Source: Muribaculaceae bacterium (lineage in GTDB: Bacteria > Bacteroidota > Bacteroidia > Bacteroidales > Muribaculaceae). From it: a DNA stretch of 64,000 nt. Both the position numbers and the translations under genes were made by a program. Positions 1 through 64,000 of the stretch are shown one piece after another (position 1 is the stretch's first letter; every line of letters begins with the position of its first letter). The stretch covers positions 18,625-82,624 of the forward strand of contig JAFZRJ010000029.1 in assembly GCA_017619935.1 (NCBI GenBank), given 5' to 3'. The notes under the pieces were generated by a model that was not told the DNA's origin, made no database searches, and worked only from the letters and a program-made list of their open reading frames with translations.

Positions 1-59
1 ATTCGAGCTAAAGAATTGTCAAAGAACGTATATAGTCCTGACAATCCATATCCTGGAAA

Positions 60-1043
60 ATGAAATTGATGAATATATCCGTCAAAGACTTCTCATCTGC
101 AATTGAGCCATTTGTTGACGAGGTCTCAACCGATATTTTAGGTAACGTCATCGCCCACAAGCAAGGCTCGAGCAAGCGCATCATGCTCATCGCCCACATC
201 GATGTTGTTTGCCTAATGGTGGTACATGTCGACGACAATGGCTTTCTGTATGTTAAGCCCTCTGGTGGCATTGACGCCACGTTGCTACCTGCCAGAAAAG
301 TTGTTATCAGACATCGTGAGAAGTCAGTCACAGGCATCGTAGGCAAAAAACCTGCACACCTAATGAGAGATGAAGCGAATCACGCCAAGATAGATTATGA
401 AGATTTATGGGTTGACATCGGAGCTAAGAACCGCGATGAAGCTATGAAGATGGTCTGCGTCGGCGACTACGCCTACTTTTGTTCTGACTACGAAATAATG
501 CCTAACGGCTTGATTTCCGGCGCGTACATCGATAATATGGCTGGTGTGAAAGTTTTGTTGGAGCTTGCTGAACAACTACATGAGATTAAGTTATCGTGGG
601 ATATTTATTTCGTGGCATCAAATTACGAAGAGATTGGTATGCGTGGCGCTTCAGTAGCAGCGCATGCGATACACCCTGATGTATGCATTTGCATAGATGT
701 AACCCATGCGACGGACTATCCAACAATGAACGTGATTCGTTTTGGCGATATTAGGCTTGGAGAGGGTTGTGTCCTGGCAAAAGGACCGAATATCTACCTT
801 GAACTCTTTGAAGCTTTGCACGACAACGCCGTCAAGAACGACATTGCCCACCAAATCGAAGTAAGTACCTATCCTACAGGAACTGATGCGAATGTGATTC
901 AACTCACTAACGAAGGAGTCCGTACTGCAGTAGTGTCAATTCCTTGCAGATACATGCACACCCCACACGAGATGTGTTCACAAAGGGATATTGATTCTGC
1001 CGTCAATATTATCGGAGGTTTCTTACAATCATACAATTATTGA
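60..1043 (+). CDS. M42 family metallopeptidase, 5' end apparently frameshifted
   Basis: Cytosolic two-metal aminopeptidase of the M42 (glutamyl aminopeptidase/FrvX) family. Family landmarks are visible in order: AHID metal-binding segment (about residue 45), the KKPAHL segment typical of M42 (about 100), YIDNMAGV with the bridging Asp (about 162), EEIGMRGA with the catalytic Glu (about 193), IDVTHATD (about 219), YPTGTDAN (about 275) and MHTPHE near the C-terminus. The frame begins inside the family's N-terminal region: about 15-20 usual residues (the YSPSGYE-type segment) are missing. In the other two frames just upstream, positions 1-39 read like ELSKNVYSP and 56-91 read like ENEIDEYIRQRL, which together resemble the missing part. 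This suggests two small frame changes, or sequence errors, within the first 100 bases. The gene is also less GC-rich than its neighbours. Family assignment is sure; whether it is functional is doubtful. Confidence 0.85.
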   Translation: MKLMNISVKDFSSAIEPFVDEVSTDILGNVIAHKQGSSKRIMLIAHIDVVCLMVVHVDDNGFLYVKPSGGIDATLLPARKVVIRHREKSVTGIVGKKPAHLMRDEANHAKIDYEDLWVDIGAKNRDEAMKMVCVGDYAYFCSDYEIMPNGLISGAYIDNMAGVKVLLELAEQLHEIKLSWDIYFVASNYEEIGMRGASVAAHAIHPDVCICIDVTHATDYPTMNVIRFGDIRLGEGCVLAKGPNIYLELFEALHDNAVKNDIAHQIEVSTYPTGTDANVIQLTNEGVRTAVVSIPCRYMHTPHEMCSQRDIDSAVNIIGGFLQSYNY

Positions 1044-1106
1044 AGTTATACTTGCACCTCTATTCAACATGTGTAGTTGGATGTTGTAGGTGTGGCACAG
1101 CCCGAT

Positions 1107-2396
1107 TTATCCAAATTTACGGAAGTAACTGACCGTTTGCACCACGCCTCGCATCGCCAGATATACCACAAAAGCCAGCCACAGCCTGTGATTGCCCATC
1201 GTGGCAGGCAAGGCCGCATAGAGGGCGGCGAAGGTCACACTCGCCACCGCCACCGCCACAAGCATGGCACGCGAGCGCGTGAGGCCTATGAACACGCCAT
1301 CCCACACGAAAGCTGCCATACCGGCCACCGGCAGCAAGGTGCACCACCATCGATAGTCCATCGACGCCGTGATGACCTCGGCGGCATCGGTAAGCAACGC
1401 GAAGATGTACTGCGGGAAAGCATACAGCAAAGTGAACACCGCCGTGAGGCAGACCGCCCACACAAACAGGCGACGCACGCACAACCGCATACGGCCGTCA
1501 TCGCCACGGCCATAGTACTTGCCCACCAGTGCCTCTCCAGCAAAGGCAATGCCGTCCATGAAATAGGCGAACAACGTGTTGAGTTGCTGTATCAAGGCGT
1601 TCACGGCAAGGATGAGGTCGCCACTACGGGCACCGATGGCCACCACGGCCAAATTGACCAGCATCAGCAGGAAACTGCGTAAAAAGATGTCGCCACTCAC
1701 TTTGAAAAACCGCCGGAATCCGCCTGTCGCCAATTCAGACCGCGCCTGATCGGGTTGAGTTGGGAATGGTGTTTTTCTGCTGTGCTGGAGCAACAAGACG
1801 GCAAATCCCAGCCCCAACCACTCGGCGACCAACGTGCCCACGGCAATGCCTTTGAAACCCATGTGCAGCCCATAGACCGCCGTGAGGCTGGCCACGATAT
1901 TAAGCACATTCACCACAATCGACACCCACATTGCCCCGCGCGAGTCCTGTATGCCCAACAGCCAGCCTTTGATAGCCATCATGAGCAACACCGGTGGAGC
2001 GCCCCAAACGACGATATAATAATAGGTGACAGCCAACTGACGCACCTCGGTCGACGGGTCGATAACCCAAAGCGCCAACTTGAGCAACGGTACCTGAAGC
2101 ACGATGATGCCCAGCGCCACCGCCATCGCCACGAGACACGCTTCTCGCAGTACACGTTCACTGGCCACACGGTCACCAAGCCCGTAGGTTTGTGCCGTAA
2201 GCCCCGATGTGGACATACGCAAAAAGCCAAAATTCCAATAGACAAGATTAAAAATCATCGACCCCACCGCTATGGCACCGATAAACGTCGCCGACCCCAA
2301 GTGACCGGCAATGGCGGTATCAAGCAACCCCAGCAGCGGGATGGTGATGTTGGCAACGATGGCTGGGAGAGCGATATGTAAGATCTCGCGGTTCAC
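1107..2396 (-). CDS. MATE family efflux transporter (DinF-like)
   Basis: Inner-membrane multidrug/organic cation antiporter of the MATE family, 429 residues with about 12 hydrophobic segments, the usual length. The N-terminus (IALPAIVANITIPLLGLLDT) and the following AGHLG and GLTAQ segments are typical of the DinF-like subgroup; the second half repeats the layout (ALIQQLNTLFAYFMDGIAFA, AGEALVG). It is convergent with the M42 gene. The next gene upstream on the same strand, a GT2 glycosyltransferase, ends about 100 bases before it, so it may have its own promoter. Substrate cannot be told from sequence. Confidence 0.93.
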   Translation of the reverse strand: MNREILHIALPAIVANITIPLLGLLDTAIAGHLGSATFIGAIAVGSMIFNLVYWNFGFLRMSTSGLTAQTYGLGDRVASERVLREACLVAMAVALGIIVLQVPLLKLALWVIDPSTEVRQLAVTYYYIVVWGAPPVLLMMAIKGWLLGIQDSRGAMWVSIVVNVLNIVASLTAVYGLHMGFKGIAVGTLVAEWLGLGFAVLLLQHSRKTPFPTQPDQARSELATGGFRRFFKVSGDIFLRSFLLMLVNLAVVAIGARSGDLILAVNALIQQLNTLFAYFMDGIAFAGEALVGKYYGRGDDGRMRLCVRRLFVWAVCLTAVFTLLYAFPQYIFALLTDAAEVITASMDYRWWCTLLPVAGMAAFVWDGVFIGLTRSRAMLVAVAVASVTFAALYAALPATMGNHRLWLAFVVYLAMRGVVQTVSYFRKFG

Positions 2397-2501
2397 GTTT
2401 CAAGCCACGAAACGACAACTCGTTTTTAGTTCAACCGAAATTTAATAAGGGACGACATACGTCGAATCATCGGACAATGGGGGCCACTGGTCATCCGTCC
2501 A

Positions 2502-3455
2502 TCAATGGCCATCGGCAGGCGTTTCCTCATTCAATCCACATTCATTGACCAAGTAAATAGGGCGTTTCTTGGTTTCTATAAAGATTCGGCCGATGTATTC
2601 GCCAATGATTCCTATCGACAGCAGTTGCACGCCTCCCAAGAAGAGCACCACAATAATCAATGTGGGGAAACCTTGCACCACATCACCTACAACAAGGGTT
2701 TTCACCAAGAAATAGCACATATAGACAAAGGCGAACAACGAAATGATGAGCCCCAAGATGGTGGCGAACCGCAATGGGGCTATCGTGAACGACGTGATGC
2801 CTTCCATGGCCAAGGCAATGAGCTTGAAAAACGAGTAATGCGATTTGCCCTTGGTCCTGTCGCCACGGTCAAAGACCAATTCTTTTTTCTTGTAACCTAT
2901 CCAAGAGAACATGCCCTTCGTATAGCGGTGGGTTTCCCTCAGTCTCTTGATGGCTTCAACGCACTTGCGGTCGAGCAGACGGAAATCACCCACGTTTCGC
3001 AGGATTTCATATCGCGACGACTTGTCGAGCAGCCAGTAATAAAACAGCGACATTTGCTTGCGTAGCCACGACTCCTTGCCACGGTCGCGACGCTGTGCAT
3101 ACACATCGTCGTAACCGTCCTCCCACGCCTTGAGCATATCGCTGATGAGCGACGGTGGGTCCTGCAAGTCGGCGTCCATGATGACCACACAATCGCCACG
3201 GGCATGGTCAAAACCAGCCAACATCGCGTTCTCTTTGCCAAAGTTGCGTGACAAATCAATGTAGCACACACGATGGTCTTCCTCGCGCAACTGGCGGATT
3301 TTTTCCAACGTGCCATCCACACTGCCGTCGTTCACAAACAGCATTTCCCATTCATACGCCGGGTGCTGGCCTATCAGTTTGCACAATTCGGCATACAGTT
3401 CCGGCAACGAGCCTTCCTCGTTATAGCATGGGACAAGTATTGTTACCCTTTTCAT
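2502..3455 (-). CDS. GT2 family glycosyltransferase, DPM1/GtrB-like, membrane-anchored
   Basis: Glycosyltransferase of family 2, 317 residues. The GT-A domain shows VPCYNEE at the N-terminus, FVNDGSVDGT around residue 40, and MDADLQDPP (the DxD metal/nucleotide-sugar motif) around residue 95. Two membrane segments near residues 230-300 (LRFATILGLIISLFAFVYM and VLFLGGVQLLSIGIIGEYIG) are the arrangement seen in GtrB/ArnC-type enzymes that transfer a sugar from a nucleotide to a polyprenyl phosphate. The product probably feeds a GT-C enzyme. The polytopic protein at 4104-5672 on the opposite strand is a possible partner, which is inference. A promoter with TAATTTTG lies at 3503-3533. Confidence 0.93.
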   Translation of the reverse strand: MKRVTILVPCYNEEGSLPELYAELCKLIGQHPAYEWEMLFVNDGSVDGTLEKIRQLREEDHRVCYIDLSRNFGKENAMLAGFDHARGDCVVIMDADLQDPPSLISDMLKAWEDGYDDVYAQRRDRGKESWLRKQMSLFYYWLLDKSSRYEILRNVGDFRLLDRKCVEAIKRLRETHRYTKGMFSWIGYKKKELVFDRGDRTKGKSHYSFFKLIALAMEGITSFTIAPLRFATILGLIISLFAFVYMCYFLVKTLVVGDVVQGFPTLIIVVLFLGGVQLLSIGIIGEYIGRIFIETKKRPIYLVNECGLNEETPADGH

Positions 3456-3502
3456 ACACTACGATTTACCATTTCATGTCGTGGCAATTCCTTTCCACAG
3501 TG

Positions 3503-3533
3503 CAAAATTAATGAATAGTTTTTTACCCATCAA
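3503..3533 (-). promoter_or_regulatory. Bacteroidetes-type promoter for the GT2 gene
   Basis: Read on the minus strand: TTG (3531-3533), 20-base spacer, TAATTTTG (3503-3510), fitting the Bacteroidetes primary sigma consensus TTTG-N19/20-TAnnTTTG. The start codon follows about 48 bases downstream. Confidence 0.65.
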
Positions 3534-3675
3534 CATCTACCCAAAAAAATACACCCCATTCACACCTCGTTATCGTAAAGTTACTGAAACTCCTAACCAA
3601 TTTGTGATTCATCTCATAAAGGGTCTTCAGCGGCTTATAACGATTGGGAAAATTAGTCACTCCCATTTTTCACTT

Positions 3676-3954
3676 TCAAGGCTTCAGCAGATTAATGGGA
3701 GTAACAAAAACACCATCCTCACGCCTATATGCGCCACCAACAGCAGTCAACACTAACAGAAATGACGGGGCCATTTCATCACTTTTCTCCACAATCTTTT
3801 TCTTCAGTGTTTTCAGCGACTTTGCCCCTTCGTCAATTAGGTCATCACCACACAACTTGATTTCAACACCACCCCAACGGCCGTCATCCAGATGCACCAC
3901 AGCATCACACTCCAGGCCCGCATTATCCCTATAGAACTTTACCTCAAATTCCAA
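3676..3954 (-). pseudogene. Remnant: C-terminus of a DUF4143 AAA-type ATPase
   Basis: A 92-residue open stretch matching only the C-terminal end of ATP-binding proteins with a DUF4143 domain: FYRDNAGLECDAVVHLDDGRWGG, then VEIKL, then SFLLVLTAVGGAYRREDGVFVTP. (The first is given as a spaced motif at about residues 7-29.) There is no proper start: the first codon is TTG, preceded two codons upstream by a stop. The P-loop and most of the ~400-residue protein are absent. It lies alone in a 650-base intergenic region, so it reads as a decayed gene. Confidence 0.7.
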
Positions 3955-4011
3955 AAATTTTCAACAACATTCCAGATTATTCATCGGGTATCACCTCACA
4001 GTGTTCATTTT

Positions 4012-4043
4012 TTTGCTTGTGACGGCGAAATTGACTAACTTTG
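4012..4043 (+). promoter_or_regulatory. Bacteroidetes-type promoter for the polytopic membrane protein
   Basis: TTTG (4012-4015), 20-base spacer, TAACTTTG (4036-4043). The expected transcription start is near 4048-4051, right at two short upstream ATG codons (4048 and 4052). This places the GTG at 4065 and the ATG at 4104 within the transcript. Confidence 0.75.
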
Positions 4044-4047
4044 CCAA

Positions 4048-4107
4048 ATGAATGAAACCCGCCGGTGTCGAACGGCTGCTCTACACCGAGTGCTGACCGA
4101 AAAATGA
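4048..4107 (+). other. Possible 19-codon leader ORF overlapping the next start (ATGA)
   Basis: ATG at 4048 opens a 19-codon frame rich in Arg (MNETRRCRTAALHRVLTEK) whose TGA at 4105-4107 overlaps the ATG at 4104 of the downstream gene as ATGA. The arrangement would allow translational coupling. Whether it is translated is unknown, because the ATG lies at or very near the predicted transcription start. Confidence 0.3.
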
Positions 4108-5672
4108 ACCATTCAAGAAACATCAACAACCGTCGCGCCGACTGGGGCGTTATCGCTGTGCTGGGGGCACTTACCGTGGCTTCGCTGATGCTCGTTTCGC
4201 CCGACAGCTACCTGCACGACTTGTTCAATCGGGTTGATTCGGCTTGGTACTATATCTGCGGCAAGGCGTGGATGGAAGGGATGACTCCCTACGTTGATTT
4301 TGCCGACTCCAAGGGGGCGCTGTTATGGCTCATCTACGGCGTGGGATATCTCATCAGTCCACGCGACTACACGGGAGTGTTTTGGTTGAGTTGTATCGCC
4401 TACACCATCACCTTGTGGCTGGTCTATCGGTCGGCGCTCACGGTGCTGGGAAACCGTTCGTGGGCGTTGCTATGCGCCATTCTGATGCTACTCGCCTACT
4501 TCTATCCCTACATTCACGAAGAGACCAAGACCGAAGACTTTGCCCAACCGTTTATCGCCTGGTGCCTCTATGGATGCCTCACGCTCATCCATGCCATGCG
4601 GTTGCAACATGGTAAGATTGCGCGCATCATGATTTCCATCGGACTGAGCATGGGTTGCGTGTTCATGATCAAGTATTCTTTCACGCCCATGCTGGGCATT
4701 TTCGCCATCTATGCCATGGTAGCGGCACGGCGACACAAGATGAAAGTGGTCACATCGCTGGGGTGGCTGGTCATAGGCGGATGCATCGCTTTGTTGCCGT
4801 GGTGCATCTATTTTACCGTAGCTGGTAATTTCAAGGCATTTATCCAAGAATACTTCATCAACACCTTCGACACGTTGCACTACCTGCGTGAGCAGCACGG
4901 CACCATCATTGACATCTTGCGTAAGTTCAGGCTTCACCATGCGGTCACACTGTTCCCGCTGCTGTGTGGCGCCGGAGCGTTGCTGTACACGCTCATGACC
5001 AACCGCATGCGCTCTTTCGCGCTGGTTGTTACCGGTTGGTTCTTCTTGTGCACCATCCCCAACGCCTGGTGGATTTACTACTACAATTCCTGCACGTGGA
5101 CCCTGTTCTTCGGCTTCACCGCCTTGCTGCTCATGATTCAACGCAACCACAAGAAGCAGCCATCGCGATGGATGATTGCCACCATAGCCATCGTCGTCAC
5201 GCTCCTCACAGGGGCGTGGAGCGTCGCCATCGTGCCGCAAAACTTCTTTATGGTGGCACACAAGGGACGTGACACCTACTACCGATATGTCTATCTCATG
5301 CAGCAAGTGAAACGGCCCACCGTCATCTACTGGGAGATTTACGGCACAGGATTCGAAACAGCCGCCATGGGACTTCCCGGCTGCAAATACTGGGCCGGAC
5401 AGAACGGCGCCACGCCGCAAATGCGACAAGTCCAAGCCCAAGCGGTGGAACGCGGCGAGGCCGACTTCGTGATGGTGGCCGACACCTTGCACGACGGCCA
5501 ACTCAAGCAGTGGGGCTACCACAAGTGGGACTACAACGACCGCGACAATATCGACCGCTGTGACGACCTGCTTTTCACGCTCTACACGCGTCACAACCTG
5601 CAAGCGCCACCCGACAACTTCGCGCCACCGTCGCCTCGAGAAATCGTCACCAAACGATGGCATTTACGTTAA
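4104..5672 (+). CDS. Polytopic membrane protein, GT-C/PMT-like
   Basis: About 522 residues with 10-12 hydrophobic segments. The first luminal loop contains RVDSAWYYICGKAWMEGMTP and YVDFADSKGALLWLIYGVGY; the acidic residues there recall the catalytic loop of GT-C (ArnT/PMT-like) transferases that use polyprenyl-phosphate sugars. The C-terminal 130 residues are soluble and probably periplasmic. A GTG at 4065 would add 13 residues, but the ATG at 4104 is preferred because the protein then begins just before the first membrane segment and overlaps the leader ORF. The exact function is not recognised; glycosyl transfer to a surface molecule is inference. Confidence 0.7.
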   Translation: MNHSRNINNRRADWGVIAVLGALTVASLMLVSPDSYLHDLFNRVDSAWYYICGKAWMEGMTPYVDFADSKGALLWLIYGVGYLISPRDYTGVFWLSCIAYTITLWLVYRSALTVLGNRSWALLCAILMLLAYFYPYIHEETKTEDFAQPFIAWCLYGCLTLIHAMRLQHGKIARIMISIGLSMGCVFMIKYSFTPMLGIFAIYAMVAARRHKMKVVTSLGWLVIGGCIALLPWCIYFTVAGNFKAFIQEYFINTFDTLHYLREQHGTIIDILRKFRLHHAVTLFPLLCGAGALLYTLMTNRMRSFALVVTGWFFLCTIPNAWWIYYYNSCTWTLFFGFTALLLMIQRNHKKQPSRWMIATIAIVVTLLTGAWSVAIVPQNFFMVAHKGRDTYYRYVYLMQQVKRPTVIYWEIYGTGFETAAMGLPGCKYWAGQNGATPQMRQVQAQAVERGEADFVMVADTLHDGQLKQWGYHKWDYNDRDNIDRCDDLLFTLYTRHNLQAPPDNFAPPSPREIVTKRWHLR

Positions 5673-5679
5673 TTATTAG

Positions 5680-5687
5680 TAACTTTG
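5680..5687 (+). promoter_or_regulatory. -7 box of the rpoN promoter
   Basis: TAACTTTG 20 bases ahead of the rpoN ATG matches TAnnTTTG. The -33 region is a weaker TTTACG-like sequence. Confidence 0.55.
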
Positions 5688-5706
5688 CATTTTAATCTCA
5701 TCAGTC

Positions 5707-7152
5707 ATGCCCAATCAAACGAAACTGAGAACCGAGCTCAAGCAAGAACAACGCCTGTCCACCATCTTGCAACGCGAACTGGGACGCGTATTGGAAAAAA
5801 ACGCCAATGAGATGCAGGATGAGCTGGAGCGTGAATTGCTCGACAATCCTGCCCTGGAACGCAAAGAAAACGATGGCGATGAACTGAACAACACCACCGA
5901 AGACGGCCGTCGCTCCGAGACCAGCGAACAAATGCAGCGAAACGACTACGCCGACGAAGACGAGGTGATGCCCACCCAGCGCTATCGCGCCAATAACCGC
6001 AGTGCCGACGACAATTTCTATACCCCTGAAATCATCAACGAAACCACGCTCTCCGAGTACCTTATGGAACAAGTCAATGAGCGTGAACTCACCGAGCACG
6101 ACCGCGTCATTGCCACCAACATTGTGGGCAACCTCGACAGCAACGGATACTTGCAGCGCACCACACGCGCCATTGCCGACGACATCACCTTCAACGACAA
6201 TATTGAGACCGAAACCGACGATGTGGAACGCGTCCTCGACATGGTGCGCCAACTCGACCCACCGGGCATCGCGGCACGAGACCTGCGCGAGTGCCTGCTG
6301 CTGCAATTACAACGCAAGGAAGGCGACGACGCACGACTCGCCGAGCGAATCATCGATCAGTATTTCACTGATTTTTCCAAGAAGCGTTTCACCGCCATCT
6401 GCTCGGCTCTTCGCATTTCAAAAGCTACTCTCGACCGAGTGGTCAAGCAAGAAATCCAGACGCTTAACCCCAAGCCCGGGAGTTCCTATTCCAGCAGTCC
6501 GTCGGAAGGCCATGACAGCCAAATCACGCCCGATTTTATCGTTGAGGTGGACGGCAATATACTCAGGCTCACCCTTAACAACAATATTCCCGAACTCTGC
6601 ATTGCTGCAAGTTATGAGCGCAGTGTGGCCGAATATGCCGAACATCCGCCTGTGTCACGCGAAAGCAAAGACAACAAACAGGTCATCATGAAAGCCTATA
6701 ACCGCACCCAGAATTATATCAAAGTGCTCAAGATGAGGCAAGAGACGCTGTTTAAGAGCATGGATAAAATCATCCAACGCCAACGTGAATACTTCTTTAG
6801 CGGCGATGTCGCCGACTTGCGACCGATGACGCTCCAGAACATTGCCGATGAAGTGGGCATGGACGTGTCGGTCATTTCGCGGGCGACCACCAACAAATAT
6901 GTCGACACCCAATGGGGAGTGAAGCCGCTGCGGTTCTTCTTCTCCGAGGGAATTGACGGCGTTTCGACACGAGAAATCAAAGAAGCCCTCAAGCAAATCG
7001 TTGACAACGAAGACAAGCGACATCCCTACAGCGACAACCAACTGTGCGACTTGCTCAACAAACAAGGCTACAACATCGCGCGGCGCACCATCGGGAAATA
7101 CCGCGAGAGCCAAGGCATTCCCAAGGCCTCTTTACGCAAATCCATTCATTAA
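5707..7152 (+). CDS. rpoN: RNA polymerase sigma-54 factor
   Basis: Alternative sigma factor that recognises -24/-12 promoters and needs an AAA+ enhancer-binding activator. 481 residues, normal length. The Gln/Leu-rich region I is at residues 1-50 (LKQEQRLSTILQRELGRVLE), followed by an acidic linker (50-110), the core-binding domain (about 110-300), a helix-turn-helix (about 380-400, LQNIADEVGMDVSVISRAT) and the RpoN box ARRTIGKYR at residues 458-466. No activator gene lies in this window. A candidate target promoter is at 36736-36751, in front of hsp20. The next gene starts 9 bases downstream. Confidence 0.97.
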   Translation: MPNQTKLRTELKQEQRLSTILQRELGRVLEKNANEMQDELERELLDNPALERKENDGDELNNTTEDGRRSETSEQMQRNDYADEDEVMPTQRYRANNRSADDNFYTPEIINETTLSEYLMEQVNERELTEHDRVIATNIVGNLDSNGYLQRTTRAIADDITFNDNIETETDDVERVLDMVRQLDPPGIAARDLRECLLLQLQRKEGDDARLAERIIDQYFTDFSKKRFTAICSALRISKATLDRVVKQEIQTLNPKPGSSYSSSPSEGHDSQITPDFIVEVDGNILRLTLNNNIPELCIAASYERSVAEYAEHPPVSRESKDNKQVIMKAYNRTQNYIKVLKMRQETLFKSMDKIIQRQREYFFSGDVADLRPMTLQNIADEVGMDVSVISRATTNKYVDTQWGVKPLRFFFSEGIDGVSTREIKEALKQIVDNEDKRHPYSDNQLCDLLNKQGYNIARRTIGKYRESQGIPKASLRKSIH

Positions 7153-7161
7153 CGAGAGACC

Positions 7162-7803
7162 ATGCTGACAAAATACACCATTAACCGTTTGATTGCCGGG
7201 TCGGCGCGATTCTTTTCCACCGTCCTCACCCCCCTGATGATGCCCACCTATGGCGCCTTTCTGGTGCTGTGGACTTCGGTGTTGTGCCTCTTGCCCATGG
7301 GCACACGCATCATGGTACTCATCATGATACTGGGCATCACTTGCGTGCTCCCCATCATCTGCATTGGGGTGCTGCACCACTTCAAAATCATCAGCAACAA
7401 GCAACTCACCAAACGTCATGAGCGGTTGTATCCTTATGCTTTCGCAGTGCTGTGTTACATCATAGCGACGTTCTACCTGCACAGCATCCACTCCCCCATG
7501 TGGTTTGTCATGTTTGCCGCCGGTGGCGCGCTGGCGTGTACGGTGGCGCTCGTCGTCACCCTGTGGTGGAAAATCAGCGCTCACATGACCGGCATAGGCG
7601 GTGTGGTGGCTCTGCTCTTCCAAATCCATGTGCAAGGACTGAGCGCATTCAACCTTTTCTGGGTGTTGTGCTTCACCATCTTGCTGGCCGGAGTGCTGGG
7701 CACCTCGCGCATGATACTCAAACAGCACAATTTGTTGCAAGTGCTGGCCGGTGTGGCCAATGGTTACGCTTGCGTCACACTGATGATTAAACTCTTTGGA
7801 TAA
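7162..7803 (+). CDS. PAP2-superfamily membrane protein
   Basis: 213 residues with 5-6 membrane segments. Degenerate PAP2 phosphatase motifs can be followed: K-x-L-T-K-R-H-E-R-L-Y-P (motif 1, about residue 75), S-A-H (motif 2, about 138) and SRMILKQHNLLQVLAG (motif 3, about 178; the usual Asp after the His is Gln). It follows rpoN by 9 bases and is probably co-transcribed. Given the altered motif 3, phosphatase activity on undecaprenyl pyrophosphate or lipid phosphate is possible but not assured. Confidence 0.75.
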   Translation: MLTKYTINRLIAGSARFFSTVLTPLMMPTYGAFLVLWTSVLCLLPMGTRIMVLIMILGITCVLPIICIGVLHHFKIISNKQLTKRHERLYPYAFAVLCYIIATFYLHSIHSPMWFVMFAAGGALACTVALVVTLWWKISAHMTGIGGVVALLFQIHVQGLSAFNLFWVLCFTILLAGVLGTSRMILKQHNLLQVLAGVANGYACVTLMIKLFG

Positions 7804-7841
7804 TTACCTGAAACTCAACGACTCTTATATCTTTAGTTGTT

Positions 7842-8339
7842 ATGATTAGCATTATAATGGGCAGCACCAGCGACCTGCCCGTCATGGAAAAAGCCTGTCA
7901 GTGGCTCGATGACCACGGCATACCCTTCGAAGTGAACGCCCTCTCGGCTCACCGCACACCAGCCGCCGTGGAACAATTTGCACGCAATGCCGCTGCACGA
8001 GGCGTAAAAGTCATCATTGCCGCCGCAGGCATGGCGGCCGCACTGCCCGGTGTCATCGCCGCCAACACCACGTTGCCCGTCATCGGTGTGCCCATCAAGG
8101 GCATGCTCGACGGACTCGACGCCTTGTTGAGCATCGTGCAGATGCCTCCCGGCATTCCCGTGGCTACCGTGGGCGTGAACACGGCGCAAAATGCCGCTAT
8201 TCTTGCGGCACAGATGCTGGCGCTTTCCGATGCGCAAGTGGCCAAGCAAGTTGAGCAGCACAAGGCCTCTTTGGGCGAAAAAATCGAAAAAGCTAACAAA
8301 GAACTGGCCAACCTCCAATATCGCAACAAGGTCAATTAG
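7842..8339 (+). CDS. purE: 5-(carboxyamino)imidazole ribonucleotide mutase
   Basis: Class I PurE of de novo purine synthesis; converts N5-CAIR to CAIR in the cytosol. 165 residues. The substrate loop GSTSDLPVM is at residues 7-15, and SAHRTP with the catalytic His is at about 37-42. The usual AAHLPG segment reads AAALPG here (about 68), so a His common in class I enzymes is Ala. The C-terminus ([12 protein letters not shown]) is typical. It ends 2 bases before ispG, so the two are co-transcribed. Confidence 0.96.
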
Positions 8340-8341
8340 TC

Positions 8342-9979
8342 ATGAATGATTCGTTTAATTACAACCGTCGACAAACGGTGACGGTCAATGTGGGCGGTGT
8401 GCCCATGGGCAGCGACTATCCCATCAGGGTACAGTCAATGACCAATACCGATACCAACGACATTGAACGGAGCGCCGCTCAGTGCCAGCGCATCGTGGAA
8501 GCAGGCGCCGACTTTGTGAGACTGACGGCACAGGGCGTGCGTGAAGCCGAAGGCATAGGCATGGTGCGGAACTTGCTGCGCAAACAAGGCTGCAACGTGC
8601 CGTTGGTGGCCGACATCCACTTCAACCCCCGCGCCGCCTTCGCGGCTGCAGCGCTCACCGACAAGGTGCGTATCAACCCCGGAAACTTCGTTGACCCTGC
8701 CCGCACCTTCAAGCAACTCACCTACACCGACGAAGAATACCAAGCCGAACTCCAGAAAATACACGACACGTTGCTCCCCTTCATCGCCATCTGTCGCGAG
8801 CACGGGACGGCCGTGCGACTGGGTGTGAACCACGGTTCGCTCAGCGACCGCATCATGAGCCGCTACGGCAACACGCCCGCCGGCATGGTGGAAAGTGTCA
8901 TGGAGTTTCTGCGTGTTTTCGTTGCCGAAGACTTCCATAACGTCGTCATCAGCATGAAAGCCAGCAACGTGGTGGTGATGGTCGAAGCCGTGCGCCGCGT
9001 GGTGGCCGCCATGGATGCCGAGGGGATGCACTTCCCGCTGCATCTGGGAGTGACCGAAGCCGGATTTGGCGAGGATGGCCGCATCAAGAGCGCTGTGGGC
9101 ATCGGCACGCTCATGAGCGAAGGACTTGGCGACACCATTCGCGTTTCGCTCAGTGAAGACCCCGAACTGGAAATTCCCGTCGCCCAGAAACTTGTCGAAT
9201 ATGTCACGGCACGAGCCGGCCACGAACCCATCGAAGGCCATTTTTGCAAAGGCTTTGACCCGTTGTGCCCACCGCACCGCACGACACGCATGGTGGACGG
9301 CAAGCGCACACCGCTTGTAATTGCCAACGAGAGCGACGAGGCGACCACCCTAAAGCCCGACTTCACCCCCGACCAACTTGGTGACCTGTTCGGGCAAGTG
9401 CTTGTCATCACCCCCGACAACAAAAACATCCCCGGGTCATTGCTGGCACAACTGCACTCATTGGCCGACGAGGGCAATGACACGCCTGTCATCGCGCGGG
9501 TCCACTACGACGACACCGACCTCGAATGGCTACAGGTGAAAGCCGGGGCCGACCTCGGTCCGGTAGTCATGAGCGGGCTGGTGGACGGCATCTGGATTGA
9601 CGCACCCGACTATCCTCAACAGGACGACGTACTGCGCATGGCCTTCGGCATCCTGCAAGCGGCACGGCTACGCATGAGCAAAACCGAATTCATCTCATGC
9701 CCATCGTGCGGACGCACCTTGTTTGACCTGCAAACCACCGTACAACGTGTGCAACAGGCCACCGCCCACCTCACCCACCTGAAAATTGGCGTCATGGGAT
9801 GCATTGTCAATGGTCCGGGCGAAATGGCCGACGCCGATTATGGATACGTCGGTGCAGGGCCTGGACGCATCAGCCTCTACAAAAACAAGGAGTGTGTCGA
9901 GAAAAACATCCCCAGCGAGGAGGCCATCGACCACCTCATCGCCATCATCAAGGCTGGTGGCGACTGGCACGAGCCCTAG
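8342..9979 (+). CDS. ispG: (E)-4-hydroxy-3-methylbut-2-enyl-diphosphate synthase
   Basis: Penultimate enzyme of the MEP isoprenoid pathway; reduces MEcPP to HMBPP with a 4Fe-4S cluster. 545 residues, the long Bacteroidota/plant-type form with an extra domain between the N-terminal TIM barrel (residues 1-270) and the Fe-S domain (about 440-545). Cluster cysteines are visible at C453 and C456 (CPSC) and C487 (GCIVNGPGE), with the cluster Glu a few residues later. It lies 2 bases after purE. Transcription probably stops at the strong hairpin at 10045-10090. Confidence 0.98.
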   Translation: MNDSFNYNRRQTVTVNVGGVPMGSDYPIRVQSMTNTDTNDIERSAAQCQRIVEAGADFVRLTAQGVREAEGIGMVRNLLRKQGCNVPLVADIHFNPRAAFAAAALTDKVRINPGNFVDPARTFKQLTYTDEEYQAELQKIHDTLLPFIAICREHGTAVRLGVNHGSLSDRIMSRYGNTPAGMVESVMEFLRVFVAEDFHNVVISMKASNVVVMVEAVRRVVAAMDAEGMHFPLHLGVTEAGFGEDGRIKSAVGIGTLMSEGLGDTIRVSLSEDPELEIPVAQKLVEYVTARAGHEPIEGHFCKGFDPLCPPHRTTRMVDGKRTPLVIANESDEATTLKPDFTPDQLGDLFGQVLVITPDNKNIPGSLLAQLHSLADEGNDTPVIARVHYDDTDLEWLQVKAGADLGPVVMSGLVDGIWIDAPDYPQQDDVLRMAFGILQAARLRMSKTEFISCPSCGRTLFDLQTTVQRVQQATAHLTHLKIGVMGCIVNGPGEMADADYGYVGAGPGRISLYKNKECVEKNIPSEEAIDHLIAIIKAGGDWHEP

Positions 9980-10044
9980 ACATCGCTCCCAACAGGAATC
10001 CGAAGAGTCTGAAAAGTCCGAATCGTCCGAAAAGTCTATTCAAC

Positions 10045-10090
10045 AACAATAGCCGCAATGCGCACGAGCAAGCGCGTTGCGGCTATTGTT
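10045..10090. terminator. Bidirectional hairpin between ispG and the C10 protease
   Basis: Inverted repeat with 19-base arms (10045-10063 and 10072-10090; AACAATAGCCGCAATGCGC against GCGCGTTGCGGCTATTGTT), one G-T mismatch and an 8-base loop. It sits between two convergent genes. A/T-rich ends on both sides fit a terminator used from both directions. Confidence 0.8.
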
Positions 10091-10104
10091 AACTGTCACA
10101 AATA

Positions 10105-13100
10105 TCAATTACTCAAAATGATATTGATCACGGCGTTCACATCGGCCACATCGACAACATTGTCATCGGTGATGTAGGCGCGACGGCCATAATTGTCGGC
10201 TGAGTCAAGTTCGAGGATGATGTTGATGATGATGTTCACATCCGCTACATCCACCACACCGTCCAAATTGACGTCGCCCAGTTTACCCTCAACAGGTTCC
10301 TCGGCAGTCTCTTCAAGCACGATTTCGATATAACCCTCATCGGTCACCTCACCTTGCGCGAAGAAGTAAGCACGGAAAGGAGCCACGATTTGGTCTTCGC
10401 CAGCCTTCACGAAGCGGTTACCTTGTGCGTTGACGGCATAAATGTCGGCCAAAGTGGTTTCCATGAAGGTACCGGCCATCACATAGTTGTCACCCGAGGT
10501 GAACGCAATGGGTTCAGCCTTGAGCAACACATTGCTGGCTGCCATGGTCACGGCCTTGCCAACGAGTTTGCTGTTCACAGCCATCACATAAGGCACGTTG
10601 GCCTCAATATGGTCGGCATAGTCAAACTTGGCAACACCATCATCAACCACATTGAAGTTGAGCACCCAATAGTCCTTGCCAGTGTCTTCACCCGATGCAT
10701 ATTTCACCAGGTCACGGCCTTCGGCCTGCACTGTTTCGGGAGCGAATGGTAGCACAATACTGCTGAAGCCTCCGCCTTGTCCGCCCACACGTCCTGTGGT
10801 GAACGTGCGCTCATAAGTCACATCGGTTACCGTGAAACTCTGCGGTGTATAGTAAGGATAACCATCCTTCAAGGCAATCTTGGTTGTCGAGTTGCCCTTC
10901 ACCACGTTGGCATTCTCCAGTCCAGCGGGCACGGCCTCGTCGGCACCCAAGAAGTAGATGGTGTTGGGGTTGGCGTTCGGAGTGAGCGAAGTGAGGTTCA
11001 AGCCCTCGACACGAACAGCGACCGCATTGGCAGGCACTGTGGCGCTGCCCGAGGCAGCCATGCTTGTGCGCAGGCCATCGGCAGTCCACACCACCATACC
11101 GCGCTCAATCCTATACAGAATTGAGCCACCCGACGGCACCAGATTCTTCAGCGAGTCGTTCTCGTTGCGGCCATAGATGTTAAGCGCGTAGCGAGAGCCG
11201 TATGCGAGGTTGTCAAAGTCAAAATAAAGCGTCTTTGTCTCGCCCGGCTGAATGCTCAGCGAACTTTGTTTGTAAGAAATCATTGTGCCATGGCCTTCTT
11301 CATCCACGATGAACAGCGGAGCGAGCACATACTTGTTGTATTCGCCTGTGCTGTTGTTGGTGATGTCCACCTTGAAGTGTGCATAACTGTCGTAGATGGT
11401 CGTGCCCACGGCGTTGTCGGCGACAATATCCACGGCGAGGTTCATGGGAGCCTCAGCGGCAGCACCGGCAATCGTCACCGAGCCGCTTCCTGGCAAGTTG
11501 TCGCCACTCATCGGACTGTCGAAAAGCGACACGTGAGCGCTCTTAGTGCCGGCATTCTTCGGAGTGAAGTTATACGTCACCACCTTGCTGCTGTGAGCGG
11601 GAATTTCAGTTTCAACCACAGTGGTATATTGACCATATTCGTCAATATTCTCATTGTCGACATACAGATAGATGCGGCCGGCGAAACGGTCATCGCTGTT
11701 GTTCTGTATGGTCACATGGCATTGCTCAGGCACACCCACCTTTTCTCCGCCAGCAAACTCAAAGTTGGTAGCGGTAAGGTCATTCAACGGGTGCTTGACT
11801 GTCGTAGCCGTATTTCCGCTAAACGTGACGGCCAGATAGAAGCGATCGCTTTCCAACATGGGAATCCACTCATCGGTGCCTTGCACCATGCAAACGGGCT
11901 TAATCTTATATGTTCCGCTAGTGATGCCAGCACCAAAGGAATAAGTCTCCGAACTATTTGAGGTGGGCCAACTGTCGGTAATGGACAATGATTGGGAGAA
12001 ATAACTATAGCTGGCAATCAACTGCACCATATTGTCGTTGCTGTCGAAGAGGGCGATACCTCGACGATACTTCGTGCCGTCGTTGATGTGGTCCTCGGCG
12101 GTCACCTTGACCATTTTGCGTTTGGTGAGCTTGAAAGGCTGCGACGAACTGTCACGCTCAAATGACAAAGTGCTCTCGCCATAAACGGTAGAGCCATACA
12201 TGTTAAAGACGGTGAGCACGTGCTTCACTTCCTCGCTTTGGCCAGTGAAACCGGGAGCGATGCCCACGATGGCCGTCTGGTCGATGTTGTAGCCTTCAGC
12301 GCTGCTCGACGCACCGATACCGCCAGCGTAGGGGTTCATGATCGCCAACTGGAAGTAGCCATTGCCCAGGCCTCCCCAGCCCCAGTTGATGTGGTAATAT
12401 TCGCCATACTCATAGCCGTCGCACACAAATGAGTGTCCGCCACCACTACCGGCACGGCCGTTGTAAATCATAGGACGGCCGGCGGCCAGTTCCTCATAGA
12501 CCATGTCGGCCCAAGCCTGCTCATCGTAGTCGCTGCGATAGACCAACTTGGCGTTGTAATCGAAGTACTCATTGAACGCAATGGGAATCTTGGGGTCGGT
12601 CGTACTCGAGAACGAAAGGCCATACTGCATCTCGGTGGCGCATCCGGCGTAGACCATCAGCCATGCCACGGCATCGGTATAGACCTGACTTTCTGCTCCT
12701 GTGTAGGTGTCGAGCATGTGTTGCCAGTCAAAATTGATGGGAGGCAACGAGTCGGTGTAAAATGTGCGGTAATCGTCCACTTTCTCCGAGTAAAAAGTCA
12801 CCAAGTACGACGGAATGGTCTTGGTGGGGCGAGCGGGCCAGTTGTGATACTTCATGATTTGCGCCATCGCGGTCGCCACACAGCCCGTGTAGGCAAACTC
12901 GCCGATGGTGTCGCCGTTCTCCACGCTCATAAATTCAGGGCACTGGTTCCAGTAGGGCCGTGCCTGGTCCCACTTGGCGGTCACCATGGGAGCCACCGAG
13001 TTGCGGGTGGGGACAGCGGCGCGACGGGGAGCCGACAAGCATTGCGCCACTTGGGAGTCGCTCATCGTTTCCAACGCCTTAATTTGCTGGGCGTAGCCTT

Positions 13101-13425
13101 CCAGCCACGATTTCATGTTGGCGGGAATCTTGGTCTCATCGAAGTGGCCCGTGTCGCTGTAACCCAGGATGGGAGTGGTGCGGTCGTCACCCGACACAAT
13201 CACGAAGCCCTCGTTGTTTCCGATGTTGAACACATAATAATAGGCCGTCGTGGCCGAGGGGGCGCGCTTGGCCTTCGAGGCCATGCTGACGGCTGCCGTC
13301 ACATTGCGACCCTTGGCAAACTGGGCGGCTTCGGCCTGCGCCTGTTCGGGGGTCACTACACCGGCCCACGACATCAATGGCAACACGCACAGTGACACCA
13401 GGGCCAAAAAGTTTCTCATTCTCAT
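10105..13425 (-). CDS. Secreted C10 (streptopain-type) cysteine protease with dockerin-like C-terminus
   Basis: 1106 residues. A signal peptide (FLALVSLCVLPLMSWA) is followed by a Spi-like propeptide (about 25-140) and a papain-fold C10 domain. The catalytic Cys is C182 in YTGCVATAMAQIMKYHNWP and the catalytic His is H331 in GGHSFVCDGYEYG, followed by HINWGWGG with the supporting Trp/Asn. Residues about 400-1000 are beta-sandwich-like modules (CARDB-type, e.g. NLAVDIVADNAVGT). The tail holds two dockerin-like repeats, GDVNLDGVVDVADVN and a weaker second copy DDNVVDVADVNAVINIIL. It probably acts at the cell surface or outside the cell on proteins or peptides. MRMRN could start at either Met (13425 or 13419). 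Confidence 0.93.
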   Translation of the reverse strand: MRMRNFLALVSLCVLPLMSWAGVVTPEQAQAEAAQFAKGRNVTAAVSMASKAKRAPSATTAYYYVFNIGNNEGFVIVSGDDRTTPILGYSDTGHFDETKIPANMKSWLEGYAQQIKALETMSDSQVAQCLSAPRRAAVPTRNSVAPMVTAKWDQARPYWNQCPEFMSVENGDTIGEFAYTGCVATAMAQIMKYHNWPARPTKTIPSYLVTFYSEKVDDYRTFYTDSLPPINFDWQHMLDTYTGAESQVYTDAVAWLMVYAGCATEMQYGLSFSSTTDPKIPIAFNEYFDYNAKLVYRSDYDEQAWADMVYEELAAGRPMIYNGRAGSGGGHSFVCDGYEYGEYYHINWGWGGLGNGYFQLAIMNPYAGGIGASSSAEGYNIDQTAIVGIAPGFTGQSEEVKHVLTVFNMYGSTVYGESTLSFERDSSSQPFKLTKRKMVKVTAEDHINDGTKYRRGIALFDSNDNMVQLIASYSYFSQSLSITDSWPTSNSSETYSFGAGITSGTYKIKPVCMVQGTDEWIPMLESDRFYLAVTFSGNTATTVKHPLNDLTATNFEFAGGEKVGVPEQCHVTIQNNSDDRFAGRIYLYVDNENIDEYGQYTTVVETEIPAHSSKVVTYNFTPKNAGTKSAHVSLFDSPMSGDNLPGSGSVTIAGAAAEAPMNLAVDIVADNAVGTTIYDSYAHFKVDITNNSTGEYNKYVLAPLFIVDEEGHGTMISYKQSSLSIQPGETKTLYFDFDNLAYGSRYALNIYGRNENDSLKNLVPSGGSILYRIERGMVVWTADGLRTSMAASGSATVPANAVAVRVEGLNLTSLTPNANPNTIYFLGADEAVPAGLENANVVKGNSTTKIALKDGYPYYTPQSFTVTDVTYERTFTTGRVGGQGGGFSSIVLPFAPETVQAEGRDLVKYASGEDTGKDYWVLNFNVVDDGVAKFDYADHIEANVPYVMAVNSKLVGKAVTMAASNVLLKAEPIAFTSGDNYVMAGTFMETTLADIYAVNAQGNRFVKAGEDQIVAPFRAYFFAQGEVTDEGYIEIVLEETAEEPVEGKLGDVNLDGVVDVADVNIIINIILELDSADNYGRRAYITDDNVVDVADVNAVINIILSN

Positions 13426-13506
13426 TGTTTATAAATTGATTAATAAAGTAAATTTTCCTCTACCGAAAAAAAACCTAAAGGTTTAAGAAACAGTATTTCA
13501 AGGCTG

Positions 13507-13536
13507 CAAATATAGTGATTATTTTTGGATTGGCAA
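13507..13536 (-). promoter_or_regulatory. Promoter of the C10 protease gene
   Basis: On the minus strand: TTG (13534-13536), 19-base spacer, TATATTTG (13507-13514). The leader would be about 75 bases long. Confidence 0.65.
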
Positions 13537-13611
13537 CGTTAAGTGGCAAAAAGTCAACCAAATCAGCCATTTATTCTGCCAAAATGAACAACGGCGAAAA
13601 TCGGCACGGCG

Positions 13612-14790
13612 CTAGCGCAAGCGATGACGCATATAGTGGCCACGGCCCGCCAGCAGATAGCCCGCCACGCCCATCACATTGACCGCCACGCCTATCCAGA
13701 ATGCGCTGGCATAGCCCAGATGCTCGGCCACCACACCGCCAATGACCACTCCCACACCGATGCCCACGTCCCATGCCACGAGCAGCGTGCTGTTGGCGGT
13801 GCCACGTTGCGCGTGGGTCGCCAGGTTGATGAACATATTCTGATAAGCGGGCCACAGGTGTCCGTTGCCCAGACCGATGAGCACCGCGGCGCCGTAGTAG
13901 CCCCAAGCGTTGGGCACCGCTACAAAACTGGTATAGCCCACTACCGAGATGAGCATACCCATCGTGGCGTTTTGGGTGATGCGCCCCTTGCGCAGCGACG
14001 CCGCGCCCTGCAACCGCGACAGCATGAGCCCCACCGCCAGAATGAGGAAGAATGTGCCCGTGGAACTGGTCACCCCCATCACCTCCTTGCTGTAGATGGC
14101 GAGGTAGGTGCTGAGCACACCGTAAGAGAAGCCGAAAGCCACCATCGTGAGGAACAGTCGCCACCCGATGGTGAGGAAAAAGCGGTCGAGCGAGAGCGCT
14201 TGCGCCGGCTTGTTCAGTTCGCGGGGCTTGAGGCGTATCGACGCGTCCACGGCCATCCCCACGCCGGCTATGATGAGCGCCAGCCAAAACAGGAACTCAA
14301 AACTCCCCACATAATTATAGATGTAAATCGAAACGGTAGGCCCCGTGGCCATGGCGAGGTTGTTGCTCAGCCCGTAGTAGCCGATGCCCTCGCTGCGACG
14401 GCTGCTGGGCAACACGTCGATGGCGACCGTGCTGTTCGACACGGTGAGGGCGCCGAAAGGCGCGCCGTGCAGGGTGCGTACAATGGCGAACAGCAGCAGG
14501 CTGCCCACCACCAGATAGCCGGCGAAGAAGATGAAAAACAGGAAATAGCACACCAGCAGCACCTGCTTGCGCGGAAAACTGTCCACGAGGTAGCCGCTGA
14601 ACGGGCGCGCCAGCAGCGCAGCCAGCGTGTAGCCACTCAGCACCGCCCCTATCACGTCCTTGGTGGCGTGAAACGTCTCCTTGAGGTACAGGGGCAGCAG
14701 GGGCATGAGCAGGTAGAACGCGAAGAAAAGCAGGAAGTTCCCGGCGCTCACCTTCACGAAGTTGCTATTCCACAATCGTTCGCTCTGCAT
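13612..14790 (-). CDS. MFS transporter
   Basis: 392 residues, 12 predicted membrane segments, major facilitator superfamily. The loop 2-3 motif appears as GYTLAALLARPFSGYLVDSF with following RK (about residues 53-75). Helix 5 contains a Gly/Asn-rich stretch (GYYGLSNNLAMATGP) as in drug/sugar exporters. It is the third gene of ychF-miaB-MFS, 29 bases after miaB. Substrate unknown; YfcJ/arabinose-efflux-like exporters are the nearest guess. Confidence 0.92.
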   Translation of the reverse strand: MQSERLWNSNFVKVSAGNFLLFFAFYLLMPLLPLYLKETFHATKDVIGAVLSGYTLAALLARPFSGYLVDSFPRKQVLLVCYFLFFIFFAGYLVVGSLLLFAIVRTLHGAPFGALTVSNSTVAIDVLPSSRRSEGIGYYGLSNNLAMATGPTVSIYIYNYVGSFEFLFWLALIIAGVGMAVDASIRLKPRELNKPAQALSLDRFFLTIGWRLFLTMVAFGFSYGVLSTYLAIYSKEVMGVTSSTGTFFLILAVGLMLSRLQGAASLRKGRITQNATMGMLISVVGYTSFVAVPNAWGYYGAAVLIGLGNGHLWPAYQNMFINLATHAQRGTANSTLLVAWDVGIGVGVVIGGVVAEHLGYASAFWIGVAVNVMGVAGYLLAGRGHYMRHRLR

Positions 14791-14819
14791 GGCTGTTCAC
14801 GTAGCATAATGGGGCGGAT

Positions 14820-16190
14820 TCAAGGCACCCGCACGCCTTTCAGCGTGGCGCTGGTCACGCTCTCCACGCGACACATCACGCGGTCGCCCACCTGCGTGTC
14901 GCCGGCGGGGAACACAATCACCTTGTTCTGCGGGGTGCGACCGAACATATCGTCGCGCGACCGCTTGCTGTAGCCCTCCACCAGCACCTCGAAGGTCTTG
15001 CCCACGTCACGGCGGTTGCTCGCGAGCGACAGTTCGTTCTGCAAGGCAATCATGCGGTTCAGGCGGTCGATTTTCACCTCCTCGGGCACATTGTCGGGCA
15101 AGTGCTTGCTGGCAAACGTGCCGGGGCGCTCGCTGTACTTGAACATGAACGACGAGTCGAAGCCCACCTCACGCATCAGGCTCAGCGTGAGTTGGAAATC
15201 CTCTTCGGTCTCATCGTGGAAACCGGTGAACACGTCGGTCGAGATGCCGCAGTCGGGCATCGCCTGGCGTATCTTCGCTATGCGGTCGAGGTACCACTCG
15301 CGGGTGTACTTGCGATTCATGAGTTTGAGCACCTTGTCGCTGCCGCTCTGCACCGGCAGATGGATGTGGTTGCAGATGTTGTCGTGGGCCGCCATCGTGG
15401 CGATAATCTCATCGCTCAGGTCCTCGGGGTTGCTGGTGGTGAACCGCACGCGCATCTCGGGCGCGGCCTCGGCGACCATCGCCAGCAGCGCCGCCAGATC
15501 GACGGCAGCGCCTTCGGCGGGCTTGTAGAGGTACGAATTCACGTTCTGCCCCAGCAGGGTCACCTCCTTGAAGCCTCGGGCCTGCAGGTCGCGCAACTCG
15601 TTGAGGATGCTCTGCGGCTCACGGCTGCGCTCACGTCCGCGCGTGTAGGGCACGATGCAGTAGGTGCAGAAGTTGTTGCAGCCACGCATGATGGAGATAA
15701 AGCCGCTCACACGGTTACCCCCCAACCGCTGCGGGATGATGTCGCGGTAGGTCTCGGTAGTCGACAGTTGGGTGTTGATGGCTTTCTCGCCTTGCTCGGC
15801 GGCACCGAATAGGCTGGGCAACTCCAGATAGGAGTCGGGACCCGCCACGATGTCCACCTCGTGCTCGCTGATGAGCGCGTCCTTCACACGCTCGGCCATG
15901 CACCCTATCACACCCACCAGCAGACGGCGCTGGCGGCGACGGCGCAAGGCGTTGAGTTGGGCGAGGCGCGTGAAAATTTTCTGCTCGGCGTTGTCACGCA
16001 CGCTGCAGGTGTTGATCAGGATGGCATCGGCATCGTCGAGCGTGTCGGTGGTGCCGTAGCCCGCCATCTGCATCACGCTCGCCACCACCTCGCTGTCGGC
16101 CACGTTCATCTGGCAGCCGTAAGTCTCGATATAGAGTCGTTTGGCGAACTCGCCCGTGGGGGCGTCGTAGGTGAGTTTGAGTCCTTCCAT
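14820..16190 (-). CDS. miaB: tRNA-2-methylthio-N6-dimethylallyladenosine synthase
   Basis: Radical SAM methylthiotransferase that modifies i6A37 of tRNAs reading UNN codons. 456 residues: N-terminal MTTase domain with ETYGCQMN (first cluster Cys) at about 18-25, further Cys at about 61 and 95, radical SAM motif RGCNNFCTYCIVPYTRG at about 169-185 (CxxxCxxC), and a C-terminal TRAM domain from about 390. It begins 3 bases after ychF, so it is in the same transcript. Confidence 0.97.
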   Translation of the reverse strand: MEGLKLTYDAPTGEFAKRLYIETYGCQMNVADSEVVASVMQMAGYGTTDTLDDADAILINTCSVRDNAEQKIFTRLAQLNALRRRRQRRLLVGVIGCMAERVKDALISEHEVDIVAGPDSYLELPSLFGAAEQGEKAINTQLSTTETYRDIIPQRLGGNRVSGFISIMRGCNNFCTYCIVPYTRGRERSREPQSILNELRDLQARGFKEVTLLGQNVNSYLYKPAEGAAVDLAALLAMVAEAAPEMRVRFTTSNPEDLSDEIIATMAAHDNICNHIHLPVQSGSDKVLKLMNRKYTREWYLDRIAKIRQAMPDCGISTDVFTGFHDETEEDFQLTLSLMREVGFDSSFMFKYSERPGTFASKHLPDNVPEEVKIDRLNRMIALQNELSLASNRRDVGKTFEVLVEGYSKRSRDDMFGRTPQNKVIVFPAGDTQVGDRVMCRVESVTSATLKGVRVP

Positions 16191-16193
16191 AGC

Positions 16194-17294
16194 CTACACG
16201 TTGAAGCGGAAGACCACAATATCACCGTCCTGGAACACATAGTCCTTGCCCTCGATGTGCATCTTGCCGGCCTCCTTCACCGCGGCCTCGCTGCCGTAGT
16301 GGATATAGTCGTCATACTTGATGATTTCGGCACGGATGAAGCCGCGCTCAAAGTCGGTGTGAATCACGCCGGCACATTGCGGTGCCTTGCTGCCTTTCCT
16401 GAAGGTCCATGCACGCACCTCCTTGGGTCCGGCGGTGAGGAACGTCTCCAGATTGAGCAGGGCGTAGGCGGCCTTGATGATGCGGTTCACGCCGCTCTCC
16501 TTCAGCCCGATTTCCTCCAGGAACATCTGTCGCTCCTCGAAGGTCTCCAGTTCGGCTATCTCGCTCTCGGTCTGCGCGGCCACCACGAGCAGTTGGGCGT
16601 TCTCATCCTTGATGGCTTCGCGCACGGCATCGACATAGGCATTGCCGGCGGCTGCCGAGGCGTCGTCGACGTTGCACACGTAGAGCACCGGCTTGTTGGT
16701 CAGCAAGAACAGGTCGTGCGCCACGCGCTCCTCGTCCTTGTTCTCCAGTTCCACGCTGCGGGCGTTCTGCCCCTGCTCCAGCGCGGCTTTGTAGCGCGCC
16801 AGCACCTCGTGTTGCACCTTCGCGTCGCGGTCGCCGGCGTCGGCCTGCTTCTTCACGCGCGTGATGCGGCCCTTGATGGTCTCCAGGTCACGCAACTGCA
16901 ACTCCAGGTCGATGACCTCCTTGTCGCGCACGGGGTCGACCGAGCCATCGACGTGGGTCACGTTCTCATCGTCGAAGCAGCGCAGCACGTGGATGATGGC
17001 GTCGGTCTCGCGTATGTTCGCCAGGAACTTGTTGCCCAGTCCCTCGCCGCGCGACGCGCCCTTGACCAGTCCGGCAATGTCCACTATCTCGACCGTGGTG
17101 GGAACGATGCGTTCGGGATGAACCAGTTCCGCCAACTTGTTCAGACGCTCATCGGGCACCGTAATCACGCCCACGTTAGGCTCAATGGTGCAAAACGGAA
17201 AATTCGCCGACTGCGCCTTCGCGTTCGACAAACAATTAAACAACGTTGATTTTCCCACATTGGGAAGTCCCACAATACCACATTTCAGTGCCAT
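16194..17294 (-). CDS. ychF: Redox-regulated ATPase/GTPase YchF (OLA1 family)
   Basis: 366 residues, normal length. The G1 motif [12 protein letters not shown] is at residues 8-19; the [10 protein letters not shown] switch region is about 30-39; the G3 [10 protein letters not shown] is about 69-78. A TGS-type domain forms the C-terminus (about 280-366). The protein binds ribosomes/nucleic acid and hydrolyses ATP in preference to GTP in characterised members. It is the first gene of ychF-miaB-MFS and is preceded by the promoter/hairpin module at 17323-17377. Confidence 0.98.
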
Positions 17295-17322
17295 ATCTCA
17301 GTTCTTTTTCATTTTGAAAAGG

Positions 17323-17377
17323 CAAAATTAGTGCAAGTTGAGAGCAATACAAAGAGAAATACAAAGTTTTTCTCTTT
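17323..17377 (-). promoter_or_regulatory. ychF promoter with upstream hairpin (module copy 1)
   Basis: Minus strand: TTTG (17350-17353), exactly 19 bases, TAATTTTG (17323-17330). Abutting the -33 box is a perfect 9-bp inverted repeat (17351-17359 AAAGAGAAA and 17369-17377 TTTCTCTTT). The spacer core TTGCTCTCAACTT recurs in the copies before the methylase gene and murF. Confidence 0.8.
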
Positions 17378-17806
17378 TATTGCCGAAACGACACCTAATT
17401 TCGAGGTTTTAACCTCAACATTAGTGTAAACCTGACGTAAAAACAAATTTATTTGATTTTTGCGACAGGTTCGGGGAGATGATGCAGCAGTGCCGTTGCT
17501 CACTGCCAGAACTTGTTCGCACGAGTTGAATTGACACGATAGCCCACCGATATTATCACATTCTAATTTCAAAACTGGACTTATAGTCTTTTCGACAGCA
17601 GTTCGTCGGAATTAATATTATGAAGTTTTTACCCTCCAAAGGGAATCCATTTTGATCAGATATTGTTTTTGATTGGCAGATTTCAATTTAGCAGTTTTCC
17701 TATTTGGCAATTGATTGCCAAATTCACAGCATCCAATAACATTTTTGCCCCAAAGGTTAGCTGAAAGAAATTTTGCCACTACCTACTTGGCTATAACCCT
17801 CAATAT
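17378..17806. other. AT-rich intergenic stretch between ychF promoter and R-M cassette
   Basis: About 430 bases with no convincing gene on either strand. It contains a short stem-loop at 17487-17506 (GCAGTG, 8-base loop, CACTGC) and A/T-rich sequence of the same composition as the adjoining restriction-modification genes. It may be part of the acquired segment. Confidence 0.5.
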
Positions 17807-18793
17807 TTACCCTTTGAAAACAGATTCACGATGAAAAGCTAAATATTGTTTTCTTTTCTCGTCTAAAGGTAAGAGTTGAATGAATCTACCATCAGTAATG
17901 CCTATACGACGCTTATTTTGAGGAGAAAGCCAATTTGAAATGCAAACACAACGATCATCAGTAAATGTAATGAAACCTCTATCAAATAGTTTGTCGTATA
18001 AAGGGGACAATATAAAACCATTTTTGGGGTCAAGCCTTTCTTTATCGGTTGATACAGCCCAAGGCTTTATATGGCTTGCAATGAGCAATCTCTCATCGTT
18101 AATCATCGTAATTGGGCAAAATGGACATTCCTCCAATAATCTCTCGCGATAAAGACCTTGTCCTATTCGAGCGTAACGAAGTTGTTCATCTCGTTTCGTA
18201 GTTGGTTGTGGCTTTTCTTTATTAATGGTTTCTTTCTTGCCATAAGTATATACTAAAGCCGAGCGAAGATCACCAATAGCATCAAAATCAGCAAATAATT
18301 TCCAATAGAAAATTATAGAACCATTGCTATCTGAAAGACGTAAGGCAGAAATGTATGTTAGGTTTGGTAATGATATTTCGCGAATAAGCCTGTAAGCATC
18401 ATCTACAGAATTCACATAACCACGCGGCCCTATTATTTGCGTTTGGTCTTGAATGTTAAACTCAATGACTTCAGGCAATTTTTGAATGCGATTCACACGC
18501 TCGAGCCATAATGCAGACATTTTTTCTTTGCCCCGATAATCCTGCGATGGGTTCAAATACTCTTGCTTCATTGCTTGCATATATGCGAGTAAATCAGAAC
18601 GTAAAATAAAACAACGAGCATTAAAACCTACATCACCATAAAACTCTCGCATTCGCTGTTTAGAAGAAATATAAAATTTAGCCTCTCCATGACCCTGGCC
18701 AATTTTACTACCACCAAGAACGAAACAATCTGGCACAGTTTGAGCTGTGTCAAATGTCTCGGTTACATCAAATTTTTGTCCATCAATTATCAT
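17807..18793 (-). CDS. HNH restriction endonuclease (HNH_2 type), partner of the methylase
   Basis: 328 residues. The C-terminal third carries an HNH_2-type nuclease: CPFC around residue 220, then ASHIKPWA (first His of the motif) around 237, and DPKNGFILSPLYDKLFDRG with the Asn and following Asp/His-equivalent positions around 252-270. The N-terminal two-thirds is not a domain I can name and probably handles target recognition. Its start overlaps the methylase stop by 4 bases (ATGA), as in coupled type II R-M pairs. Composition is clearly more AT-rich than the chromosome around it. Cleavage specificity cannot be read from sequence. Confidence 0.85.
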   Translation of the reverse strand: MIIDGQKFDVTETFDTAQTVPDCFVLGGSKIGQGHGEAKFYISSKQRMREFYGDVGFNARCFILRSDLLAYMQAMKQEYLNPSQDYRGKEKMSALWLERVNRIQKLPEVIEFNIQDQTQIIGPRGYVNSVDDAYRLIREISLPNLTYISALRLSDSNGSIIFYWKLFADFDAIGDLRSALVYTYGKKETINKEKPQPTTKRDEQLRYARIGQGLYRERLLEECPFCPITMINDERLLIASHIKPWAVSTDKERLDPKNGFILSPLYDKLFDRGFITFTDDRCVCISNWLSPQNKRRIGITDGRFIQLLPLDEKRKQYLAFHRESVFKG

Positions 18794-20166
18794 ATACCGT
18801 ATTTTGTTATATCTAATTGTTTGAGAATTGCAATAAGGACATCAACAACAATACTATTACCCGATTGTTGATATAATGCCGTGTCGGAAACAACAATTTT
18901 GAATGTATCACGAAAACCCATCAAACGCAAACATTCACGAGGTGTTAATTTCCTAATTCTTCCTTTATGAGTTACATAGTTATCAACACCCGCACGGTGC
19001 ATTTTGTGCATAGATTGTAATAGAGGTCGAGCAATATCTAAATCCGTTTCTGTTGAAGTCTTGAACCCTTTTGTGCCACAAGCAAGAACATATCTTGCCA
19101 CCTTCTCAGAAAGGTAATACTTTTCTTCAACATCCCTAACATCAAAAATAAACTCGTCAAAAGCAGGGTCTGAGGGAGTTAAATCAGAATCAGGATGAAA
19201 CACAAAATCTCCATGCCAATTGAATTGTTGATTCCGTTTTTGACAAAGTTGAACATCTCCGTTTATTTGAGTATAACACTTCGCTCTATTCTTGTGACTC
19301 GTGACAAACTTAATACCCTTTTCTCGAAGAAAATATTTTGTGTCAACATAATCTTCTAGAAAATCATACATTTTATACTCCAATTCTATCGGAGCAGGAT
19401 ATTTGAAATCTGTTTTTTGTTTGAAGCCCAAACAAAAAATACGTTCTCTGTGTTGGGGAATGCCGTAGTCACAACTATTCAGAACACGAAATTTCACATC
19501 ATACCCTAATTCCTCAAAAATATCATGTATAATTCTCCAAGTTCTACCTTTATCATGGTTAATAAGCCCTCTAACATTCTCAAATAGGAATAATTTGGGT
19601 TGTGTTTCTTTAACCACTCTTGCAAACTCATAAAACAAAGTTCCTCGAGCATCTTCAAAGCCTAAACGACGTCCAACCATTGAAAACGCTTGACAAGGAG
19701 CACCGCCCACAATAAAGTCAACTTGACCAAGATATTTCGTTGCGTCAAATTCCCTAATATCACTAAACCAATTATTCTCGGTTATGTCATAATTAGCGAA
19801 ATAACTTTTCTTGCATTTCTCATCTATGTCACCAGCAAAAACAATTTTGTGGTTTAATCCTAATCGTTGAAATGCGTGTTCAATAGCACCAATCCCACTA
19901 AAAACTGTTCCAAGCCTAACACATCTTTCTGGGTGAGTAAATTCCAATTCTCTCCAATTTGGTCCCTTAGAAATAGCTGTTGGCGTTACAATTTTATCTG
20001 TAATGGTATATGCCTTACTTTTAATAACCTTTTGAACCTCAGTCAGATTTTCAAAATCACAAATGGGATTATTTTCAAATAATGAAAGTTGATAGGCAAT
20101 GGCTTCTTCTTCGGCCATTCCCATCTCTATTAGTTCTTCAATACTATATAACTTATATTCACTCAT
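18790..20166 (-). CDS. DNA (cytosine-5-)-methyltransferase, type II R-M
   Basis: 458 residues. C5-MTase motifs in order: motif I TVFSGIGAIEHAF (about 90), motif IV GGAPCQAFS with catalytic C158, motif VI LFENVRG (about 192), motif VIII QHRERIF (about 240), a target-recognition region (about 260-400), motif IX RKLTPRECLRLMGF (about 405) and motif X QSGNSIVVDV (about 435). An N-terminal extension of about 80 residues precedes motif I. It modifies cytosines and protects host DNA from the endonuclease that overlaps its stop codon. Low GC compared with neighbours suggests lateral transfer. The promoter is at 20208-20260. Confidence 0.95.
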   Translation of the reverse strand: MSEYKLYSIEELIEMGMAEEEAIAYQLSLFENNPICDFENLTEVQKVIKSKAYTITDKIVTPTAISKGPNWRELEFTHPERCVRLGTVFSGIGAIEHAFQRLGLNHKIVFAGDIDEKCKKSYFANYDITENNWFSDIREFDATKYLGQVDFIVGGAPCQAFSMVGRRLGFEDARGTLFYEFARVVKETQPKLFLFENVRGLINHDKGRTWRIIHDIFEELGYDVKFRVLNSCDYGIPQHRERIFCLGFKQKTDFKYPAPIELEYKMYDFLEDYVDTKYFLREKGIKFVTSHKNRAKCYTQINGDVQLCQKRNQQFNWHGDFVFHPDSDLTPSDPAFDEFIFDVRDVEEKYYLSEKVARYVLACGTKGFKTSTETDLDIARPLLQSMHKMHRAGVDNYVTHKGRIRKLTPRECLRLMGFRDTFKIVVSDTALYQQSGNSIVVDVLIAILKQLDITKYGI

Positions 20167-20207
20167 TTAATAGTCTTGAAAATACAGATAATAATTACAA
20201 GTGGCTA

Positions 20208-20260
20208 CAAAGTTACGGAAAAATGAGTGCAGAACAAAATGAAATATATGTTTTTCATTT
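20208..20260 (-). promoter_or_regulatory. Methylase promoter with upstream hairpin (module copy 2)
   Basis: Minus strand: TTTG (20235-20238), 19-base spacer, TAACTTTG (20208-20215). An inverted repeat with arms AAATGAAA (20237-20244) and TTTCATTT (20253-20260) lies against the -33 box, as in the ychF and murF copies. Confidence 0.75.
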
Positions 20261-20504
20261 TTTTGTCGAGTTATTGACAAAAAGTTTGAACTCTTTTTCC
20301 GCGTCCTTTGCCTTTCACGGTGCAAAGGTAGGGGGCGGGTGTGCATAATGCGGGCACATGAAAATGGAAAAGTATTAAATCCACAAAGTGACACACGTCG
20401 CCAACGCTTCGGCACAAAGGGGAATAACTAGCGGGATGGGGGTGAAAATCGCCTTTGGGAAAGTTTTTTTCTTACTGACTGCACAACATTCAAAAAATAT
20501 GTTG
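20261..20504. other. Intergenic region between R-M cassette and GYF_2 gene
   Basis: No gene seen. A minus-strand TACCTTTG box lies at 20323-20330 without a good -33 partner; it could be an older promoter. The change from AT-rich to GC-rich composition happens here. Confidence 0.45.
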
Positions 20505-20512
20505 TAACTTTG
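20505..20512 (+). promoter_or_regulatory. -7 box for the GYF_2-CD225 gene
   Basis: TAACTTTG ending 21 bases before the ATG at 20534. The -33 element is poor. Confidence 0.5.
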
Positions 20513-20533
20513 CGAAAAGAAAAATTTAAGACA

Positions 20534-21166
20534 ATGAACGACAAGATGCTATACTGGATTAACCAGGACGGTGTGCAAGCCGGTCCCGTGACTAGCGAAC
20601 AACTGAAAGAGATGGCGGTGAACGACTCGGCCTACGTGTGGCGCGCAGGCATGGACGACTGGTGCCGCATTACCGAGTGTCCCGAGCTTGACGGACTGTA
20701 CGAAGTGGCGCCCGCCGAGGAGCCTGCGGTGACCGACAACTTCCTCGAGACAGCCGAGACCGACGCCCCCGAGACGGCAGCCGAACCCGACCCCGTGCAG
20801 GAGGAACCCATGCTGGGCACGCCCCTCTACCCGCCCGTGCCCGAGCCAATGATGCCGCAACCCGCACCCGCAGCGCAGCCCTATGCGCCCCTGCCAGCAG
20901 CACAGCCGACCACTGGCGAGACCGTGCCCAAGTGCCCGCCCACCAACCTGGTGTGGGCCATCCTCGCCACCATACTCTGCTGCCTGCCCCTGGGTGTGGT
21001 CGCCATCATCTACAGCACCAAGGTGAGCCAGAAATACCAGCAGGGCGACTATGCCGCCGCCGAGCACTACAGCGAGGTGAGCGCCTGGTGGTGCATCGGC
21101 ACCATCGTGGGAGGCCTCATCCTTTCGCCGTTTGTGTCACTGATCCAGATGGCCTTGATGCAGTAG
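20534..21166 (+). CDS. GYF_2 (DUF4339) and CD225/dispanin domain membrane protein
   Basis: 210 residues. The N-terminal GYF_2 domain (YWINQDGVQAGPVTSEQL through VWRAGMDDWCRI, residues 5-45) is a predicted peptide-binding module. A Pro/Ala/Glu-rich linker covers about 60-135. The C-terminal CD225-like pair of membrane helices (NLVWAILATILCCLPLGVVA, then KVSQKYQQGDYAAAEHYSE, then WWCIGTIVGGLILSPF) fills 138-205. The frame is open further upstream only through a TTG inside the promoter box, so ATG 20534 is used. The next gene begins 2 bases after the stop. The cellular role of such proteins in Bacteroidota is not established. Confidence 0.88.
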   Translation: MNDKMLYWINQDGVQAGPVTSEQLKEMAVNDSAYVWRAGMDDWCRITECPELDGLYEVAPAEEPAVTDNFLETAETDAPETAAEPDPVQEEPMLGTPLYPPVPEPMMPQPAPAAQPYAPLPAAQPTTGETVPKCPPTNLVWAILATILCCLPLGVVAIIYSTKVSQKYQQGDYAAAEHYSEVSAWWCIGTIVGGLILSPFVSLIQMALMQ

Positions 21167-21167
21167 T

Positions 21168-21545
21168 ATGCGTAAAATCATTCTGACCGTTATCATAGTG
21201 GCTGCTGTCCTCGTGGCAGGAGTCATTTATTTTACCTACGACCCCTCGAAGGAGGGCAACCTGTTTCCGCGTTGTATCTTCGTGACGCTCACCGGCTTTA
21301 AGTGCCCCGGCTGCGGCAGCCAGCGCGCCATTCACGCCCTGCTGCACGGCGACATCCTCACCGCAGCCCACTACAACGCCGCCATGCTGGTGGGCATACC
21401 GCTGGCCATGGCCTACGGCATCGCCGAGTGGAAACGCACCACCTGGCAGCGCTACTACATGGCGATGAACAACCGCTGGGTGCTGATGGCGCTGCTCGTC
21501 GCCATCATGCTGTGGTGGGTGCTGCGCAACATCTTTGGGCTGTAA
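21168..21545 (+). CDS. DUF2752 family membrane protein
   Basis: 125 residues with three membrane segments. The DUF2752 signature is present: FPRCIF, then TGFKCPGCGSQRAIHALLHGD (motif at residues 36-60, with CxxC), and AAHYNAAML. It starts 2 bases after the GYF_2-CD225 gene, a pairing that recurs in Bacteroidota and suggests a joint membrane function. No enzymatic role is known for the family. Confidence 0.88.
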   Translation: MRKIILTVIIVAAVLVAGVIYFTYDPSKEGNLFPRCIFVTLTGFKCPGCGSQRAIHALLHGDILTAAHYNAAMLVGIPLAMAYGIAEWKRTTWQRYYMAMNNRWVLMALLVAIMLWWVLRNIFGL

Positions 21546-21581
21546 CAGCCCCTCCCCTTTACCGAAGCTGGAATCTTGATT

Positions 21582-22913
21582 TTAGAGGAATTCTGGGAGC
21601 TGGAACAGGCGCGTGCCGTTCGAGCCCTTGATGAGGATGTAGTAGCCCTCGGGCTGCCGCTCAGCGATGGCGGCTTTCACCTCCTCCACGTCATGGAACT
21701 TGCGGTAGGGGCTGTCGATGGCGGCAAACTCCTCGCCCACCAGCCACACCTCGTCGAACGGGCAGTTGCCGAGCATGTCCACCACGCGCTGGTGCTCCTC
21801 ACGGCTGCTCGCGCCCAACTCACGCATCTCGCCCAGGATTGCCATCTTGGGCGACACTTGCATCACGCTGAAGTTGTCGAGCGCCGCCGCCATCGACGTG
21901 GGGTTGGCGTTGTAGGCGTCCACCACGAGGTGGTTGTGGGCGGTGTGGGTGAGCTGCGAACGGTTGTTGGACGGCACATACGACTCCAGCGCGCGGTTGA
22001 TGAGCTCCGCGTCAACGCCGAAGTGCAGGCCCACGGTGACAGCCGCCAGCACGTTGTCGAGGTTGTAGCTGCCTATCAGGTGCGTGGTCACCTCGTGCCA
22101 CACGTCGGCACGGGCGTTGTCGCGCCACCGCAGCCGCAGGAACGGGTCGCACGCCACCAACTGTCCGCAGACCCTGGCAGCGCTGTAGGCGTCGCGCTTG
22201 GTGTAGGCCACCGAGGTCACCTCGCAGGGCAAGATGCCCATCAGCAGTTCGTTGTCGGCATTGATGAAGATGGTGTTGGCATAGTCATGCGCCAGGAAAT
22301 CGTAGAGTTCGCCCTTGGTGTGGACCACCCCTTCCAGCGAGCCGAAGCCCTGAAGGTGCGCCTTGCCCACGTTAGAAATCAGTCCACAGTTAGGCTCGGC
22401 GGTCTCCGCCAGCGTCTTGATGTCGCCCGGGTGGCTCGCGCCCATCTCCACCACGGCAATCTGTGTGTCGGTGTTGAGGCGCAGCAACGTCTTGGGCACG
22501 CCCACATCGTTGTTGTAGTTGCCCTCGGTGGCCATCACGTTGTAGCGCTCGGCCAGCACCGCGCGGACAAGCTCTTTGGTGGTCGTCTTGCCGTTGGTGC
22601 CGGTGATGGCGACCACGGGGATGTCGAACTGGCGGCGGTGCTCGCGCGCCAAGTCCTTAAACGCCTGCAACGTGTCGGGCACCAGCACCATGCGGGAGCG
22701 GTCGCCCCCGTTGTCCACATAGCGGTCATAGACCTCGGCGCTATCGACCACGGCCAGCGCGCACCCCTTGTCGAGCGCTTGCTCGGCAAAGAGGTTGCCG
22801 TCGAAAGTCTCGCCTTTCAACGCGATGAAGATACTGCCCTGCGGGCACACACGGCTGTCGGTAGTCACCTCGGGGTGCCGACGATAAAAGTCATATAGTT
22901 CCTTGCTGTTCAT
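21582..22913 (-). CDS. murF: UDP-N-acetylmuramoyl-tripeptide--D-alanyl-D-alanine ligase
   Basis: Adds D-Ala-D-Ala to UDP-MurNAc-tripeptide in the cytosol. 443 residues. N-terminal UDP-binding domain (TDSRVCPQGSIFIALKGETFDGN, split motif at about 18-41), ATP P-loop AITGTNGKTTTKE (about 103-115), NNDVGVPKTLL (about 137), HLQGFGS (about 200), and C-terminal ligase domain with DAYNANPTSM (about 333). It is divergent from ddl, whose product is its substrate, and is driven by the module at 22935-22987. Confidence 0.96.
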   Translation of the reverse strand: MNSKELYDFYRRHPEVTTDSRVCPQGSIFIALKGETFDGNLFAEQALDKGCALAVVDSAEVYDRYVDNGGDRSRMVLVPDTLQAFKDLAREHRRQFDIPVVAITGTNGKTTTKELVRAVLAERYNVMATEGNYNNDVGVPKTLLRLNTDTQIAVVEMGASHPGDIKTLAETAEPNCGLISNVGKAHLQGFGSLEGVVHTKGELYDFLAHDYANTIFINADNELLMGILPCEVTSVAYTKRDAYSAARVCGQLVACDPFLRLRWRDNARADVWHEVTTHLIGSYNLDNVLAAVTVGLHFGVDAELINRALESYVPSNNRSQLTHTAHNHLVVDAYNANPTSMAAALDNFSVMQVSPKMAILGEMRELGASSREEHQRVVDMLGNCPFDEVWLVGEEFAAIDSPYRKFHDVEEVKAAIAERQPEGYYILIKGSNGTRLFQLPEFL

Positions 22914-22934
22914 AATTCTTTCAATTTCGACCTA

Positions 22935-22987
22935 CAAAATTACGGAAAGTTGAGAGCAGAACAAAATGAGAAACGCAGTTTTTCATT
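22935..22987 (-). promoter_or_regulatory. murF promoter with upstream hairpin (module copy 3)
   Basis: Minus strand: TTTG (22962-22965), 19-base spacer, TAATTTTG (22935-22942). The inverted repeat AATGAGAAA (22965-22973) / TTTTTCATT (22979-22987) abuts the -33 box. The spacer shares CTGCTCTCAACTTTCCG with the other copies. A second partial spacer copy lies at 23026-23045. Confidence 0.8.
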
Positions 22988-23099
22988 TTTTATGCCGAAA
23001 CGGAGTAATTTCGGCGAAGCCAACGTTACGGAAAGTTGAGAGAAAAGCATTTCGCCGCGGCGATGACCAAACAGAAAACCCCGGCGTGTTGCGTCGAAG

Positions 23100-23455
23100 A
23101 TGCAGAATGCTTCGGAGAAGCTATTTGTCTTTAAGACCATGCAACCACGAAGTGCTCGAGGAAGTTTTGAAGCACGAGTTGCACAAAGTGCAGCGTGCGG
23201 TGCTGAAAGCATCGAAACCTTCCTCAACATTGTGCACCGAAGACTCTCGCAGCTTGGTCCTTGCGCTATCTAATGAAAATGCGCCTCGAAGAGGAACTTC
23301 AACCAGCACACGCAACGCCAAAGACAACGCAGAAGTTCGTCTGCGACGCACCGCCCAGAGTCGCAGCTGTGAACCAAGCATCGCACCCTTACTGGGTGCT
23401 CGCATGGTTTTTAACACGATGTCGGGCCTTCGACCCGCCCAGCATCTTCGATGCT
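23100..23455. repeat. Diverged copy of the hairpin-rich intergenic repeat
   Basis: Shares order and landmarks with the tandem units at 62.9-63.25 kb: GTCGAAGA, then a stem with GGA loop (23109-23121, GCTTC-GGA-GAAGC), TTTAAGACCATGC, a CTTGGTCC segment, CCTC-GAA-GAGG (23284-23294) followed by AACTTCAACCA, and TGCTGAAAGCA. A reverse-oriented GCATC-TTC-GATGC hairpin is at 23442-23454. Several stems differ in sequence from the 63-kb copy but keep pairing. No gene is convincing in this region. Confidence 0.7.
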
Positions 23456-23527
23456 TCACCACCTCATACTTTTGAGTGTCCCTTTGCGGAAAACCGATGG
23501 CGAAACTGTGTGTTTTCGGTGAAAAAA

Positions 23528-23559
23528 TTTGGTTGTTCAGCGCCTTCATCGTACCTTTG
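23528..23559 (+). promoter_or_regulatory. ddl promoter
   Basis: TTTG (23528-23531), 20-base spacer, TACCTTTG (23552-23559). The expected transcription start near 23566 excludes longer versions of the ddl frame and supports the ATG at 23598 or 23607. Confidence 0.75.
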
Positions 23560-23597
23560 CATATTCATTTGAACACCCGATAGAAACTCTTTACGCA

Positions 23598-24599
23598 ATG
23601 AATACAATGAAGCGAACCATAGCCATCGTTTGTGGTGGTGACTCCTCGGAATACGAAGTGTCGCTGCGCTCGGCACAGGGACTGTACAACGCCTTCGACC
23701 ACGACCGTTACGACATCTATGTGGTGGTGGTCAGGGGCCTCTACTGGCACGTGAACCTGGAGAACAACCTGACGGAGCCCATCGACAAAAATGACTTCTC
23801 GTTCACCCACGAGGGCAAAAAGGTGAAGTTTGACTACGCCTACATCACCATCCACGGCACTCCAGGCGAAAACGGCATCATCCAGGGGTATTTCGACCTC
23901 ATCCGCCTGCCCTACTCCACTTGCAATGTGCTCGTTGAGGCACTGACGTTCAACAAGTTTGCCCTCAACAACTATCTGCGCGCGTTCGGCTCTACCGTGC
24001 CCGACAGCATCCTGCTGCGCGCCTCGCAGGCCAACGACTACGACGCCGCCGAGATTGAGCAGCGCCTGGGCATGCCCTGCTTTGTCAAGCCCGCCGCCGA
24101 CGGCTCCAGCTTCGGCGTGTCGAAGGTGAAGAGTGTGCAAGAGCTCCCCGCAGCGCTGAACAAGGCCTTCATGCAGTGCGAGAACGTGATGATTGAGCGG
24201 TTCCTCGACGGTACCGAAGTCACCGTGGGCTGCTACAAGACCAAGGAAAAATCGGTGGTGTTCCCCGTTACCGAAGTGGTCACCGACAACGAGTTTTTCG
24301 ACTACGACGCCAAGTATAACGGACAGGTGCAAGAAATCACGCCCGCCCGCATCTCGGACGAACTCACCGCCGCACTGCAAGCCGAGACGTCGCGCATCTA
24401 CGACATCCTGCACTGCAACGGCATCATCCGCATCGACTTCATCATCACCCGCAATGACGACGGCAGTGACTGCATCAACCTGCTGGAGATCAACACCACG
24501 CCCGGAATGACCGCCACCAGTTTCATCCCGCAGCAAGTGGCCGCCGCCGGCCTGGAGATGAAGGACGTGCTCACCGACATCGTCGAGAATCAGTTCTGA
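23598..24599 (+). CDS. ddl: D-alanine--D-alanine ligase
   Basis: ATP-grasp ligase that makes D-Ala-D-Ala, the substrate of MurF encoded divergently next door. 333 residues from ATG 23598; a second Met 3 codons on (MKRTIAIVCGGDSSEYEVS) is equally plausible. Visible features: GGDSSEYEVSLRSA (about 13-26), HGTPGENGIIQGYFD (about 87-101), FVKPAADGSSFGVSKV (ATP-binding loop, about 159-174), and LEINTTPGMTATSFIPQQ (metal-binding Glu/Asn, about 299-316). Confidence 0.95.
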   Translation: MNTMKRTIAIVCGGDSSEYEVSLRSAQGLYNAFDHDRYDIYVVVVRGLYWHVNLENNLTEPIDKNDFSFTHEGKKVKFDYAYITIHGTPGENGIIQGYFDLIRLPYSTCNVLVEALTFNKFALNNYLRAFGSTVPDSILLRASQANDYDAAEIEQRLGMPCFVKPAADGSSFGVSKVKSVQELPAALNKAFMQCENVMIERFLDGTEVTVGCYKTKEKSVVFPVTEVVTDNEFFDYDAKYNGQVQEITPARISDELTAALQAETSRIYDILHCNGIIRIDFIITRNDDGSDCINLLEINTTPGMTATSFIPQQVAAAGLEMKDVLTDIVENQF

Positions 24600-24896
24600 C
24601 CCGCCCCGCCGCCTTGATGACGGCACACGATTGAAACCCGCTCAGCCACAGTGCGTCAGCGCCAACCAGCGGCAAAACAGGTCGAAATCGTGAAAACCCG
24701 TCGCCACACCGTGTTTCACATAGTTCCTTTTTGTGCATTTACTGGCTAAAAATTGACATAAGCCTACTTTGTACTCATTAACATATAAACACCTAAAACT
24801 ACCTGAATTTAAACTCCGTTATTAATTCGCCTTATATTTAAGGTATTTTTAACGGAACGATTACACAATTTAGTTCTTTTATTCAGAAAAACACTG
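24600..24896. other. Intergenic leader region upstream of inositol-phosphate synthase
   Basis: About 300 bases without a gene. The first half is GC-rich like the coding DNA around it, and the second half is AT-rich and leads into the promoter. No terminator hairpin for ddl and no riboswitch fold were recognised. Confidence 0.4.
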
Positions 24897-24904
24897 TACT
24901 TTTG
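24897..24904 (+). promoter_or_regulatory. -7 box for the inositol-phosphate synthase gene
   Basis: TACTTTTG fits TAnnTTTG, with the ATG 57 bases downstream. The -33 element is weak. Confidence 0.5.
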
Positions 24905-24960
24905 CGTGAATTTCTTTTATTGAAAACAGTATCATAAATTATAAGGTAAACCAAATTATT

Positions 24961-26268
24961 ATGGCAAATTCAAACGTGAAACCCGCTACCGGTAAACTTG
25001 GTATTATGGTAGTTGGTTTGGGTGCAGTCAGCACCACTTTCATGACTGGAGTTCTCATGGCCCGCAAAGGTCTGGCTAAGCCCGTTGGGTCAATGACCCA
25101 GTACGACAAGATCCGTGTGGGACGTGGAGCCGAGAAAAAGTATCTGCATTACAGCGACATCGTATCGATGCCCACGCTCAACGACATCGTATTCGCAGCT
25201 TGGGACGTTTACCCTGCCAATGCCTATGAAAGCGCTATCAACGCCGAAGTGCTCAAAGAAAAAGATATTGAACCTGTGAAGGACGAACTCATGGCCATTA
25301 AGCCCATGAAGGCTGCCTTCGACAAGAACTACGCAAAGCGCCTCGACGGCGACAACGTGAAGAAGTGCACCAGCCGTTGGGATATGGCTGAGCAGATTCG
25401 CGAAGACATCCGCAACTTCAAGAAGGAAAGCGGAGTGGACCGCGTGGTGATGCTCTGGGCTGCTTCGACCGAAATCTATGTCGCTCCCGACATGAAGTAT
25501 CATGGCACGCTGGCCGCACTTGAAGAGGCAATGAAAGCCGACGACACCGCACACATCGCTCCCTCGATGTGCTATGCCTACGCTGCGCTGATGGAAGACG
25601 CCCCCTTCGTGATGGGCGCTCCCAACACCACCGTCGATATCCCCGCTATGTGGGAACTCGCCGAGAAGACCTGTCTGCCCATCGCCGGCAAGGACTTCAA
25701 GACTGGCCAAACGCTGGTCAAGAGCGGTTTCGCTCCCATCATCGGCACCCGCATGCTGGGTCTGAACGGATGGTTCTCGACCAACATCCTCGGCAACCGT
25801 GACGGCCTCGTGCTCGACGAGCCCGCCAACTTCCGCACCAAAGAGGTGAGCAAGCTCTCGACCCTCGAGTCAATCCTCGTGGCCGAAAACCAGCCCGACC
25901 TCTACAGCGACTACTATCACAAGGTGCGTATCAACTACTATCCTCCCCGCAATGACAACAAGGAAGGCTGGGACAACATCGACATCTTCGGCTGGATGGG
26001 CTATCCCATGCAGATCAAAATCGACTTCCTGTGCCGCGACTCGATTTTGGCCGCTCCCTTGTGCCTCGACCTGGCTCTGCTCATCGACTTGGCACGCCGC
26101 GCCGGACGTTACGGAACGCAACGTTTCTTGAGCTTCTTCCTCAAGAGCCCCATGCACGACTACACGCAAGACGAAATCCCCGTCAACCATCTGTTCCAAC
26201 AGTATGTCATGCTCAAGAACGCCATCCGCGAAATGGGCGGCTACGAAGCAGACGAGGAAATCGACTAA
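24961..26268 (+). CDS. ino1: myo-inositol-1-phosphate synthase
   Basis: NAD-dependent isomerase turning glucose-6-phosphate into inositol-3-phosphate, the committed step to inositol lipids in gut Bacteroidota. 435 residues. The Rossmann GLGAVSTTFMTG is at residues 20-31; family segments NDIVFAAWDVYPANAYESA (about 76) and GAPNTTVDIPA (about 219) are present, as are GQTLVKSGFAPIIGTRMLGL (about 252) and the Lys-rich catalytic region KVRINYYPPRNDNKEGWDNI. No inositol-lipid partner genes (CDP-alcohol phosphatidyltransferase, phosphatase) lie next to it. A good terminator follows. Confidence 0.92.
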   Translation: MANSNVKPATGKLGIMVVGLGAVSTTFMTGVLMARKGLAKPVGSMTQYDKIRVGRGAEKKYLHYSDIVSMPTLNDIVFAAWDVYPANAYESAINAEVLKEKDIEPVKDELMAIKPMKAAFDKNYAKRLDGDNVKKCTSRWDMAEQIREDIRNFKKESGVDRVVMLWAASTEIYVAPDMKYHGTLAALEEAMKADDTAHIAPSMCYAYAALMEDAPFVMGAPNTTVDIPAMWELAEKTCLPIAGKDFKTGQTLVKSGFAPIIGTRMLGLNGWFSTNILGNRDGLVLDEPANFRTKEVSKLSTLESILVAENQPDLYSDYYHKVRINYYPPRNDNKEGWDNIDIFGWMGYPMQIKIDFLCRDSILAAPLCLDLALLIDLARRAGRYGTQRFLSFFLKSPMHDYTQDEIPVNHLFQQYVMLKNAIREMGGYEADEEID

Positions 26269-26294
26269 CTTTATTCCCTATACACAAAACCCAA

Positions 26295-26320
26295 AAGCCC
26301 GAATCCTTTCGGGCTTTTTT
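26295..26320 (+). terminator. Rho-independent terminator after inositol-phosphate synthase
   Basis: AAGCCCGAA, 4-base loop, TTCGGGCTT, then a run of T. Confidence 0.9.
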
Positions 26321-26360
26321 ATGCCCTTTTTAATAAGGAATTCATTTTATTTAAAGGAAC

Positions 26361-26394
26361 TTTGTCGTTAATTATGAATTATGTTGTAACTTTG
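26361..26394 (+). promoter_or_regulatory. Promoter of the Wzc-like kinase gene
   Basis: TAACTTTG at 26387-26394 with a TTTG at 26361-26364; spacing (22) is slightly long. The ATG follows 62 bases downstream. Confidence 0.5.
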
Positions 26395-26456
26395 CAACGA
26401 GTTGTGCACTGACGCCAACCTCCATTGAATATACATTACAACACATCTATACTGCT

Positions 26457-28901
26457 ATGAGACAGACGGTGATTGAAGAATCGGTGACCAAGCCGAAGAA
26501 AAAAATGTCAAACAACATCCCCATCCGAGCCTTTTTCATGGCTTGTGCCAGGAATTGGTATTGGTTTGTGATTTCCATTATCACATGTGCTTGTCTGGCT
26601 TTCCTCTACGGCAAGTCGCAGCCGAAATTGTATTCGGCCAAGGCGCAAATCATGTTTAAGACCAAGGACACCTACGCCGGCACACAGTCGCAGATGTTCA
26701 GCGACTTGGGCATGACCTCGGGCAACAACCTCATTGCCAACGAAGTGTTCCGCGTGCGCTCGACCGACCTGCTGGAAAGCGTCACCAAGAATCTGGGCGT
26801 GAACATCCAGTATTACGGTCACGTGTTTCTGCGAGACATCAACATTTACAAAAATTCACCTGTCCAAATCACCCCGTTGCGCGAGGTCAACTCGTCGTTC
26901 ATCATGACCGTGGTGCCCAAGGGAGGCAACGACCTGGAGTTCCAAATCGACAAGGGCGGATGGAAAAAAGCTCACTTCGGCAACAAGGTGAACACCCCCT
27001 ACGGCCCCATCGCCATCACCAAAAACAAGAACTACAACGATAAGCAATATAAAGAGTACAAAGTCATCGTCAAAGTGACTACACCACGCGCCATGGCGTC
27101 GCGCCTCAAGAGCAACCTCACCGCCGAAACCGCCAACAAATATGCCGACGTGGTGAACCTGGGACTCACATGGGACAACCTCGAGGAAGCTTGCGACATA
27201 CTCACGGCCGTCATCGCCGCCTATAATCAAGACGCCATCAACGACAAGAATCAGATTGCCCGCTCGACCGAAGCGTTCATCGCCGAACGCGTCACCTCGT
27301 TGGCTCAAGACCTGAGCGGTGTCGACAGCCAGGTGGCCGCACTCAAGACCAGCGCTGTCAACGCCACCATCATGGCCGACCAGGGCGCCGCCATCAAATA
27401 TGCCGACAATACTGCCGACGTGGGCATTCAAATCAGCCTCGCCAACAGCATCTACAACTACATCGCTGGCATGGGCGACGGGGAACTAATTCCCAGCAAC
27501 ACGGGTATCCAAAACACGGGTATTGAAGGACAAATCCAGCAATACAACGAAGCCATGCTCCGTTACCAAAAGATTGCCGCCACCAGCAGCAACGAGAACC
27601 CCGTGATGATCGAGCTTACACGCCAAATAAGCACCTTGAAGCAAAACATCATGCGCGGCTTGGCCAACTACACCCAGTCGCTGCAGATGCGCCAGTCACA
27701 GGCACGGCAGCAACAGAGCATCGCTTCGGGCTCGATGATAGCCATCCCGTCGCAAGAAAAAGCCATCACCGAGGTCTCACGTCAGCAGAAGATCAAGGAG
27801 CAACTGTACATGTACTTGCTCAACAAGCGCGAGGAGAATGCATTGCAACTGGCAATCACCGAACCTAACGCCAAGGTCATTGAAGCCGCTACCGGCAGCG
27901 GACCTATCTCACCCATTCCTAGCCGCATCATGCTGTTTGGATTGCTGGTGGGTCTGCTCATCCCAGCTCTGCTGCTCTACATCATGTTCTGGTATTACTC
28001 GCTGGACAACAACATCCACACCCGCCACGACATCGAGAACGTGGTGGACATCCCCATCGTGGGCGAACTGCCGTCCAAGAAGCATGACCAGCGCGACCGT
28101 GAGGTCATCGTCACCGAGAACGGCCGTGACCGCATTAGCGAGGCCATGCGCATCATCCGCTCCAACATCGACTACATCATCAAGCCCGAGGATGGCAAGG
28201 GAATAGTCATGCAATTTACATCCACCATGTCGAGCGAAGGCAAGTCGTTCGTGGCGGTCAACTTGGCGCTGTCCATGGCACATTCGGGCAAGCGAGTGGT
28301 AGCCGTTGACCTTGACCTGCGCAAGGGACGCTTCTCCGAATATGTAGGACTCGACAACGTGGGTTTGGGCGTCAGCGCCTTCTTGTCGGGACGGATTGAC
28401 GACCTGAGCCAAATCACGCAGAAAAGCACGTTCAACGACAGGCTCGACATCATCTGCGTGGGTCCCATTCCACCCAACCCCACGAACCTGCTCATGAGCG
28501 ACCGGTTCGCCGAATTCATCGAGCGTCTCCGGGTCGCCTACGACTATGTCATCCTCGACACCGTGCCCTTCAGCATCATCGCCGACGCCGGACTCATCAA
28601 CCGCCACGTTGACTTCACCATCTACGTGATTCGTGACGGAAAGATTGACAAGCGCTACCTTGACGATCTGGAGAAACTCTACAAGGAAGAAAAAATCAAG
28701 AATATGGCCATCCTGATTAACGATATCAAGATTGACAACAAGCATTATGGCTACGGCAGTTACGGGTATGGTTACGGGTATGGTTACGGATACGGCAACT
28801 ATGGCTACGGCTATGGTTACGGATACGGCGGATATGCCGACAACGAAGACAAAAAGCCCACATTAACTGAACGTATCAAGAAACTTTTTGGCCGTAAATA
28901 A
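26457..28901 (+). CDS. Polysaccharide co-polymerase / BY-kinase (Wzc-like)
   Basis: 814 residues. A cytoplasmic start and first membrane helix (about 27-50) are followed by a Wzz chain-length domain with a large periplasmic part rich in helices (50-495), a second helix ([22 protein letters not shown], about 488-510), and a cytoplasmic CpsD-type tyrosine kinase. The kinase has Walker A' [11 protein letters not shown] (about 591), Walker A' partner [10 protein letters not shown] (about 620) and Walker [10 protein letters not shown] (about 698). The C-terminal tyrosine cluster (about 763-796) contains 14 Tyr in a Gly-Tyr repeat. It controls chain length/export of capsule or exopolysaccharide by cycles of autophosphorylation. 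It is followed 2 bases later by UDP-glucose dehydrogenase. Confidence 0.93.
28745..28845 (+). repeat. Gly-Tyr-coding microsatellite in the kinase tail
   Basis: Imperfect 6- and 12-base tandem repeats (GGTTACGGGTAT and variants TATGGCTACGGC) encoding the Tyr-Gly cluster. Such repeats can change copy number by slippage in multiples of 6 without breaking the frame. Confidence 0.85.
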
Positions 28902-28903
28902 CC

Positions 28904-30142
28904 ATGAGAATCGCTGTAGCAGGAACCGGATATGTGGGGCTGAGCATCGCCACGTTGCTCAGTCAGCATCACCACGTCGAGGCCGTGGACATCGTGCCCG
29001 AGAAAGTGGACCTCATCAACCGCGGCTTGTCGCCCATTGCCGATGCCGAAATTGAACAATTCCTTTCCAGCGGAAAACTGGACTTGCATGCCACGCTCGA
29101 TGCACGTCAGGCCTACAGCGATGCCGAAATGGTAATCATTGCGGCTCCCACCAACTACGACAGCCAGCGCAACTTCTTTGACACCAGCGCTGTGGAAGAT
29201 GTCATCGCCACTGTGATGAGTTGCAACGCCGATGCCATCATGGTCATCAAGTCAACCGTTCCCGTGGGGTTCACCGAGCACATCCGCGCCAAGACCGGGA
29301 GCCGCAACATCCTATTCTCGCCCGAGTTTCTGCGCGAGAGCAAGGCGCTCTACGACAACCTGCACCCCAGCCGCATCATCGTGGGCACCGACCTGAACGA
29401 CCCGCGACTGGTGGAGGCGGCAAACACTTTCGCCGCACTGCTGCAGGAAGGCGCTGTCAAGACCGACATCGACACACTGGTCATGGGATTCACCGAGGCC
29501 GAGGCCGTCAAACTCTTCGCCAACACCTACCTCGCTCTGCGCGTGAGCTATTTCAACGAACTGGACACCTATGCCGAATTGAAGGGTCTGGATACGCAAG
29601 CCATCATCAAGGGCGTGTGCCTTGACCCGCGCATCGGCATGCACTACAACAATCCGTCGTTCGGCTATGGCGGCTATTGCCTGCCGAAGGACACCAAGCA
29701 ACTGCTCGCCAACTATGCCGACGTGCCCGAGAACCTCATCGAGGCCATCGTGGAGAGTAACCGCACACGCAAGGACTTTATCGCCGACCGCGTGCTGAAA
29801 GTAGCCGGTTACTACGACTACTACAACCGTGGAGATTTCGACCCCGACAAGGAATGCGAGTGCGTCATCGGTGTCTATCGCCTCACTATGAAAACGGGCA
29901 GCGACAACTTCCGCCAGTCCAGCATCCAGGGCATCATGAAACGCATCAAAGCCAAGGGGGCCAAAGTCATCATCTACGAGCCCACCCTGGCCGATGGCAG
30001 CACATTCTTCGGCAGTCGCGTGGTGAACGACCTCAACCAATTCATGCAGCAGAGCCAAGCCATCATCGCCAACCGCTACGACCCCTGCCTCGACCCCGTC
30101 AAGGACAAAGTCTATACGCGCGACATCTTCCGCCGCGACTAG
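28904..30142 (+). CDS. ugd: UDP-glucose 6-dehydrogenase
   Basis: Oxidises UDP-glucose to UDP-glucuronate with NAD, supplying acidic sugar for surface polysaccharide. 412 residues. The Rossmann [16 protein letters not shown] is at residues 5-20, [13 protein letters not shown] at about 113, [11 protein letters not shown] at about 136, [17 protein letters not shown] (helix with the catalytic Lys/Asn region) at about 205, and the catalytic Cys C259 in [11 protein letters not shown]. It is co-transcribed with the Wzc-like kinase; in proteobacteria such kinases phosphorylate Ugd, which makes the pairing functionally sensible. Confidence 0.93.
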
Positions 30143-30173
30143 GCAACACGCACGATATACTATCAACGACACA

Positions 30174-30204
30174 AAAAGACACTCAAAAAAATTGGGTGTC
30201 TTTT
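30174..30204. terminator. Terminator between ugd and the beta-helix lipoprotein
   Basis: AAAAGACAC stem with TC/GG extension, A-rich loop, GTGTCTTTT. The A- and T-runs allow function in both directions between the convergent genes. Confidence 0.8.
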
Positions 30205-30226
30205 CGTTATCTTAAGGAAAAAGCGG

Positions 30227-31636
30227 TTATTCTGTCGTTTCTGGAATCCAGACGTAGGCACCGAGGTCAATAGCCTCGCGGGCGAAGCGGTCGTTGCCGT
30301 AGCGGTCGTAACGAGCGCTTTCGGGACATAGCGAGCGGTCACCGCGCCCAATGGCATCACTGCCATTGTGCAGGCGGTAGTCGAAGATGTAGTCGTCACG
30401 CACCGTGTAGAACTTGGGATCACCCTCCCACACACAGTTCAGGAAGTGCGTGTCGTCGGTACCGCCAGACTTGAGCAGGCAGTTGCGCAAATACACATCG
30501 TATTCGTCCAATATGCCCGCATTGATATCCTTGGCTAAGCCGTAAATCACGCAATTATCGAGATAGCAGGTGAGAGGCAGCACCTCTTCGGTGGCGTGTG
30601 ACTTCCATACGTTCACAAGAGGTTCGCTGACAGGGGCAAACAGGTAATAGTTGGCGAACGTGCAATTCACAAAGTGAGCCGTACCGCCAATGATGTGCAC
30701 CACCCCAGCGGCCGCATCGCTGAACTCGGTTCCCTCGGCATCGATGCGCGCGTTGAGTGAAGTGAGCAAGCTGGAGCTGGAGTTGTGCACCACACAGTTG
30801 AACAGGTGCAGCGTGCGTTGGCTGGGGTCGGTGGAACTGCAATGGATGCCCACTTCCGAGCCGCGCATCACCACATAGGCCAACTCGTTGTCATAACTGC
30901 CGTAGCCGAACACCATTCCGCCCCACTGGCCCGACAGGATGTCGAAACTGATGTCGCCCACCACATGGTCGAGACGGTCGCCACGCATCACAATGTTCTG
31001 CTCGGGCGTGCCCACAGCCGTCATCTTGCCGTAAACACGCAGCAACGCCCCTTGATGGAACAGCAGCTGGGCACCGGGGTCGACAGTGAGCTGCACGCCG
31101 GGCGGCACCACCAGCGTGTCGTAGATGACGTAGGGTCGCTCGGCGGTGAGATGCAAGTCCTCGGTGAGCGTGTCACCTTCGATAATAATCACATCCTGCC
31201 CCCACGCCTTGAGCACCACATGCTGCGTCACGCCGTTGGTGACAAACTCAATCTTGTCGGTCACTTCCAGCAAGTCTTCCTTGTTCTCGGTAGCATTCAC
31301 CTTGCACTCGACAAACACATAGATGCTGTCACCGCCACGGATGTCCACATCGTGGAATTCCTCGCCTTTCACGCCATCCACGTTGATGAAGAAACGCCCG
31401 TTCTCGTTGCCAACCACCTTGATGCTGGAAATCTTCACCTGCTTCTTGCTGCGGTTATACACGACAAACTGCTTGGTGGGTGTGCCTTGCTGCGTGATGA
31501 CCGTGTCGAAGGTGACCGTGTCGGTCGAGAAAGTCAGCACGTCGCTGGCCGAGGTCGTGTAGTCGTCGTTGATGCAAGCCGTCATGACCACCATTGCCAG
31601 CAGTGCCACTATGATAAAATGAACAATCTGTTTCAT
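30227..31636 (-). CDS. Lipoprotein with parallel beta-helix repeats
   Basis: 469 residues. A lipoprotein signal peptide ends in MVVMTAC (Cys about residue 21), followed by acidic INDD. Residues about 35-140 form a DUF1573-like/Ig-like beta domain (FDTVITQQGTPTKQFVVYNRS, split). From about 150 on there are right-handed beta-helix style repeats (GVQLTVDPGAQLLFHQGALL, RVYGKMTAVGTPEQNIVMRG and later VMRGSEVGIHCSST). It is probably outer-membrane or surface located. Related lipoproteins are common in Bacteroidales; the binding partner or enzymatic role is not known. Confidence 0.75.
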   Translation of the reverse strand: MKQIVHFIIVALLAMVVMTACINDDYTTSASDVLTFSTDTVTFDTVITQQGTPTKQFVVYNRSKKQVKISSIKVVGNENGRFFINVDGVKGEEFHDVDIRGGDSIYVFVECKVNATENKEDLLEVTDKIEFVTNGVTQHVVLKAWGQDVIIIEGDTLTEDLHLTAERPYVIYDTLVVPPGVQLTVDPGAQLLFHQGALLRVYGKMTAVGTPEQNIVMRGDRLDHVVGDISFDILSGQWGGMVFGYGSYDNELAYVVMRGSEVGIHCSSTDPSQRTLHLFNCVVHNSSSSLLTSLNARIDAEGTEFSDAAAGVVHIIGGTAHFVNCTFANYYLFAPVSEPLVNVWKSHATEEVLPLTCYLDNCVIYGLAKDINAGILDEYDVYLRNCLLKSGGTDDTHFLNCVWEGDPKFYTVRDDYIFDYRLHNGSDAIGRGDRSLCPESARYDRYGNDRFAREAIDLGAYVWIPETTE

Positions 31637-31750
31637 GTAATTACATATTTTATAAATAAACGCATTTCTACCTTATTTATTACTTCACGCCACCTAAAAG
31701 TTTTGCAAACACGTTTTGGCCATGAAAGAGGCAATAAAAAAGTATTTTAT

Positions 31751-31781
31751 TTTGCAGTTCGGCCAAAATGCAGTAATTTCG
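31751..31781 (+). promoter_or_regulatory. glyA promoter
   Basis: TTTG (31751-31754), 19-base spacer, TAATTTCG (31774-31781); the ATG is 42 bases downstream. Confidence 0.75.
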
Positions 31782-31823
31782 CACGTGGAAACCTTTTAAT
31801 AACATTATAATCTCCTATTTTTT

Positions 31824-33104
31824 ATGGAAAGAGATCAAGTTTTGTTTAACATTATCGAGAAAGAGCATCAGCGTCAGCTCCATGGCATTGAACTGATTGC
31901 CAGTGAAAACTTTGTCAGCGAGCAGGTGATGCAAGCCATGGGTAGCTGCTTGACCAACAAATATGCCGAGGGCTATCCCGGACATCGTTATTATGGCGGT
32001 TGCCAGTGCGTGGACGAAGCCGAAAACCTGGCCATCGACCGCATCAAGCAACTCTTCGGCGCTGAATATGCCAACGTGCAGCCCCACTCGGGCGCACAAG
32101 CCAACATGGCCGTGTTTATGGCCTGCCTCAAGCCCGGCGACAAATTCATGGGACTGAATCTGGCCCATGGTGGTCACCTGTCACACGGGAGCCCAGTTAA
32201 CTTCTCTGGATTGGTGTTCCAGCAGTGCGAATATAACGTGCGTCCCGACACCAACGAGGTGGACTACGACATGATGGAAGAAGTGGCCCTGCGTGAGCAC
32301 CCGAAGCTGATCGTCGGTGGTGCCAGCGCCTATAGCCGCGAATGGGACTACGCACGCATGCGTGCCATCGCCGACAAGGTGGGCGCCCTGCTCATGATCG
32401 ACATGGCTCACCCTGCCGGACTCATCGCTGCCGGACTGCTCAACAACCCCTTGAAATATGCTCACATCGTGACCTCGACCACCCACAAGACCTTGCGCGG
32501 TCCTCGTGGCGGCATCATCTTGCTGGGTCAAGACTTCGACAACCCTTGGGGCAAAACCACCAAGAAGGGTGTCATCCGCAAGATGTCGTCGCTGCTCGAC
32601 TCGGCCGTCTTCCCCGGTGTGCAGGGTGGACCGCTTGAGCACGTTATCGCCGCCAAGGCTGTTGCCTTCGGCGAGGCACTCACGCCCGGATTCAAGGATT
32701 ATCAAATCCAGGTCAAAAAGAACGCTCAGGCTCTGGCACAGGCCCTCGTTGACAAGGGCTACAAGATTTGCACCGGTGGAACCGACAACCACAGCATGCT
32801 CGTGGACTTGCGCACCAAGTTCCCCGAACTGACCGGTAAACTCGCTGAAGCCGCTCTCGTGGCCGCCGACATCACCGCCAACAAGAATATGGTGCCCTTC
32901 GACGACCGATCGGCGTTCCAGACCTCCGGTCTGCGCCTCGGCACGCCCGCCATCACCACACGTGGTGCCAAGGAACCCCTCATGGGCGAAATCGCCGAAC
33001 TCATCGACACCGTGCTCCATGCACCCGAGGACGAGGCCGTAATCGCCAGCGTCCGCGCCAAGGTGAACGACATCATGAAGGATTATCCCATGTTTGCATG
33101 GTAA
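31824..33104 (+). CDS. glyA: Serine hydroxymethyltransferase
   Basis: PLP enzyme interconverting serine and glycine and supplying methylene-tetrahydrofolate. 426 residues, normal length. [10 protein letters not shown] is at about 18, [12 protein letters not shown] at about 94, the PLP-binding lysine is K222 in [13 protein letters not shown], and [13 protein letters not shown] is at about 315. It has its own promoter and terminator, so it is monocistronic. Confidence 0.98.
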
Positions 33105-33127
33105 TCCACACGATACACGCAACCCAC

Positions 33128-33163
33128 AAGGAGTTTGGCCCGACGGACCAAACTCCTTTTTCT
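33128..33163 (+). terminator. Rho-independent terminator after glyA
   Basis: AAGGAGTTTGG, 9-base loop, CCAAACTCCTT, followed by T-rich sequence. Confidence 0.9.
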
Positions 33164-33179
33164 TCGGCAATTCCCAATA

Positions 33180-33211
33180 TTTGGCAATGTCGGCAGAATT
33201 GTGTAATTTCG
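33180..33211 (+). promoter_or_regulatory. fabG promoter
   Basis: TTTG (33180-33183), 20-base spacer, TAATTTCG (33204-33211). Confidence 0.7.
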
Positions 33212-33247
33212 CATTCTGAAATCAAAAACATCTAATTAATAACGTAT

Positions 33248-33994
33248 ATGAAATTACTTGAAGGAAAAGTGGCACTCATCACAGGTGCCGCACGTGGCAT
33301 TGGCAAAGCCATTGCACTCAAGTTTGCCGCCGAAGGTGCCGACATCGCATTCACCGACCTCGTCATTGACGAGAACGGCAAGCAAACCGAAGCCGAAATC
33401 GCCGCCCTGGGCGTGAAAGCCAAGGGCTACGCCAGTAATGCCGCCAACTACGACGAGACTGAGCAGGTCGTCGCACAAATCAAGGAGGAATTTGGCCATA
33501 TCGACATCCTCGTCAACAACGCCGGCATCACCAAGGACGGCATCTTGCTGCGCATGACCGAGGCGCAATGGGACGCCGTAATTGCAGTGAACCTGAAATC
33601 GGCCTTCAACTTTATCCACGCCCTGGTGCCCATCATGATGCGCCAGCGCTGCGGCTCCATTATCAACATGGCCAGCGTGGTGGGTGTGCACGGCAATGCC
33701 GGACAAGCCAACTATGCCGCCTCCAAGGCCGGCCTCATCGCACTCGCCAAGAGCGTAGGCCAGGAAATGGGTAGTCGTGGCATTCGTGCCAACGCCATCG
33801 CCCCCGGCTTCATCGACACCGACATGACCAAGGCGCTGCCTGAAGAGGTGCGCAACGAGTGGGTCAAGAAGATTCCGCTGCGCCGTGGCGGAACGGTGGA
33901 AGACATCGCCAACGTGGCTACATTCCTCGCCAGCGACATGTCGAGTTACATCACCGGACAAGTCATCCAAGTGGACGGCGGCATGAACATGTAA
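33248..33994 (+). CDS. fabG: 3-oxoacyl-[acyl-carrier-protein] reductase
   Basis: Short-chain dehydrogenase of fatty-acid elongation, NADPH-dependent, cytosolic. 248 residues. GAARGIGKA is at residues 12-20, NNAG at about 89, catalytic Ser in INMASVVG (about 143), and Y156/K160 in YAASK. The C-terminal GQVIQVDGGMNM is classic FabG. It is transcribed alone from its own promoter up to the hairpin at 34034. Confidence 0.94.
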   Translation: MKLLEGKVALITGAARGIGKAIALKFAAEGADIAFTDLVIDENGKQTEAEIAALGVKAKGYASNAANYDETEQVVAQIKEEFGHIDILVNNAGITKDGILLRMTEAQWDAVIAVNLKSAFNFIHALVPIMMRQRCGSIINMASVVGVHGNAGQANYAASKAGLIALAKSVGQEMGSRGIRANAIAPGFIDTDMTKALPEEVRNEWVKKIPLRRGGTVEDIANVATFLASDMSSYITGQVIQVDGGMNM

Positions 33995-34033
33995 TGCCCG
34001 TCACCAACTGGTTGACCAACATACCACACAAGA

Positions 34034-34074
34034 TGAGGGCCAAGAGAAATCAATCTCCTGGCCCTCACTCTTTT
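34034..34074. terminator. Terminator between fabG and the OmpA gene
   Basis: TGAGGGCCA (34034-34042) pairs with TGGCCCTCA (34059-34067), with further AGAGA/TCTC pairing inside and a T-rich stretch after it. The flanking genes are convergent. Confidence 0.85.
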
Positions 34075-34102
34075 GTCTATCGTCAGAACAATCTGATACA
34101 GA

Positions 34103-35290
34103 TTACTTCACGATGATGTCGCAAACCGACACGCGGTTCCACTCGGGTTCGCTGAACATGTTGCCCACGCCCTGACCCTTGGCGGTAATGCGGTTGGCGG
34201 CGATTTTGTACTTGTTAATCAGCAGGTTCTTCACTGCGTCGGCACGCTCACGAGCCAGACGCTCGTTGATTTCCTTGCTGCCTTCGGGCGAAGCATAACC
34301 GGTGATGTCAACCTTCGAAGCGGGGTGATTCTTCATGTAGATAGCCACACGCTCCACGTTGGGCAGCTGGTCGGCAGCCACAACGCTCTTGCCCTGACGG
34401 AAGAACACGTTGGTCATCAGCGACTCTGTGTCGTTACCTTTCACCACCTTCTCGACGGGTTTCTCGACGATGCGCTCAACCACTTTCTCCACCACTTCGG
34501 GCTTGCGGTTGCGCAGCTCGTTGATTTGTGCATTCAAGGCATCGATGTCGGCCTGAGTGTACTGCTTGTCGCACAAGGTCATGTAGTGTGCGCCATGGCT
34601 GTTGGCGAAGTGATAGGTCACACCTGCCTGCATCTCAACAGCAGCATAGTTGGCGTTGAAGCAGTTAGTGCTTTGTTTGGCTTCCTTGCCCATGCACCAC
34701 ACCACGGCGGGCTTGAGCGACAGAGTCCAAGCCTTCGACTCACCCAGATTCCAGTTGATGTTCAGACCGGCCTTGGTGTACCATGAGTTCTGGTCAAGGT
34801 TCTTGATCTCCAGCTTTTCAATATCGCCAGTTTCAGTGGGGAGTTCAATGATTGTGCTGCCAGTCTTGTAGGCGTGCCACCAACCGAGACCAAACACGGC
34901 TTCCAGTTCCAGAGCAGCGGGTTTTCCCTTGTAGCCACCGAACATGTTGTTCAGGTTCACGGCCATGAAACCACCCACGAGCTGGTGATCGATGATGTTA
35001 GCACTGTGAGGAAGACCAATGTAAGCAGGAGCATGGTCCCAGCTGCTGGTGTTGACGCTCCATTCACCTTCCACACCCAGACCCATCACAGGAGTCACCT
35101 GCTTGCGAAGCTCGGCACCGAACATGCCACGAGCGTTGGGCCAGAATGCATAGTGCTGCAATGGCGACACAGCACCACCTTTAATAGTTAACGACCAGTT
35201 GTCGGTCCACTTGCTGCCAGCGACAGTTACTTGTGCTTGAGCAGCCACGAAGCCCATCATGAGGGCCAATGCGAGTAATACTTTTTTCAT
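34103..35290 (-). CDS. OmpA family outer-membrane protein
   Basis: About 395 residues. Signal peptide MKKVLLALALMMGFVAAQA; an N-terminal beta-barrel of about 230 residues with alternating aromatic strands; a coiled-coil/proline-valine linker (ADIDALNAQINELRNRKPEV, then repeated VEK-type heptads, about 250-290); and a C-terminal OmpA-like peptidoglycan-binding domain (VDITGYASPEGSKEINERLA, then RADAVKNLL, about 330-365). It anchors the outer membrane to peptidoglycan. A Met two codons upstream (35296) is also possible. It resembles the abundant OmpA/OmpF-type porins of Bacteroidales. Confidence 0.93.
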   Translation of the reverse strand: MKKVLLALALMMGFVAAQAQVTVAGSKWTDNWSLTIKGGAVSPLQHYAFWPNARGMFGAELRKQVTPVMGLGVEGEWSVNTSSWDHAPAYIGLPHSANIIDHQLVGGFMAVNLNNMFGGYKGKPAALELEAVFGLGWWHAYKTGSTIIELPTETGDIEKLEIKNLDQNSWYTKAGLNINWNLGESKAWTLSLKPAVVWCMGKEAKQSTNCFNANYAAVEMQAGVTYHFANSHGAHYMTLCDKQYTQADIDALNAQINELRNRKPEVVEKVVERIVEKPVEKVVKGNDTESLMTNVFFRQGKSVVAADQLPNVERVAIYMKNHPASKVDITGYASPEGSKEINERLARERADAVKNLLINKYKIAANRITAKGQGVGNMFSEPEWNRVSVCDIIVK

Positions 35291-35331
35291 GCTCACAAAA
35301 TTTAGTTAATATATTTGGTTCGCTATTTATT

Positions 35332-36030
35332 TCACAATTCCAGAATCAGATTGATGGCCTTGTTCACGTCGCTCACATCCACCTTGCCATCGCCGTCCAA
35401 GTCGGCTTTAAGTTTGGTGTCGGGGTCAGTGTTCTGCTCCAGGATGACGTTGATGATGACGTTCACGTCACTCACGTCAACCTTGCCGTCGCCGTCCACG
35501 TCGCCCACGACCACAACTCCCGACCCGTTCTTATAGGCCAACACTTTCGCCTCGATGATGGCGCCGCAATTATCCTTGTCGGCATACGGGGCGGTGAAGT
35601 GGAGACGCAGACCGTTGGCGTGCGGCACGGGCAGTGTGCCCGCCAACTGGTGCTCAAGTTCGTCCGAGGGCACCTTGATTTGAATGGAGTCTTTCAGATT
35701 CTCTTCCTCATCGCGGACAGCAATCTGCAGCAGCACCTTGCTGGCTTTGTAGCTCTCGCTGACAATGCGGTACTGCACCTCGACACGCAACGAATCGACC
35801 TGACGGCAATCGAGCGCTGGCGACACCAGCTTCTGCACGTTGCCTTGCACGGTGGTCAGCAGGGCTATTCGACCACGATTGATGGATTGCCTGTCCAGTT
35901 CGATGCCGGCATTATTTACAAAAGTCCAACCGTCGAAGTTGCTGGCGTTGAACAGCGCAATCTGCTCCTGCGCATTGACAAGACTTGTTGCCCAAATGAG
36001 TGACAACAGAACAAAAACGACTTTTTTCAT
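35332..36030 (-). CDS. Secreted protein with dockerin-like C-terminus
   Basis: 232 residues. Signal peptide MKKVVFVLLSLIWATSLVNA; a beta-rich domain of about 150 residues beginning IALFNASNFDGWTFVNNAGI, perhaps a carbohydrate-binding-like jelly roll (inference); then two well-kept dockerin-like calcium loops, GDVDGDGKVDVSDVNVIINV and DLDGDGKVDVSDVNKAINL. The frame is open for 15 more codons upstream, but the signal peptide fixes the start at 36030. The same tail occurs on the proteins at 10105 and 43742. Confidence 0.8.
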   Translation of the reverse strand: MKKVVFVLLSLIWATSLVNAQEQIALFNASNFDGWTFVNNAGIELDRQSINRGRIALLTTVQGNVQKLVSPALDCRQVDSLRVEVQYRIVSESYKASKVLLQIAVRDEEENLKDSIQIKVPSDELEHQLAGTLPVPHANGLRLHFTAPYADKDNCGAIIEAKVLAYKNGSGVVVVGDVDGDGKVDVSDVNVIINVILEQNTDPDTKLKADLDGDGKVDVSDVNKAINLILEL

Positions 36031-36063
36031 ATAAAAATGACTAGCCATTAAATAATTACGTGG

Positions 36064-36071
36064 CAAAATTA
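36064..36071 (-). promoter_or_regulatory. -7 box for the dockerin-tail protein gene
   Basis: TAATTTTG on the minus strand, 33 bases before the start codon; no clear -33 element. Confidence 0.45.
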
Positions 36072-36156
36072 ACAATTTCCATTGAATTAATCACGAAAAA
36101 TTTCCAAAATCAGACAAACTTTCGCTATTTCCGTATCTTTTTTGCCTCTGTCAGCC

Positions 36157-36192
36157 AAAAAAATAAATCGGGACACCCTATTCAGGCGCCCC
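36157..36192 (-). terminator. Terminator after hsp20
   Basis: On the minus strand GGGGCGCC, 7-base loop, GGTGTCCC (36170-36192, two G-U pairs) followed by a T-rich run (complement of 36157-36164). Confidence 0.7.
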
Positions 36193-36221
36193 AATTTACA
36201 ACCAACTTATTGAAAAAAATT

Positions 36222-36653
36222 TTACTGAATTTCAATCACTTTGCTTTCCTTCTTGAGTTCGGCTGCCGATTTCTTCGGCAAGACCACCGTCAGCACTCCG
36301 TTATCGACTGTGGCGGCAATTTTCTCGCGATCGACGTCATCGGGCAGGAGCAGGGTTTGGTGGAACTTGGTGTAGGAGAACTCGCGGCGAAGGTAGTGGC
36401 CACACTCTTTCTTCTCCTGCTTGTCTTCGACTTTCTTCTCAAGATCCACTACGAGGTTTTCCTCTTCGTCAAGGGTCACTTTGAAGTCGGCCTTGGTCAT
36501 TCCGGGAGCGGCCAACTCCACATCATATTCGTCCTTCTTCTCAATCACATTGATGGCCGGAGCCGTCGTGTTCATCTTGGGTAAAAAGTCAGTGTCAAAG
36601 AAGTCGTTGAACACACTGGGTAACCAATCTTGATTTCTACGTGCTAAATACAT
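36222..36653 (-). CDS. Small heat-shock protein, Hsp20/alpha-crystallin family
   Basis: 143 residues. N-terminal arm (MYLARRNQDWLPSVFNDFFD), alpha-crystallin domain at about 38-130 (YDVELAAPGMTKADFKVTLD, later DNGVLTVVLPKK with the typical GVL motif), and a C-terminal tail with the I-x-I-like VIEIQ. It is an ATP-independent holdase for unfolding proteins. An ATG two codons earlier exists (36659), but the strong AGGAGG site sits 7 bases before ATG 36653. It is preceded by a sigma-54-type promoter and an inverted repeat, so expression is probably controlled by RpoN and an activator. Confidence 0.94.
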   Translation of the reverse strand: MYLARRNQDWLPSVFNDFFDTDFLPKMNTTAPAINVIEKKDEYDVELAAPGMTKADFKVTLDEEENLVVDLEKKVEDKQEKKECGHYLRREFSYTKFHQTLLLPDDVDREKIAATVDNGVLTVVLPKKSAAELKKESKVIEIQ

Positions 36654-36735
36654 AATCATTCCTCCTATTAAATTTTAATGTTATTGCTTTAAGTATTCGG
36701 ACCTGGTTTTACGACCAACGTCCGACACACAATAA

Positions 36736-36751
36736 AGCAAAACCGGTGCCA
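36736..36751 (-). promoter_or_regulatory. Sigma-54 (-24/-12) promoter of hsp20
   Basis: Minus strand TGGCACCGGTTTTGCT: TGGCAC and TTGCT with exact GG-N10-GC spacing, one base off the consensus TGGCACG-N4-TTGCW. Predicted transcription start is about 36725, about 70 bases ahead of the start codon. Confidence 0.8.
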
Positions 36752-36774
36752 CCCCACCCAACAGGAATAATTAA

Positions 36775-36840
36775 TGACATTTTGACATACAAGTACGTCA
36801 AAATGGCATAACACACCAAAATATAATGTCATTTTGTCAT
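36775..36840 (-). promoter_or_regulatory. Probable activator binding sites upstream of hsp20
   Basis: A 16-bp inverted repeat (36775-36790 TGACATTTTGACATAC against 36793-36808, 14 of 16 positions matching) plus a third half-site TGTCATTTTGTCAT at 36827-36840. All three fit TGNCATTTTGNCRT. They lie about 50-115 bases upstream of the sigma-54 start, where enhancer-binding proteins bind. Confidence 0.65.
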
Positions 36841-36855
36841 TTTATCCGCCATCAA

Positions 36856-37359
36856 TCACGCCATGATGGTGCGGTGGAAGGCGAGGCGCTCGGCGCCGTC
36901 GGCAAGGTAGATAATGCCACAATAGGTAAACCCAAGCCGCGACAGCAGGTGACGCATGATAGCGTTGTCACGATGGGTATCGATACGGATGTCGGGAGTA
37001 ATGGTAAAGCAATAGTTCATGATGGCTTCCAGCACGCCGTGACTGGATGCGGTGCTGGCAATGCGATGTATCACGTAATAGGGGCGTTCATTCAGCCACT
37101 CGCCCTCGTAGATGCGGGCATAAGTAGGCTCCGGCCCTGGCAAGAAAGCGAAAGTGGCCACAACAATTCCGTCCTGGCACATGAGATAACTGTTGCCCCG
37201 CTCAATATCGGCGATAAACACCTCGGCCGACGGATAACCGTTGATCCACTGGTGCATGTTGCCGCTGGCACGCATGATGCGACGGGCCTCGTCGGCCAGT
37301 TCCAGCAGACGGGGGACATCGGACAGTGTTGATTTACGGAAAGTCGTGCAACGGCTCAT
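36856..37359 (-). CDS. GNAT family N-acetyltransferase
   Basis: 167 residues with the GNAT fold: FRKSTLSDVPRLLELADEAR at the start, a central beta-strand pair (NSYLMCQDGIVVATFAFLPG), a loosely kept acetyl-CoA loop (IASTASSHGVLEAIM, about 99-113) and the late strand NAIMRHLLSRLGFTYCGIIY. It overlaps the end of the second ABC-2 permease gene by 4 bases (ATGA), so it is the last gene of the exporter operon. Substrate unknown. Confidence 0.88.
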   Translation of the reverse strand: MSRCTTFRKSTLSDVPRLLELADEARRIMRASGNMHQWINGYPSAEVFIADIERGNSYLMCQDGIVVATFAFLPGPEPTYARIYEGEWLNERPYYVIHRIASTASSHGVLEAIMNYCFTITPDIRIDTHRDNAIMRHLLSRLGFTYCGIIYLADGAERLAFHRTIMA

Positions 37360-38609
37360 CCCACGCCGTTTTTAATGATATCGAAACGCTGCAGCGAATC
37401 AGCATCGGCGGCAGCTTTGCGTTGCCAACTACGATAACGCGGGCGACTCACAAAGCGCTCCACTGCATAGGCGAGAACGAAGAACACCCCACACTGCAGC
37501 CATAGCATACAGTATGGATGCACAATTTGGCTCAAAGTCGCACCCCCGCTCTGCATGAGTACATAGCCGTTGCTCATCCATGTGCTAGGCACGCAATCGC
37601 CCACAGTGTACCAGAACCGGCTCATTTCATACCTCGGCCATGACACACCCACAAGAAACACGAATATCACCGACGTGAAAGCAAACAACAGGAACACGCT
37701 CTCGCGCTCATTGACAACCGCCTGCAACGTCTGCCCCATAAAGGAGACGGCGATGATGAACGGCACAGCCAGCGCCACCGAGTGAAGCAAGTTGGAATTC
37801 TGGGGAAAGTCGAACATCATGGGCGTGAAGTGCAGCACATAAACCACCGGCGCCACATAGACAATCTGGTGGCAAAGCATTTTGCCAATCACCGTAGCAC
37901 TCACGCAGGCTGGTTCCTCCATGGGGTCGTAGCCACGATTACGACGACGGCGCTCGATGCTGCCACCATGCAACATGCCGATACCCAGCAACATGCTCTG
38001 CTGAATGACCAAAGGCAAAATAAACAGCAATACTGCCGAAGCCAGTCCCATGCCGGTGTTGCCGATGGGCACCTGTCGGCTCTCGATCAGTTCCACCCCA
38101 CCATAAGTGAACGGAGCGAGGCGCTGGCTTTGCAACTCACCGCCCATTGCCTGTGTGACATTGGTGATGGCCATGAGCATATTTTTGTAGCGGAACATCA
38201 CGCTCATGTCGCTATAGACCGACACATGGCCTTGCTCGCCACGGTTGACATCCATGTCAAAGTCGCGAGGAATATACACCACACCATAACATTTCTTGCG
38301 GTGCATCAGTTCGCGCGCCTCTTGCATATTGGCCGCGTAAGAAACAATTTTAACCTCAGGTGTGGCGTCGAGGTTGCGGGCCAGCCGTCGTGACAACTGT
38401 GAACGGCAGTCGTCCACGACAACGATGGGCTCATCGCGCTCCACCTCGGTGTTATATATCAACGAGTACAGGATGGGATACACGGCGCACACTCCGAAGA
38501 AGAAAATCACCACTCCCTCGTCACGCAGCACGAGCCGAAACTCTCGCCACCACACTCGATACATTTCAAGAAACCACTGTCTCACTTTCTGCTCTTTTTT
38601 AAGGCACAT
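37356..38609 (-). CDS. ABC-2 type transporter permease (YhhJ/YbhR-like), first of pair in map order
   Basis: 417 residues: one N-terminal helix (VVIFFFGVCAVYPILYSLIY), a large periplasmic domain (about 55-190), and five C-terminal helices of ABC-2 permease type (PLVIQQSMLLGIGMLHGGSI at about 213-232). Its start overlaps the neighbouring permease gene by about 11 bases. Together with HlyD and TolC-like partners it would form an exporter across both membranes. No ATP-binding subunit is encoded here. Confidence 0.9.
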   Translation of the reverse strand: MCLKKEQKVRQWFLEMYRVWWREFRLVLRDEGVVIFFFGVCAVYPILYSLIYNTEVERDEPIVVVDDCRSQLSRRLARNLDATPEVKIVSYAANMQEARELMHRKKCYGVVYIPRDFDMDVNRGEQGHVSVYSDMSVMFRYKNMLMAITNVTQAMGGELQSQRLAPFTYGGVELIESRQVPIGNTGMGLASAVLLFILPLVIQQSMLLGIGMLHGGSIERRRRNRGYDPMEEPACVSATVIGKMLCHQIVYVAPVVYVLHFTPMMFDFPQNSNLLHSVALAVPFIIAVSFMGQTLQAVVNERESVFLLFAFTSVIFVFLVGVSWPRYEMSRFWYTVGDCVPSTWMSNGYVLMQSGGATLSQIVHPYCMLWLQCGVFFVLAYAVERFVSRPRYRSWQRKAAADADSLQRFDIIKNGVG

Positions 38610-39777
38610 AGATAGGATTCAGACACTCGCGCTTGATGCGCCACGACAGCACCAAAGGCAACACGACAAAGCCCACCAGCGCGGCATAGTACAGACGCGA
38701 ATAATACAGGTCAATGCCATTGACAGCCTGGTCAACCGACAACAAAAAGTAATATTTCATGGGCACCAAGTAGCCGATAGCAGCCACCCAGGGATACATC
38801 GCCTCCTCAGGCAGCGAAAAGGCGCAGAACGAGAAAGACAGCATGCCCATGAGCGTGCACAAAGTGGAACCGAAACGGAAATTAGGCGTAACGCAGAACA
38901 TGAGCACCGCAAAGCCCTGATTGGCCATGACAAACATGGGCATTGCCACCAACATATGCAAGGGGTTGCAGTTGAGCGGCAGGTCATACACGCAATACAT
39001 CAGCCACTGGATGAACCAACCCACCGACGTAAACACCACCGTCTGCGGAATCAGTTTGCCCGTGAGCGCCAGCACCATATTGTCGCCAGCCACAGCCAGC
39101 CACTGACGGCACAACCCGCTCTTGAGTTCAGTACCCAACGAGAATGCCGTGAGTAGCAGAATGAACAGCGCGAAAAAACATGGAACAAACGATGTGCTCA
39201 AGTAGTAGTTGTAATTCAGCCACGGGTTGGCAGGCATGTGCTGATGCGTGTTGTAAGGTTGCATCGTGGCCATGATGGCCTGCGAAGGCAGCCCGACGGT
39301 GCGTAACGTGGTCTGCACGATGCCGGCATTGGTCAGCAACGATATGGTTTTGAAACCCTTGTACTGCATCGACGCCGGAGCAAAGTAACTGTAATTGATA
39401 TAAAAACTCACCACTGGTCCGCGAGCACTGAGGGTTCGCTTCTCCAAGTCTTCTGGAATATAATAGAACCCTAAGATGTCGCCGCATTGCACGGCCAGCT
39501 TGGCCTCTTTGAAGTCCTTGTACTGATGTTTAATGTTCACCTGCTGGAAAGCGTCCATGGTGCGCAACAAGCGATGCGACAACTCGGAGTCGTCCATGTC
39601 CACCACACCTACAGGCACACGACGGATGGTTCCGGCCTTCATCAAGTCCATGAGCGTGAAGCATCCCAACAACGGAATAATCACCATCATCAGGATATAC
39701 ATGGGACGGCGCACCATCTGCACCATTCCACGCTTGAACGACTCAACAAAATAGAACTTGACCATGCCCTGTAACAC
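38599..39777 (-). CDS. ABC-2 type transporter permease
   Basis: 392 residues, the same architecture as its neighbour: an N-terminal helix (YILMMVIIPLLGCFTLMDLM), a periplasmic domain (about 45-185), and a C-terminal membrane bundle (FVPCFFALFILLLTAFSLGT and following). The two permeases are paralogous and probably act as a heterodimer. The gene follows the HlyD gene by 23 bases and overlaps the next permease gene. Confidence 0.9.
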   Translation of the reverse strand: MLQGMVKFYFVESFKRGMVQMVRRPMYILMMVIIPLLGCFTLMDLMKAGTIRRVPVGVVDMDDSELSHRLLRTMDAFQQVNIKHQYKDFKEAKLAVQCGDILGFYYIPEDLEKRTLSARGPVVSFYINYSYFAPASMQYKGFKTISLLTNAGIVQTTLRTVGLPSQAIMATMQPYNTHQHMPANPWLNYNYYLSTSFVPCFFALFILLLTAFSLGTELKSGLCRQWLAVAGDNMVLALTGKLIPQTVVFTSVGWFIQWLMYCVYDLPLNCNPLHMLVAMPMFVMANQGFAVLMFCVTPNFRFGSTLCTLMGMLSFSFCAFSLPEEAMYPWVAAIGYLVPMKYYFLLSVDQAVNGIDLYYSRLYYAALVGFVVLPLVLSWRIKRECLNPIYVP

Positions 39778-39800
39778 GTATTCTTACGGTTTTACCAACA

Positions 39801-40811
39801 TCAGTTCTCCAAAATCACGCTCATGCCCGGGCGGAAATTCTCCAGCGCCTCCATGGGACGGGCCTTGACCTCAAACGTCTTGCTGTCGTATTCACCATAG
39901 GCTTTTGTAGCCTGCCAGGTTGCGTAACTGCCCATATCGTGGACATAGAACACTTTGAGTTTGGTTTTCTTGCCCTCCAATGCGGGGATGGTGACGCTAA
40001 TTTCCTTACCCATGGGCAAATTGTTGAGCATCTCCTCACGCACACTGAACGATACCCACATTTCGTCGAGCTTGGAGATGGTCATGACGGGAGTGCCCAT
40101 CGCCACCAACTCACCTTCTTGGGGATAAATCTCGCTCACCTCGCCATCGCAGGGCGCCAGCAGATACTGGTCTTCCAGCAGCGACTTCACCTCCATGACC
40201 GAGCCACGAGCGGCGTTGGTCAGACTTTGGCTGGAGCGCTTGTCCTCGGCTTGCGCCCCATTAAGGGCCATGTCGTATTGCGACTTGGCGGCAGCCACCT
40301 GAGCCGTCGCTGCGTCGTAGGCCGCCTTGGCCTCATCGCGCTTCTGCTCGGTAACCACTCCTTGCTCAAAGAGGGTCTGCATGCGCTGATAGGTCTTGCG
40401 GGCGATTGTTTCGGCAGCCTCGGCCTGTTGCAGCAGGCTATAAGCGCTCTTCTTCAATTCCTCACGGGTGCCATGACCCACCTTGTCGGTCTGGGCCGCA
40501 GCGGCGTTTTGCATTGCCTGCGCTTGATAGAGCTTGGCATCGACTGTCGAAGAATAGATTTTCGCCAACGTGTCGCCTTTGTGCACATAGTCGCCCGGTT
40601 GCACATACAGATGCTCGACACGACCCGGCAACTTACCGCTCACGCGCACAGCGTCGCAGTCGGCCTGGCCTTGGGTCACACTGGTGTTGGGTCGGATGAG
40701 CAAGATGCCCACAATGCCGATGCAGGCCACCACAATGGCGAAGATTGCCAGTGCGGCCAGCAATGCTTTGTCTTTTTTGCGGACCACCGTCCGCTTTTCG
40801 AAATTATCCAT
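39801..40811 (-). CDS. HlyD family periplasmic adaptor (membrane fusion protein)
   Basis: 336 residues. N-terminal membrane anchor (LLAALAIFAIVVACIGIVGI), a biotinyl-lipoyl-like half motif (VRVSGKLPGRVEHLYVQPGD, about 53-72), a long alpha-hairpin (about 95-200, AEAAETIARKTYQRMQTLFE), and beta-barrel/proximal domains (EGELVAMGTPVMTISKLDEM). It links the inner-membrane permeases to the TolC-like channel. Confidence 0.93.
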   Translation of the reverse strand: MDNFEKRTVVRKKDKALLAALAIFAIVVACIGIVGILLIRPNTSVTQGQADCDAVRVSGKLPGRVEHLYVQPGDYVHKGDTLAKIYSSTVDAKLYQAQAMQNAAAAQTDKVGHGTREELKKSAYSLLQQAEAAETIARKTYQRMQTLFEQGVVTEQKRDEAKAAYDAATAQVAAAKSQYDMALNGAQAEDKRSSQSLTNAARGSVMEVKSLLEDQYLLAPCDGEVSEIYPQEGELVAMGTPVMTISKLDEMWVSFSVREEMLNNLPMGKEISVTIPALEGKKTKLKVFYVHDMGSYATWQATKAYGEYDSKTFEVKARPMEALENFRPGMSVILEN

Positions 40812-40864
40812 ATCTTATGTTTTGTTTATTCCATTTTTACCATTCGCCTCAAGCGCCGCCGTCA

Positions 40865-42301
40865 TCACTTGCACAGTGTGCCGGTCACCTTCGAGAGATA
40901 GACGTCGCACAAACGCACGTCGATTTCGGCGTCAATTTTCTCGCTATTGGCTTTGAGCCATGCCGTCTGAGCCGTCAGCACATCGTCGGTCGTCGAGATG
41001 CCCTCCTTGAAGCCCACCTGCGCCATGCGCAAGTTCTCATCGGCCTTGGCCAGGTTGGCCTTAGTCATCTCATAGGTTTTAAGGGCTTCTTGATAACGGA
41101 ATTGTGCTTGGCTCACTTGCAGCTGGATTTTGTCCTTGGCGTCGTCAAGTTCCAGTCGCTTGACCACAGCCTCGGCCTGAGCGGCCTTGTATTTGTTGGT
41201 CAGCCCACCCCAGTGCCACAACGGCATCTTGACCATGGCGCCCACCGAGAAGGCCCCGCCAAACCGGTTCTCAAAGCCGTTGTAGGTGTTGGGGTTGGTG
41301 AGATGAGCCGCTGCCACGGCTGCCACCGTGGGCATCATTTCGCTGCGCGTGACCTTGGCTTTTTGGTCAAAAATCTTTGTAGCCAGTTCCAACGAGTGCA
41401 CATCGCTGCGACGCGCCCACACGTTGTTGATGTCAACATCGGTCGAGCGCAGGCCAGTGGCGACATTCTCACGGTCTTCGTCGGCCAGTGTGAAGGTGGT
41501 GTTTACCGGCAAGCCACACACTTGCGCCAGCAGCATGCGCGAAAGCACCAACCCATTGTTCACTTTGGTTAAATCGACCTGGGCCTCATTGAGCTTCACA
41601 TCCACCGTGAGCAGATTGGAACGGGTGGCGACGCCCTGCTTGAGCATGGCTTGCACGTCACGGTCGAGCGCCTCAATCAGATTCACGTAACTTTCGGCCA
41701 ACTTCTGCTTGGCTTTCAGCGACACCACTTGCCAGTAAGCGGCATCGACGTTGTAGATGACCTCTTCCACCTTGCTGTCACGCATGCTGCGCGCCAACTC
41801 TTCGGCGTAACGGGTCATCTCGTTCATCGCCTTGATTTTGCCACCCATATAGATGGGTTGGGTGACGGTTAGCGCTCCGGCAAACACGTTGTGGATATTA
41901 TAGGTGAGCGCGTCCTTGGGCAGCAGGGCCACCGAACTGGGCACATACTGGCCGCCCACTTGCAAAGGCTCGCCTGTCATGGGGTTCACCACCAGGTCGT
42001 ACTCATAGCCTTGTTTCTCCAGGCTGAATTTCTTGATGGGCAACATCTGGTCTTTATCCACCAGCGCCAGTTGGCGAGAATTGTACATATACATCGCCTC
42101 CAAGTCCACACTGGGCAGGTAGGCTGCCGCGGCCTCTTTGCGCTGATAGCCGGCAGCTTGAATCTTCACGTCGTGCTGACGCAATTCCTTGTTGTTGCTC
42201 AATGCCATGGCGCGACAGGAGTCGAGCGACACAGTACCCTGCGCCATCGCACTCATCGCTACCATCGTTATGACAAATAAAAAATATCTTCGCATGGTCA
42301 T
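40865..42301 (-). CDS. TolC family outer-membrane efflux protein
   Basis: About 478 residues. Signal peptide RRYFLFVITMVAMSAMA, then the duplicated OEP layout: SLDSCRAMALSNNKELRQHD (first repeat) and a second at about 300-460 with coiled-coil helices (YQEALKTYEMTKANLAKADE). It forms the outer-membrane duct for the exporter. The frame extends 8 codons further upstream, but the promoter box lies there, so ATG 42301 (or 42295) is the start. First gene of TolC-HlyD-permease-permease-GNAT. Confidence 0.93.
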   Translation of the reverse strand: MTMRRYFLFVITMVAMSAMAQGTVSLDSCRAMALSNNKELRQHDVKIQAAGYQRKEAAAAYLPSVDLEAMYMYNSRQLALVDKDQMLPIKKFSLEKQGYEYDLVVNPMTGEPLQVGGQYVPSSVALLPKDALTYNIHNVFAGALTVTQPIYMGGKIKAMNEMTRYAEELARSMRDSKVEEVIYNVDAAYWQVVSLKAKQKLAESYVNLIEALDRDVQAMLKQGVATRSNLLTVDVKLNEAQVDLTKVNNGLVLSRMLLAQVCGLPVNTTFTLADEDRENVATGLRSTDVDINNVWARRSDVHSLELATKIFDQKAKVTRSEMMPTVAAVAAAHLTNPNTYNGFENRFGGAFSVGAMVKMPLWHWGGLTNKYKAAQAEAVVKRLELDDAKDKIQLQVSQAQFRYQEALKTYEMTKANLAKADENLRMAQVGFKEGISTTDDVLTAQTAWLKANSEKIDAEIDVRLCDVYLSKVTGTLCK

Positions 42302-42314
42302 GAATTTTGACTTG

Positions 42315-42322
42315 CAAAGATA
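42315..42322 (-). promoter_or_regulatory. -7 box for the exporter operon
   Basis: TATCTTTG on the minus strand. The expected transcription start (about 42308) is only some 7 bases ahead of ATG 42301, giving a very short leader. Confidence 0.55.
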
Positions 42323-42396
42323 CACAATTATGATAAAAAAATATAGTCTTATGCGAAATTTAGACCTTTATCATTTACAAATAGAACAATTATAGG

Positions 42397-42582
42397 CTAT
42401 CGCTCGTAATCGTCAAGCTCCAACTCGCCGTTGAGCAATAGACTTTCACCGTTGAAGTCGGCACCGCTCCACTCATCATCTTCAAAAATGAGGTTGCTGG
42501 TGTTCACACACGATGAAAAGGCAGCCGTCATTATGACAACGACGGCCACCATTAATGCGTATTTCTTAAAGGCTTTTATCAT
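42397..42582 (-). CDS. Small acidic lipoprotein
   Basis: 61 residues. A lipoprotein signal (ALMVAVVVIMTAAFSSC, Cys about residue 25) is followed by a short acidic tail (FEDDEWSGADFNGESLLLNG). ATG 42582 overlaps the TGA of the DUF4878 gene (ATGA); the frame can be read 7 codons further up, but the overlap and signal peptide favour this start. No family recognised. Confidence 0.65.
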   Translation of the reverse strand: MIKAFKKYALMVAVVVIMTAAFSSCVNTSNLIFEDDEWSGADFNGESLLLNGELELDDYER

Positions 42583-42995
42583 TTGGCTTGTTTCATTTTC
42601 CACACATCGCCACGCTTCACCATCTCGACATCGTTGTCCTTGGTGGAGCCGTCGCCATAAGTGAATTTAGCCTTTACCACAGCAGTGGTGTCGCCTTCGT
42701 TGATGGTTTCTTCAAGAATTTCCACATTCTTGATTCCACCTTTCTTGTCGGTCTCGCCAGCCGAAAGCTGGAGCAATCCGATAAGAGTGGTGCGAGCCTC
42801 TTTGATTTTTTCCTCTGACTGACCTGCGGTCTTGAGGTCGCAGCCGTCAACATAACCTTCGTAATCCTTGTCAGCCAAGCAAGTGGCATACTGCTTGAAA
42901 GCTTCACCGGGAGTTGCGGGTTTCTTGTCGCACGAAGAAACAATCACGGCCATAACAGCCAACACGATGCTTGCAATAAAAAGTCTTGTTTTCAT
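42579..42995 (-). CDS. DUF4878 lipoprotein
   Basis: 138 residues. Lipoprotein signal IVLAVMAVIVSSC; the rest fits the DUF4878/NTF2-like small lipoproteins of Bacteroidales (TPGEAFKQYATCLADKDYEG, about 29-48, and the C-terminal VEMVKRGDVWKMKQ). Middle gene of the YiiX-DUF4878-small-lipoprotein operon, 19 bases after the YiiX-like gene. Function unknown. Confidence 0.82.
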   Translation of the reverse strand: MKTRLFIASIVLAVMAVIVSSCDKKPATPGEAFKQYATCLADKDYEGYVDGCDLKTAGQSEEKIKEARTTLIGLLQLSAGETDKKGGIKNVEILEETINEGDTTAVVKAKFTYGDGSTKDNDVEMVKRGDVWKMKQAK

Positions 42996-43014
42996 CTCTT
43001 AATTGTTTATAGGG

Positions 43015-43623
43015 TTAGTACTTAAAAATAACTCTCGTTCGAGGATGGGCGAGCAGGTCGCTGGGGAACACATAGTCGCCATGGTATCCCGGTGCATCGA
43101 TGCGTTGCTTGCGCCCCTGCGCCACATCTACACCCGCCTTCAGGTAGCATTGCTGCACCAGTTGGGTGCAGTAGAGCCGCGTGGTGTCGGTCCAACTGTA
43201 GTCGTGGTCAAACTTTACATGTCGTTCAACCAAGGCTATCGCCTCTCTTGCCGCACGGTGGCGAAGCACGCTATCCACATCCAGTCGCACAATGGCTCCT
43301 CGTTTGGCCCTTGACGGCAGGAAGAATGTGGCTATCGGGTCGGCCTTGATGGTGTCCACCCCGCCGTCGTCACGCTCATCGGGCACGGCATGCACCACCA
43401 TCCATTCGTCACCGCAGCGAGTCACCAGTCCAATGTGCGAATAGGTCGCCGCGCTGTCCATCATGATGACGATATTACTAGCCATGCTGCTGCCACGACG
43501 CAAAGCCAAGTCGCCTTCCTGAAGCACTTCGAGAGGGATATCGACAGTTCCCGACTGTGAATCGCTGACACAACTGCCGGCCAAGGCAACCACGATAATG
43601 CCAATGATGATATGACGCTTCAC
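43015..43623 (-). CDS. YiiX/YaeF-like permuted papain-fold lipoprotein
   Basis: About 202 residues. A lipoprotein-type signal (GIIVVALAGSC) precedes a permuted NlpC/P60 domain (C92-like): His in YSHIGLV (about 82) and Cys in YCTQLVQQCY (about 155). It is probably periplasmic, acting on peptidoglycan or lipid-linked amide bonds. The open frame reaches 43632 through a TTG, but this TTG is inside the promoter box TATATTTG. The first usable start is GTG 43623 (VKRHIIIG), which makes the transcript nearly leaderless. Confidence 0.82.
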   Translation of the reverse strand: MKRHIIIGIIVVALAGSCVSDSQSGTVDIPLEVLQEGDLALRRGSSMASNIVIMMDSAATYSHIGLVTRCGDEWMVVHAVPDERDDGGVDTIKADPIATFFLPSRAKRGAIVRLDVDSVLRHRAAREAIALVERHVKFDHDYSWTDTTRLYCTQLVQQCYLKAGVDVAQGRKQRIDAPGYHGDYVFPSDLLAHPRTRVIFKY

Positions 43624-43629
43624 CGGCTG

Positions 43630-43660
43630 CAAATATAGAAACTTTTACAATAACCTGCAA
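43630..43660 (-). promoter_or_regulatory. Promoter of the YiiX lipoprotein operon
   Basis: Minus strand: TTG (43658-43660), 20-base spacer, TATATTTG (43630-43637), ending 6 bases from the GTG start codon. Confidence 0.6.
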
Positions 43661-43741
43661 CAATTCAGCGACAAAACCCGCTTTTTGTTTCCACTTGACC
43701 CGGCATTGCCGTTTCAGTGATGCTTCTTGTCGTATGATGTG

Positions 43742-45589
43742 CTAAAGAGCTAAAATGATATTAATGACCGCATTCACGTCGGAGACATCCACCACACCTT
43801 CGCCTGTAAGATCGGCATTCCCGGGATAATCTTCAGCTGATTTGAGATCAAGGATGATGTTGATCATCGCATTCACATCCGAGATATCAACCCGGCCGTC
43901 ACCATTCACATCGCCCTTCTTAATGAACAAACGCAGCATGGGTGTTTGGCCATACTGCACCCACACCACCTCGTCACGCTCGGCTTGCAGTGCCGTGGCG
44001 ATGGTGCCGTCGGCAAGCTGCTCGTCGGTACACTGCATTTCTTCGGGAACGGCATCAGTATTAAAACCTATTTTGAATTGTTTTGCGTAGGTATTGACAT
44101 AGGTGCCGGGGAAATAAGCGGACCCTGAGCTAGAGTAGTCAAATGTGCCGACTGACAAACAATTAGTTGTTGTGCCTCTGTTGTTATAGCCATCATATCC
44201 CAAAAAGAAACCATTTTGCTTTCCATAGGTTGAGACGGTGCCACTAAACAGGCAGTCTGTGATGTTGACATGAGTGGATCCGCCGTCGGCATTTCCCACC
44301 ATAACACCGAAACATGACCAATCATTAGCTTTTATTGAACTCGTGACATTAGCCGAAACCCAAACGGTGGAGATATTCTCAACACCTCTGGCCAAAATTG
44401 CCAAACAACTCAATGGACCTACCGCTGAATGGATTGAACCGTCAATATGCAGATTCTTGATGGTCGCATTCTTGATTGAACCAAAAGGCGCTATAGCCTG
44501 ATTGCTATTATAGGCAACGACCAATGTGTGGCCTTGCCCGTCAAACTCTCCGCTGTAGGGCCCATTAGCGTCAGTTGTCCCGATGTATGTTTGGTCGTTG
44601 CCGAGGTCAATGTCGGCAATCATGCGGGCGTTGGCATCGGGGGTTTCAGCCACTACAGCCGCAAACTTGTCCCAATCTTCTGCCGACCCGAGGAGATAGT
44701 AGCCTTCGGCATCACGTTTAAGGCCTCCGTTGGCAAAGATGCTGAGCATGGGGCCATCCTCACCCTGCACCCACACTTCCTCATCACGGCCGGCTTGCAG
44801 CGCCGTGGCGATGGTGCCGTCGGCAAGCTGCTCGTCGGTGCATTGCATATTATCAGGAATTGTAGAAGGGAACTGCGTTACATAGCAATTGTTATACGTC
44901 CCTCCATAAAATCTCCCTTTTGTAAGTGTTCCTGTGGATAGACAATTTGAAACTGTGACAAAAGAAGCAGCCGTATTATAAACCGCACCAATAAAACAAC
45001 CCGTATAGTTGGGGTCCACAGTGGAAATTGAGCCCGTAAACAAACAGTCCGTAATTGAGAGACCGTCTGGCGCATAGTAATTATCAGAAGAAACACCCCC
45101 AACAATTCCACCGGTCCAATTCCAACCCCCGAATTGAACAGTTATTTCCGCTGAGTTCCAAACGTTTGAGATTACATTATTACGTCCACAGCAACGACCA
45201 ACGACTCCAACCCATCCGTATACCGACTTGATGCTTCCGGCTACATGAAGGTTTTTTATAGTGGCATTCCGGGTTTGGGTGAATACGCCCATAATTTGGT
45301 TGTTTTCACCATCGTAAGCAACTGTCAGCGTATGTCCTCGTCCGTCAAAAACACCACTGTAGTACGGCGTGCCGCCTTGAGTTAAAGAACCAATGTGCGT
45401 TTGGTCATCGCCAAGATTGACATTGGCTGTCATCTTGGCGTTTACGGTAGGTGTTTCAGCCACAATCGCTGCGAAAGCTTTCCAATCGTCAACTGAACCA
45501 ATCAGGTAATAGCCGTCGCTGTCCAGTTCAATGGCCCAAACTGAGAGGCCAGTGACAAGAGCGACAATCATGAGAAAAAACTTTTTCAT
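43742..45589 (-). CDS. Secreted protein with duplicated GLUG-like modules and dockerin-like C-terminus
   Basis: 615 residues. Signal peptide FFLMIVALVTGLSVWA; two homologous halves of about 270 residues (20-290 and 290-555). Each begins with a GYYLIGSVDDWKAFAAIVAE-type segment, then NLGDDQTHIG, FDGRGHTLTVAYD and ATIKNLHVAGSI (GLUG/beta-helix style), and ends with MQCTDEQLADGTIATALQAG. The C-terminus has two dockerin-like loops (GDVNGDGRVDISDVNAMINI and GEGVVDVSDVNAVINI). Probably a surface or secreted adhesin/binding protein; no catalytic residues recognised. Confidence 0.8.
   Translation of the reverse strand: MKKFFLMIVALVTGLSVWAIELDSDGYYLIGSVDDWKAFAAIVAETPTVNAKMTANVNLGDDQTHIGSLTQGGTPYYSGVFDGRGHTLTVAYDGENNQIMGVFTQTRNATIKNLHVAGSIKSVYGWVGVVGRCCGRNNVISNVWNSAEITVQFGGWNWTGGIVGGVSSDNYYAPDGLSITDCLFTGSISTVDPNYTGCFIGAVYNTAASFVTVSNCLSTGTLTKGRFYGGTYNNCYVTQFPSTIPDNMQCTDEQLADGTIATALQAGRDEEVWVQGEDGPMLSIFANGGLKRDAEGYYLLGSAEDWDKFAAVVAETPDANARMIADIDLGNDQTYIGTTDANGPYSGEFDGQGHTLVVAYNSNQAIAPFGSIKNATIKNLHIDGSIHSAVGPLSCLAILARGVENISTVWVSANVTSSIKANDWSCFGVMVGNADGGSTHVNITDCLFSGTVSTYGKQNGFFLGYDGYNNRGTTTNCLSVGTFDYSSSGSAYFPGTYVNTYAKQFKIGFNTDAVPEEMQCTDEQLADGTIATALQAERDEVVWVQYGQTPMLRLFIKKGDVNGDGRVDISDVNAMINIILDLKSAEDYPGNADLTGEGVVDVSDVNAVINIILAL
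43981..44038 (-). repeat. Direct repeat within the duplicated gene, copy 1
   Basis: 58 bases nearly identical to 44791-44848, 810 bases (270 codons) away; only about three differences. Together they mark the internal gene duplication. Confidence 0.9.
44791..44848 (-). repeat. Direct repeat within the duplicated gene, copy 2
   Basis: Partner of 43981-44038. Recombination between the two would delete one whole module in frame. Confidence 0.9.
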
Positions 45590-45663
45590 ACGAATAAATA
45601 TTTTATGTTATCAAATCTATCAACTCATGTTGTTTTTCATTTGGCACCGAATCAGCGACGAAC

Positions 45664-46437
45664 CTAATCCGTCAGCAACGAAGTGACTGAGGGGATGGCG
45701 TCGTGGGCGGTCTGGTCGACCCGGCACGGAGTCACGGCAACCCATCCGCGATGCAGCCAGTAGAAATCGGTGGTGTCGTCGGCGGGGTCATCACTCACAT
45801 ATTTGCCCTGCAACCAGTAATAGTCCCTGCCGTGAGGGTCGATACGATGGTCATATTCCTGTTCCCAGTGCCCCTGTGCCGTGGTGGTAATCTTCATGCC
45901 TTCATAAGTTTCACGGTCGCAGGGGAAATTCACGTTAAGACACACGTCACGCAAAACGTCAAGCCGCACCAATGCCCGCTTGATGATGTCCTCGATATAA
46001 GGACGGCAAGGTGTGAAATCAATGTCCTTGACAATAGCGCCATGCGAAAACGCGATGGCAGGAATGTGACGCAACGACGCCTCAAACACCACACCCATCG
46101 TACCACTGTAGATGGTGCTGATGCCGGCATTATAGCCATGGTTGATGCCCGACAGCACGAGGTCGGGCCGACGGCCTCCGAGCAACTGGTCCAAAGCCAG
46201 TTTCATGCAATCGACGGGAGTGCCGCTCACGCACCAAGCGGTGTAGCCCTCTTCTTGCGCCACCTTCATGGCCCGCAACGGCTGCAGAATAGTGATGGCG
46301 CTCGACATGCCGCTCTGATGCTCCATGGGAGCAACGACCACCACTTCGCCCAACGCACGGGCGATGTCTATGAGCATGTTGATGCCGGGAAAATCCAGCC
46401 CGTCATCATTGCTGATGAGAATGAGGGGACGTGCCAT
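45664..46437 (-). CDS. surE: 5'/3'-nucleotidase SurE
   Basis: Metal-dependent phosphatase on nucleoside monophosphates. 257 residues. LISNDDGLDFPGI (Asp-Asp metal site) is at residues 7-19, APMEHQSGMSSAIT at about 37, and SGINHGYNAGISTIYSGTMG at about 95. Last gene of parA-parB-DUF5683-transglycosylase-surE, 4 bases after the transglycosylase stop. Confidence 0.97.
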   Translation of the reverse strand: MARPLILISNDDGLDFPGINMLIDIARALGEVVVVAPMEHQSGMSSAITILQPLRAMKVAQEEGYTAWCVSGTPVDCMKLALDQLLGGRRPDLVLSGINHGYNAGISTIYSGTMGVVFEASLRHIPAIAFSHGAIVKDIDFTPCRPYIEDIIKRALVRLDVLRDVCLNVNFPCDRETYEGMKITTTAQGHWEQEYDHRIDPHGRDYYWLQGKYVSDDPADDTTDFYWLHRGWVAVTPCRVDQTAHDAIPSVTSLLTD

Positions 46438-46441
46438 CTAA

Positions 46442-48424
46442 TTATTTTTTGCGTGATTTTTTACCCGATTTCGTGGTCTTTCCGCTGGATTTGCCACTCG
46501 ATTTACCGCTGGACTTTGAGGAGGCTTTTCCCGAAGATTTTTTGGACGAGGCTTTTGTTTCAGCCTTGGCGCCCTTTCCACCCTTTGCGGGAATCTTGAT
46601 GTTGTCGCCGGCCTTGATGTTGTCGCCCTTGATACCATTGGCGGCTTTCAGTTCCTTGACCGACACGCCGGTCTTTTCCGAGATTTCACTCAGCGTCTCA
46701 CCTTTCTTGATGGTGTGATCGGTTGGCTTTGCCGTCTGTTGTGCGGCGGCTTGATTTCCGCGATGATGCCTGTCGCCACGCTTTCCACTGCTGCGAGTAT
46801 TCTTGTAGTTGTCCTCGCGGCTCTTGTGGCGGGAAGCGGTCTTGTCGGCGTAACGCTCATTGCGTTTGTGCCACTGTTTGGAATCAACGGGCTTGCTGGT
46901 CGACTGAACAGTTTTTGCCTTGGGCTTTTCGACATTCTCAGGTTCTTCGACCAGTGTCTGATGCGTCTTACGCGAAGAGGCGGCAGCCTTCTCAATTTCG
47001 CGCACTTCCTCAATCTGCGCATTTTCGGCCTCACTCGATTCAGCCTCCAAACTATAGTTGTCGCCGTGCACCACCTTGATGTCGTCGTCCGTCACGTCAT
47101 TCGTTTTGGCTACACGAACTTTTTTCTGAGTCTGCACTTTCACCACCTGTCCACGACGGGCCTTGCCATTTTTCATGCCATTGAGCGCCAGCAGGGAGTT
47201 CAAACTCATTCCGTAATGCGAAGCGATGCTGGAATAAGTCTCGCCACGACGCACCTTGTGATACTCGGTGACAGTCTTGGTCTCATAGGTGTACTCCGTA
47301 TTGTCGTCATTCACCGACGAGGAACCGGTGACTGGTTCCACCACCTCGCGTTGGGCGTAGATGTCGCTGCGGTAATTCACAATCGAGTCCTCGCTCATGA
47401 TGTAGCTGTAAACTTGCTGCGACGGCAGGATGAGCGTGTAGCTGCGCTCACTGGTGCCTGGAATCACATCGTGTCGATATTGCGGGTTGAGGGTGCGGAT
47501 TTCCTCGATGGGCATGTTCAGCACCTTGGAAATCTGGTTGAAATTCACGCGTTGCGACACGCCCACAGTATCGGTGATGAGGGGTTTGCTGGCCAAACTG
47601 GCACTGATGTTGTGCTGTTTGAAGTAGGTCATGATGTAGTTCGCAGCGATGAAAGCCGGGACATAACCACGAGTTTCGCGAGGCAAGTAATTGTAGATTT
47701 CCCAGAAATCCTTGTTCTCACCACCGGCACGGCGCAACGCCTTGTTCACGTTGCCCGGCCCACAGTTGTAGGCAGCAATGGCCAATGACCAGTCACCATA
47801 AATGTTATAGAGGTTCTTAAGATAGGTAGCGGCCTTCTCGCTTGATTTGTAAGGGTCACGACGCTCGTCAACCAGCGAATTCACTTCAAGGCCTAGACCT
47901 TTGCCTGTACCCACCATGAACTGCCACAAGCCGGCAGCTCCAGCGCGCGACACGGCATTGGGGTCAAGTGCCGACTCAATCACTGGCAGGTATTTCAGCT
48001 CCAGGGGAAGATTCTCCTTTTCCAACGCCTGCTCAAAGATGGGCATATAATACAAGCTCATGCCCAACATCTCCTCAACAAGTGTGCGATTGCGTTTCAC
48101 ATATCGGTCGATGTAGGAGCGAACCACCTGATTGTAAGGCATTTCAATAATAGTCGGCATAGATTTGAGCCTCTTGATATACTCCTGGTCGTTCACCTCG
48201 CCTGCGGAACGGTTTTCCACCTCGGCGTCAAGTATCGTGTAGTTCTGAAGATACCAGTTCTTCATCAGTTCACGAGTGTCGGTCTCAAAACTTTCAGGGA
48301 AAACGATGTCGTTGTCGGTAATGGTTTCCTTTATCGTCAAGATGTTGTTTTTCTTGACACGAGGCGCGGCCATGATCGACACCGCCACAAATCCCATCAG
48401 TAGAATGAATGTTAGTCGTTTCAT
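46442..48424 (-). CDS. Membrane-bound lytic transglycosylase with LysM domains (MltD-like)
   Basis: 660 residues from ATG 48424, chosen because the signal peptide (RLTFILLMGFVAVSIMA) follows it. SLT domain about 95-260: catalytic Glu in LPVIESALDPNAVSRAGAAG, then LWQFM, and YNCGPGNVNKAL. Two LysM domains lie at about 395-440 (YHKVRRGETYSSIASHYGMS) and about 575-620 (HTIKKGETLSEISEKTGVSV). A 100-residue basic/Ser-rich linker separates them, and a C-terminal tail is made of SSGK repeats. It cleaves peptidoglycan glycan strands in the periplasm. Co-transcribed with DUF5683 and surE. Confidence 0.93.
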   Translation of the reverse strand: MKRLTFILLMGFVAVSIMAAPRVKKNNILTIKETITDNDIVFPESFETDTRELMKNWYLQNYTILDAEVENRSAGEVNDQEYIKRLKSMPTIIEMPYNQVVRSYIDRYVKRNRTLVEEMLGMSLYYMPIFEQALEKENLPLELKYLPVIESALDPNAVSRAGAAGLWQFMVGTGKGLGLEVNSLVDERRDPYKSSEKAATYLKNLYNIYGDWSLAIAAYNCGPGNVNKALRRAGGENKDFWEIYNYLPRETRGYVPAFIAANYIMTYFKQHNISASLASKPLITDTVGVSQRVNFNQISKVLNMPIEEIRTLNPQYRHDVIPGTSERSYTLILPSQQVYSYIMSEDSIVNYRSDIYAQREVVEPVTGSSSVNDDNTEYTYETKTVTEYHKVRRGETYSSIASHYGMSLNSLLALNGMKNGKARRGQVVKVQTQKKVRVAKTNDVTDDDIKVVHGDNYSLEAESSEAENAQIEEVREIEKAAASSRKTHQTLVEEPENVEKPKAKTVQSTSKPVDSKQWHKRNERYADKTASRHKSREDNYKNTRSSGKRGDRHHRGNQAAAQQTAKPTDHTIKKGETLSEISEKTGVSVKELKAANGIKGDNIKAGDNIKIPAKGGKGAKAETKASSKKSSGKASSKSSGKSSGKSSGKTTKSGKKSRKK

Positions 48425-48444
48425 ATTCTTTTTTGTTTGATTGT

Positions 48445-49248
48445 TCAAAAATTAAAGGCACACTGCACGCCCAGTGTGGGGGTGCGGGTGATAATGCCTG
48501 GATCAATGACTGCCGGCTTCACCTTCATGGTCAAGTCGGGCGATATGTCGAAGTGCGCCAATTGTGCATCCACATAGGCGTCAATGAGACAGAGCGCATA
48601 CACGCCCACCATGCCGATAATACACAACTCGCGATATCGTCGATAATAATTCTTCTTGTTTTTTAGCGCCTTCTTCAGCCACTCCATATCCAAGTCGCTT
48701 TCATTCGTTGTTGGCGGATAGAAGTTCATGTAACTCCTGGTGGAGGGGTCGCTGTCCATGGCGTCGCGATAGGCACGGGTGTAGTCGTTATACATCCGGT
48801 TGTTCCACATGGTGCCGTAAGTCATTCCCACAAAAGCGCCCACCACGATGGGCAACTTCCAGTAACGCCGGTTGTAAATCTGACCCAAACCTGGGCATAA
48901 CATTGAGAGCCACAAGGCCCGTGTGGGGTCGGGATTGAACTCACGGCGTTTTCCTAGCGCAAGTGTCGTGAGTGAGTCGGTCACAGCCAACACTTCCACC
49001 CCTTCGACTCCCTGAATGGAATCAATCGAAGCAAACTGCAAGGTATCGCCTGCCACGTTCACCACACGCACTCCGGCCGGTTGTTGTTCCGTCGGCACTT
49101 TCACCTGGGTGCGCGTGCGCTTCATTGGGCGCTGCTTGACCACAACGGTGGTGTCGGGAAGCGACTGTTGCTCCACAACGAACGACTCCGATTGCGCTTC
49201 TAAGGGCAAAAACCAGAGTAACAAGGTGGTCACCAACACGGCTTTCAA
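48445..49248 (-). CDS. DUF5683 domain protein
   Basis: 267 residues. Signal peptide VLVTTLLLWFLPLEAQ, a Thr/Val-rich stretch, then the DUF5683 domain: PTRALWLSMLCPGLGQIYNR (about 108-127), YWKLPIVVGAFVGMTYGTMW, and a YYRRYRELCIIGMVGVYALC helix (about 204-223). It is an inner-membrane protein found next to parAB in many Bacteroidota. Function unknown; the context suggests a link between chromosome segregation and the cell wall. Confidence 0.85.
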   Translation of the reverse strand: MKAVLVTTLLLWFLPLEAQSESFVVEQQSLPDTTVVVKQRPMKRTRTQVKVPTEQQPAGVRVVNVAGDTLQFASIDSIQGVEGVEVLAVTDSLTTLALGKRREFNPDPTRALWLSMLCPGLGQIYNRRYWKLPIVVGAFVGMTYGTMWNNRMYNDYTRAYRDAMDSDPSTRSYMNFYPPTTNESDLDMEWLKKALKNKKNYYRRYRELCIIGMVGVYALCLIDAYVDAQLAHFDISPDLTMKVKPAVIDPGIITRTPTLGVQCAFNF

Positions 49249-49277
49249 GATGCGATATGTAGCAAAATCAGGCGTAG

Positions 49278-50159
49278 TTATTTGTCTTTTAAGCGGTCAA
49301 AGATAGTAATAATTTTCTCTAACTCGGCTTCGGTCTTGAACGGGAATGTTATTTTTCCTTTACCAGCCACGTCGCACGAAAACTTCACTGGCACGCCAAA
49401 CGATGAGGACAAATGCTGCTGCAAGATTTTGTAATCTTTGTTGTTCAGCCTATTGCCTTGAACCTTGGCACTGGGCTCTTTGGGCTGATGGTCGGCATTG
49501 TATTGCTTGACCAGTTGCTCCACCTGGCGCACCGACAAACCATTTTTTATGATTTCGTTATATAATTTTAACTGAGCCGATGGCTTCTCAATAGCCAGCA
49601 GAGCACGCGCATGGCCCATATCGAGCAATTTGTCGCGCAATCCCAACTGTACCTCTGCCGGCAACTTGAGCAGGCGCAAGAAATTGGCTATCGTGGCGCG
49701 GTTCTTGCCGATGCGTTCGCTCAAGCGCTCTTGCGTGAGTCTGTACTGGTCAATGAGTTTGCGGAACGTGAGCGCAATCTCAATGGCGTTGAGGTCCTCG
49801 CGCTGGATGTTCTCAATCAGAGCCATCTCGGTGAGTTCGCTGTCGTTGGCAGTGCGGACATAAGCCGGAACGCTGTCAAGCCCCGCCAGTTTGGCTGCAC
49901 GGTAGCGACGTTCGCCCGAAATAATCTGGTAGGAATTGGTGCCCACATTACGCACGGTAAGCGGTTGTACTATACCCAACTCGCGGATGCTCATGGCGAG
50001 TTCCTCCAGCGCTGTCTCATCGAAGGTGGTGCGAGGCTGGTCGGGGTTGGGCGAAATTTGGTGAATGGGTATCTCATTGATAGCCGAAGAACCTCCCGTC
50101 TGGATATCGTCCATCGAGATTAATGAGTCAAGTCCTCGGCCTAATGCGTTACGTTTCAT
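49278..50159 (-). CDS. parB: Chromosome partitioning protein ParB
   Basis: 293 residues. The N-terminus ALGRGLDSLISMDD is the ParA-interacting segment. ParB/Srx CTPase domain about 30-120: NPDQPRTTFDE and the GERRYRAAKLAGL box (C-motif). The helix-turn-helix KspA-like domain is about 130-220 (TQERLSERIGKNRATIANFL), and the C-terminal dimer domain ends KIITIFDRLKDK. It loads on parS and recruits SMC. It lies 23 bases after parA. No full parS was found in the window. Confidence 0.97.
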   Translation of the reverse strand: MKRNALGRGLDSLISMDDIQTGGSSAINEIPIHQISPNPDQPRTTFDETALEELAMSIRELGIVQPLTVRNVGTNSYQIISGERRYRAAKLAGLDSVPAYVRTANDSELTEMALIENIQREDLNAIEIALTFRKLIDQYRLTQERLSERIGKNRATIANFLRLLKLPAEVQLGLRDKLLDMGHARALLAIEKPSAQLKLYNEIIKNGLSVRQVEQLVKQYNADHQPKEPSAKVQGNRLNNKDYKILQQHLSSSFGVPVKFSCDVAGKGKITFPFKTEAELEKIITIFDRLKDK

Positions 50160-50182
50160 GTGATAAATGAATTATAATATTG

Positions 50183-50980
50183 TCACTGAGTTTTTTCTTG
50201 TTCTGGTTTTGACGTCTTGCGAGCCCGCATCCCAAGTTCTTTGGCCAGCTGCATGTGACTGGTGGCACCACGGCTGGTGGGGTCGTAAAGGATGGCGGGC
50301 AGGCCATGGCTGGGTGCCTCGCTCAACCGAATATTGCGTGGAATAACCGTGTTGAAGACCATGTCGCCAAAGTGGCTCTTGAGTTCCTCGTAGATTTGGT
50401 TAGCAAGCCGCAGGCGGGCGTCATACATCGTCAGCAAGAATCCCTCAATCTTCAACGACGGATTGAGGCGGCTCTTGATGATTCGCACAGTGTTGAGCAA
50501 CTTGCTGATACCCTCCAGGGCGAAATACTCGGCTTGAACCGGGATGATTACACTGTCGGCGGCCGTGAGGGCGTTGACGGTAATCAAGCCCAGCGACGGA
50601 CTGCAGTCGATAAGGATGTAGTCGTATTGTGATTTCACTTCTGCGATGGATTGTCGCAGGATATTTTCGCGATTGGTCTTGCCCACCAGTTCTAGTTCGG
50701 CCCCGACGAGGTCGATGCGAGAACCGATGATCTGCAGTTTGTCGACGCATGTGTTCACGGCAGCACTGTGCATGGGGTAGTCATCCACCAAGCACTCATA
50801 GATGGAAGCCGTGAGCTGTTTGGGGTCAACACCCAGACCCGACGTGGCATTGGCCTGTGGGTCGGCATCGATGAGCAGCACGCGCTTCTTGTTCATTGCC
50901 AGTGAGGCGGCCAGATTGATGGCTGTGGTGGTCTTGCCCACTCCGCCTTTTTGATTGGCTATTGCAATTGTTTTTCCCAT
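50183..50980 (-). CDS. parA: ParA-family chromosome partitioning ATPase (Soj)
   Basis: 265 residues. Deviant Walker A KGGVGKTTTAINLAASLA is at residues 11-28, with DADPQANATSGLG at about 42 and Walker B DYILIDCSPSLGLIT at about 118. It binds DNA non-specifically and moves ParB-parS complexes. First gene of the five-gene operon; the TGTTTCACG sequence just upstream is only half a parS. Confidence 0.96.
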   Translation of the reverse strand: MGKTIAIANQKGGVGKTTTAINLAASLAMNKKRVLLIDADPQANATSGLGVDPKQLTASIYECLVDDYPMHSAAVNTCVDKLQIIGSRIDLVGAELELVGKTNRENILRQSIAEVKSQYDYILIDCSPSLGLITVNALTAADSVIIPVQAEYFALEGISKLLNTVRIIKSRLNPSLKIEGFLLTMYDARLRLANQIYEELKSHFGDMVFNTVIPRNIRLSEAPSHGLPAILYDPTSRGATSHMQLAKELGMRARKTSKPEQEKTQ

Positions 50981-51128
50981 TATATAGATTTAAAATGTTT
51001 CACGCACTTTTTTTGCGTTGCAAAGTAATGAATTTTCCCTTGAATATCGCTATTAATCACCGTTAAAATGACTGAAATGTGCATAACTTGCACTTTTTGT
51101 TAATAACTTTTTAGCCCCGTGGAACAAT

Positions 51129-51569
51129 TCACTTTTCGGTCATTTCTTTCAACTGGCGATAGGGGATGATGAAGAACGGGCGGTCGTAGAGGTGGCGATG
51201 AGGCACTTGCAGGTTGGGCATGTCTATAGTGACCACGCGTCCCTGATTGTCATCTATAGCCATGATATCAATGTCCACAAGGCGGTCGATGTAGCCGCCA
51301 TTTTCATCGCGATGGCCTGCGCTACCCAATCGCAGCTCAATGCCGTGCACCCAGTCCAGCACCTCCTGTGGCGAGAGGTCAAGGTCAACGGCCACACCCA
51401 CGTTGAGGAACCGATTGGACGACTGAAAACCCCAAGGCTCACTCTCCATCTCATCGCTCACGCGACAACGAGTGCCTCGCGCACATAATGCTGCGATGGC
51501 ACGCCCCACGTTCTGGTGACGGCAACCCAAGTTGGTTCCTATATTGAAATAATATCGCATGTGCGTCAT
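51129..51569 (-). CDS. folK: 2-amino-4-hydroxy-6-hydroxymethyldihydropteridine pyrophosphokinase
   Basis: HPPK of folate synthesis. 146 residues from ATG 51569 (ATG 51560 also possible; the longer frame adds 16 unlikely residues). NIGTNLGCRHQNV is at the N-terminus, the FLNVGVAVD segment is central (usual FLN), the RLVDIDIMAID metal/ATP-binding motif (consensus RxxDxDxL) is at about 95, and VPHRHLYDRPFFIIP is at about 119. It lies behind a hairpin that may end infB transcription. Confidence 0.93.
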   Translation of the reverse strand: MTHMRYYFNIGTNLGCRHQNVGRAIAALCARGTRCRVSDEMESEPWGFQSSNRFLNVGVAVDLDLSPQEVLDWVHGIELRLGSAGHRDENGGYIDRLVDIDIMAIDDNQGRVVTIDMPNLQVPHRHLYDRPFFIIPYRQLKEMTEK

Positions 51570-51584
51570 TCCTGTTTTAGGTCG

Positions 51585-51627
51585 AATAAAAAGGGGAGGT
51601 GTCGAAATCCAATTCAAGCAACTCCCC
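51585..51627 (-). terminator. Possible terminator between infB and folK
   Basis: Minus strand GGGGAG and CTCCCC arms (51622-51627 and 51593-51598) with a 23-base loop, then TTTTTATT. The folK start follows 16 bases after the T-run. The long loop makes it a moderate call. Confidence 0.5.
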
Positions 51628-51653
51628 CACTTGTTCAGTGTGTAAGCACCAGG

Positions 51654-54479
51654 CTACAAACTCTTTTGCACTTCAACTTCTTCAAAGGCCTCAATCACAT
51701 CGCCTTCCTGAATGTCGTTGTAACTCTGGATGGAGAAACCGCAGTCGTAACCGCTGGTCACCTCCTTCACATCGTCCTTGAAGCGCTTGAGCGAAGCCAA
51801 GTTGCCCGTGAAAATCACAATACCATCGCGAATCACGCGCACCTTGCACTGGCGCTTGATTTTGCCTTCAGTAACCATGGCTCCAGCAATGGTACCCACC
51901 TTGCTGATGTGGTACACCTGACGTACCTCGGCGCTTCCGCTCACCTCTTCCTTCACATCGGGCGACAGCATGCCTTCCATAGCGCTCTTCACCTCCTCGA
52001 TGCAATCGTAGATGATGGAATACAAGCGGATGTCAACGCCCTCTTGTGCAGCCAAGCGCTTGGCGTCGGCGCTGGGACGCACCTGGAAACCGATGATATA
52101 AGCATCGCTGGCAGCCGCTAGAGTGACATCGCTCTCGGTGATGGCACCCACAGCCTTGTGCACGACATTGACCTGGACCTCTTGCGTCGAAAGTTTGATG
52201 AGCGAGTCGCTCAACGCCTCGATAGATCCGTCCACGTCGCCCTTGACAATCACATTCAACTCGTGGAACTCTCCCAATGCGCGCAAACGGCCGATGTCCT
52301 CAAGAGTGCGACGTTTCATCGTGCGTTGCGATTGCTCACGCTGCAACTGCTCACGCTTGTTGGCAATCTGGCGGGCTTCCTGGTCGGTATCCATCACATT
52401 GAACTTGTCACCGGCGGTTGGCGCTCCGTTCAGACCTAGAATCACTGCAGGTGACGACGGACCGGCCTCCTTGATACGTTCGTTGCGTTCGTTGAACATC
52501 GCCTTCACCTTACCGAAATGCGTACCAGCCAGTACGATATCGCCCACGTGTAGTGTTCCGCCATCGACCAGCACAGTAGCCACATAACCACGACCCTTGT
52601 CAAGCGACGATTCGATGATTGAACCTGTCGCCTTGCGATGAGGATTAGCCTTCAGGTCGAGCAAGTCGGCCTCAAGCAGCACCTTCTCAAGCAATTCAAA
52701 GATACCGTCGCCTTTCTTGGCTGAGATATCTTGACTCTGATACTTGCCACCCCACTCTTCCACCAGGTAGTTGCGGTTGGCAAGTTCTTCCTTGATTTTG
52801 TCAGGATTGGCGCCGGGCTTGTCTATCTTGTTGATGGCAAAAATGATAGGCACACCGGCAGCCGATGCATGGCTCAAAGCCTCCTCGGTCTGCGGCATCA
52901 CATTATCATCGGCAGCCACAATGACAATCACAATGTCGGTCACCTTGGCACCACGGGCACGCATAGCGGTGAACGCGGCATGGCCAGGAGTGTCAAGGAA
53001 GGTGATACGGCGGCCATTTTTCAGCTTCACCGTGTAAGCGCCGATGTGCTGTGTAATACCACCGGCTTCACCGGCTATCACGTTGGTGTTACGGATATAG
53101 TCGAGCAACGAAGTCTTACCATGGTCAACGTGTCCCATAACGGTCACCACTGGTGGACGCTGCTCCATATCTTCGGGATTGTCCTCCTCATCGTGGATGG
53201 CCTCGGTCACTTCGGCACTGGTATATTCGGTCTTGAATCCGAATTCCTCGGCTACGATATTGATGGTTTCGGCATCGAGACGCATATTGATCGACACCAT
53301 CACTCCCAGGCTCATACAGGTGGCTATCACCTTGTTGACGGGGATGTCCATCATGGCGGCCAAGTCGTTGGCGGTCACAAACTCGGTGAGTTTCAGCACC
53401 TTCTTTTCGGCTGCTTCCATTGCGGCCACCTCGCGCTCTTCTTCGCGCACAGCATCACGTTTTTCACGACGCCACTTGGCGGCCTTCTTCTGTGTCTTGG
53501 TGGTGAGACGTGCCAGGGTCTCTTTCACTTGTCTTTGCACATCTTCTTCGCTCACCTCGGGCTTGAACGGGCGCTTGGCTTTCTTTTCCTTGCGCTTGCC
53601 TCCAGCGGCTTCGGCATTGCCGCCTTTATTCTTGCCACCACCGCCGTTCTGAACAAGCTGGGCGGCGGTGCTGGTGATGTCCACCTTCTCCTTGCCTATG
53701 CGTTTGCGCTTTTTGCGACCGACGGCTTCACCTTGTGCCTGAGCCTTGGCGATGCGCTCATTACGCTTTTCCTCTTTTGTTTTCTTTTTTGGACGGGTCG
53801 ACTGATTGATGGCATCCAAGTCAATTTTTCCCACCACCTTAGGCACATTGGTCAGTTCAGGTTTGCCCAGCGTGAAGACTTCGGGCTCTTCCTCCTCGTG
53901 TTCTTCAACCGGATTGACCTCGACTTGAGGCTCTTCGGGCTGTTTGGGGGTTTCGGCCTTTTTGGTCTTTCGGGTCTTGGCGGGCTTTGCGGGTTTCTCC
54001 TCGCTGGCCACAACAGCACCCTCGTTCTCAACCGTTTTTTCGGCGGTTGCAGGTGTCTGCTTGGCCTCAGCGGGTTGTTCCTCGACAGGCGCTTCGGCTT
54101 TTCCCTTGGCAGGGGCCTTAGCCTTCTTGGCGGGCTTTTCCTCCTTGGGTTGTTCGGCCTGAGCAGGCGCGTCATCGGAAATGGGCTTTCCGGTGGCCAG
54201 GTCAATCTTACCTAGCACCTTCGGCTTTTGGACGGAAACGACGGTCTTAATCTCCTCGACACGTTTCTTCTCAGTCTTTCGCTCGTTGGACAAGGTTTCC
54301 GATTTCTGCTTTTGCAACTTATCGGGATTGAATTCCTTGATGAGCATTTCATAGATGTCGTCTTGGACACGAGCATTCACGCTCTGGTCCACTTCAACAC
54401 CCTTTTTTCGCAGGAAGTCCTCTATGGTTTGTCTTCCCACGTTCAATTCTTTGATGATTTTAGATATCTTAATTGGCAT
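51654..54479 (-). CDS. infB: Translation initiation factor IF-2
   Basis: 941 residues. IF2_N-like start ([20 protein letters not shown]), a long charged linker of Lys/Pro/Glu (about 60-340), then the GTPase G domain: [16 protein letters not shown] (about 445), G3 DTPGHAAF, and G4 NKID. Domains II, III and IV end with [17 protein letters not shown]. It positions initiator tRNA on the 30S subunit. Third gene of rimP-nusA-infB. Confidence 0.99.
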
Positions 54480-54551
54480 ATTCTTCTATTTCTGTTACAA
54501 AACGGTCGATGACTTTCGCGGTAACTGGTTCAACTCTAGTGATGGCCTCAA

Positions 54552-55808
54552 TTAATTTTCAAATTCAGCACGAAGCACTTCAATCACATGGTCGACCATG
54601 TCTTCCTCCAAGTCGGCCTTCTCAATAAGGTCGGCACGAGGCATCTTAAGCACGGACTTGGCGGTTGCACAACCCAAGTCTTTCAGGGCCTCGATGATCC
54701 ACTCATCAATTTCATCCTTGAACTCATCCAGATAAATGTCTTCCTCACCCTCGCTGTCGAGGTCACGATACACATCAATTTCATAGCCTGTGAGAATAGA
54801 GGCTAGCCTGATGTTCAAGCCACCTTTACCAATGGCTAGCGACACCTCCTCGGGACGGAGGAACACCTCGGCACGCTTGGTCTCCTCATCCAGACGGATG
54901 GAGGTGATTTTTGCAGGGCTCAAGGCACGCTGAATGAGCAGCTGGGGATTGGTGGTGTAAGGTATCACGTCGATATTCTCGTTGCGTAACTCACGCACGA
55001 TGCCATGGATGCGGGCGCCTTTTACACCCACACAAGCGCCCACGGGATCGATGCGGTCGTCATAACTTTCAACGGCAATCTTGGCGCGCTCACCGGGAAT
55101 ACGGGCCACGGCACGAATCACGATGAGGCCATCGTGAATTTCAGGGACCTCCAGTTCAAACAGGCGACGCAGGAACATCTCACTGGTACGCGACACGGTA
55201 ATCTTGGGGTTGTTGTTCTTGTTGTCCACGTTGTAGATGACGGCGCGCACGCTCTCACCCTTGCGATAGACATCGGTGGGAATCTGCTGTTCCTTCGGGA
55301 GCAACAGTTCATTCTTCTCGTCGTCAAGCAACAGCACCTCGCGTTTCCACACTTGGTACACTTCGCCAGTCACCAACTCACCTTCCAGTTCCTTGAACTT
55401 GTTATAGACGGCGTCCTTCTGCAAGTCAAGAATCTTGCTGGCCAACGTCTGACGCAAGTTGAGGATAGCGCGACGGCCAAACTTGGTGAAGTCAATCTTG
55501 CGGGTGTGTTCCTCACCCACCTCGCAGTCGGGATCCTCGTCGGCACGGGCATCGCTCAAGCCGATTTCCTTGTTGGGATTCTCCACTTCGCCATCGGGAA
55601 CAACCTCCAAGTTCTGATAGATTTCGCAGTCACCTTTGTCGGGATTGACAATCACGTCGAAGTTGTCGTCGTTGCCAAACATCTTGGCGAGCACACTGCG
55701 GAACGATTCTTCCAGCACGCTGATGAGCGTAATTTTGTCAATGTTCTTGAGCTCCTTGAACTCCGCAAATTGGTCGGTCATGTTGACCGTTTCTTGTTTC
55801 TTTGCCAT
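54552..55808 (-). CDS. nusA: Transcription termination/antitermination factor NusA
   Basis: 418 residues. N-terminal RNAP-binding domain (about 1-135), S1 domain (about 140-205, ELVTGEVYQVWKREVLLLDD), and two KH domains (about 210-345) with PVGACVGVKGARIHGIVREL and EVSLAIGKGGLNIRLAS. A short C-terminal HhH-like acidic segment follows. It starts 8 bases after rimP; the 72-base gap to infB holds no obvious signal. Confidence 0.98.
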   Translation of the reverse strand: MAKKQETVNMTDQFAEFKELKNIDKITLISVLEESFRSVLAKMFGNDDNFDVIVNPDKGDCEIYQNLEVVPDGEVENPNKEIGLSDARADEDPDCEVGEEHTRKIDFTKFGRRAILNLRQTLASKILDLQKDAVYNKFKELEGELVTGEVYQVWKREVLLLDDEKNELLLPKEQQIPTDVYRKGESVRAVIYNVDNKNNNPKITVSRTSEMFLRRLFELEVPEIHDGLIVIRAVARIPGERAKIAVESYDDRIDPVGACVGVKGARIHGIVRELRNENIDVIPYTTNPQLLIQRALSPAKITSIRLDEETKRAEVFLRPEEVSLAIGKGGLNIRLASILTGYEIDVYRDLDSEGEEDIYLDEFKDEIDEWIIEALKDLGCATAKSVLKMPRADLIEKADLEEDMVDHVIEVLRAEFEN

Positions 55809-55816
55809 ATTGTGTT

Positions 55817-56281
55817 TTAAATTTTAATAATGCATTTGGTGGTTTTTACTTCATCATACCGAAGGGTGGTCGCCACATCCACCAACTCGGGGCGCTTTTT
55901 GCCTTCAAGTTTCATCTTGGTGGGTGTGACAATGGTAAATCCTTCATCGGTAGCCTCGGTGAGCGTTCCTTTCAGTTTGCGACCATCACGAGTGAGCACT
56001 TCAAGGTCCTCTCCCATGTTCTTGTCATACTGGCATCGCACCAGCAATGGCGAACTGATGCCGTAACTGCCCACTGTGAGTTCATAGTCTTCCACATCCT
56101 GGTCAAAGGCGGCATGCACAGCCTTGTCAACAGCGATGCAGTCTTCCAAACTCACGTCGTTCATACTGTCGAGCGCCACGTCTATCACGTTATCGGCACT
56201 CACAGTCACTTGAACCAGAAAGAGGTCGGTGCCCTCCAATGCCTGGTTCACCACTTCGGTTAATTCTTTCTTGTCAATCAT
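55817..56281 (-). CDS. rimP: Ribosome maturation factor RimP
   Basis: 154 residues. 30S assembly factor. N-terminal alpha/beta domain (NQALEGTDLFLVQVTVSADN, then DVALDSMNDVSLEDCIAVDK) and a C-terminal SH3-like barrel (RKLKGTLTEATDEGFTIVTP). The YELTVGSYGISSPL segment is the family's VSSPGLDRPL region. First gene of rimP-nusA-infB. Confidence 0.95.
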   Translation of the reverse strand: MIDKKELTEVVNQALEGTDLFLVQVTVSADNVIDVALDSMNDVSLEDCIAVDKAVHAAFDQDVEDYELTVGSYGISSPLLVRCQYDKNMGEDLEVLTRDGRKLKGTLTEATDEGFTIVTPTKMKLEGKKRPELVDVATTLRYDEVKTTKCIIKI

Positions 56282-56324
56282 AATAAAAACGAGGAAGCCT
56301 CAGCCCCCTCTCACGAATGCGCTG

Positions 56325-56355
56325 CAAAATTACTTCTTTTATATAAGATGTGCAA
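56325..56355 (-). promoter_or_regulatory. Promoter of rimP-nusA-infB
   Basis: Minus strand: TTG (56353-56355), 20-base spacer, TAATTTTG (56325-56332). Confidence 0.65.
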
Positions 56356-56496
56356 GACGCCACATGACACAACCAGCCAAAACGTCATAAATTCACAAAA
56401 AATATATTTAATTAACATTCTATAAGCGATTTATCCTCCTTGCCATCCTTCAAACTGATGAGTTCAGAAGCCGAACAACATTTTAATTTTGAAACT

Positions 56497-56528
56497 TTTG
56501 CGGCATTACAATAATTTGAGTAATTTCG
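56497..56528 (+). promoter_or_regulatory. Promoter of tsaE-birA-LOG-ATR
   Basis: TTTG (56497-56500), 20-base spacer, TAATTTCG (56521-56528); the ATG is 38 bases downstream. Confidence 0.7.
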
Positions 56529-56566
56529 CAACCTCATCAACAAAACACAATAACAACAGACATATT

Positions 56567-57010
56567 ATGAGCCGAACAATAGAATTCAACATCCCCTCGA
56601 CCGACGCACTGCCCCAGGTGGCGCGTGAATTTATGGGCGAAATGGGCGACTACACGGTTTTCGCGTTTTACGGCACCATGGGGGCCGGCAAAACCACATT
56701 TATCAACGCCCTGTGCAAGGAACTGGGCGTGGAAAGCGACATGACCAACTCCCCCTCGTTTGCCATCATCAACGAATACCGAAGCGACTCTACAGCCGAA
56801 CTCATTTACCACTTCGACTGCTACCGGCTGGAAAATGAGGCTGAAGCCGAAGACATCGGTGCCGAGGACTACTTCGACTGCGGAGCGTTATGCTTCATCG
56901 AATGGCCTGAACGCATCGAGAATCTGCTCCCCGACGACACCGTGAGAGTGGATATCACAGTGAACGAAACCGACGACAGCCGCGTCATGCGTGTCACCTT
57001 CCCAGAGTAG
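56567..57010 (+). CDS. tsaE: tRNA threonylcarbamoyladenosine biosynthesis ATPase TsaE
   Basis: 147 residues from ATG 56567; the frame is open for 26 codons upstream, but the promoter box lies inside that part. P-loop [13 protein letters not shown] is at about 32-44, [10 protein letters not shown] at about 63, [20 protein letters not shown] at about 83, and IEWPERI at about 111. It supports TsaBD in t6A37 formation. Confidence 0.95.
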
Positions 57011-57013
57011 TTC

Positions 57014-57763
57014 ATGCCGAGATACATCTTGCTGAGAGAGACAGCATCGACCAACACTTACCTCGCCCGCATGGCGGAGATGCTGCCCACCGGCACTGTC
57101 ATCTACACCCACAAACAGACGGCAGGACGCGGGCAAAAGGGCAACTCGTGGGAAGCCGAACCCGGCAAAAACCTCACTTTTTCCATGTTGCTCAAGCAAC
57201 TTGATGTGCCTGTACGAAGCCAGTTCCTCATCAGCGAGGCGGTGTCGCTGGCGATTGTGGACGTGGTGAAACAATGGGTGGATAACGTACGCGTGAAATG
57301 GCCAAACGACATCTACTGCGGCGACCGTAAACTGTGTGGAATATTGATTGAAAACTCGCTCGACAATGCCGGCATTGCCCACACCGTCATAGGTGTGGGA
57401 CTGAATGTGAACCAAACCGAATTCGTGAGCGATGCCCCCAATCCCGTGTCACTGGCACAACTCGCCCAGCGGGAGTTTGACCTCGAACAAGTTTTGCACC
57501 AAGTATGCGAGGCCATCGAAAGGTTGTGCGATTTCGGTGATGACAGCCAGCGCAAGTTGCTGCATGAGCGCTATGCCAGAGCTCTTTATCGCAACGACGG
57601 AGACGTTCACACCTTTGCACTGCCCGATGGCACACAATTTGCAGCAACCATCCAGTCGGTAGAGCCCGACGGCATGCTGGTCTTGCGCCATGAAGCCGAC
57701 GGCATGCCGCGAAGTTATGCCTTCAAACAGGTAAAACACGTTATCAACGAAATAGAACTATGA
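57014..57763 (+). CDS. birA: Biotin--[acetyl-CoA-carboxylase] ligase
   Basis: 249 residues, without an N-terminal DNA-binding domain. ETASTNTYLARM is at about 9-20, the biotinoyl-AMP loop HKQTAGRGQKGNSWEAEPG at about 36-54, and VRVKWPNDIYCGDRKLCGIL at about 93-112. It attaches biotin to carboxylase carrier domains. It begins 3 bases after tsaE and overlaps the LOG gene by 4 bases. Confidence 0.94.
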   Translation: MPRYILLRETASTNTYLARMAEMLPTGTVIYTHKQTAGRGQKGNSWEAEPGKNLTFSMLLKQLDVPVRSQFLISEAVSLAIVDVVKQWVDNVRVKWPNDIYCGDRKLCGILIENSLDNAGIAHTVIGVGLNVNQTEFVSDAPNPVSLAQLAQREFDLEQVLHQVCEAIERLCDFGDDSQRKLLHERYARALYRNDGDVHTFALPDGTQFAATIQSVEPDGMLVLRHEADGMPRSYAFKQVKHVINEIEL

Positions 57764-58323
57764 ATATAGCAGTATATTGCAGTAGCCGTCCGCATCTGGG
57801 CCAAAGCAATGTTGACCTGGCTCAAACACTGGGACAATGGATGGGGAAAAACGGGCACACACTGGTCTATGGCGGCGTGAATGCCGGTTTGATGCACATC
57901 GTGGCTAAGGCTGCTCACGAGTCTGGAGGTCAGGTGGTGGGGGTCATCACCCGCAATTTTGCGCCCATGGCCGACCCGTTGGTCGACCGCTTGATCCTTA
58001 CCGAAAACCTGAACGACCGCAAGGCGAAGATGAATTCCATCGCTGACTGGCATGTGGTGTTGCCCGGCGGTATTGGCACCATCGACGAGTGGCTGTCGGC
58101 CTTGTCGCAGATGGTGGTGGACAAACGCAAAGGCGTGGGCATAGTCGTGGTCAATGCCAACGGCATGTTTGACCACATCATCGCCCAGTTGGACGACTTG
58201 GCCAACTCGCGCTTCGCCGGCGACAGTCACTTGGCGCTCATGCGCGTTGTGCCCGACACCGAGCACCTGCTTGACGAACTGGACAAAATCACATTAATCA
58301 ACGCTAACAAATCAAATCAATAA
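57760..58323 (+). CDS. LOG family protein (TIGR00730 Rossmann fold)
   Basis: 187 residues. The LOG signature PGGIGTIDEWLSAL is at about 105-118, with VYGGVNAGLMHIVAKAAHES at about 36-55 and CSS at 7-9. Members hydrolyse nucleoside monophosphates (phosphoribohydrolase; cytokinin activation in plants). The role in Bacteroidota is not settled. Overlaps birA. Confidence 0.92.
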   Translation: MNIAVYCSSRPHLGQSNVDLAQTLGQWMGKNGHTLVYGGVNAGLMHIVAKAAHESGGQVVGVITRNFAPMADPLVDRLILTENLNDRKAKMNSIADWHVVLPGGIGTIDEWLSALSQMVVDKRKGVGIVVVNANGMFDHIIAQLDDLANSRFAGDSHLALMRVVPDTEHLLDELDKITLINANKSNQ

Positions 58324-58328
58324 CCGTT

Positions 58329-58886
58329 ATGAAAAGTAAAGTTTATACACTCACAGGCGACGAGGGAAAGACCTCGTTGGTGGGAGGAAAACGTGTGAGC
58401 AAAGATGACGTGCGCGTAGAAGCTTACGGCACTATCGATGAACTGAACGCCAACCTCGGTGTCCTTTCGCACAACTCCAAACTCCACGAAACAGGCATGG
58501 CCGGCGTGGTGAACACCGTAATGAACAAACTGTTCAACATCGGTGCCTATTTGGCCACCGAAAACGCCCCGGAAACACCCATCTACGGACTCACCGAAGA
58601 TGACGTGAAGTTGCTGGAACAAAACATCGATGAGATGGACGAGGAACTGCCCCCTCTGCATGGATTCATCCTGCCTGGCGGAAGCCGACTGAGCGCACTG
58701 TGCGACGTGTGCCGCACCATCACCCGACGCGCCGAACGCCGTGTCATCACATTGGCTCGCACAGCCTACGTCGACCCCATGGTACTCAAATACCTCAACC
58801 GACTCAGTGACTTCTTCTTTGTTTTAGCAAGATTTAACAATATTCAGAACCAATTTGAAGAAAATTATTGGGACAAAGATGCGTGA
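58329..58886 (+). CDS. Cob(I)yrinic acid a,c-diamide adenosyltransferase (PduO type)
   Basis: 185 residues. PduO-type ATP:cob(I)alamin adenosyltransferase: TGDEGKTSLVGGKRVSKDD at about 9-27 (ATP site), RVEAYGTIDELNANLG at about 29-44, and CDVCRTITRRAERRV (ATP/cobalamin-binding Arg) at about 119-133. The product is coenzyme B12. It begins 5 bases after the LOG gene. Confidence 0.93.
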   Translation: MKSKVYTLTGDEGKTSLVGGKRVSKDDVRVEAYGTIDELNANLGVLSHNSKLHETGMAGVVNTVMNKLFNIGAYLATENAPETPIYGLTEDDVKLLEQNIDEMDEELPPLHGFILPGGSRLSALCDVCRTITRRAERRVITLARTAYVDPMVLKYLNRLSDFFFVLARFNNIQNQFEENYWDKDA

Positions 58887-58903
58887 AGTAAAAAATATTG
58901 CAT

Positions 58904-58911
58904 TACCTTTG
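58904..58911 (+). promoter_or_regulatory. -7 box for the DUF2795 gene
   Basis: TACCTTTG; the -33 element is weak. Followed by a strong ribosome-binding site AAAGGAGG at 58941-58948. Confidence 0.5.
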
Positions 58912-58955
58912 CGCACTTTTTATGTTAGACTAAAAACCTGAAAGGAGGACATACT

Positions 58956-59180
58956 ATGTATTGGACATTGGAATTAGCTACAAAACTTGAAGATGCACCA
59001 TGGCCTGCAACCAAAGATGAACTGATTGACTACGCAGTGCGAAGCGGTGCGCCTCTGGAAGTGATTGAGAACTTGCAGGAAATTGAAGACGAGGGCGACA
59101 CCTACGAATCTATCGAAGACATCTGGGAAGATTATCCCCGCAACGACGAAGACTTCTTCTTCGACGAAGACGAGTATTAG
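58956..59180 (+). CDS. DUF2795 small protein
   Basis: 74 residues, very acidic at the C-terminus. WPATKDELIDYAVRSGAPLE with following VIENLQEI is the DUF2795 core, a small helical domain. An unusually good Shine-Dalgarno AAAGGAGG lies 7 bases before the ATG, suggesting high expression. Function unknown. Confidence 0.88.
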   Translation: MYWTLELATKLEDAPWPATKDELIDYAVRSGAPLEVIENLQEIEDEGDTYESIEDIWEDYPRNDEDFFFDEDEY

Positions 59181-59292
59181 ACCATATTCAAGCATTATTG
59201 AATTTAACTGATTTGAATGTGAATTGAGCAGTCGTTTGAACAGCCTGCTGCTTTACAAACCAACCCTCTTTTTTGTAATAACGGATTTTTAA

Positions 59293-60338
59293 ATGGCCGA
59301 TGCCCCTAACAATAATCGCATCATCCAATTTGATGCTTTAAGAATCATTGCCGCATTTGCTGTAGTTATGCTGCACACTTGCGCACAAAGGTTCTATGAC
59401 TGCTACCCTTCTCCAGAATGGGACGTCAGGAATATCTACGACACCCTTGTCCGTTGGGCTGCTCCCATGTTCATCATGATTTCCGGAGCACTGTTTCTTG
59501 ACACAAAAAAGACAATAAGCATCAAGACTCTTTACAAGAAGAACATTGCTCGCATCGTCCTTGTTTTTTTCGCGTGGTCCATCATCTATGCTCTCTACCG
59601 CATCAATGACGGGAAGGGTCTTTTGGTAACGACCGGGAGAATGATCAATGGCCCGTTCCATTTTTGGTTCTTGAAAATGCTTATCGGATTGTATGTCGCT
59701 GTTCCCATTTTTAAAGCCATAGTGGCGAATAAAAAACTGGAACAGTATTTCTTGGCAATCCTCATTATCACAGCATTCATCATCCCGATGTTTTCCCCTT
59801 AATAGGACACTATAGTGGCACGGTCAAAAGTCTAGCCATCAAGTTTTACAAAGGATTCCGGTTGGATTTAGCCTCAGGCTACGCCGGCTACTTTATTCTC
59901 GGCCACTATATCAACAACATCGAATTAAAGGGAACCACAAAGAAGATTATTTATGTGCTCGGCATATTGAGTTTTGTAGTAGTCGGCTTCGGCACTCGTT
60001 GGCTTGCTGGCCGTACGGGCACACCTTCATTGCTGTTTTATCACAATCTCAGCCCGTTTACGCTGTTGGAGACTATGGCGGTTTTCATCTTTATAAGACA
60101 TACAGAAATTGCTCCCAAGTATCACAAGTACATTATCAAAGCGTCCAAACTCAGCCTGGGCATTTACATCATCCACCCGCTGATGATGTTTATCGCATCC
60201 GATTTATGGGGATTAGACTCGGCATCATTGAATCCAGCCTATTTTATTCCTTGCTTTGTTGTGATTATCTTCACGGCATCTTACATCGCCATCGCCATTT
60301 TATCCCGAATTCCCGTCTTAAAGAAACTGGTGTTGTAA
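59293..60338 (+). pseudogene. Acyltransferase family 3 membrane protein, frameshifted
   Basis: Two frames together give one acyltransferase_3 protein of about 345 residues. The 5' part (59293-59802) has IIQFDALRIIAAFAVVMLHT and MFIMISGALFLD; the 3' part (from about 59793 to 60338) has FRLDLASGYAGYFILGHYIN and KLSLGIYIIHPLMMF. The break is at TTTTCCCC (59791-59798): one missing base there restores IIPMFFPLIGHYSG. Such proteins O-acetylate surface polysaccharide. It could be a true mutation, a length-variable tract or a sequencing error. Confidence 0.85.
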
Positions 60339-60360
60339 CTACCCGCACCGATAAAAAAAC

Positions 60361-60413
60361 TTGTCGTGAAAATTTGATAAGTCAAAATCAAATCCTCACG
60401 ACAATTCTTTTTC
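60361..60413. terminator. Terminator between the acyltransferase and rnr
   Basis: TTGTCGTGA (60361-60369) pairs with TCACGACAA (60396-60404), with an inner ATTTGAT/ATCAAAT stem. A-run before and T-run after: works for both convergent genes. Confidence 0.88.
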
Positions 60414-60423
60414 ATTCATGTGT

Positions 60424-62793
60424 TTAGCGGCGGCGTTTCTTGCCTGGGCGACGACCCGTGGCTTGCTTGCGCTGTTGAACTTCACGAGCAGTGCTGTTGC
60501 CACGACGACGGCGCTTGGTGCGACGTGAGGCATTGGCGCCCTCGTATTGGTCCCTCATGCGTTCCTCACGCGACTGCTTCGACAGCAAACCGGAGTTCTC
60601 CTGTGTGATGGGCTGCTTGTCGATGCGATGCGAGAACGCCGGACTGGTCTCGGTCACCAGCACCAGGTCGAGTTGCTTCTTAATGAGGTCGGCACGAGCC
60701 ACCTGCACGGTCACCGCATCGCCCAACTGGTAGGCACGATGGGAGCGACGCCCGCGCACCAGGTAGTTTTGCTCGTCAAACTCGTAGAAGTCATCATCCA
60801 GTTCGCGCATGGGCACCATGCCTTCGCAATGGTTCTCGTCCATCTCCACATAGAGGCCCCACTCGGTCACTCCCGAGATATGTCCCGGGAAGACTCCTCC
60901 GAGCCGCTCACCCATATACTCCACCTCCTTATACTTGATGGAGGCGCGCTCAGCGTTGGCAGCCAGTTGCTCCTGCGCGCTGACGTGCTTGCATTCTTCC
61001 TCCAGTTGGTCCACATTGACCGAACGGCTGCCCTTGACGGCATAGCGGTCGAGCAAACGGTGCACCATCATGTCGGGATAGCGGCGAATGGGCGAAGTGA
61101 AATGGGTATAGTATTCAAACCCCAATCCATAGTGGCCCACATTTTGAGCCGAATATACGGCCTTGGCCATGGATTTAATGGTGAGCAACGACAGCATTTC
61201 TTCTTCGGGCTTGCCGGCGGCTTGCCGTAGCATCTGATTAATCGAACGATTCACCTCGCGTGCCGAGCCGTGTGTCTTGAGTTTGTAACCGAAGTGGGCG
61301 GCAATGCGAGCCACGTTCGACAGTTTTTCACTGTCGGGCTCGGCATGCACACGGTAAACCATCGCCTTGGCGTGCTTGCTGGTGGGCACCTTCCCGATGT
61401 GGGCCGCCACGGTGCGGTTGGCAAGCAGCATAAATTCCTCAATCAGTTTGTTGGCCTCTTTCGAGACTTGGGGTTTCACCGCCAACGGTTTTCCGTTTTC
61501 ATCGATATCAAATTTGATTTCCTCACGCTCAAACGACACCGCCCCGTTCTCAAATCGCGCCTTACGTAATTTCTGAGCCAAGTCGTTGAGGACAAGCAAT
61601 TCATCTTTCAAATCGCCCTTGCCGGTCTCAATAACTTGCTGGGCCTCCTCGTAGGAGAACCGACGCACGCTGCGCGTGACCGTGTGGCATATTTGGTATT
61701 TCTTCACGTTGGCATCATCGTCCATCTCGAAAACCACCGAATGGGTGAGTTTATCCTCTTTGGGGCGCAACGAACAGATGAAGTTGCACAAGCGTTCGGG
61801 CAGCATGGGAATGGTGCGATCCACCAGATATACACTCGTGGCGCGTGACTCAGCCTCGCGGTCAATGACTGTTCCGGGTTTCACATAGTGGGTCACGTCG
61901 GCGATGTGCACGCCAATCTCCCAGTGGCCGTTCTTGAGCCGTTCAATCGAGAGGGCATCATCGTAGTCCTTGGCATCGGCAGGGTCGATGGTAAACGTGG
62001 TCACACCACGCATATCGCGGCGGCGAGCCACCTCATCATCGGTGATGCCGGGCTGCATCTTGCGGGCCACCCGTTCCACGCTATCGGGATATTTATAGGG
62101 CAAGCCAAACTCAGCAAGAATGGCATGAATCTCGGCATTGTTCTCTCCGGCTTTTCCCAACACATCCACCACCTCACCGATGGGGCTATTGGCGTCTTGC
62201 GGCCATTCCACAATGCGAGCCACCACCTTGTCGCCAGTCTCACCACCCGCCAACTTGTCGAGCGGAATAAAAATGTCGGTGGCAAGGAACTTGCTGTCGG
62301 TAGCCAAATGCGCGAAATAGCGTTTCACGTCCAGCGTTCCCACAAACACCTGCTCCTTGCGTTCCACAATCTGAATAACTTCGGCCTCAGGCTCCATGCC
62401 CTCGCGAGCCGCGCTGATGTGCACCATCACACGGTCACCATTCAGAGCGTGCATGGAGTTGCGCTCGGCCACCATGATGGTTTTGCCGTCGTCGGCACCG
62501 ATGTCCACGCTATTCTTGCCATTGCTGCGACGAATGAAAACACCCTCGGCCACCATCGACCGGCCCGCAGCCTTGTAACGGCCCGTAGACACCTCTGTCA
62601 CAAAACCATCGATAGCCAAGGTCTGCAGAATTTCGGTGATGAGGGCGCGTTGCTTGGGGGTGGCAGCCCCCACAGCGGCCGACACTTGTTTATAATTGAA
62701 CTGGCCGTCGCCATGCTCGTTGAAGAAGTTAATGACAGCATCATGGAGCTCACGGCGCTCTATGCGCAAATTGCCTTTCTTTTTCTTTGCCAT
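60424..62793 (-). CDS. rnr: Ribonuclease R
   Basis: 3'-5' exoribonuclease of the RNB family. 789 residues from ATG 62793 (AKKKKGN start; 12 more codons upstream are open but unlikely). N-terminal winged-helix RNase B domain (about 15-70), cold-shock domains (about 70-230), RNB catalytic domain (about 255-580, with TFTIDPADAKDYDDALSIER holding the metal-binding Asp residues), C-terminal S1 domain (about 630-720), and a basic tail rich in Arg/Lys. Confidence 0.96.
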   Translation of the reverse strand: MAKKKKGNLRIERRELHDAVINFFNEHGDGQFNYKQVSAAVGAATPKQRALITEILQTLAIDGFVTEVSTGRYKAAGRSMVAEGVFIRRSNGKNSVDIGADDGKTIMVAERNSMHALNGDRVMVHISAAREGMEPEAEVIQIVERKEQVFVGTLDVKRYFAHLATDSKFLATDIFIPLDKLAGGETGDKVVARIVEWPQDANSPIGEVVDVLGKAGENNAEIHAILAEFGLPYKYPDSVERVARKMQPGITDDEVARRRDMRGVTTFTIDPADAKDYDDALSIERLKNGHWEIGVHIADVTHYVKPGTVIDREAESRATSVYLVDRTIPMLPERLCNFICSLRPKEDKLTHSVVFEMDDDANVKKYQICHTVTRSVRRFSYEEAQQVIETGKGDLKDELLVLNDLAQKLRKARFENGAVSFEREEIKFDIDENGKPLAVKPQVSKEANKLIEEFMLLANRTVAAHIGKVPTSKHAKAMVYRVHAEPDSEKLSNVARIAAHFGYKLKTHGSAREVNRSINQMLRQAAGKPEEEMLSLLTIKSMAKAVYSAQNVGHYGLGFEYYTHFTSPIRRYPDMMVHRLLDRYAVKGSRSVNVDQLEEECKHVSAQEQLAANAERASIKYKEVEYMGERLGGVFPGHISGVTEWGLYVEMDENHCEGMVPMRELDDDFYEFDEQNYLVRGRRSHRAYQLGDAVTVQVARADLIKKQLDLVLVTETSPAFSHRIDKQPITQENSGLLSKQSREERMRDQYEGANASRRTKRRRRGNSTAREVQQRKQATGRRPGKKRRR

Positions 62794-62928
62794 ATGATTC
62801 TTTTTTAATATTCCTCCAAAGTTAGTCAATTCTCACGACCCCACCAAAAAATCCCCGAAAAAACAAAGAACCATCCACAACAAAACTCACCCCAGCCCCA
62901 CCAAATGCCGAAAGCACAGCATTTTGTT

Positions 62929-63252
62929 ACGTCGAAGACGTTAAATGCCCCGGAGGGGCTAATCATGTTAAAGACCATGCGAGAGGGCCAGAGGTCCTCG
63001 CTGCTTGGTCCATGACGGACAAGCAAACAGGTGCCTCGGAGAGGAACTTCAACCACCTCAAAAAGTGCTGAAAGCACGGCACAACGCCACCGGCTACTTT
63101 TGCCACGTCGAAGACGTTTAATGCCCCGAAGGGGCTTACCGTGTTAAAGACCATGCGACAGGGCCGGAGGGCCTCGTTGCTTGGTCCATGACGGACAAGC
63201 GAATAGGTGCCTCGGAGAGGAACTTCAACCACCCCAAAAGTGCTGAAAGCAC
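62929..63252. repeat. Two tandem 176-bp hairpin-rich repeat units
   Basis: Unit A (62929-63077 plus spacer) and unit B (63105-63252) repeat with a 175-176 bp period. Each unit carries the same chain of small perfect stems with GAA/GGA loops: ACGTC-GAA-GACGT (62929-62941; 63105-63117), GCCCC-GRA-GGGGC (62947-62959; 63123-63135), CCTC-GGA-GAGG (63034-63044; 63210-63220) and GTGCT-GAA-AGCAC (63065-63077; 63240-63252). A CTTGGTCC/GGACAAG stem also occurs in each. No coding frame is convincing. Confidence 0.85.
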
Positions 63253-63264
63253 GGAACAACCTAG

Positions 63265-63392
63265 CCCAGGGTGAGCCGTAAGGCGTAACCCTGGGTATGA
63301 AACGCCGTCCCCTCCCCACACACAAGCCCTGAAGGGGCGGCACATCGGCATGGATTTTGTGTCGCTCTTTCAGAGCTTTTTTTTTGGGGGGG
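63265..63392. repeat. Further hairpins and homopolymers beyond the tandem units
   Basis: A long stem (63265-63295: CCCAGGGT and ACCCTGGG with an inner GCC-GTAA-GGC), GCCCT-GAA-GGGGC (63326-63338), and GCTCT-TTC-AGAGC (63364-63376) followed directly by a T-run and then a G-run (to 63392). The last may terminate plus-strand transcription. A GTGC/GCAC stem also lies just before the final gene. Confidence 0.75.
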
Positions 63393-63468
63393 AAAAATGA
63401 CGAAAACCGGGGTTCCGCACTCGCTTCACCCCGGCCTATATTGTGTCGTGCCTTCAGCACTCACACCT

Positions 63469-64000
63469 TTACTTCACCACCACTTTCTGGCCGTTGTGGA
63501 TGTAGATGCCGGGCTGCGTGGGATGCGTCATGGGCTGGCCCATCAGATTGTAGTACACGCCGTCGCCTTCCACCACCCTGCTGGCCTTGATGTCGGTCAC
63601 CGCCGATGGGCCGGTGTCAAGTGTCACGCGTGCCCGTGAGGGCTCACCGTTGCAAGTGGTCTCGGTCGTGCTCGAGCCCCCTTCGTGGGCATAGAACTCG
63701 TGATAAGTCAGGAAGCTGAAACCATCGGGACACACCTCGATATCGCCGCCCTTGAAGGTATCAGTGGCCTTGACCTTGAACTGCATCATTTGGTACTGGC
63801 CGTTGCCCATAATCTCTATTTTTGCGCCACCCTCAAACAGGAACGTCAGTTTGTTGGCCGCGACTTTATCCGTCCACAGGTTGTGGCTTGTTTCCATGTG
63901 AAACAAGATGAAGTCTTCGGCAAAGGGGCCGCTCATCAACTCCGGACGGGTGAAATTGGTCGACAGGGCGCCATAGCCGCCCCACTTCTCGTCGTAAAGA
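63469..64000 (-). CDS. Secreted protein, C-terminal part (runs off the window)
   Basis: The frame is open to the window edge, so the 5' end is missing; about 176 residues are visible. No catalytic motif seen. The last 30 residues (VYYNLMGQPMTHPTQPGIYI followed by a HNGQKVVVK end) match the C-terminal cap common on secreted and surface proteins of Bacteroidales (YNLxGQ...GIYIxNGKK). Preceding sequence is beta-rich (KVAANKLTFLFEGGAKIEIM). The main domain cannot be named from this fragment. Confidence 0.75.
   Translation of the reverse strand, partial: LYDEKWGGYGALSTNFTRPELMSGPFAEDFILFHMETSHNLWTDKVAANKLTFLFEGGAKIEIMGNGQYQMMQFKVKATDTFKGGDIEVCPDGFSFLTYHEFYAHEGGSSTTETTCNGEPSRARVTLDTGPSAVTDIKASRVVEGDGVYYNLMGQPMTHPTQPGIYIHNGQKVVVK

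Follow-up and report, generated by a model that had tools for sequence, protein, structure and literature searches.

REP sequences, their inverted pairs (REPINs) and the transposase TnpA-REP (RAYT) make up the REPtron, in which short hairpins occur in many copies and hairpins lie on both sides of the gene for a single-strand HUH/Y1 enzyme, as described in PMC6006769. The array analysed here is likewise composed of many-copy short hairpins and inverted pairs, but the transposase of the REPtron belongs to class 2 while the genes found here are placed in class 1.2, and, unlike in REP/RAYT systems, each unit carries several hairpins. The loops of GTAG repeats are TY or CMA (PMC3733652), whereas the loops here are GNA. 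The REP-like structures of subclass 2.6 are likewise found in Bacteroidetes, lack GT[AG]G and have atypical secondary structures that were found by hand, and the main-text description of that subclass sets it apart by its motif YIH[QN]NP, against Y---Q--HH here (Quentin et al. 2018, PMC6006769). For subclass 1.2, the same paper gives Y---Q--HH, DH[IV]H and a length near 148 aa, and enters its REPs as "no".

The closest solved relatives of our transposase belong to IS200/IS605 (IS608 and ISDra2; 2f4f, 2xm3, 2a6m and 2vhg), which share the Y1_Tnp domain with it; unlike IS200/IS605, the copies here are mostly gene-less and form inverted hairpin arrays. Besides, one module of the array aligns with Acido-Lenti-1 (RF01687), which is entered in Rfam as an sRNA and is filed from Acidobacteria and Lentisphaerae; Weinberg et al. 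regard it as probably an RNA (PMC2864571), and a 2026 paper places it downstream of secreted proteases and proposes that it may regulate protease genes (PMC13298647). The matches reported here differ in that they come from Bacteroidota, form inverted pairs and stand next to TnpA genes, with scores below the cut-off in this genome.

We analysed a window of 64,000 nucleotides, which is the whole stretch G000:C36:18625-82624 of a 1.86-Mb genome of 66% completeness. The array in this window is very probably a mosaic of REP/REPIN-like non-autonomous DNA elements mobilised by a TnpA of subclass 1.2, a reading built on features visible in the sequences, namely the repeats, the inverted flanking of TnpA, the loop class, the covariation of the stems and the link to RF01687.

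Layout of the array and its dispersed copies

The array lies between two minus-strand genes, one starting near 62793, which we take to be rnr, and one ending at 63469, which has no Pfam or NCBIfam match and whose tail may resemble a type IX sorting tail. Its features are the following.

62922 to 63054, plus strand: A-type unit 1 (the GNA strand is the plus strand), three mini-hairpins and one long hairpin; here the C25 and C22 copies have 94% and 95% identity to it
62929 to 62941, plus strand: hairpin H1, ACGTC-GAA-GACGT; double changes at 5 of 5 pairs among 28 units
62947 to 62959, plus strand: hairpin H2, GCCCC-GGA-GGGGC; 100% of cells paired, double changes at 5 of 5 pairs
62974 to 63009, plus strand: long hairpin H3, with an invariant ACCATGC/GCTTGGT base and a covarying tip in the alignment of A units
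63034 to 63044, plus strand: hairpin H4, CCTC-GGA-GAGG, from the hairpin scan and the A-unit alignment
63065 to 63077, plus strand: hairpin H5, GTGCT-GAA-AGCAC, between the A units, from the hairpin scan
63098 to 63230, plus strand: A-type unit 2, with H1 at 63105-63117, H2 at 63123-63135 (loop GAA), H3 at 63150-63185 and H4 at 63210-63220
63239 to 63461, no strand assigned: E element, a REPIN-like inverted pair E1-E2 ... E2'-E1' of 223 bp (inverted repeat I1)
63239 to 63295, plus strand: E1, with hairpin GTGCT-GAA-AGCAC at 63240-63252, a linker and a second stem CCCAGGGT/ACCCTGGG at 63265-63295
63326 to 63344, plus strand: E2, the inner module GCCCTGAAGGGGC with GGCACA (repeat family D2)
63357 to 63378, minus strand: inverted E2 (inverted repeats I2 and I4), containing hairpin 63364-63376 with its GAA on the minus strand
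63407 to 63461, minus strand: inverted E1, consisting of the terminal hairpin and the second stem, with GAA on the minus strand

The two A units are direct copies of 142 nt (62922-63063 and 63098-63239) with 90% identity and a step of 176 bp. The preliminary description, made from the letters of the window, had reported at least four perfect stems with GAA or GGA loops in each of two 176-bp units, mostly closed by C-G, and we found four such triloop stems per unit (H1, H2, the 4-bp H4 and H5), of which three are closed by C-G and the fourth, H5, by T-A. It had also noticed that the central stem (H2) keeps its arms while the loop changes from GGA in unit 1 to GAA in unit 2, which is correct. 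The longer central hairpin H3 accompanies the mini-hairpins in both units. Hairpins of the same style had been described as continuing to 63376; the hairpin 63364-63376 does exist, but its GAA is on the minus strand and 63239-63461 is an inverted pair, so the array turns round there. The termini of E are AGTGCTGAAAGCAC-type hairpins in opposite orientation at the two sides, and an inner inverted pair lies inside it.

From 62900 to 63470 there are 6 plus-strand GNA triloop hairpins with a stem of at least 5 bp, out of 10 in the whole window, and 8 with a stem of at least 4 bp. In 2000 dinucleotide shuffles of this stretch the means were 0.06 and 0.18, the maximum was 2, and none (0 of 2000) reached the observed counts. 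Folding as single-stranded DNA also beats the shuffles in two overlapping stretches, 62905-63080 (z -2.63) and 63062-63400 (z -3.60). Neither a coding function nor a CRISPR-like nature, both denied earlier, found support: the minus-strand open frames there (83 and 165 aa) run across the repeats, and the 176-bp copies that form the units follow one another with no varied spacers.

A 501-bp query from the array has 41 matches in the genome, so the copies are not confined to the window locus and the earlier idea of a family survives. Most of the copies lie between long frames in an open-frame survey without gene prediction. Head-to-head dimers of A units stand at five places (L028, L036, L041, L045 and L046), 9-11 bp apart when the unit ends are projected from the query. 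The E layout, which is two RF01687 matches in (-,+) order, is seen in six pairs spanning 209-223 bp; those besides the window are located on C9 (twice), C10, C18 and C24 (209-220 bp).

For the covariation analysis, 28 of the 30 A units were aligned, leaving out the weak matches L034:6043-6181 and L057:2798-2939. It turned out that the 27 named pairs are 95.9% paired and that double changes occur at 17 pairs (127 cells), values reached by 0 of 500 shuffles, which serve as controls and are not probabilities because the structure was taken from one aligned sequence and the rows are related. By our own sum, 20 cells are G-U, against the 127 double-changed cells. Stem erosion without compensation, considered earlier as a sign against the family, does not count against it here, as the stems of these 28 units change with compensation.

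Several other observations were made on these repeats. The copies at L036:1-612, L046:6130-8523, L032 and L035 are just 3' of genes with dockerin-like product tails; Dockerin_1 matches 2 of 2 tested genes 5' of copies, and the remaining tails were judged by eye. A further dispersed repeat, L046:406-563 and L046:8949-9125, mutually inverted, has matches in G003, G027, G033 and G343. On many contigs of G033, the matches listed include more than 25 that cover half an A unit (query 632-716); several are within about 120 bp of the contig start, which looks as though the assembly had broken at the repeat.

Oriented hairpins around Y1 transposase genes

The genome contains six Y1_Tnp genes, every one above the domain cut-off, five of which carry Y---Q--HH, while the remaining one, C17:67003, belongs to the NHVH/YIHQNP type. 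C24:125142 and C30:106893 each lie between inverted A units; the two loci share a 768-bp block of unit, gene and unit at 89% identity, and the edges of this match are no more than about 22 bp from the outer unit ends as projected. C24:128767 is located between E modules in the opposite orientation (TNC upstream, GNA downstream), and C17:22988 is flanked by an inverted pair of its own, CAAGTC-GTA-GACTTG and its complement. C7:90555 has two GNA hairpins upstream and, as judged by eye, an imperfect inverted pair only. Within 350 bp of C17:67003 we found no GNA or TNC hairpin with a stem of at least 4 bp. The Y1 transposase which the preliminary description had proposed as a partner is present and flanked by the same hairpins. 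Besides, a TnpA fragment (29 residues matched, one stop) adjoins an RF01687 match at G000:C38:22704-22862, near the contig end.

To see the general arrangement, two sets of TnpA loci were compared, 119 in all. The first comes from the best 80 of 554 relatives in a contig scan, which are 79 distinct loci, by title mostly Bacteroidota with single Lentisphaerae, Planctomycete, Neomarinimicrobiota and Chlorobiota records; the second consists of the 40 top-scoring genes of a phylum search, this genome excluded. We counted triloop hairpins with a perfect stem of at least 5 bp in 200-bp flanks, TNC being the reverse complement of GNA. At the 79 loci there are 76 GNA hairpins upstream (4.90/kb) and 95 TNC hairpins downstream (6.10/kb), compared with 0.84 and 0.96/kb for the wrong-strand classes and 0.14-0.42/kb for either class 800-1200 bp out (0.12-0.50/kb for both sets). 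GNA is found upstream at 46 of 79 loci, TNC downstream at 59 and both at 38, while displaced windows at 600, 800 and 1000 bp hold both classes in 0 of 62, 1 of 61 and 0 of 61 cases. The 40-locus set gives 3.28/kb GNA upstream and 3.88/kb TNC downstream, with both at 8 of 40 loci; 200-400 bp upstream the wrong strand is commoner (18 TNC vs 9 GNA), and therefore the arrays turn round further out.

Over both sets, the 238 flanks contain 225 oriented GNA hairpins, whereas 30 dinucleotide shuffles gave 3.9 on average and at most 8. At least one oriented hairpin is present at 97 of the 119 loci and in 22 of 25 protein clusters (60% single linkage), and 22 loci (12 of 79 and 10 of 40) have no GNA hairpin in the expected place. 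As controls we used 20 other Y1 genes from the relatives set, 8 of IS200 type and 12 of class-2 type: GNA was found upstream of 0 of 20 and TNC downstream of 1 of 20, with two hairpins. By type, the IS200-type genes have GNA in the 200 bp upstream in 0 of 8 cases and TNC downstream in 1 of 8, and none of the 12 class-2 type genes has a GNA hairpin in the 200 bp upstream.

Y---Q--HH is present in 76 of the 79 and 39 of the 40 proteins, and their median length is 147 aa; by the Y motif and the length, the predicted transposase fits TnpA-Y1 subclass 1.2. Among the 79 proteins the HUH motif is DHIH in 53 and NHIH in 26, while the published motif of the subclass has D.

GTAG stands directly before 1 of 240 flanking GNA hairpins and GTGG before 0 of 240 (offsets 0-2), and GT[AG]G precedes 0 of 8 hairpins of the window. 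Because of this near absence of GTAG, and because the transposase is of another class, the family is not canonical REP, which we rejected on guide motif and transposase class. Inverted pairs, the criterion for REPINs and BIMEs, are present: five A dimers, six E pairs and 12 close RF01687 pairs in a Lentisphaerae MAG. The earlier suggestion of a REP-like mobile family with a Y1 transposase is supported by dispersed copies, flanked Y1 genes, inverted dimers and the regularity over 119 loci. TAG directly precedes 15 of the 240 hairpins (3.9 expected), at 13 of 119 loci, which makes it a lead for a guide at a subset of loci only.

GNA and GNNA loops give extraordinarily stable DNA mini-hairpins according to PMC4686876. 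The 300-bp flanks of the 79 loci contain 187 GNA loops (GAA 116, GGA 33, GTA 24, GCA 14), closed by C-G in 109 and T-A in 75, with three exceptions. Near the genes of all 119 loci (300 bp) GNA hairpins reach 3.56/kb, against 0.25/kb far from them (600-1500 bp), which bears out the earlier pointer to DNA mini-hairpin loops; for GNNA the values are 0.63 and 0.10/kb. GNYA tetraloops are enriched about 21-fold (26 vs 3 hairpins) and GNRA about 3-fold, and no TTCG loop occurs in this near/far comparison. This profile (GNA, GNNA, GNYA over GNRA, no TTCG) agrees more with DNA than with RNA. Enrichment is also seen for AAA and AGA triloops (31 and 24 near, 10 and 0 far), therefore GNA is the main loop class and not the sole one.

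The link to Acido-Lenti-1

The match of the E1 module covers the full RF01687 model, which reads the TTC strand. In the window the scores are 29.6 bits (63239-63271, minus strand) and 29.8 bits (inverted E1, 63407-63461, plus strand), with a cut-off of 37; above the gathering cut-off there are 0 copies in this genome, and such copies occur in 21 of 247 phylum genomes. In the same 247 genomes, 29 have RF01687 (E<=1e-5) and 106 have TnpA (E<=1e-20). TnpA is present in 22 of the 29 RF01687 genomes and 84 of the 218 others (Fisher p 1.4e-4), and 7 of the 29 have no TnpA match at E<=1e-20. The corresponding figures for RF01687 and TnpA in the relatives set, 9 of 10 against 48 of 61, say little.

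The distances were examined for 116 RF01687 hits, leaving out the seven of G000, and the 56 TnpA genes listed, down to E about 8.8e-33. Within 300 bp there are 10 of 116 hits and 8 of 56 genes, with 0.055 expected under uniform placement; within 1 kb there are 15 hits and 10 genes, with 0.13 expected and several hits per array. At two loci of the relatives set, G046:C81 and G055:C70, the TnpA gene stands between inverted RF01687 hits. The Lentisphaerae MAG has 74 hits, and among the 29 that share a contig there are 12 close pairs, 11 of them in one orientation, spanning 207-220 bp. A hit within 1 kb of TnpA (59-614 bp) is found in 7 of the 14 RF01687-bearing genomes reached through loci, including this MAG, a count made by hand on genomes chosen for having TnpA. 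At ten named loci no RF01687 match (E<=0.05) was found within 1 kb of TnpA; therefore RF01687 is one hairpin family among several. The best explanation from these comparisons is that Acido-Lenti-1 represents the terminal two-hairpin module of one GNA hairpin family.

Two genomes show further arrangements. G014, of the same genus, has eight RF01687 matches and no TnpA at E<=1e-3, so its repeats may have outlived their transposase. In G113, three RF01687 copies stand at exact 66-bp steps (C30:19217-19394), with a fourth at 19085, as a small tandem array upstream of TnpA.

Mobility, alternative explanations and meaning

Differences in presence between relatives were found at two places. Opposite the C25 locus, which has 630 bp with an A dimer, the relative G003 has 77 bp, and the first 300 residues of its rnr are 94% identical; divergence of the flanks kept the junction from being read to the exact base. 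Near rnr the repeat is absent from all 29 loci examined (BLAST E<=1e-4) out of 58 relatives with an rnr match; in the five relatives with further matches that were inspected, the rnr side alone aligned, so that locus gives no clean empty site. Both contrasts are presence/absence differences and not junctions. In copies taken from G060 and G172 (20 per genome), the sequence immediately 5' of the first hairpin is related in most cases but unrelated in a few of those from G060, which by eye suggests a possible element end at the hairpin foot.

Since this hairpin family brackets genes for single-strand transposases, the repeat is most likely the mobile recognition signal of that enzyme, and by analogy the array would work like a REPtron with REPINs. 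When the DNA becomes single-stranded, e.g. as lagging-strand template, the GNA strand would fold into very stable mini-hairpins, which TnpA would bind strand-specifically through loop and stem. We infer that its tyrosine then cuts beside the hairpin and that the enzyme moves or copies one of two elements, the gene-bearing one composed of a unit, TnpA and an inverted unit, or the inverted pair that lacks a gene. Each TnpA would keep stem sequences of its own while the loop stays GNA, and for this reason stems would drift with compensation around a constant loop.

The preliminary description had left three options, a REP-like mobile family, a binding site for nucleoid proteins or nucleases and a structured RNA; the first has gained support and the last has become less likely. 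If Acido-Lenti-1 and its kin were small RNAs or untranslated-region elements, the nearness to TnpA would be regulatory. The sRNA entry in Rfam and the "probably RNA" mark of Weinberg et al. (PMC2864571) point that way, and covarying stems are expected from RNA too, but the loops are of the DNA mini-hairpin class (GNYA about 21-fold, GNRA about 3-fold, TTCG absent), paired changes number 127 against 20 G-U cells, and the hairpins stand inverted at both gene sides, with inverted pairs of constant span elsewhere; we regard an RNA as improbable. Alternatively, the hairpins could be insulators, i.e. terminators or mRNA stabilisers of TnpA genes that were spread by recombination and not by TnpA. A T run follows hairpin 63364-63376 on the plus strand, and the window locus and C10 have a common block running into the neighbouring gene, which looks like recombination. 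This explanation appears even less probable than the RNA one, as inverted pairs that lack a gene but keep a constant layout also exist at a distance from TnpA, and the 20 other Y1 genes are nearly without hairpins.

Beyond the mobile-element reading of this array, we lean towards a wider proposal, that these loci represent a new kind of REPtron. In it, a TnpA of subclass 1.2 would read a GNA mini-hairpin whose loop is fixed and whose stem drifts, with one stem family per paralogue, Acido-Lenti-1 would be one of its DNA signals instead of an RNA gene, and the mobile form, from Bacteroidota to Lentisphaerae, would be the inverted pair of about 210-220 bp. We found no published link of GNA hairpins or RF01687 to a subclass 1.2 TnpA in the literature covered, most subscription journals and supplements being outside its scope.

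In conclusion, an orphan class of single-strand transposases gains a likely substrate, and the GNA DNA mini-hairpin, so far a biophysical curiosity, would be tied to a natural function. Part of the repeat has until now been listed as an RNA gene, and this Rfam family, recently cited as a possible regulator of protease genes in PMC13298647, is suggested to be a mobile DNA signal instead.
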